Of a stretch of 21,136 nucleotides of DNA, positions 1-21,136 are shown piece after piece. Numbering within the stretch: the first letter of the stretch is position 1; the number at the start of each line of letters is the position of its first letter. The DNA comes from a virus. Where the stretch lies: positions 1-21,136 of IMG/VR virus record IMGVR_UViG_3300032238_001345, one strand, 5' to 3'. The notes beneath the pieces were generated by a model. It worked only from the letters and a program-made list of their open reading frames with translations, had not been told where the DNA came from and made no database searches. A program made the position numbers and the translations under genes.

Positions 1-675
1 CAACCAACACCTGTTAGCGGTGTTACTGCGTCTGTTGGTTTTTTTAGGTCAACGGCACTTACAGAAAGTTCATTTATTCAAATTGCGCAAAGGGTATCCA
101 CTAATCAAACTTTTGCTACTGGAGATGCCGCAACAACTTGGTTAAACGCAAATGGGTATTGGACTTCATGGGTGACACCCTATGTTGCAGGTTTATTTAA
201 AACAACCTACTCTGGATATTTTGCCGATAACGTTAGCTTCTTTGCTACCGCAACTCCACAGGCATTTGGAACAAATCCGATAACATCAGTACAAACAACT
301 TCTATATTTGAACCAGCTACTGACGATGGAACTAATTTTAGCTGTCAATGGTTAGGATATTTCAAACCAACAACTACCGAAACTTATACTTTTTTCACAT
401 CATCTGATGATGCGTCCTATGTGTGGATAGGTTCAAATGCGCAGACAGGTTTTACCACAGGAAACTCCACAGTTAATAATGGAGGACTTCACGGAACTTT
501 AGAGAAATCTGGCTCAATTGCATTAACTGCTGGAACTTATTATCCGATTCGTATACAATTCGGAGAACAAAGTGGAGGAGACGTACTGACTTTTAGTTAT
601 TCTACTCCGACTATAACTAAAACAACTAACGTCACTGGATTAGTTTTCTATAATTCAACAACCAACGGCTTCTAA
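1..675 (+). CDS. Tail fibre / adhesin-like protein with PA14/GLEYA-type domain, 5' partial
   Basis: Frame 1 is open from the first base to the TAA at 673-675, giving 224 visible residues; the true start lies left of the window, so the internal GTG at 172 should not be taken as the start. Roughly residues 70-215 resemble a PA14/GLEYA carbohydrate-binding beta-sandwich: a WLGYFKP turn, TYTFFTSSDDASYVWIG with the paired Asp, an NGGLHG turn, then AGTYYPIRIQFGE and GGDVLTFSYS. Upstream, the stretch with TTWLNANGYWTSW looks like a fibre-type repeat. In phages such a C-terminal domain usually sits at the distal end of a tail fibre and binds host surface glycan; that role is inferred. The Ser/Thr/Gly-rich composition without Cys pairs fits an extracellular virion protein. 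Its 3' end overlaps the convergent gene by 21 bp. Confidence 0.7.
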   Translation, partial: QPTPVSGVTASVGFFRSTALTESSFIQIAQRVSTNQTFATGDAATTWLNANGYWTSWVTPYVAGLFKTTYSGYFADNVSFFATATPQAFGTNPITSVQTTSIFEPATDDGTNFSCQWLGYFKPTTTETYTFFTSSDDASYVWIGSNAQTGFTTGNSTVNNGGLHGTLEKSGSIALTAGTYYPIRIQFGEQSGGDVLTFSYSTPTITKTTNVTGLVFYNSTTNGF

Positions 676-1161
676 TATAAGATTTTGTTTAAAAAATATT
701 CTTTCTTTACTACCAACCGTTTGTTTATACCACAAACCTTTATCATCCATCCATACGTATGGGTCGTTAGGGTCTTCAGTCCAACCGTGTTTTGAATAAT
801 ACTCAGAATCTTTACGTAAAAGATTGGCTTTATGTGAAGAGTGGAATTCCTCAGTACCCAACCAATGAGGTAAAACAAATTCACCTTCAATATGTTCGTG
901 AACCATTGTGTTTTTAAAACCACGTTCAACCCAAACATCGATACTATCGTTGTAGTATTGTTTAAGTGCATTTACATAATCTCTCCACATTACAGAACAA
1001 GGGTGAGATGTCCAACCTTTATATGGTTGACCGTTCTTTTTTGGTCTACCTGTAATTGCTGATATAATCTGATATGCCTCCACTCGTTGTTTACCAAGAC
1101 GTTTATTATCTAGACTTTCTAATGACTTTCTAAAATCTGTGTACGGAAGGAAGGTTTGCAT
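655..1161 (-). CDS. Pyrimidine dimer DNA glycosylase-like protein (Pyr_excise / MSMEG_6728-type)
   Basis: 168 aa. The N-terminus MQTFLPYTDFRKSLESLDNK followed by RLGKQRVEAYQI is the hallmark of the small Pyr_excise-related family often annotated as pyrimidine-dimer glycosylase or endonuclease V. The middle holds WTSHPCSVMWRDYVNALKQY, which matches the conserved HP-x-x-x-MW region of that family. The likely role is base excision of UV damage on phage DNA, as DenV does in T4. The classical DenV nucleophile Thr-2 is absent (residue 2 is Gln), so activity is not assured. ATG at 1161 is preceded by an A/T-rich leader with no Shine-Dalgarno. A TATCTTTG box lies at 1194-1201 on its strand, without a clear -33 element. 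Confidence 0.65.
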   Translation of the reverse strand: MQTFLPYTDFRKSLESLDNKRLGKQRVEAYQIISAITGRPKKNGQPYKGWTSHPCSVMWRDYVNALKQYYNDSIDVWVERGFKNTMVHEHIEGEFVLPHWLGTEEFHSSHKANLLRKDSEYYSKHGWTEDPNDPYVWMDDKGLWYKQTVGSKERIFFKQNLILEAVGC

Positions 1162-1180
1162 ATATTTTTTGTTTTAGGTG

Positions 1181-1189
1181 TATATTTAT
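1181..1189 (+). promoter_or_regulatory. Late-promoter-like TATATTTAT element
   Basis: TATATTTAT lies 40 nt before the ATG of the 87-aa gene. Read on the other strand it gives ATAAATATA, close to the T4 late box TATAAATA, so it could also serve the divergent gene ending at 655. No -35 partner is visible. Confidence 0.45.
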
Positions 1190-1229
1190 ATAACAAAGAT
1201 AATAAAAAAAACAAAATAATTAAAAAATT

Positions 1230-1493
1230 ATGAAAAGAATAATTAGATTAACGGAATCCGATTTGGCTCGTATCGTAAAAAGAGTTATCAGAGAACAAAA
1301 AGAAGTTTCAGAAGAGGAAGAAGAAGTTGTGGTTAGTGTTGATGACATCGCTCAAGAAGATATACAATGTTTTTCTGACGTAGCAACACCTCCTGGTAAA
1401 AAAGGTAAGTATAAAGTTAAGAAAAAAGGTTGTATGACCAAAACAAGATACAAAGGACCAAAACAAAAATATTACGGAAACAACGGTTTCTAA
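1230..1493 (+). CDS. Small basic/acidic protein with leader ending in VIRE-Q; candidate packaged head protein
   Basis: 87 aa, no family recognised. Residues 3-23 form an amphipathic helix, II-RLTESDLARIVKRVIRE-Q, ending at E22. That end matches the (I/L)-x-E rule for T4-type prohead protease cleavage. The sequence then runs into an acidic patch (residues 24-35, Glu-rich) and a Lys-rich C-terminus (GKKGKYKVKKKGC, KGPKQKYY) with two Cys. If cleaved, the mature product would be about 65 aa. The leader aligns without gaps to residues 18-37 of the protein encoded at 10791-11441 and resembles the start of the product of 1624-2073. Function is unknown; delivery with the DNA is a hypothesis. A strong terminator follows directly. 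Confidence 0.7.
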   Translation: MKRIIRLTESDLARIVKRVIREQKEVSEEEEEVVVSVDDIAQEDIQCFSDVATPPGKKGKYKVKKKGCMTKTRYKGPKQKYYGNNGF

Positions 1494-1500
1494 AAAAATA

Positions 1501-1527
1501 AACCCCTCCAAAAGAGGGGTTTTTTAT
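1501..1527. terminator. Bidirectional rho-independent terminator
   Basis: The stem AACCCCTC / GAGGGGTT (1501-1508 with 1514-1521) has a CAAAA loop and is followed by TTTTTATTT. On the minus strand it is followed by a T-rich tract from TAAAAAAATAAA. It ends the 87-aa gene on + and, on -, the transcript carrying the 1624-2073 gene and the tmRNA 3' fragment. Confidence 0.8.
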
Positions 1528-1528
1528 T

Positions 1529-1594
1529 TGGTGGAGGTGGAGGGACTCGAACCCTCGTCCAGCCTATCCTGTCAGATAAGGACTACACGTTTAG
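1529..1594 (-). pseudogene. tmRNA 3'-end fragment (second copy of the ssrA 3' end)
   Basis: Bases 1528-1594 are identical to 2148-2214, the last part of the intact tmRNA. The copy starts at the conserved CUAAACGUGUAG segment and covers the helix that follows, the T arm (GAGGG-UUCGAGU-CCCUC), the 3' acceptor strand and the encoded CCA. Identity stops abruptly at 1594. No matching 5' acceptor strand (GGGGGUG) occurs upstream of it, so it cannot fold as a tRNA-like domain on its own. It has its own terminator 7 nt downstream of CCA. The position fits a displaced 3' end left when DNA was inserted into the end of ssrA. Confidence 0.9.
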
Positions 1595-1623
1595 AATAAT
1601 TTTTTAAATTCACGGTTATATCA

Positions 1624-2073
1624 CTACCAAGTAATTTCAATTTTGTCATCTTTAATAGTCGCGATATCTCGCTTTTTAGTTATGTTTGATGCTTTGTTCA
1701 AACAGTCCTTAATTTTTATTCTTTCTTTAGCATCACTATTACCAAAGAATGCATAACCATCTGTAATTGCATTATTGATAGTATACTCTAAAAACCCTCC
1801 ACCTGCGCCATTATTACGTCGCTCTAGTTCATTATCTAACTCATAAAGCTCAGAATATGTTTTACACTTACAAATAGCCTTTACAAAAGCATCCTCATCA
1901 GTATTAAATACACCCATAGATTTATCAATCTCGTCTGCAATTTTACTTATTTTTTTCAAATCTGGTTCAGGTGTAATCTGTTCAGGTGTGGTAAGTTCCT
2001 CGTTAATAGTTTTTTTGTACATTGAAAGTATTATACCTTTTTCAGATTCACTTAATATAATTTTTCTGTTCAT
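1624..2073 (-). CDS. 149-aa protein with leader ending in TINE-E, inserted between two tmRNA 3' ends
   Basis: Residues 1-25 (MNRKIILSESEKGIILSMYK then KTINE) resemble the leader of the neighbouring 87-aa protein and end in I-N-E, the same tripeptide as the predicted cleavage site of the capsid protein here. After a Pro/Glu/Thr-rich linker, residues about 56-105 read NTDEDAFVKAICKCKTYSEL followed by YELDNELERR and LEYTINNAI. This is reminiscent of annexin-type helical repeats (GTDEDAI...L...) seen in some phage proteins, but the likeness is weak. No catalytic motif was seen. The gene sits alone between the intact tmRNA with its terminator and the duplicated tmRNA end, and has its own TATATTTAT-type element. 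Function unknown. Confidence 0.7.
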   Translation of the reverse strand: MNRKIILSESEKGIILSMYKKTINEELTTPEQITPEPDLKKISKIADEIDKSMGVFNTDEDAFVKAICKCKTYSELYELDNELERRNNGAGGGFLEYTINNAITDGYAFFGNSDAKERIKIKDCLNKASNITKKRDIATIKDDKIEITW

Positions 2074-2084
2074 AATTTTTATTT

Positions 2085-2094
2085 TATAAATATC
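2085..2094 (-). promoter_or_regulatory. Late-promoter-like GATATTTATA element
   Basis: On the minus strand GATATTTATA lies 12 nt before the ATG at 2073. It is placed after the tmRNA terminator, so the 149-aa gene appears to be transcribed separately from the tmRNA. Confidence 0.45.
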
Positions 2095-2107
2095 CCTATC
2101 TCAAAAA

Positions 2108-2143
2108 AAAAATAAATAAAAACCCCCCATCCGAAGATGAGGT
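2108..2143 (-). terminator. Rho-independent terminator of the tmRNA gene
   Basis: On the minus strand CCTCATC-TTCG-GATGGGG forms a stem capped by a UUCG tetraloop (one G-U pair), followed by TTTTTTATTTATTTTT. It begins within 6 nt of the encoded CCA of ssrA. Confidence 0.8.
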
Positions 2144-2148
2144 TTAAT

Positions 2149-2547
2149 TGGTGGAGGTGGAGGGACTCGAACCCTCGTCCAGCCTATCCTGTCAGATAAG
2201 GACTACACGTTTAGGTCAAGGTTTTTCATACCTTCCGAAATATCTAAGTTCTCACACCGCTCAGCGACGGTGGTAGTTCTTTAGGGGAACCACACCCTTT
2301 TTGTTTTCTTTTAGAGTGAAAACCAACTCATCAACGACTTCTGTTGCTAGGTTATATGTCTGACCGACCCCCCGTTTCCGTGCCTAACTTAGGCTACAGT
2401 AACTTGCTCAGTTGCAATTAAACCAACCACTGAAAGGTTATCAAGTACGTTGCCGTATAAAAGTAGAATCAGTTTTTAAAGAGATTAATTCAGTCCCTAC
2501 GTGCCCTTATTCCTCAGCCAATACCTGTCAAATCCAAAAACACCCCC
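2149..2547 (-). ncRNA. ssrA: Transfer-messenger RNA (tmRNA), complete, with encoded CCA
   Basis: 399 nt. The 5' GGGGGUG pairs with the 3' CACCUCC (7 bp, one G-U), followed by A and CCA. The 5' part has UUUGGAUUUGACAGG and the 3' part CUAAACGUGUAG plus the T arm GAGGG-UUCGAGU-CCCUC, all diagnostic of tmRNA. The tag frame I favour starts at GGC (2452-2454, nucleotide 94 of the RNA). It keeps U and A at -5 and -4 as in E. coli and begins with Gly as Bacteroidota tags commonly do. It encodes 21 residues, starting GNVLD and ending EQVTVA, then UAA at 2389-2391. That stop lies in the loop of GCCU-AAGUU-AGGC, the expected H5 position. The tag is long and ends TVA rather than the usual LAA. Phage tmRNAs are known but uncommon. 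It would rescue stalled ribosomes together with host SmpB. Confidence 0.96.
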
Positions 2548-2570
2548 ATATTTTCAAAGAACTCTTTTTA

Positions 2571-2601
2571 CAAATATAATACAAAGATTTGTATTAAACA
2601 A
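2571..2601 (-). promoter_or_regulatory. Bacteroidota-type promoter of ssrA
   Basis: TTG (2599-2601), a 20-nt spacer, then TATATTTG (2571-2578), matching the TTG-N19/20-TAnnTTTG pattern. The box lies 23 nt before the mature 5' end, leaving room for a short leader that would need processing. It overlaps the TATATTTAT element of the divergent gene at 2617. Confidence 0.65.
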
Positions 2602-2610
2602 TATATTTAT
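2602..2610 (+). promoter_or_regulatory. Late-promoter-like TATATTTAT element, 6 nt before ATG
   Basis: TATATTTAT ends at 2610 and the ATG is at 2617. If it acts as a -10 box, the transcript would begin at or next to the start codon. Confidence 0.45.
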
Positions 2611-2616
2611 AAATAT

Positions 2617-3762
2617 ATGAAAAAAATCTTAAAAATTTTTGAGCAAGAAGAAGAGAAGGAATTAACCGACTACGAAAAAATTCTTGCTCTTAACAAAAGA
2701 AAGATTGACCCATATGATACTGATTTTGATGGGTGTGATGGAGAAGATTATTCGGACTATTATGAGGTAGGTTATGATGGTATAACTTTCACTTTTCATG
2801 ATGGATTAGAAGAATACCTAAGATTTTTTTTCAAAGAAGCTTATGGTGATGAAGGTACAGATGCTTGGTATGAAGCAGGATATCTTGATTCTATGCGTAG
2901 AGGTCGATGGGAATGGGATACTTGGGATAGAGCAAGTGAAGATTGGGATGAAGGGTATACAATTGAATCAATAAAAGGTGAACCATTAAAACTTTTATAT
3001 GAGATATTAAAAAAATATCAACCACACTTATTAAATTCTTTTGAGGTTATTGATAACGAAGTTCGATGGAAAGATGGTAAAGAAACGGATAAAATATGTG
3101 ATTTTATTGAATCTGTAAGTAGAAGTGCAAAGGATGATTTAATAGATGCTTATGCATATGCAAATGATAGTGCAACAGATGCTGCAGTACCAGGATATAT
3201 TGATAAAATATATTGTAATTGTTTATCTGTTATTGGTATTGAAAACCAATCAAAAAATTGTTATTGGAAATATTATTTAAGTTGGGGTGATGCCGTTATG
3301 TTATTTGTAAGATATGGAACCCCTGAAGATTGCTTGATGGACATAATGTTTAAAGCAATAGAAAAAGAAGTTACAAAACATACTCCAGAGTATTATGAAA
3401 TTCAATACGAAGCTTGGAACAGAGATGTATTTTACGAAGAATTTAATAAAAGAAGTATTAGAGTTTTAGAAAGTTTAATGGAAGAGTTAGACGATATGGT
3501 CGAAGAAGGTGGTGAAGAAAAAATGAAAAAATATTTTCAAATTTTAAACACACTAAGTGAAAAAACAGGATTTAATACAAATAAAAAAATTCCAGGTGGA
3601 TATGAAATTAGAGTATTTGATGTTGATAAGGATAGTTTAATGGTTAATTATGGTTTACGTAAAACCGACAAATGGGGAGAACCATTTAAAAAAGGGTCCG
3701 CCCCATTGAGTCGTATCTTAAACATGTTGGTGACTCCACCACTCGTTCCTTATATTGATTAA
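2617..3762 (+). CDS. Acidic 381-aa protein of unknown function; short leader MKKILKIFE-Q
   Basis: No family recognised. The first nine residues, MKKILKIFE, then QEEEKE, resemble the roughly 10-residue propeptide of T4 internal head proteins (MKTYQEFIAE): a basic/hydrophobic start ending in I-x-E. The rest is strongly acidic and aromatic, with a Trp/Asp-rich stretch near residues 90-115 (GRWEWDTWDRASEDWDEG). The middle is helical and Cys-containing (YCNCLSVIGI, NCYWKYY), and there is an acidic helix MEELDDMVEEGGEEK near 288. No signal peptide or membrane segment is visible. The start is the ATG directly behind a TATATTTAT element. The gene converges on the peptidase gene with stops overlapping in TTAA (3759-3762). 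Confidence 0.75.
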   Translation: MKKILKIFEQEEEKELTDYEKILALNKRKIDPYDTDFDGCDGEDYSDYYEVGYDGITFTFHDGLEEYLRFFFKEAYGDEGTDAWYEAGYLDSMRRGRWEWDTWDRASEDWDEGYTIESIKGEPLKLLYEILKKYQPHLLNSFEVIDNEVRWKDGKETDKICDFIESVSRSAKDDLIDAYAYANDSATDAAVPGYIDKIYCNCLSVIGIENQSKNCYWKYYLSWGDAVMLFVRYGTPEDCLMDIMFKAIEKEVTKHTPEYYEIQYEAWNRDVFYEEFNKRSIRVLESLMEELDDMVEEGGEEKMKKYFQILNTLSEKTGFNTNKKIPGGYEIRVFDVDKDSLMVNYGLRKTDKWGEPFKKGSAPLSRILNMLVTPPLVPYID

Positions 3763-3777
3763 TACTTTTTAATCAAT
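3754..3777. terminator. AT-rich hairpin over the shared stop region of two convergent genes
   Basis: A perfect 9-bp inverted repeat ATTGATTAA / TTAATCAAT with a 6-nt loop (TACTTT) covers both stop codons. There is no clean U-tract, so termination is possible but weak. Confidence 0.35.
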
Positions 3778-4817
3778 CTTTCTTTAATAATTTCATAAAG
3801 ACTTACTAAATCCTCATCGGGGATAAATAAAAATCCGTCTTCATAAGCGTCACTTAATGTAATACCATCTTTTTCTTCATAAACGTCGATAGTCTCTAAA
3901 CGATGGAAAGTCTCGTCTTGAAAACCGAATACGTCTACGTCTTGGTCTAAATCTTCTACAAATGAGTTCATAATTGTTTTCGGTGTATAAATGATTGGTT
4001 TGTAAAGATACTCATATTTTTTTAATCCCAAAACTTTTACCATATTTTTTCCAGCTTCAATAGCACATTTCACATCTTCAATTGAAATGAACTCTTGAAC
4101 TGAGTGCATGTTGTAATATCCACAAGACATATTGATACAAGAAACATCAATTTTTTTCTTTAACTGCGAAACATCTGTATAAGGATGAGATTGAACTAAC
4201 ATCTCGTTACCAAAAGATTCAGTAATTACCTCTAATGTTTTTTCAAAGAATTCACTATCACGGTCAAATAAACAAACTCCCGAGCAAATCTCGGAAATTA
4301 GGTGGTTACCTGGAGCATCATATTGTGTAATATATCCAACATCTTGTAAGAAGTTTACATCACATTTTGATGAACCGTGACAACCTGTTTCTTCACTTAC
4401 AAATAAACCGATTTTTACTTTGTCTAATTGTTTTAGTAATTCTAAACAAATAAAAATACCACATTTGTCGTCACCACCAATACCTGTTGGTTTTCCATCT
4501 GTGTCGTATGCTTTTAATACATCAACAAGAGTGTCGTCAAAAGTTTTACCAAAAGTGTGTGGACGTTTTAGTTTTTCTTCTTTAACGACAATCTTATCAA
4601 TTTTAGTGTGAACCGTATCTGTGTGAGCAATAAACATCGGATAGAATTCACCTTCTTCAAGTGTTCCCTTTGTTGCGTAGACGTTCATCATTTCATCACG
4701 ATAAAAAGACACCCCCTCAATACCCTCAAGTTCATCACAAAGGTATTCTACCATATCCTCCTCTTGATATGTTTTAGATGGTACTGAAAGGAGTTCTTTA
4801 AATTTGTGTAGGTCCAT
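3759..4817 (-). CDS. Compact zinc aminopeptidase / tripeptidase-like (clan MH, M20/M28/M42-type)
   Basis: 352 aa. A full set of di-metal peptidase residues is visible in order: AHTDTVH (H65, D67), GIGGDDKCG (D116/D117), SEETGCHGS (E142 as general base, E143), YDAPG (D167) and CGYYNMHS (H238). This pattern is that of clan MH exopeptidases such as PepT (M20). The D167-H238 gap is only about 70 residues, so the usual M20 lid/dimerisation insert seems to be missing and the architecture is nearer to M28. It would trim small peptides in the cytoplasm. Its placement directly downstream of the ClpC-like gene on the same strand, with its own host-type promoter, suggests it may finish off peptides released by Clp proteolysis. 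Exact family and substrate are uncertain. Confidence 0.8.
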   Translation of the reverse strand: MDLHKFKELLSVPSKTYQEEDMVEYLCDELEGIEGVSFYRDEMMNVYATKGTLEEGEFYPMFIAHTDTVHTKIDKIVVKEEKLKRPHTFGKTFDDTLVDVLKAYDTDGKPTGIGGDDKCGIFICLELLKQLDKVKIGLFVSEETGCHGSSKCDVNFLQDVGYITQYDAPGNHLISEICSGVCLFDRDSEFFEKTLEVITESFGNEMLVQSHPYTDVSQLKKKIDVSCINMSCGYYNMHSVQEFISIEDVKCAIEAGKNMVKVLGLKKYEYLYKPIIYTPKTIMNSFVEDLDQDVDVFGFQDETFHRLETIDVYEEKDGITLSDAYEDGFLFIPDEDLVSLYEIIKERLIKKY

Positions 4818-4831
4818 TATTTTGTTTTTTA

Positions 4832-4861
4832 CAAATGTACAAAAGTTTCCAACATTTGCAA
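4832..4861 (-). promoter_or_regulatory. Bacteroidota-type promoter of the peptidase gene
   Basis: TTG (4859-4861), a 19-nt spacer, then TACATTTG (4832-4839), 14 nt before the ATG at 4817. The -33 end overlaps the last bases near the stop of the upstream ClpC-like gene, so the peptidase need not depend on read-through. Confidence 0.6.
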
Positions 4862-4863
4862 AA

Positions 4864-6900
4864 TTATTTCTTTCTTTTTATAGGTTTTTTTATTTTAACG
4901 TCAGTTTTCTTTTCTTTGTCGTTATAGGTAAGAATAAATTTAGAACCTTTTTCAGGGTTGTCAGTTAAAATCTTTTCTGTAATAGCATCATCCACCCACT
5001 TCTGAACCGTTCTTTTCAAAATACGTGCTCCAAATCTTGTGTCTGTCCCAACCTCGATTAAGTGTTTTTTCAAAGTATCATCAACATCAACACTATATTC
5101 TAATTTTTCAATTCTTTCATAGAATTTATTTAACTCTAAATCAACAATTTTTAATAAATCATCTTTGTTCAAATCTTTGAAATAAACGATGTCGTCAAAA
5201 CGATTGATAAATTCAGGTGCAAACTTTTTGAATAATTCTTTTTCTAATAAAGATTTAATTTCTTCATCTTTTCTTTCGGTTTTATTTGATGTGGAAAATC
5301 CAACACCGGTACCAAAATCCTGAACTACTTTTGTACCTACGTTTGATGTCATCAAAATGATACAATTTTTGAAATTGATTTTTCTTCCGTGCCCATCAGT
5401 CAACATACCTTCATCTAACATTTGTAAAAATACATTAAAGATTTCAGGGTGAGCCTTTTCAATTTCATCTAACAAAATTACAGAGTAAGGTTTGTTTTTA
5501 ATTTTGTTTAAGAAAGGTGAACCTTCTTCATAACCAACATAACCTGGTGATGTTCCTGTTAATTTTGATGTTGAGATTTTATCAGAGAATTCACTCATGT
5601 CTAATCTGATAAGTGCGTCTTCACTATTGAACATATGTTTTGCCAATTGTTTTGCCAACTCGGTTTTACCAACACCTGAGTTACCAATTAACAATCCACT
5701 AAAGATTGGTTTTTTAGGGTCATTAAGTCCAACACGATTTCTTTGAATTGCTCTTGCAATTTTTGCTACTGCATCATCCTGACCAATTACTCTTGTTGAT
5801 AAAGTATCTTTTAATGTAATAAGTTGTGAAGTCTCATCAGTAGTAATCTTATTGATTGGAATTTTTGTCATTAAAGAAACAACATCATAAACCACATCTT
5901 CAGTTACTTCACGTCTATATAAATCTCTATTTTGTTCAAACTTTTGTTTTTCGTTTTCAAGTTCGGCTAAAACCTTTCTTTCTTTATCGCGAAGGTTTGC
6001 TGCTTCCTCATATTTTTGTTTGTTGATAACATCAACTTTTTCTTCTTTGATTTTGGCTGCTTCTTTTTTAAGGTTTTCAATAATCTCAGGTAGTTTAATT
6101 TCTACTTGTGAACGAGCACCAACCTCATCGATAATATCAAAAGCCTTGTCAGGAAACTCACGGTCAGTAATATATCTATCTGCCAATTCAACACATAGTT
6201 TTAATATATCATCACTATAACTTACTTTATGATGATTTTCATAACGGTCTTTTGAGTTCTGTAAGATTTGTAAAGTTTCTTCTTTAGTTGATGGGTCTAC
6301 AACTACTTTTTGAAAACGTCTTTCTAACGCCCCATCCTTTTCAATATTTTTACGATATTCCTCTAATGTGGTTGCACCAATACATTGTAATTCACCACGA
6401 GATAATGCCGGTTTGAAGATGTTAGATGCATCCATAGAACCTGATGAATTACCCGCACCAATCATAGTATGGATTTCATCAATAAAGACAATGATGTCAG
6501 GATGATTATAAAGTTCTTCCATAATCACTTTCATACGTTCTTCAAACTGACCACGATATTTTGTTCCCGCTACCACAGAAGTCATATCTAAAGAAACAAT
6601 TCTTTTACCTGCCAAATTTTGTGGACAATCACCTTCAAATATTTTTTTAGCTAAACCTTCGACAATTGCAGTTTTACCACAACCAGGTTCCCCAATAATA
6701 ATTGGGTTATTTTTCTTTCTACGAGAAAGAATTTGTGCGATACGATTAATTTCATTTTCCCTACCAATTACAGGGTCAAGTTTACCGTCTTCTGCCGCCT
6801 TAATTAAGTCACGAGAAAAGTTATCTAATACTGGTGTTTTTGATGTACCGTCTTGAGTTTTGTTTTTTGGTTTTTCGTTTCCGTCTACTGAGTCAATCAT
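4864..6900 (-). CDS. clpC: ClpC-like double AAA+ unfoldase lacking the N-terminal domain
   Basis: 678 aa. D1: Walker A GEPGCGKT (70-77), pore loop KYRG (115-118), Walker B VFIDE (138-142), Arg fingers ALERRF (191-196). A short middle segment with a UVR-like motif KQKYEEAANLRD (294-305) marks it as ClpC rather than ClpA. D2: GNSGVGKT (406-413), pore loop GYVGYEEG (453-460), LLDE (476-479), sensor TSN (518-520), sensor-2 region FGARILKR. Residues 533-535 are VGF in the position of the IGF/IGL ClpP-docking loop, so docking to host ClpP is plausible. Typical ClpC is over 800 aa. The Clp_N repeat domain, where adaptors bind, is absent, and the protein begins in the linker (TPVLDNFSRDL). Start ATG at 6900 lies 15 nt after a host-type -7 box. 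Confidence 0.93.
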   Translation of the reverse strand: MIDSVDGNEKPKNKTQDGTSKTPVLDNFSRDLIKAAEDGKLDPVIGRENEINRIAQILSRRKKNNPIIIGEPGCGKTAIVEGLAKKIFEGDCPQNLAGKRIVSLDMTSVVAGTKYRGQFEERMKVIMEELYNHPDIIVFIDEIHTMIGAGNSSGSMDASNIFKPALSRGELQCIGATTLEEYRKNIEKDGALERRFQKVVVDPSTKEETLQILQNSKDRYENHHKVSYSDDILKLCVELADRYITDREFPDKAFDIIDEVGARSQVEIKLPEIIENLKKEAAKIKEEKVDVINKQKYEEAANLRDKERKVLAELENEKQKFEQNRDLYRREVTEDVVYDVVSLMTKIPINKITTDETSQLITLKDTLSTRVIGQDDAVAKIARAIQRNRVGLNDPKKPIFSGLLIGNSGVGKTELAKQLAKHMFNSEDALIRLDMSEFSDKISTSKLTGTSPGYVGYEEGSPFLNKIKNKPYSVILLDEIEKAHPEIFNVFLQMLDEGMLTDGHGRKINFKNCIILMTSNVGTKVVQDFGTGVGFSTSNKTERKDEEIKSLLEKELFKKFAPEFINRFDDIVYFKDLNKDDLLKIVDLELNKFYERIEKLEYSVDVDDTLKKHLIEVGTDTRFGARILKRTVQKWVDDAITEKILTDNPEKGSKFILTYNDKEKKTDVKIKKPIKRKK

Positions 6901-6915
6901 ATTTTAGTTTTTTAT

Positions 6916-6946
6916 CAAATTTAACTTATATAAACTGAATAATCAA
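6916..6946 (-). promoter_or_regulatory. Bacteroidota-type promoter of the ClpC-like gene
   Basis: TTG (6944-6946), a 20-nt spacer, then TAAATTTG (6916-6923), 15 nt before the ATG. It is a full match to TTG-N20-TAnnTTTG. Confidence 0.65.
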
Positions 6947-6961
6947 TTATTTTTAGGTTTT

Positions 6962-7008
6962 TGTCATAATGTCATACATAGATTTTACTTTACTGACATT
7001 TTGTCATA
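6962..7008. promoter_or_regulatory. Cluster of TGTCATA boxes between divergent promoters (possible operator)
   Basis: TGTCATA occurs three times (6962-6968, 6970-6976, 7002-7008), the first two in tandem with 8-nt period. An inverted TGACA (6994-6998) makes TGACA-TTT-TGTCA with the third box. The palindrome overlaps the -33 TTG of the UVR gene promoter, and the tandem pair lies just upstream of the ClpC promoter. This suggests a shared regulator for both genes. Confidence 0.4.
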
Positions 7009-7031
7009 TATTTAGTAATGGCACATATTTG
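7001..7031 (+). promoter_or_regulatory. Bacteroidota-type promoter of the UVR-domain gene
   Basis: TTG (7001-7003), a 20-nt spacer, then CATATTTG (7024-7031), one mismatch to TAnnTTTG. The ATG at 7074 is 42 nt downstream. Confidence 0.5.
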
Positions 7032-7073
7032 GTGTAAAAATACAAAAATAAACTTATAAAATGAAATAATAGT

Positions 7074-7436
7074 ATGATTAATTGGAGAGAATTTGAGGAC
7101 ATGTTTGATAAAATGTTTTCTATGAGGTCAGAGTTTATTAATAATAATAATTGGACTTCTAAAACATATAAATCACCTGATGGAAGATATTCTTATACGT
7201 ACATGTCAAAAGGGTTTAAACCAACAGAAGAATTGGATGAATTAAAAAATAAATTAGATGTTGCCGTTGGGGAACAAAATTTTGAGGAAGCTGTTAAGTT
7301 AAGAGACCAAATTAAGAGTTTAGAAAAAAACAAAGAAAAGATTTTGGAGTTACAAACTAAATTGGATGAATGTATTAAAAAACAAGAATTTGAAAAGGCG
7401 ATTGAATATCGAGATAAAATAAAGGCTCTCAAATAA
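7074..7436 (+). CDS. Two-UVR-repeat protein, possible Clp adaptor (McsA-like C-terminus)
   Basis: 120 aa. Two UVR repeats are clear: about residues 55-84 (LDVAVGEQNFEEAVKLRDQI) and about 91-119 (LDECIKKQEFEKAIEYRDKI). UVR motifs occur in UvrB/UvrC, in McsA and in the middle domain of ClpC itself, where they mediate helical-hairpin contacts. The N-terminal 50 residues (MINWREFEDMFDKMFSMRSE, then SPDGRYSYTYMSKGF) match nothing I know and lack the zinc-binding Cys pairs of McsA. It is divergent from the ClpC-like gene, with a probably shared control region. A role as a partner or adaptor of that unfoldase is inferred. A DNA-repair link is the alternative. Confidence 0.7.
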   Translation: MINWREFEDMFDKMFSMRSEFINNNNWTSKTYKSPDGRYSYTYMSKGFKPTEELDELKNKLDVAVGEQNFEEAVKLRDQIKSLEKNKEKILELQTKLDECIKKQEFEKAIEYRDKIKALK

Positions 7437-7439
7437 CAA

Positions 7440-7466
7440 AATCCACCTTCGGGTGGATTTTTTTTT
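7440..7466 (+). terminator. Rho-independent terminator after the UVR gene
   Basis: AATCCACC-TTCG-GGTGGATT followed by eight T: an 8-bp stem with a UUCG tetraloop, starting 3 nt after the stop codon. Confidence 0.9.
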
Positions 7467-7470
7467 GCAT

Positions 7471-7479
7471 TATATTTAT
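7471..7479 (+). promoter_or_regulatory. Late-promoter-like TATATTTAT element, 4 nt before ATG
   Basis: It sits between the UUCG terminator and the ATG at 7484; only four bases separate it from the start codon. It is identical in spacing to the element before the 8051 gene. Confidence 0.5.
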
Positions 7480-7483
7480 CACT

Positions 7484-7798
7484 ATGGGAGGATGGAAAAA
7501 ATTTGCCGAGTCTTTGGAACTAACAAAAGAGTTAGAAGAGGCTTATTATAAAATAAGAGAAGTATTCCAAAAAGAAGGATGGACACAAAAGGATATAGAA
7601 AAACCACCGTATTACCCTGAAGAATTAATGTTTTATCACTCAAGAATCGGACCATTGATTCGGGAAATAGACAAAACAATTAGAGATTATGGTTTTAATG
7701 TTGACGGAGACGAAGTTGGATATTATATTATGGATAAACTTCGTCATATTGATGACATAACCCCATTAAGAAAACCAAATGGCGATAACAAGAACTGA
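7484..7798 (+). CDS. 104-aa protein of unknown function
   Basis: No family recognised. Predicted mostly helical with an N-terminal amphipathic helix (WKKFAESLELTKELEEAYYK), a Pro-rich turn (EKPPYYPEELMFYH) and a C-terminal DGDEVGYYIMDKLRHID segment. No membrane segment or cleavage-site leader. It overlaps the next gene by 20 bp, indicating translational coupling. The ATG follows a TATATTTAT box so closely that the mRNA may be leaderless; the next in-frame Met is too far inside to be an alternative. Confidence 0.65.
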   Translation: MGGWKKFAESLELTKELEEAYYKIREVFQKEGWTQKDIEKPPYYPEELMFYHSRIGPLIREIDKTIRDYGFNVDGDEVGYYIMDKLRHIDDITPLRKPNGDNKN

Positions 7799-8033
7799 TA
7801 TAGTAGGAACAAAAATAATTTGTGAAATCGAATCTTCAAATTTAGTTAAAACTGAATATGATAGTGAAACAAGTAAATTAATTGCAACATTCAAAAATGG
7901 AATTATGTATGAATATGAAGAGGTTCCACACAAAATTTACGCACAATTTAGACTATCTGAATCACAAGGAAAATTCTTTAATACTGAAATTGCAAGACAA
8001 TACAAGTATAAAAAAATAGAAGAAACAGAATAA
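7779..8033 (+). CDS. KTSC domain protein
   Basis: 84 aa. The core TEYDSETSKLIATFKNGIMY, then EYEEVPHKIYAQFRLSESQG and KFFNTEI, fits the KTSC domain (Y-D-x-x-x-x-x-L-x-V-x-F-x-x-G-x-x-Y-x-Y-x-x-V-P ... S-x-G-x-Y/F-F-N). KTSC domains occur alone in many phages and fused to lysyl-tRNA synthetase-like or other enzymes; the biochemical role is unsettled. It lies in a two-gene unit with the upstream unknown, followed by the nucleotidyltransferase. Confidence 0.75.
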   Translation: MAITRTDIVGTKIICEIESSNLVKTEYDSETSKLIATFKNGIMYEYEEVPHKIYAQFRLSESQGKFFNTEIARQYKYKKIEETE

Positions 8034-8037
8034 CCTA

Positions 8038-8047
8038 TGTATTTATA
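8038..8047 (+). promoter_or_regulatory. Late-promoter-like TGTATTTATA element, 4 nt before ATG
   Basis: TATTTAT ends at 8046 and the ATG is at 8051. The sequence differs from TATATTTAT by one base near the 5' side. Confidence 0.4.
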
Positions 8048-8050
8048 GGT

Positions 8051-8824
8051 ATGGAAAGTGATAGTAAAATCATTAATAGCTTATATCTTCAAGACGAATT
8101 AAATCCCGACATTTGGTATCTACCGAATGAAAAACATATGGGAGACCCCGAAGCACAATTTTATAAATTAAAACCAGAAATAAAAGAAAGACTTCTTAAG
8201 GTTAGTGAAATATTTTTGGATTATATCGATATTGATATATATGTTCACGACATTATTCTTATTGGTTCACTAACAGGATATAACTGGTCTGATTTTTCAG
8301 ATTTTGATGTTCATATTCTTTATGATTTTAATGATGCAGGTGAAAATGCGGATTTATATAAAGAATTGTTCCACCTGAAAAAAACAGTATTTAACGCAAA
8401 ACACGACATCAGAATTAAAGGATATGAAGTTGAAATGTTTATACAGGACTTAAATGAAAAAGAAACAAGTGCTGGGTCTTATTCTGTGTTATATAACAAA
8501 TGGTTAAGAGCTCCCGAAAAAGAAAACTTCAGAATTGATAAAAAGATTATTAAAGAAAAGGCAAATCAGTGGATGAGAATTATTGATGGTGTTTTAGAAA
8601 ACGCCGAAGATGAAGATTTAAACGATGCTATTAAATTAGTCTCAAAATATAAAGAGAAATTAAGAAAGTATAGAACCTGTGGACTTAAAAAGGAAGGTGA
8701 GTTTTCTTATGAAAATTTAGTATTTAAATTCCTAAGAAGAAATGGGTACATATCTAAATTAGAGGACTTCAAAAATAAAATTACCGATAAAAAATTATCA
8801 TTAGAACAAGAAATTGGTGAATAA
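8051..8824 (+). CDS. Nucleotidyltransferase-fold protein (Pol-beta superfamily)
   Basis: 257 aa. IIL-IGSLTGYNWSDFSDFDVHI (residues 68-89) is the superfamily signature: G72-S73, ten residues, then D84-x-D86. A plausible third carboxylate is E128 in YEVEMF. The C-terminal half is helical and basic (NDAIKLVSKYKEKLRKYR), as in other members where it binds nucleic acid or nucleotide. Substrate is not predictable: candidates are tRNA, aminoglycoside-like small molecules, or a toxin-type AMP/NMP transfer to protein or RNA. There is no HEPN/MNT antitoxin pair beside it. A metabolic or host-modifying role during infection is inferred. Confidence 0.75.
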   Translation: MESDSKIINSLYLQDELNPDIWYLPNEKHMGDPEAQFYKLKPEIKERLLKVSEIFLDYIDIDIYVHDIILIGSLTGYNWSDFSDFDVHILYDFNDAGENADLYKELFHLKKTVFNAKHDIRIKGYEVEMFIQDLNEKETSAGSYSVLYNKWLRAPEKENFRIDKKIIKEKANQWMRIIDGVLENAEDEDLNDAIKLVSKYKEKLRKYRTCGLKKEGEFSYENLVFKFLRRNGYISKLEDFKNKITDKKLSLEQEIGE

Positions 8825-8845
8825 TTGAAAATTATCAATTAACGA

Positions 8846-8854
8846 TATATTTAT
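8846..8854 (+). promoter_or_regulatory. Late-promoter-like TATATTTAT element
   Basis: It lies 13 nt before the ATG at 8868 and is placed to drive the long head-gene run (8868-15082). Confidence 0.5.
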
Positions 8855-8867
8855 ATAGAAAAAAATT

Positions 8868-9053
8868 ATGCCAGTAACAGCTTGTACTTCGTATTATACT
8901 ACTACTATAACCGGTTATAACCCAGCATCCGGGGATACTGTAGGAACAATAGTAACATTTTATGCACCAAAACCAGATTATGGTACTAAAACTAATACAA
9001 CTAATCTACAATGTAATGCTGTAACATTAGGTGGAAATGGATTAAACAATTAA
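8868..9053 (+). CDS. Small Thr/Asn-rich protein, possibly a virion component
   Basis: 61 aa: starts MPVTACTSYYTTTITGYNPA and ends LGGNGLNN. It has two Cys, is beta-rich by composition, and carries almost no charge until the middle (KPDYGTKT). It looks like a small structural or decoration protein by composition and position at the head of the morphogenesis operon, but no family was recognised. The next gene starts 15 nt downstream with no promoter between them. Confidence 0.6.
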   Translation: MPVTACTSYYTTTITGYNPASGDTVGTIVTFYAPKPDYGTKTNTTNLQCNAVTLGGNGLNN

Positions 9054-9068
9054 AAAAAATATATTAAA

Positions 9069-10400
9069 ATGGCAGATTTAAGACCAATTGGTAGTGAAAA
9101 ATTAGAAGGAATGGATAAGTTGAGAAGAATTATGGAAATCGCAACTTATAGAGAAACTCCAAAAACCGAATTAAATAATTTGTCAACAACAAATTATACT
9201 ATTCAATTATCTGATGGTAACTTTTATGGTATCGTAAAAGAAAAACAAGGATATATTATTAAAAGTGGATTGAATGAATCTGATTTAGATTATTCAGACC
9301 CTATGAAAAATAGAAAATACTATCGTTCATATTCTGAAGCAATGAAAAAATTAAATTTAATTGTTGCTGAAACAAATAGAAATAGTGGTAATGAATATGA
9401 GATACCTCTTATTGGTGAACAACCTGAGGTAAAAAAAAAATTCGTTTTAAAAACAGCTAAAAAAACTGAACCTACAGCTGCACCTGAAATGGCAGCACCG
9501 GCTCCTGAAATGGCAGCACCGGCTCCTGAAATGGCCGCGCCAGCTCCTGAAATGGGTGGTGATACTGAAGGTGCACCAATGCCTGAAATGGGTGGTGATA
9601 CTGAAGGGGCACCGGCTCCTGAAATGGGTGGTGAAGTTGCACCTGAAGAACCTGAAATGCCTATGGCTCCTGGTGATGCACCTATGATGGATGGTGATAT
9701 CGAAGATGAAGAGGGTGGTCCAAGTAATTTAAAATTAATTCAAAAACTTACAGGTAAATTAAGTCAAAAACTAAGAATGTTTGAAAAAGACAAAGGTCTT
9801 GATTCACAAGATATTAAATATGTAATTAATTCAATTGTTTCAGCAATAGATTTAAACAAACTTGATGATGACGATAGAGAAGATATCGTTGACAAGATTG
9901 AAGGGTTTGATGAGTATGGTAGAGAAGGTGAAGGTGAATTAAATTTAGGAGCTGAAGATGATTTTGAAATGGGTGGTGATGAAATGCCAAGTGAAGAAGG
10001 TACTGATGAGATGGGAGCACCGATGCCTGAAATGGGTGATGATACTGAAGGGGCTGCGGCACCTGAAACTAAAGAAGGTTACCAAACTGTAATGGATTCA
10101 ATATTTGGAGAATCAAAAGTAGAAAAAGTTTTATCAAGTTATTTTAATATTAAAATAGAAGAAAAACCATTAATTGAAAATAAAAATAAAGTAGACTTTT
10201 TAAAATCAAAAATTAATAAAATAAACCAAAAGAATGATATTCAAGAGTATTCAATTTCTGAAAGTCAGAAAAAAACAGGTTTAATTTTAATTGAAGATTA
10301 TACTAATTGTAAGTTTATTGGAAGAACAAATAAAAATAATTTAGTTTTTAAAATTAACGGAAAAGAAGTTAAAGTAACACCAAACGGTAGAACTATATGA
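9069..10400 (+). CDS. Acidic repeat-containing structural protein, unknown family
   Basis: 443 aa. The N-terminal roughly 115 residues include a small domain with YTIQLSDGNFYGIVKEKQGY and YIIKSGLNE. Residues about 137-205 are a low-complexity Ala/Pro/Met/Gly/Glu region built of APAPEMA and PEMGGDTEGA repeats. A helical segment follows (NLKLIQKLTGKLSQKLRMFE, then INSIVSAIDLN), then another acidic PEMG stretch near 300-335 and a basic C-terminal domain (IEDYTNCKFIGRTNKNNLVF). Position just upstream of terminase and the shared PEMGG/PDMGG repeats with the portal suggest a head or neck component; this is inference. It ends in ATGA with the next gene. Confidence 0.7.
   Translation: MADLRPIGSEKLEGMDKLRRIMEIATYRETPKTELNNLSTTNYTIQLSDGNFYGIVKEKQGYIIKSGLNESDLDYSDPMKNRKYYRSYSEAMKKLNLIVAETNRNSGNEYEIPLIGEQPEVKKKFVLKTAKKTEPTAAPEMAAPAPEMAAPAPEMAAPAPEMGGDTEGAPMPEMGGDTEGAPAPEMGGEVAPEEPEMPMAPGDAPMMDGDIEDEEGGPSNLKLIQKLTGKLSQKLRMFEKDKGLDSQDIKYVINSIVSAIDLNKLDDDDREDIVDKIEGFDEYGREGEGELNLGAEDDFEMGGDEMPSEEGTDEMGAPMPEMGDDTEGAAAPETKEGYQTVMDSIFGESKVEKVLSSYFNIKIEEKPLIENKNKVDFLKSKINKINQKNDIQEYSISESQKKTGLILIEDYTNCKFIGRTNKNNLVFKINGKEVKVTPNGRTI
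9481..9632 (+). repeat. In-frame tandem repeats encoding APEMAAP and PEMGGDTEGAP units
   Basis: A 21-bp unit (CCTGAAATGGCAGCACCGGC plus T) occurs about three times, followed by 36-bp units (CCTGAAATGGGTGGTGATAC...). All are in frame, so copy number changes would alter only linker length. Confidence 0.8.
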
Positions 10401-10801
10401 ATTTAGTTTTTATAAACGAATTAGGTCCAAACTTTAGAGGAGATAATATTTACGAATTTATTTTTTCTGATTTGGATGATGTTTATGGTGAAGATTGGGA
10501 TAGTGAAACAGCAAACGGAAAACCAACACCGCCACATGTGGAATTTATTAAAAAGGTTGGTGTATTAAAAAATTCTGAAATAGAATTAGATTTAATTCAA
10601 AATTCAGACTTTTTTGGAATGTATGATGCTATCGATGGTGTAATTGCTTTAGGTTGGGAAAAACCTGACAATTACGAAGGAAAAAGATTAGTTTTTCAAT
10701 ATGGAGAAAGTATTGAAATTGTAGAAAATAAATTATACGAAAAAGACATCGTATTAAAATGGGAAAAAAATTTAGTAAGTGATGAAACATATGAATCCTA
10801 A
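10397..10801 (+). CDS. 134-aa protein of unknown function
   Basis: Acidic protein starting MNLVFINELGPNFRGDNIYE, with VYGEDWDSETANGKPTPPHVEF in the middle and a DGVIALGWEKPDNYEG motif. No family or motif recognised. The ATGA overlap with the upstream gene and an 11-20-bp overlap with the downstream one show it belongs to the same translational unit as the terminase genes. Such tight packing next to terL makes a small terminase or neck-linked role conceivable, but there is no helix-turn-helix or coiled-coil pattern to support a small terminase. Confidence 0.65.
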   Translation: MNLVFINELGPNFRGDNIYEFIFSDLDDVYGEDWDSETANGKPTPPHVEFIKKVGVLKNSEIELDLIQNSDFFGMYDAIDGVIALGWEKPDNYEGKRLVFQYGESIEIVENKLYEKDIVLKWEKNLVSDETYES

Positions 10802-11441
10802 AATAGTTAAACTTCTTCATGAGGGGTTTTCAATGAATACTTTAGAAAACTTAACTGAAAATCAATTAAGTGTATTATTTAATAAAATTGTTTCAGAACA
10901 ACCTAAACCGGTTGAAAAAAATGTAACGTCAAAAGTTATTGAACTTCCTGCTGGTGCAAAAACCGCTATTGGAGGGGCAACAGTTTCTAATGATGGTGGT
11001 AAAACTGTGATTACACAAACACAAACTGAAGGTGAATTTACTGAAGGTGAAGAGGAAGATGTAACCAACGTTAATAAAGGTGAGGACGACCAAGACCCAA
11101 TTCAAAAAAAAGGTCCTGACGGTATGCCGGCAGAATCTAATTTACAAGAAAAGTCCGTTTCAAAACAACAACAAAAAATTATGGGATTAGCTCTTTCAGT
11201 TAAAAGAGGTGATACTCCTAAATCAAAAGTTTCTAAAAAAGTTCAAGACATGGCAAAAGAAATGTCTAAAAAAGACTTAAAAGACTTTGCGTCGACAAAA
11301 CACAAAGGTTTACCTAAAACAGTTGATGAAAAAAATGAAGTAGAAAAGTTAGAAGAAGGTATTTTAAGAATAATTGAAAATCATTTACCTCCTCACACTA
11401 CAAAAAGTGAATTACTAAATTACATTAGAAGAAACAAATAA
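10782..11441 (+). CDS. 219-aa head-cassette protein with LTEN...VSE-Q leader
   Basis: Possible starts are GTG 10779, ATG 10782 and ATG 10791; ATG 10791 (MNPKIVKLLHEGF) gives the most natural N-terminus. The segment LENLTENQLSVLFNKIVSEQ aligns gap-free with the leader of the 87-aa protein at 1230, keeping L, T, E, L and the terminal E-Q. Next come a small beta-like segment (VIELPAGAKTAIGGATVSND), a Glu/Thr-rich acidic stretch, a Lys-rich stretch near residues 125-175 (SVKRGDTPKSKVSKKVQDMA) and a helical C-terminus (LEEGILRIIENHLPPHTTK). It lies 3 nt upstream of terL. It may be a head-internal or packaging accessory protein; function unknown. Confidence 0.65.
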   Translation: MKHMNPKIVKLLHEGFSMNTLENLTENQLSVLFNKIVSEQPKPVEKNVTSKVIELPAGAKTAIGGATVSNDGGKTVITQTQTEGEFTEGEEEDVTNVNKGEDDQDPIQKKGPDGMPAESNLQEKSVSKQQQKIMGLALSVKRGDTPKSKVSKKVQDMAKEMSKKDLKDFASTKHKGLPKTVDEKNEVEKLEEGILRIIENHLPPHTTKSELLNYIRRNK

Positions 11442-11444
11442 TGA

Positions 11445-13220
11445 ATGTCTCTTTCAAAAGAACAAATACTACTGGAATATGCTAAATGTGCTCATGATAC
11501 ACCATATGCACTAAGAACATATTTACAAACCTACGATAATACACAATCAAAATACGTACCGTTAGAATTATTCAATGACCAAGTGACTTTGGTTAAAGAT
11601 TATGATACTTGTGAAGAAAATATCGCACTTAAGTATCGTCAGGCTGGGGTATCAACTGTAACGTCTGCTTGGGCATCAAAAAGATTGGTGTTTGCTAAAA
11701 AATCAAAACCAGAAAAAATCCTAATTATCGCAAACAAACTTGATACTGCCGTCGAGATGGCAAATAAAGTTCGTGCGTTTGTTGAACAATGGCCTAATTG
11801 GTTAGGTGTTGGGTTTTCTCCTGAAAAAAATGCAGCAAGGCACTTTAAATTAACTAATGGTTGTGAGGTAAAGGCAGTTGCAACATCAAAAGATGCGCTT
11901 CGTGGTTATACCCCCACTATTCTTATTTTTGATGAGGCTGCATATATCGATGCAGATGAAGATTTTTGGTCTGCGTGTATGGCGTCCCTTTCAACAGGAG
12001 GTAAAGTTATTGTAATTTCAACACCAAACGGATTCGACCCAATTTATTATTCGATATACAGTCAGGCAGTTAAGGGTATGAATGACTTTAGAATTACGGA
12101 AATGTATTGGTTCCGTGACCCTCGTTATTCTAAGGACTTAAAACTTGTTAAAGTTGAAGACATAATTCACTACATGTTAAATAGGGGTGATTATAGAGAT
12201 GAGGATATAGTATTAGACTATTCAGAGATTAAAGTTACTGATAGGGATTTTGAAGAAATAAAACAAAAAATAGAAAAGGGTTATAAACCCTATTCATCAT
12301 GGTTTGAAGCCATGTCAAAAAAATTAAAGTTTGATAAACGTAAGATTTCACAAGAGTTAGAGTGTAACTTTTTAGGTTCAGGGGATAACGTAATACCACC
12401 TGAAACCATGAAAAAAATTAAAGAAAATTATATCCAAGAACCTGAAAATAAATTTATGGGTGGAGCATTATGGCAATGGAAAGAGCCTATTGCTGGTCAT
12501 AAATATATTATGGGTATTGACGTATCTCGTGGTGATAGTGAAGACTTTACAACTTTTACAATCATTGATTTTGATGATAGAGAGCAAGTATTAGAGTATA
12601 TTGGAAAAGTACCTCCCGACGTAGTTGCGGAAATTGCGTTTAAATGGGCGACTATGTATAACGCCTTTATTGTTACCGATATTACCGGTGGTATGGGTGT
12701 TGCGACATCACGTAAATTACAAGAACTTGGTTATAAAAACCTATATGTCGATGGAATAAATCCCGCCGATAAATGGAAATGGGACCCAAAACAAAATGAT
12801 AAAATTCCTGGAATTAACTTTAATTCAAAAAGGGTTTTAATAGTTCAAGCATTTGAAGAGGCGTTAAGATTTGGTTTTATTATTAGGTCACAAAGATTAT
12901 TTAATGAACTTAACACATTTGTTTATGTGAACGGAAGACCTGACCACCAAAAAGGTCAACATGATGATTTAATTATGGCTATGGCCATGGCTATTTATGT
13001 TGGGGAATCTTCATTTGCAAAATTAGAAAAGGCAACAGAACAAGCAAAGGCGATGATTGAATCTTGGACTACGGAAAAACGGGATTTCAAAGATTCATCG
13101 TCAAATTTTAATCCAGGAATACCAGTAGATATTTATAATCAATATAGGTCGGGAAGTTATCAAACAACAAAGAATGATTATGAAAAGTATTTATGGTTAT
13201 TCGGGGGTAAAAGAGTTTAA
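11445..13220 (+). CDS. terL: Terminase large subunit (T4 gp17-like packaging ATPase-nuclease)
   Basis: 591 aa. ATPase: KYRQAGVST (63-71) in the Walker A position, LIFDEAAYI with D163-E164 (Walker B), and the coupling motif VISTPNG (190-196). Nuclease (RNase H fold): GIDVSRGDSED with D359, VTDITGG with D412, and GQHDDLIMA with D507/D508. Together these are the three-part arrangement of gp17, which packages DNA through the portal and cuts concatemers at headful. The P-loop lacks Lys in the GK[ST] position; K63 at its N-terminal edge may substitute, as in lambda-type terminases. The C-terminal 70 residues after the nuclease (TEQAKAMIESWTTEKRDFK) are polar. It follows the previous stop by 3 nt, with the portal 38 nt downstream. 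Confidence 0.95.
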   Translation: MSLSKEQILLEYAKCAHDTPYALRTYLQTYDNTQSKYVPLELFNDQVTLVKDYDTCEENIALKYRQAGVSTVTSAWASKRLVFAKKSKPEKILIIANKLDTAVEMANKVRAFVEQWPNWLGVGFSPEKNAARHFKLTNGCEVKAVATSKDALRGYTPTILIFDEAAYIDADEDFWSACMASLSTGGKVIVISTPNGFDPIYYSIYSQAVKGMNDFRITEMYWFRDPRYSKDLKLVKVEDIIHYMLNRGDYRDEDIVLDYSEIKVTDRDFEEIKQKIEKGYKPYSSWFEAMSKKLKFDKRKISQELECNFLGSGDNVIPPETMKKIKENYIQEPENKFMGGALWQWKEPIAGHKYIMGIDVSRGDSEDFTTFTIIDFDDREQVLEYIGKVPPDVVAEIAFKWATMYNAFIVTDITGGMGVATSRKLQELGYKNLYVDGINPADKWKWDPKQNDKIPGINFNSKRVLIVQAFEEALRFGFIIRSQRLFNELNTFVYVNGRPDHQKGQHDDLIMAMAMAIYVGESSFAKLEKATEQAKAMIESWTTEKRDFKDSSSNFNPGIPVDIYNQYRSGSYQTTKNDYEKYLWLFGGKRV

Positions 13221-13258
13221 TTTAACTTTTATCAACTTATCATTTAAATAAAAATATT

Positions 13259-15082
13259 ATGGCAGAACAAAAATATACGGTATGGCAAAGATTGGGTAAG
13301 GTTTTTGGACCTAACGCGACTTTAGACCAACAATCTCCCGTTTTTAAGTTTGATAAAAAAGAATTATTAAAAACTACAGATAAAACTGAGTTTGAAAAAG
13401 AAAAACTACAGGCTCAACAAACCATGTACATTGGTAAACAATGGCAAAAAGTTGAGAGTAATTTATATACACAAGCGGTTTATTATGAACCAACTCGTAT
13501 GGCGTCATATTACGATTATGAGTCTATGGAGTATACCCCAGAAATTTCTGCTGCACTTGATATCTATGCTGAAGAATCTACAACACCTGATAAAGATGGA
13601 TACATGTTACAGATTTATTCTGAGTCAAAAAGAATTAAGTCAGTTCTTGCTGACTTATTTAATAATAGATTAGATATAAACACTAACTTACCTATGTGGA
13701 CAAGAAACACTTGTAAGTTTGGTGATAATTTTGTTTATTTAAAACTAGACCCCGAAAAAGGTATTGTTGGTTGTCAACAATTACCAAATATTCAAATTGA
13801 AAGATTAGAAAAAGGGATGAGGTTCCAACCTGATAAGTATTCACAAGAAATGGAAAACGACGCTTTGAAGTTTACTTGGAAAGAAAAGAATATGGAATTC
13901 AACACATGGGAGATTGGTCACTTTAGAATTTTAGGTGATGATAGAAAACTTCCATATGGGACATCTATGTTAGAAAAAGCAAGACGTATTTGGAAGCAAC
14001 TTTTATTATCAGAAGATGCTATGTTAATATATCGTGTATCAAGAGCTCCTGAAAGAAGGGTATTTAAAGTATTCGTCGGAAACATGGATGACAAAGATGT
14101 TGATGCATACGTACAAAGAGTCGCTAGTAAATTTAAAAGAGACCAAATTTCTGACCCACAAACCGGTAATGTTGATATGAGATATAATCAGTTGGCGGTT
14201 GACCAAGATTTCTTTATTCCTGTTCGTGACCCCGCAGCAACAAATCCAATAGAAACTTTACCGGGTGGAACAAACTTGGCGGAGATTGCGGATATTGAGT
14301 ATATCCAAAAGAAACTTGTTACCGCTTTAAGAATACCTAAAGCTTATTTAGGGTTTGAAGAGGCTGTGGGTGATGGTAAAAACTTATCATTATTAGATAT
14401 TAGATTTGCTAGAACAATTAACAGAATTCAAAAATCTATGATTGCCGAACTTAATAAAATTGCAATCATTCATTTATTCTTATTAGGTTTTGAAGATGAG
14501 TTAACAAACTTTACTTTAGGGTTAACTAACCCATCTAAACAATCAGATTTATTAGGTATTGAAGTTTGGAAAGAAAAAATAACTCTTTATAAAGATGCCG
14601 TTGCCGAAATTGCAAATAGTGTGGCACCTGTATCAGCATCTTGGGCTAAGAAACACATTTTAGGATTCTCTGATGAAGAAATTAGATTAGATATCCAACA
14701 ACAAAGAGTAGAAAGGGCGGTAGCCGCTGAATTGGCAAAAACTGCAGAGGTAATTACAAATACAGGTTTATTTGACAATATTGATAAATTGTATGGTAAA
14801 AAAGAAGGTGAAAAACCAGCTGAAGGTGGTGAAGCCGGTGGGGCAACTCCTGATATGGGTGGAGCACCTGATATGGGTGGAGCACCTGATATGGGTGGAG
14901 CACCTGAAGTTCCTGAACCACCTGCGGGAGGTGAAGTTACACCTGAATCTTTTAATAAAGATGACTTAAATTTGTTACTTGAAGAACACCTATTTGGGCA
15001 AAATGATTTTATGAATTTAGGTAAAGGAAGAAATTCACTTGTCGAAATAGATGACAAACTTAAAGATTTATTAAATAGGTAA
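13259..15082 (+). CDS. gp20: Portal vertex protein (T4 gp20-like)
   Basis: 607 aa. Recognised by RMASYYDYESMEYTPEISAA near residue 80, ALDIYAEEST, WEIGHFRILGDDRKLPYGTS and LEKARRIWKQLLLSEDAMLI. The region LVTALRIPKAYLGFEEAVGD, then LDIRFARTINRIQKSM is the typical stem/crown stretch of T4-type portals. It forms the dodecameric ring at the packaging vertex that nucleates head assembly and receives TerL. Beyond residue about 520 there is a low-complexity tail with three PDMGGA repeats and a short acidic helical end (DDLNLLLEEHLFGQNDF), which gp20 of T4 does not have. No TATATTTAT element precedes it in the 38-nt gap after terL, so it is probably co-transcribed. Confidence 0.93.
   Translation: MAEQKYTVWQRLGKVFGPNATLDQQSPVFKFDKKELLKTTDKTEFEKEKLQAQQTMYIGKQWQKVESNLYTQAVYYEPTRMASYYDYESMEYTPEISAALDIYAEESTTPDKDGYMLQIYSESKRIKSVLADLFNNRLDINTNLPMWTRNTCKFGDNFVYLKLDPEKGIVGCQQLPNIQIERLEKGMRFQPDKYSQEMENDALKFTWKEKNMEFNTWEIGHFRILGDDRKLPYGTSMLEKARRIWKQLLLSEDAMLIYRVSRAPERRVFKVFVGNMDDKDVDAYVQRVASKFKRDQISDPQTGNVDMRYNQLAVDQDFFIPVRDPAATNPIETLPGGTNLAEIADIEYIQKKLVTALRIPKAYLGFEEAVGDGKNLSLLDIRFARTINRIQKSMIAELNKIAIIHLFLLGFEDELTNFTLGLTNPSKQSDLLGIEVWKEKITLYKDAVAEIANSVAPVSASWAKKHILGFSDEEIRLDIQQQRVERAVAAELAKTAEVITNTGLFDNIDKLYGKKEGEKPAEGGEAGGATPDMGGAPDMGGAPDMGGAPEVPEPPAGGEVTPESFNKDDLNLLLEEHLFGQNDFMNLGKGRNSLVEIDDKLKDLLNR
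14849..14902 (+). repeat. Three 18-bp tandem repeats in the portal C-terminus
   Basis: CCTGATATGGGTGGAGCA is repeated three times in perfect copy, coding PDMGGA. The perfect identity at the DNA level suggests recent expansion. Confidence 0.85.
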
Positions 15083-15089
15083 TATTTAT
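15080..15089 (+). promoter_or_regulatory. Late-promoter-like TAATATTTAT element
   Basis: It overlaps the portal stop codon (TAA at 15080-15082) and ends 12 nt before the ATG at 15102. Confidence 0.45.
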
Positions 15090-15101
15090 AGTAAAAAGAA
15101 C

Positions 15102-15833
15102 ATGACAAAATTTGGTGAAATAAAAAGTAAAATAGAAAAAACCGGAGCAGATTTATTTGGTAAAAATAACTTCCAAAAATTTATGGTTGGTTTTAAATCT
15201 AATATTTTAGAGAATAAAGATTTAAGTGAAATATTTTTTATCTACGAAGACCTATCAACAAAAAAGGGGTTAGATAAAGATTTAGCAAATGATTATGTAA
15301 ATGAGTCTATTGAATATTGCCAAATTCTACTTGAAAACAATTATAAAAATTTAATTAAGGTGGATAAATGGTTGTCTAGTTTTTCATCAGAATACCAAAA
15401 CAATTATAAAGATATTGATACTATCGTTTATAATAATTCTATTAAAAATTTAGAAACAGTTTTAGAGTCTAAGAAAAAAGTTATTAATACTATTATTTCT
15501 GAAAATAAAGTTACTGAAATTAAAGAATCTATTAACTTACCAATATCAACAATGATTAAAGTTGCTGAGTCACAACTTGAAAAAGAAATCAGTACACTTT
15601 CAGAATCAGAACAAAAAGAAGTTACTTCGATATTAAAATTATCAAAAGATGAATTAAACACAGAATTTAACACTATAAAAGAATCTGTTATTTCAAACTT
15701 AAAAAATTCATTAAACGAATCAAAAGAAGACGACATCAAAAAAATGATTAGTCAAACTATTGATAAGGTTAAAGAATCTAATTGTACACATTACGATTTA
15801 TACAAATTAAAAAAATTAAGTTCGGGGTTATGA
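15102..15833 (+). CDS. Helical 243-aa protein, possible prohead core component
   Basis: No family recognised. Almost entirely helix-forming and charged, with the C-terminal half repeating a Lys/Glu/Ser heptad-like pattern (ESQLEKEISTLSESEQKEVT, LNTEFNTIKESVISNLKNSL) that suggests a coiled coil. It lies between portal and prohead protease, where T4 carries the small core genes 67 and 68, so a scaffold/core role is reasonable by synteny. No sequence similarity to those proteins can be claimed. The stop TGA overlaps the next ATG (ATGA at 15830-15833). Confidence 0.65.
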   Translation: MTKFGEIKSKIEKTGADLFGKNNFQKFMVGFKSNILENKDLSEIFFIYEDLSTKKGLDKDLANDYVNESIEYCQILLENNYKNLIKVDKWLSSFSSEYQNNYKDIDTIVYNNSIKNLETVLESKKKVINTIISENKVTEIKESINLPISTMIKVAESQLEKEISTLSESEQKEVTSILKLSKDELNTEFNTIKESVISNLKNSLNESKEDDIKKMISQTIDKVKESNCTHYDLYKLKKLSSGL

Positions 15834-16132
15834 GTTCAAAGAAATACTTTTTTGGTTGGGGAAACATAAAAAAGGGTATTACTGAACTTATACGAATCTA
15901 TTCTCACAAACCATCATTTTTTTCTAAAAAAAGAATTGAATCCGGAGTTGCTTTTATTATCGCACAATGGGGTATGGTATTTTATGTTTTAAAGAAATAT
16001 CCTGATTTATCTATGGCGGATATTATAATGTGGGCATCAATAGAATTTGGGATATCGGGTTATATCCTACATCAGATACAGAAAGAAAAGAAAAGTGAAA
16101 ACACAACCAACGAAGAAAATCAAGAAAATTGA
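15830..16132 (+). CDS. Small two-transmembrane protein, holin-like candidate
   Basis: 100 aa from the ATG at 15830, chosen over the upstream TTG at 15782 because it forms an ATGA overlap with the preceding gene. Residues about 39-54 (SGVAFIIAQWGMVFYVL) and 63-82 (ADIIMWASIEFGISGYIL) are hydrophobic segments separated by KKYPDLS, with a basic N-terminus (KKRIESG) and a charged hydrophilic tail (QKEKKSENTTNEENQEN). That layout fits a class II holin or another small inner-membrane phage protein. No endolysin is visible nearby, so holin is a guess. The 3' end overlaps the convergent bS21 gene by 13 bp. Confidence 0.6.
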   Translation: MSSKKYFFGWGNIKKGITELIRIYSHKPSFFSKKRIESGVAFIIAQWGMVFYVLKKYPDLSMADIIMWASIEFGISGYILHQIQKEKKSENTTNEENQEN

Positions 16133-16311
16133 TTTCTTTTTTTCTGTAAGTAAATTGCTTTATTAACCTGACTTCTTTTCTTAACTGATTTTTTTGTAAA
16201 CTCTTGTCTTTCTCTTAACTTTTCAGTTTGTTTTGTCTTATAAACTTTAAACTTATATTGTTTTAAAGCTTGTTCGATGGATGACGCATTTTTTACTTTT
16301 ATTATAATCAT
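16120..16311 (-). CDS. rpsU: Ribosomal protein bS21 (phage-encoded)
   Basis: 63 aa. MIIIKVKNASSIEQALKQYK is followed by LRERQEFTKKSVKKRSQVNK and AIYLQKK. This fits bS21: short N-terminal strand, S-I-x-x-A-L-K-x-Y-K, then LR-x-RQ-x-FTK-x-SV-K-R, and a basic C-terminus, at normal length. bS21 sits on the 30S platform next to the 3' end of 16S rRNA. In Flavobacterium ribosomes it helps hide the anti-Shine-Dalgarno. Phage bS21 homologues are known and are thought to replace the host protein and bias initiation to phage mRNAs. It is the only minus-strand gene within the head cluster and has its own TATATTTAT element. Confidence 0.88.
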   Translation of the reverse strand: MIIIKVKNASSIEQALKQYKFKVYKTKQTEKLRERQEFTKKSVKKRSQVNKAIYLQKKRNQFS

Positions 16312-16330
16312 ATTTTTTTACTTTATTAAT

Positions 16331-16339
16331 ATAAATATA
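16331..16339 (-). promoter_or_regulatory. Late-promoter-like TATATTTAT element of the bS21 gene
   Basis: On the minus strand TATATTTAT ends 19 nt before the ATG at 16311. Confidence 0.45.
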
Positions 16340-16355
16340 ACAGAAAAACTCAATT

Positions 16356-16386
16356 TTGACAATTCTGTTTATATATCTTACTTTTA
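16356..16386 (+). promoter_or_regulatory. Weak Bacteroidota-type promoter
   Basis: TTG (16356-16358), a 20-nt spacer, then TACTTTTA (16379-16386), one base off TAnnTTTG. It lies 28 nt before the ATG at 16415. Confidence 0.3.
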
Positions 16387-16414
16387 TAAAAAATAAACAT
16401 GAAAGATATGATTA

Positions 16415-16864
16415 ATGAAGAAAGGAAAAACATCAAAACTAAACATTTTTGATGATGCCAAATGTTTTTACGGAACAGTAGATTCAAAAAATTTAAAATC
16501 CATTTACGTAGTTTTACAGACTTGGATTGAGCCTCTAACTTTAGACGAAAATTGGAACCGATTGGTCGGTGAAATAAAAAGACAAATTCAACACACATTA
16601 TTAGAGGTGGTAGACACTCAGACTTTTGAAAGAAAACAAATAGTCGATTTAGATTTAAGAACGAGTGGAATACAAAAAAATAAAAAAAGTTTTATGAATA
16701 TAGAAATTACACTATTCATACACAATAATATACACGACTTTAAATCCCCCATTTTAAGAGACAAGATTAAAAAAATTCTTAATTCAGTATACAAAGATGA
16801 CCTTAAACAAAATAAACATTTTACACTTAGTAAAACAAAAGTAGTAGAATTCAAAGAAAGCTAA
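16415..16864 (+). CDS. 149-aa protein of unknown function
   Basis: No family recognised. Starts MKKGKTSKLNIFDDAKCFYG, has YVVLQTWIEPLTLDENWNRL and a Lys-rich C-terminal half with MNIEITLFIHNNI, suggesting a mixed alpha/beta domain. Basic overall. It lies directly upstream of the prohead protease (21 nt) and may belong to the head-assembly set. Two other ATGs just upstream (16399, 16408) are in a different frame that stops after 17 codons, so 16415 is the best start. Confidence 0.65.
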   Translation: MKKGKTSKLNIFDDAKCFYGTVDSKNLKSIYVVLQTWIEPLTLDENWNRLVGEIKRQIQHTLLEVVDTQTFERKQIVDLDLRTSGIQKNKKSFMNIEITLFIHNNIHDFKSPILRDKIKKILNSVYKDDLKQNKHFTLSKTKVVEFKES

Positions 16865-16871
16865 TATTTAT
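16862..16871 (+). promoter_or_regulatory. Late-promoter-like TAATATTTAT element of the protease gene
   Basis: It overlaps the upstream stop codon (TAA at 16862-16864), as the copy at 15080 does, and ends 14 nt before the ATG at 16886. Confidence 0.5.
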
Positions 16872-16885
16872 CTTTAAAAGAACTT

Positions 16886-17599
16886 ATGAAAATATTAGGA
16901 CCTAGTGATACAGGTAAAGGTATATTAGTTGAGTGGGATGCAGGAATTATTAATCCTAACGAACCACGTAATCAAAGTATTATACGTGAATCTTATGGAC
17001 AATTAGAACATTCTAAACCATTTGAATTTTATGCAACTCTTCAAAAGTGGGGTGTTCCAAATAGAAACGGGAGAGTATACCCTGAAAAAATATTAAGAAG
17101 AGAATCTGAAAAATACCAAGATGCCATTAAACGTGGTATGTCTATTTCAGAATTAAATCACCCTGAATCTTCTTTAATTGACCTTGATAGAGTATCTCAC
17201 CTTATTACTGAGATGTGGTGGGAAGGTAATGTATTAATGGGTAAGGTTAAATTATTAACTACACCAGGTTTTCATGAAAGAGGTATTGTATCATCTAAGG
17301 GTGATGTTGCGGCTAACATGATGAGACAAGGTGTTACCATGGGAGTATCTTCTCGTGGTGTTGGTTCATTAGTTAAAAAGGGTGACCAAAACGAAGTTCA
17401 AGATGATTTTGAATTAATTTGTTTTGACCTTGTATCTTCACCATCTACACCTGGAGCGTATCTTTACTTGAATAAAGAAGATAGACCAAGATATGAAGAA
17501 AAATTATCAGAACACGATAATACTTCAGTTAGTAGTGGGGGTGGATTAGAAAAATCTGTTGACTTAATGAAAAGATTGTCCGATTATTTAGGAAAGTAA
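16886..17599 (+). CDS. gp21: Prohead core protease (T4 gp21-like, peptidase U9/S77)
   Basis: 237 aa, close to the usual length. FYATLQKWGVPNRNGRVYPE near residues 49-67, ISELNHPE with H92, and GVTMGVSSRGVGSL with S155/S156 form the herpes-assemblin-like Ser-His core. VQDDFELICFDLVSSPSTPG with D181 is the conserved end of the domain. It cleaves scaffold, capsid precursor and internal proteins after (I/L)-x-E inside the prohead, then is itself degraded. That specificity underlies the cleavage sites proposed elsewhere in this window. The tail after residue 200 (Ser/Gly-rich, then VDLMKRLSDYLGK) is likely processed. Confidence 0.93.
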   Translation: MKILGPSDTGKGILVEWDAGIINPNEPRNQSIIRESYGQLEHSKPFEFYATLQKWGVPNRNGRVYPEKILRRESEKYQDAIKRGMSISELNHPESSLIDLDRVSHLITEMWWEGNVLMGKVKLLTTPGFHERGIVSSKGDVAANMMRQGVTMGVSSRGVGSLVKKGDQNEVQDDFELICFDLVSSPSTPGAYLYLNKEDRPRYEEKLSEHDNTSVSSGGGLEKSVDLMKRLSDYLGK

Positions 17600-17609
17600 A
17601 AAATTTATT

Positions 17610-17819
17610 ATGGACGAAAAGTATTTTGTAGCAAAAATCACAACTGATATGGTTGATGATAACACAGGTAAGATTAAAAAAATGAGAGAAGAAAAACTTG
17701 TGAGAGGTTTTTCACCGACAGATGTCGAAGCGAAAGTAACGAAAGTTTACGAAACCTATTCAATGGATTGGAGAATTACAGCAATTGTTGAAAGTAAAAT
17801 CGACGAAGTTATCGAATAA
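17610..17819 (+). CDS. Small DUF4494-like protein
   Basis: 69 aa. KYFVAKITTDMVDDNTGKIK, then EEKLVRGFSPTDVEAKVTKV resembles the DUF4494 pattern common in Bacteroidota (Y/F-F-x-x-K-x ... K-x-x-E-x-x-L-V-x-x-x-S-F-T-E-A-E-A). Function unknown. It starts 10 nt after the protease stop with no promoter of its own and ends just before a strong terminator. So it is co-expressed with the protease and separated from the scaffold gene. Confidence 0.55.
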   Translation: MDEKYFVAKITTDMVDDNTGKIKKMREEKLVRGFSPTDVEAKVTKVYETYSMDWRITAIVESKIDEVIE

Positions 17820-17835
17820 TTTTTTTAAATTATTT

Positions 17836-17865
17836 AAAAAGGGGGACAATAAGTCCCCTTTTTTT
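17836..17865 (+). terminator. Rho-independent terminator between protease and scaffold units
   Basis: GGGGAC (17842-17847), loop AATAA, GTCCCC (17853-17858), then seven T. The stem can extend by A-T pairs (AAAAAG / CTTTTT). Confidence 0.9.
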
Positions 17866-17920
17866 ATGCCCAATTTTTTTTGTCTATCTACATTAAAATA
17901 AGAACTTTTTCAAACTAAGG

Positions 17921-17929
17921 TATATTTAT
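17921..17929 (+). promoter_or_regulatory. Late-promoter-like TATATTTAT element of the scaffold/capsid unit
   Basis: It lies after the terminator and 37 nt before the ATG at 17967. It is the only such element before both the scaffold and the major capsid genes, so it should be strong. Confidence 0.55.
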
Positions 17930-17966
17930 CTAATAAAAATAAACGCAAAACGCATTGCAATATAAA

Positions 17967-19496
17967 ATGAGTTTAGAAAAAAACGAAAATTTAGTAGAGA
18001 AAACTTTATTACAAATGAAGTCTATCGAAGAAGCTATTAGCGAAAATGCAAAAGGAATACTTGCTTCTACAATGAAGGAAGAAATCAGTGAACTAGTAAA
18101 AGAGTCATTATTTGGCACAAAAACAAAAAAGTCTTTACGCGAGCAAGAAGAAGATGACACCGAAGAAGTGGTAGGTGTGGAAACTGACACAGAAGTTGCA
18201 GATGATAGTGAAGAGACTACTGACGTTGAAGCGACAGTAAACCCTGAAGGTGGTGACGATGTTACTATTATGGGTGCTGAAGTTAAAACTGATAACGAAG
18301 ACGAATTACCACCTCTTGATATGACAAAGGCTAAGGCTGGCGAAGTATTGAAAGTGTTTAAAGCTATGGGTGATGAGGATGGAATTATTGTGGTTAAAGA
18401 TGATAATAAAATCCACCTTACTGATAAGAACACAGACAATGAATATTTCATTGATTTAGGTGACGATTCAGATTTATCTATGGAACATCCTATGGAAGAT
18501 ATGAATGAGAGTGTAATTTATGAATTAGTCTTCGAAGAAGAAGGTGATATGACAAATTCCGAAATGGATGAATCTTATGACGAAATGGACGAGTCTTACG
18601 ATGAAATGGATGAATCTTACGATGAAATGGATGAATCTTATGACGAAATGGACGAGTCTTATGATGAAATGGATGAAACTATCTACGAATTAGAAGTTAG
18701 CGAGTCTATGAAACCTGTTGGAATGGGATTTGGAAAAATGAAAAACGGTTTATCTAAATCAACTGTTAACAACAAAGGTTTTGATGAAGACATGGAAAAT
18801 GGTCTAAAATCTGAGAAAAAAGGTAAGGGTCCTAAATTCAAATATCCTAAAGTTAAACATGGTGTTACTGAATCCGAAATGGATGAAGAATACATGGATG
18901 AAGAATACATGGACGAAGGATGGATGGATGAAGAAATGATTGATGATATGAAAACTGAATCTGACTACATGGAAGGTGACTACATGGAAGACGACCATAT
19001 GGGTGGTGAGACTACAGAAGCATCAAGAACTATGACTTACAGAAGAAGAGCAGAAAGAGACCGTGTTGCGGCACCTAGTCAATTAAGAAATGAATCAGTT
19101 AAAAAAGAACTTAATTTATTAAGAGAGAAAAACGAAGAATACAAAAAGGCTTTAGATTTCTTTAGAAATAAATTAAATGAAGTTGCAGTATTCAATTCAA
19201 ACTTGGCGTATTCTACTAGATTGTTCACTGAACACTCAACAACAAAACAAGAAAAAATAAACATACTTAGAAGATTTGATAACGTAGAAACAATCAAAGA
19301 ATCTAAGTCACTTTACAAAACAATTAAATCTGAATTAGAAGGAGGAAATAATAGTAATGAAGTTGTAACTGAATCAGTTCAAAGAAAACTTATTAACACA
19401 CCTTCAAATGGTTCAGCATCTAATTTGATTGAAAGTAAAACGTATGAAAATCCACAATTCTTAAGAATGAAAGATTTGATGGGAAAAATTAAATAA
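17967..19496 (+). CDS. gp22: Prohead core scaffold protein (T4 gp22-like position)
   Basis: 509 aa from ATG 17967; the in-frame TTG at 17955 is less likely. Called by synteny (protease - scaffold - capsid) and by composition: acidic, helical, low in aromatics outside the repeat. Residues 1-59 end in KKSLRE, then QEEDD, an L-x-E site like those in the capsid and small proteins. Residues about 200-240 are six copies of a seven-residue unit (MDESYDE), followed by a second Met/Asp/Glu-rich block (EEYMDEEYMDEGWMDEE). The C-terminal third is a long coiled-coil-like helix (KKELNLLREKNEEYKKALDF) ending NPQFLRMKDLMGKIK, the usual place for capsid contact. T4 gp22 is about 270 aa, so this one is enlarged, mainly by acidic repeats. 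Confidence 0.8.
   Translation: MSLEKNENLVEKTLLQMKSIEEAISENAKGILASTMKEEISELVKESLFGTKTKKSLREQEEDDTEEVVGVETDTEVADDSEETTDVEATVNPEGGDDVTIMGAEVKTDNEDELPPLDMTKAKAGEVLKVFKAMGDEDGIIVVKDDNKIHLTDKNTDNEYFIDLGDDSDLSMEHPMEDMNESVIYELVFEEEGDMTNSEMDESYDEMDESYDEMDESYDEMDESYDEMDESYDEMDETIYELEVSESMKPVGMGFGKMKNGLSKSTVNNKGFDEDMENGLKSEKKGKGPKFKYPKVKHGVTESEMDEEYMDEEYMDEGWMDEEMIDDMKTESDYMEGDYMEDDHMGGETTEASRTMTYRRRAERDRVAAPSQLRNESVKKELNLLREKNEEYKKALDFFRNKLNEVAVFNSNLAYSTRLFTEHSTTKQEKINILRRFDNVETIKESKSLYKTIKSELEGGNNSNEVVTESVQRKLINTPSNGSASNLIESKTYENPQFLRMKDLMGKIK
18561..18681 (+). repeat. Six 21-bp in-frame repeats in the scaffold gene (MDESYDE)
   Basis: Unit GAAATGGATGAATCTTATGA with C/T variation. Third-base differences show a 63-bp higher-order period: units 1 and 4 are identical and 2 and 5 nearly so, implying duplication of a three-unit block. 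Confidence 0.85.
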
Positions 19497-19529
19497 ACAA
19501 TAAATAAACTCAAATTAAAAAAAAATAAA

Positions 19530-21136
19530 ATGGGAGCATTATTAGAATCAGGTCTTGTTGGTAACATCGGGTTGAAACACCTTAAAGTTATCAAAGAAGA
19601 TACAATCAACAAATGGGATAAATTAGGATTCCTAGACGGTCTTAAAGGACACATCAAAGAGAACATGGCACAGTTATATGAAAACCAAGCTTCTCACCTA
19701 ATCAACGAAGCATCGTCTACAGATAGTTCAGGTTCTTTCGAAACTGTAGTTTTCCCTATCGTAAGACGTGTATTCTCTAAGTTGTTAGCTAACGATTTAG
19801 TATCTGTACAAGCAATGAACTTACCTATCGGTAAATTGTTCTATTTTGTACCTAAAATCCAAGGTTATGCAACACCAACAGTTTACGATAACCCACACTA
19901 TGCGCCAATTGGAGCTGACGGTGGACCAACTCAAGCACAAGCTCAAGCTGGTTACAGTGCAAACGATAAAAACCTTTACGATAGATTTTATGAAGGTGCT
20001 GAACCTAACTTAGACCCGGCAGGTTTATGGGATTATTCAAAAGGTGCTTACACGGCTATCACTAAAGCTGCTGTAACATATGTTTGGTCTAGCGGTCAAT
20101 TAGTTGAGGGTACTTACACAACAACTAATGGTGGTACTGTAAATGGTGCTACTACAGGTGGTCCTATCCACAGAAAAGTTATCATCGCTCTTTCTGGTTT
20201 CACATCAGGTGGTGCTGGTAAATTAATTGGTCCTGATGGTCAATTAATGGATAACGAAGCATTCTTATCTGATTTGAATGTTTACGCATATGATAATGGT
20301 TCTGCACAAGCGGCGTTCTCAGGTTTAGGTACAACTTCACCATTATTATTTAGAGTTGTTACTCAAAAATATGGTAAAGGTATTGTACAATACGGTACTC
20401 AAACTACTACAACATGGCCTGGTACAGGTAACGGTGGTTCTTATGACAATCTTTGTGATGCAGCTGGTATCATCTACTTAGAAGTAGATACTCAAGTACC
20501 TGCAGCTATCGGAGCCGCATCTTTAGATGGTTACTCAGGATTTACTTTAGGTGCGTCTGCAACACAAACAAACGGACAATTCTACTGTACTTATAGAATC
20601 TACCAAGAATTGGAATTCGAAGACAGAATTGGTGAGGTTTCTTTTGACCTTGAGTCAGTAACTGTATCTGTTACTGAAAGAAAACTAAGAGCACAATGGT
20701 CTCCTGAATTAGCACAAGACGTTTCTGCATTCCACAACATCGATGCTGAAGCTGAATTAACAGCTTTATTATCTGAGCAAGTAGCTGCAGAAATCGACCG
20801 TGAAATTTTACGTGACTTACGTAAAGGTGCGGCTTGGAACTTACGTTGGGATTACAACGGATGGAAAAGAGGTACTTCAGCTAACCCATTAACTCAATAC
20901 ACTCAAAAAGATTGGAACCAAACTTTGATTACTGCAATCAACCAATTGTCAGCACAAATCCACAAATCTACATTAAGAGGTGGAGCTAACTGGATTGTTG
21001 TTTCTTCTGAGGTTTCAGCTATCTTTGACGATTTAGAATACTTCCACGTATCTAACGCGTCTCCTGAGCAAGACCAATACAACATGGGTATTGAAAGAGT
21101 TGGTACATTAGCAGGTCGTTACCAAGTTTACCGTGA
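19530..21136 (+). CDS. gp23: Major capsid protein (T4 gp23-like), 3' partial
   Basis: The frame from ATG 19530 is open to the window end (535 codons, stop not reached). The N-terminal part (MGALLESGLV, KENMAQLYENQASHLINE) is a propeptide. LINE-ASS gives a predicted prohead protease cut after E60, near the T4 position (65). The body shows FETVVFPIVRRVFSKLLAND, LVSVQAMNLPIGKLFYFVPK and VTERKLRAQWSPELAQDVSA, then FHNIDAEAELTALLSEQVAA and REILRDLRKGA. These follow T4 gp23 blocks such as SRKLKAEYSLELAQDLKAIH. GTLAGRYQVYR at the window edge matches LGGKYRVY of gp23. The middle (about 180-330) is Gly/Thr-rich and may hold an insertion. It is co-transcribed with the scaffold, 33 nt downstream, with no terminator between. 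Confidence 0.95.
   Translation, partial: MGALLESGLVGNIGLKHLKVIKEDTINKWDKLGFLDGLKGHIKENMAQLYENQASHLINEASSTDSSGSFETVVFPIVRRVFSKLLANDLVSVQAMNLPIGKLFYFVPKIQGYATPTVYDNPHYAPIGADGGPTQAQAQAGYSANDKNLYDRFYEGAEPNLDPAGLWDYSKGAYTAITKAAVTYVWSSGQLVEGTYTTTNGGTVNGATTGGPIHRKVIIALSGFTSGGAGKLIGPDGQLMDNEAFLSDLNVYAYDNGSAQAAFSGLGTTSPLLFRVVTQKYGKGIVQYGTQTTTTWPGTGNGGSYDNLCDAAGIIYLEVDTQVPAAIGAASLDGYSGFTLGASATQTNGQFYCTYRIYQELEFEDRIGEVSFDLESVTVSVTERKLRAQWSPELAQDVSAFHNIDAEAELTALLSEQVAAEIDREILRDLRKGAAWNLRWDYNGWKRGTSANPLTQYTQKDWNQTLITAINQLSAQIHKSTLRGGANWIVVSSEVSAIFDDLEYFHVSNASPEQDQYNMGIERVGTLAGRYQVYR

Follow-up and report, generated by a model that had tools for sequence, protein, structure and literature searches.

Injected proteins are known for few phages. 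The ip genes of T-even phages were the subject of a 1994 study in EMBO J, the first author of which was reportedly Repoila. According to the available part of PMC12373910, that study listed the genes by their leader and gave at least 10 Ips; the same source states that the leader is the sole common part of Ip1-3 of T4 and that these proteins are injected and proved to be counter-defence or takeover factors. Processing of the T4 CTS is governed by residues 8 and 10 (P3 and P1), the earlier part serving targeting, and T4 propeptides have 10-19 amino acids, of which 10 suffice (PMC9026906, in the part available). Propeptides are also cut from head proteins of SPN3US and phiKZ, after Glu and by a gp21-related protease, and the accessible text on these phages mentions the catalytic triad of the protease and describes gp53 and gp54, which have their first 15 residues in common, as paralogs (PMC5694885).

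The window, meaning the whole stretch of DNA analysed here, is a virus record of 21,136 bases with a T4-like head module. A reading of the sequence alone had proposed that otherwise unrelated proteins of this phage carry a common N-terminal leader that ends in a protease site and directs them into the prohead. The gene on which this proposal centred has the following features.

1230..1493, plus strand: gene with the LTESDL leader, product of 87 amino acids
1230..1295, plus strand: leader MKRIIRLTESDLARIVKRVIRE, 22 amino acids, predicted cut between I-R-E and Q

The product begins as had been described, with MKRIIRLTESDLARIVKRVIRE followed by Q, and the recurrence of this start in relatives is much greater than chance would give. 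When viral contigs were scanned with the gene-1230 protein, 109 relatives came up and 80 were retained; in 55 of these 80 the match is confined to residues 1-28 (64-96% identity), which means a conserved start in front of differing remainders. A profile, A1, was built from 32 leaders picked by a pattern that included the leader end. In the fetched loci it gave 283 matches, 279 with Met in place and 202 with distinct first 40 residues, and the 186 of the 202 that were tabulated are those with LTE-like letters at positions 7-9. The distinct leader proteins number 205, and the 204 with a mature part longer than 28 amino acids fall into 130 BLAST clusters, 93 of them singletons. The set of unrelated proteins behind the leader is thus far larger than the sequence-only reading had claimed, and the suggested use of the leader for listing cargo is borne out, the leader profile picking up unrelated proteins. 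The sequence comparisons support a modular N-terminal segment on unrelated proteins that ends exactly at a gp21-type site.

Because the A1 seeds had been chosen by a pattern including their end, the profile was rebuilt from positions 1-18 only. It gave 186 distinct matches, some of them related to each other and so not independent. All have E at position 22 and I, L, V or M at position 20 (186/186 each), 181 have Met at position 1, and the residue at position 21 varies (K, N, S, R, M, Q and others). The information falls from 4.3 bits at position 22 to 1.2 at position 23 and 0.5 at position 26. Judged by sequence, leader positions 20-22 are the P3-P2-P1 of (I/L)-x-E, the T4 gp21 site. The head module of the window contains candidate sites of the same type.

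11445-13220: terminase
13259-15082: portal
16886..17599, plus strand: prohead protease, Peptidase_S77, from Pfam PF03420 and residues in common with T4 gp21
16886..16990, plus strand: N-terminal region of the protease ending in I-R-E before S, candidate site
17967..19496, plus strand: predicted core/scaffold protein
17967..18143, plus strand: N-terminal region of the core protein ending in L-R-E before Q
19530..21136, plus strand: major capsid protein, cut off by the window end
19530..19709, plus strand: N-terminal region of the capsid protein ending in I-N-E before A

The gp21-type protease attributed to this phage is indeed encoded: the match to Peptidase_S77 (PF03420) has an E-value of 8.8e-24 and 84.5 bits against a cut-off of 27. 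Residues H92, S155/S156 and D181 align with T4 gp21, are invariant in 5/5 and are presumably the catalytic His, Ser and Asp. The product of 17967-19496 is probably the core/scaffold protein, given its position between the protease and capsid genes. A pattern search found [IL]-x-E in the N-terminal region of the protease in 29/29 distinct relatives counted. In the core protein [LI]-x-E closes the conserved N-terminal region in 33/33 distinct sequences, with Q next in 30 of the 33, and P2 varies (R, K, H, F, Y, N, E) like P2 of the leader. The distinct capsid N-termini from relatives of the window that passed the filter all have I-N-E before A (5/5). By analogy with T4, the core, protease and capsid proteins would be cut at these [IL]-x-E sites.

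The matches of the window terminase in the phage collection were all below 60% identity (1313/1313). The top record of that collection, with the S77 protease (43%) as well as with the terminase (29%), was Microcystis phage Mel-JY01 (L309), and its capsid and protease N-termini likewise show [IL]-x-E. The hosts can be guessed from MAG titles to be Bacteroidota.

The sequence-only reading had suggested comparing the occurrence of a leader profile with that of gp21. In a sample of 45 leader-bearing viral records, mostly longer ones, S77 was found in 17 and the portal in the same 17, so that all portal-bearing records (17/17) have S77; the capsid protein was found in 16 of them. The 28 records without S77 gave no match to portal or Terminase_6N, both control records being matched, and therefore look like fragments. 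G006 and G017, which are without S77, do match the capsid protein, weakly and in part (35% over 58 residues). Among the examined leader-bearing viral records of at least 200 kb, S77 is present in 14/15; the exception, G004 (214 kb), has leaders and gave no S77, portal or terminase match.

The leader pattern matched 35 stretches of genome contigs, and the 4 loci found to be relatives were all from MAGs. S77 is present in the MAG with L262 and L263, while no S77 match was found in the MAGs of L264 and L265. A bacterial origin of the leader was considered and is not supported; L263 carries a T4-like terminase relative. From the four MAG loci a longer leader with four additional residues emerged, MKKIIRLTESDLHRIVKESVxRILxE, which is read here as a gut/rumen form from the MAG titles (Prevotella). 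A scan with this longer leader gave at least 78 loci, on contigs of up to 412 kb. A profile limited to the first 19 columns of the longer leader yielded 122 distinct gut-form leaders, with E26 in 114 and L, I, M or V at P3 (position 24) in 120, and 119 mature parts gave 82 clusters. All gut-type records of at least 107 kb (18/18) carry leaders, 2-26 each, and S77 was found in 12 of the 18. In 8 of these 12 a leader gene lies at most 2.5 kb from the protease match. Random placement gave a mean expectation of 1.97 records and reached 8 in 0/2000 simulations, a significance that is overstated because leader genes were placed independently and some records share a neighbourhood; leader genes cluster, which makes the placement null a weak one. 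The leader gene begins four bases after the protease gene in G056 and G054. The S77 protease frame of L343:4145-5968 has 607 amino acids, and the portal frame of G001 (162873-165968) has 1034 with the match split in two; inteins in head genes are a possible explanation of both long frames.

Three other genes of the window had been placed beside gene 1230.

1624..2073, minus strand: gene with a leader of another class
1999..2073, minus strand: leader MNRKIILSESEKGIILSMYKKTINE, 25 amino acids, predicted cut between I-N-E and E
2617..3762, plus strand: gene with a leader of 9 amino acids, product of 381 amino acids
2617..2643, plus strand: leader MKKILKIFE, predicted cut between I-F-E and Q
10782..11441, plus strand: DUF3008-bearing protein, upstream of the terminase
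10782..10898, plus strand: possible N-terminal propeptide ending in V-S-E before Q

One kind of junction is common to the four window cases, as had been proposed, but a single homologous leader is not. The start of gene 2617, MKKILKIFE followed by Q, stands as a junction case: in its homologs a Glu is aligned with E9 in 14/14 while the preceding residues drift (MKKILKIFE, MRRKRYILE, MKKRLLVE). The structure model of its product is confident except for residues 1-12, which are of low confidence, which suggests that the leader is not part of the fold; the model gave no PDB fold match at E 0.001. Gene 1624-2073 does begin with MNRKIILSESEKGIILSMYKKTINE followed by E. It has few homologs (3 matches counting the window itself), and by eye its start appears to be of a class, different from the gene-1230 leader, that relatives also have on unrelated proteins. 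Gene 10782 is the weakest of the four cases. Its start has the sequence that had been given, the start region MKHMNPK recurs among homologs, and E-Q lies within the expected stretch in 31 of 45 distinct homolog N-termini (at least one of them a fragment). LTE, however, is found at that place in 5/45, so the alignment with the gene-1230 leader is mostly coincidental and homology of the two starts was rejected.

A tmRNA gene was found at 2149-2547 on the minus strand (Rfam RF00023, 106.7 bits; missed by ARAGORN). The 83 nt at its 3' end (2143-2225) are repeated at 1523-1605 (93%), so that a copy lies on either side of gene 1624-2073, the arrangement that insertion of a cassette at the tmRNA end would leave. 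Also beside the leader genes are a pyrimidine-dimer glycosylase (655-1161, minus strand) and a Clp/ClpB-like AAA ATPase (4864-6900, minus strand).

The same mature part can be found behind different leaders. Homologs of the gene-1230 mature part have the quite different leader MELNRFKQLLESTMGNSKPLISE followed by E in L005, and a leader ending in KPLVNE before D or A in L006 and L007. A protein of 593 amino acids has the LTES leader in L002 and MKNIIITENQLRLLINNSFDLIKE followed by E in L014, with about 60% identity behind the leader, and further swaps separate L252 from L044, L009 from L044 and L077 from L020. The swapped leaders all end in aliphatic-x-E. Matches outside the LTES context were obtained for 43 queries, about 8 of which read as clean swaps, the remaining candidates being paralogs in shifted register, fragments or a domain inside a longer protein. 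Cysteine-bearing stretches, CWAGYTQKGMKTMFGKRYPNCVKK and EKWSEKYKKSIDCNNPKGFSQRAHCQG, recur in several leader proteins and in proteins without the LTES leader (L204:18982-19296, L209:14044-14205, L077:10001-10612).

Leader classes were surveyed with crude gene calling (longest ATG frames). Among genes of at least 90 amino acids, the share with [IVL][IL]xE in the first 26 residues is 21-36% in six long records, the internal windows giving 4-7%. The corresponding values are 13% against 6% in G011, 12 against 5 in immuto, 10 against 5 in T4, 8 against 4 in P-HM1, 7 against 6 in crAss001 and 5 against 6 in phi14:2. N-termini common to non-homologous proteins of one genome at a score of at least 44, in counts that include some signal peptides (internal control in brackets), were found for 62/286 (4) in G005, 53/154 (0) in G007, 46/308 (2) in G001, 46/266 (2) in G002, 25/102 (0) in G014, 15/105 (0) in G009, 18/169 (0) in immuto, 5/191 (2) in T4 and 2/90 (0) in crAss001. 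At this score none were found in G011 (0/92), phi14:2 (0/84) and P-HM1 (0/150), with controls of 0. The T4 pair with MKTYQEFIAE comes up in a looser listing, where it makes up 2 of the 8 T4 proteins in clusters; 4 others are GIY-YIG endonuclease-like. For the cultured Flavobacterium phage immuto the listing gives 27 proteins in clusters, 7 signal-peptide-like and 10 leader-like, with starts such as MENFDLKKFLVENRLTYNSKLINE followed by G and MKKSQLRQIIKE followed by A; the 10 form three groups, and one member lies between the portal and protease genes.

The LTESDL leader itself has a patchy distribution. In a search of 20 records A1 gave matches in 15, 1-16 each, and at E 0.05 none in G013, G016, G018, G019 and immuto. 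G013, G016 and G019 are terminase relatives of the window, and the near relative G011 has 1 A1 match only. A tblastn search of named phages with the 23-residue leader gave no match at E 10. In 7 phage records the best E-values of the leader profile were 0.031 (LR756508, an uncultured phage) and 0.054 (T4), and the other 5 gave none.

Pfam searches of 114 cargo proteins, mostly cluster representatives, gave 23 families, nearly all in a single protein and many weak. The PHROGs search named 49. Most cargos match no family. The clearer assignments are the following.

L006:3893-4507: ECF-type sigma factor (region 2, 8.4e-8; region 4, 3.4e-13), start codon uncertain
L062:9202-9960: phage lysozyme (6.5e-26)
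L070:13140-13706: VanY (3.2e-10)
L017:4567-5502: TseH-like T6SS effector domain (4.2e-14)
L002:11919-13697: peptidoglycan-binding domain (7.4e-13)

An ADP-ribosyltransferase reading of the L265 cargo is a hint only, the match to Tox-ART-HYD1 (E 0.0063) being below the cut-off and the model being poor (pLDDT 38).

The leader is probably a capsid-targeting propeptide, which would be cut by S77 after (I/L)-x-E and leave its cargo in the head. The conserved, amphipathic N-terminal segment (positions 1-19) would bind the prohead core and thereby draw the attached protein into the prohead. The phage S77 protease would then cut after (I/L)-x-E and free the leader, the mature protein would stay in the head, and entry into the host together with the DNA is probable for at least part of the cargo. 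A coding sequence would become cargo on gaining such a leader, which would explain both the unrelated proteins behind one leader and the one protein behind several. Support for this reading lies in the modular leader, the conservation of the peptide, the protease-type junction, the S77 gene, the leader swaps and, for the gut group, the nearness to the protease gene. Against it stand the lack of sequence similarity to the T4 CTS, the uneven presence of leaders among the records, the absence of an S77 match in G004, G006 and G017, and other leader classes on possible tail proteins.

The leaders could instead address another part of the virion (tail, baseplate) or an assembly hub outside the head, with E acting as a helix cap or linker. 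Some of the other leader classes are on large proteins with Ig-like or peptidoglycan-binding domains, possibly tail parts, so some classes may not mark a protein of the head interior. An address of this kind is nevertheless unlikely for the leader, since P2 varies while P3 and P1 are fixed, the junction is the same as the site in the core, protease and capsid proteins, and the leader genes of the gut group lie near the protease gene. A host membrane-binding or sorting helix, or a degradation signal, would agree with the basic, amphipathic-looking leader and with the few cargos that are cell-wall enzymes. It would leave the fixed (I/L)-x-E end, the leader swaps and the nearness to S77 unexplained, sigma factors are also among the cargos, and it is considered very improbable.

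Hardly credible is a recombination cassette of promoter plus start codon, carried along with genes and functionless as a peptide. Of 110 intergenic leader genes, 99 have TATTTAT in the 45 nt preceding them, against 200 of the 499 others (records G001, G002, G005, G007, G009 and G014), as such a cassette would have it. The element is also found upstream of the protease and sheath genes, and of the helicase in 4/4, so it is not specific to late genes. As DNA, 182 of the 186 leaders are distinct, and over random pairs of leaders pS is 0.54 against a pN of 0.18; it is thus the peptide that is conserved while the DNA varies.

A wider reading is slightly favoured, in which several interchangeable aliphatic-x-E leader families load tens of proteins per virion and form an open, combinatorial head-address system. 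If this is true, the cargo would include cell-wall or T6SS-effector-like enzymes and an ECF-type sigma factor that could reprogram host transcription at injection, and the injected proteome of uncultivated T4-like and jumbo phages could be listed from sequence alone. Should the leaders prove to be tags for the head, candidate injected proteins of uncultivated phages could be listed by the hundred with a short profile; most have no known domain, and a role in counter-defence or takeover could then be tested for them. Loading of chosen proteins into such phage heads may be another use of the leader.

The string LTESDL was absent from the literature searched, no report of the leader was recognised in the accessible parts of the literature on capsid targeting, internal proteins and jumbo or Bacteroidetes phages, and no virion proteomics of a cultured relative was found there. 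The propeptides of SPN3US and phiKZ differ from the leader system in protease family and motif, and one leader on many unrelated proteins is not described in the available part of PMC5694885. The logic of the 1994 ip listing, as far as it is given in the citing text, is identical, internal proteins being recognised by a common leader, there in T-even phages. No similarity to MKTYQEFIAE was found, the best T4 match of the profile having an E-value of 0.054 over 9 residues, and the leader is therefore not counted among the homologs of the T4 CTS. Like the T4 CTS of IPI-III, it is N-terminal, is found on unrelated proteins, has (I/L)-x-E before the predicted cut and goes with a gp21-type protease. 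It differs in its length of 22-26 amino acids against 10-19 for T4 propeptides, in the up to 16 or 26 strong leaders per record against three Ips in T4, and in having several leader classes and other cargo. The best reading is thus of a leader system that would work like the T4 CTS, without sequence relation to it and on a far larger scale.
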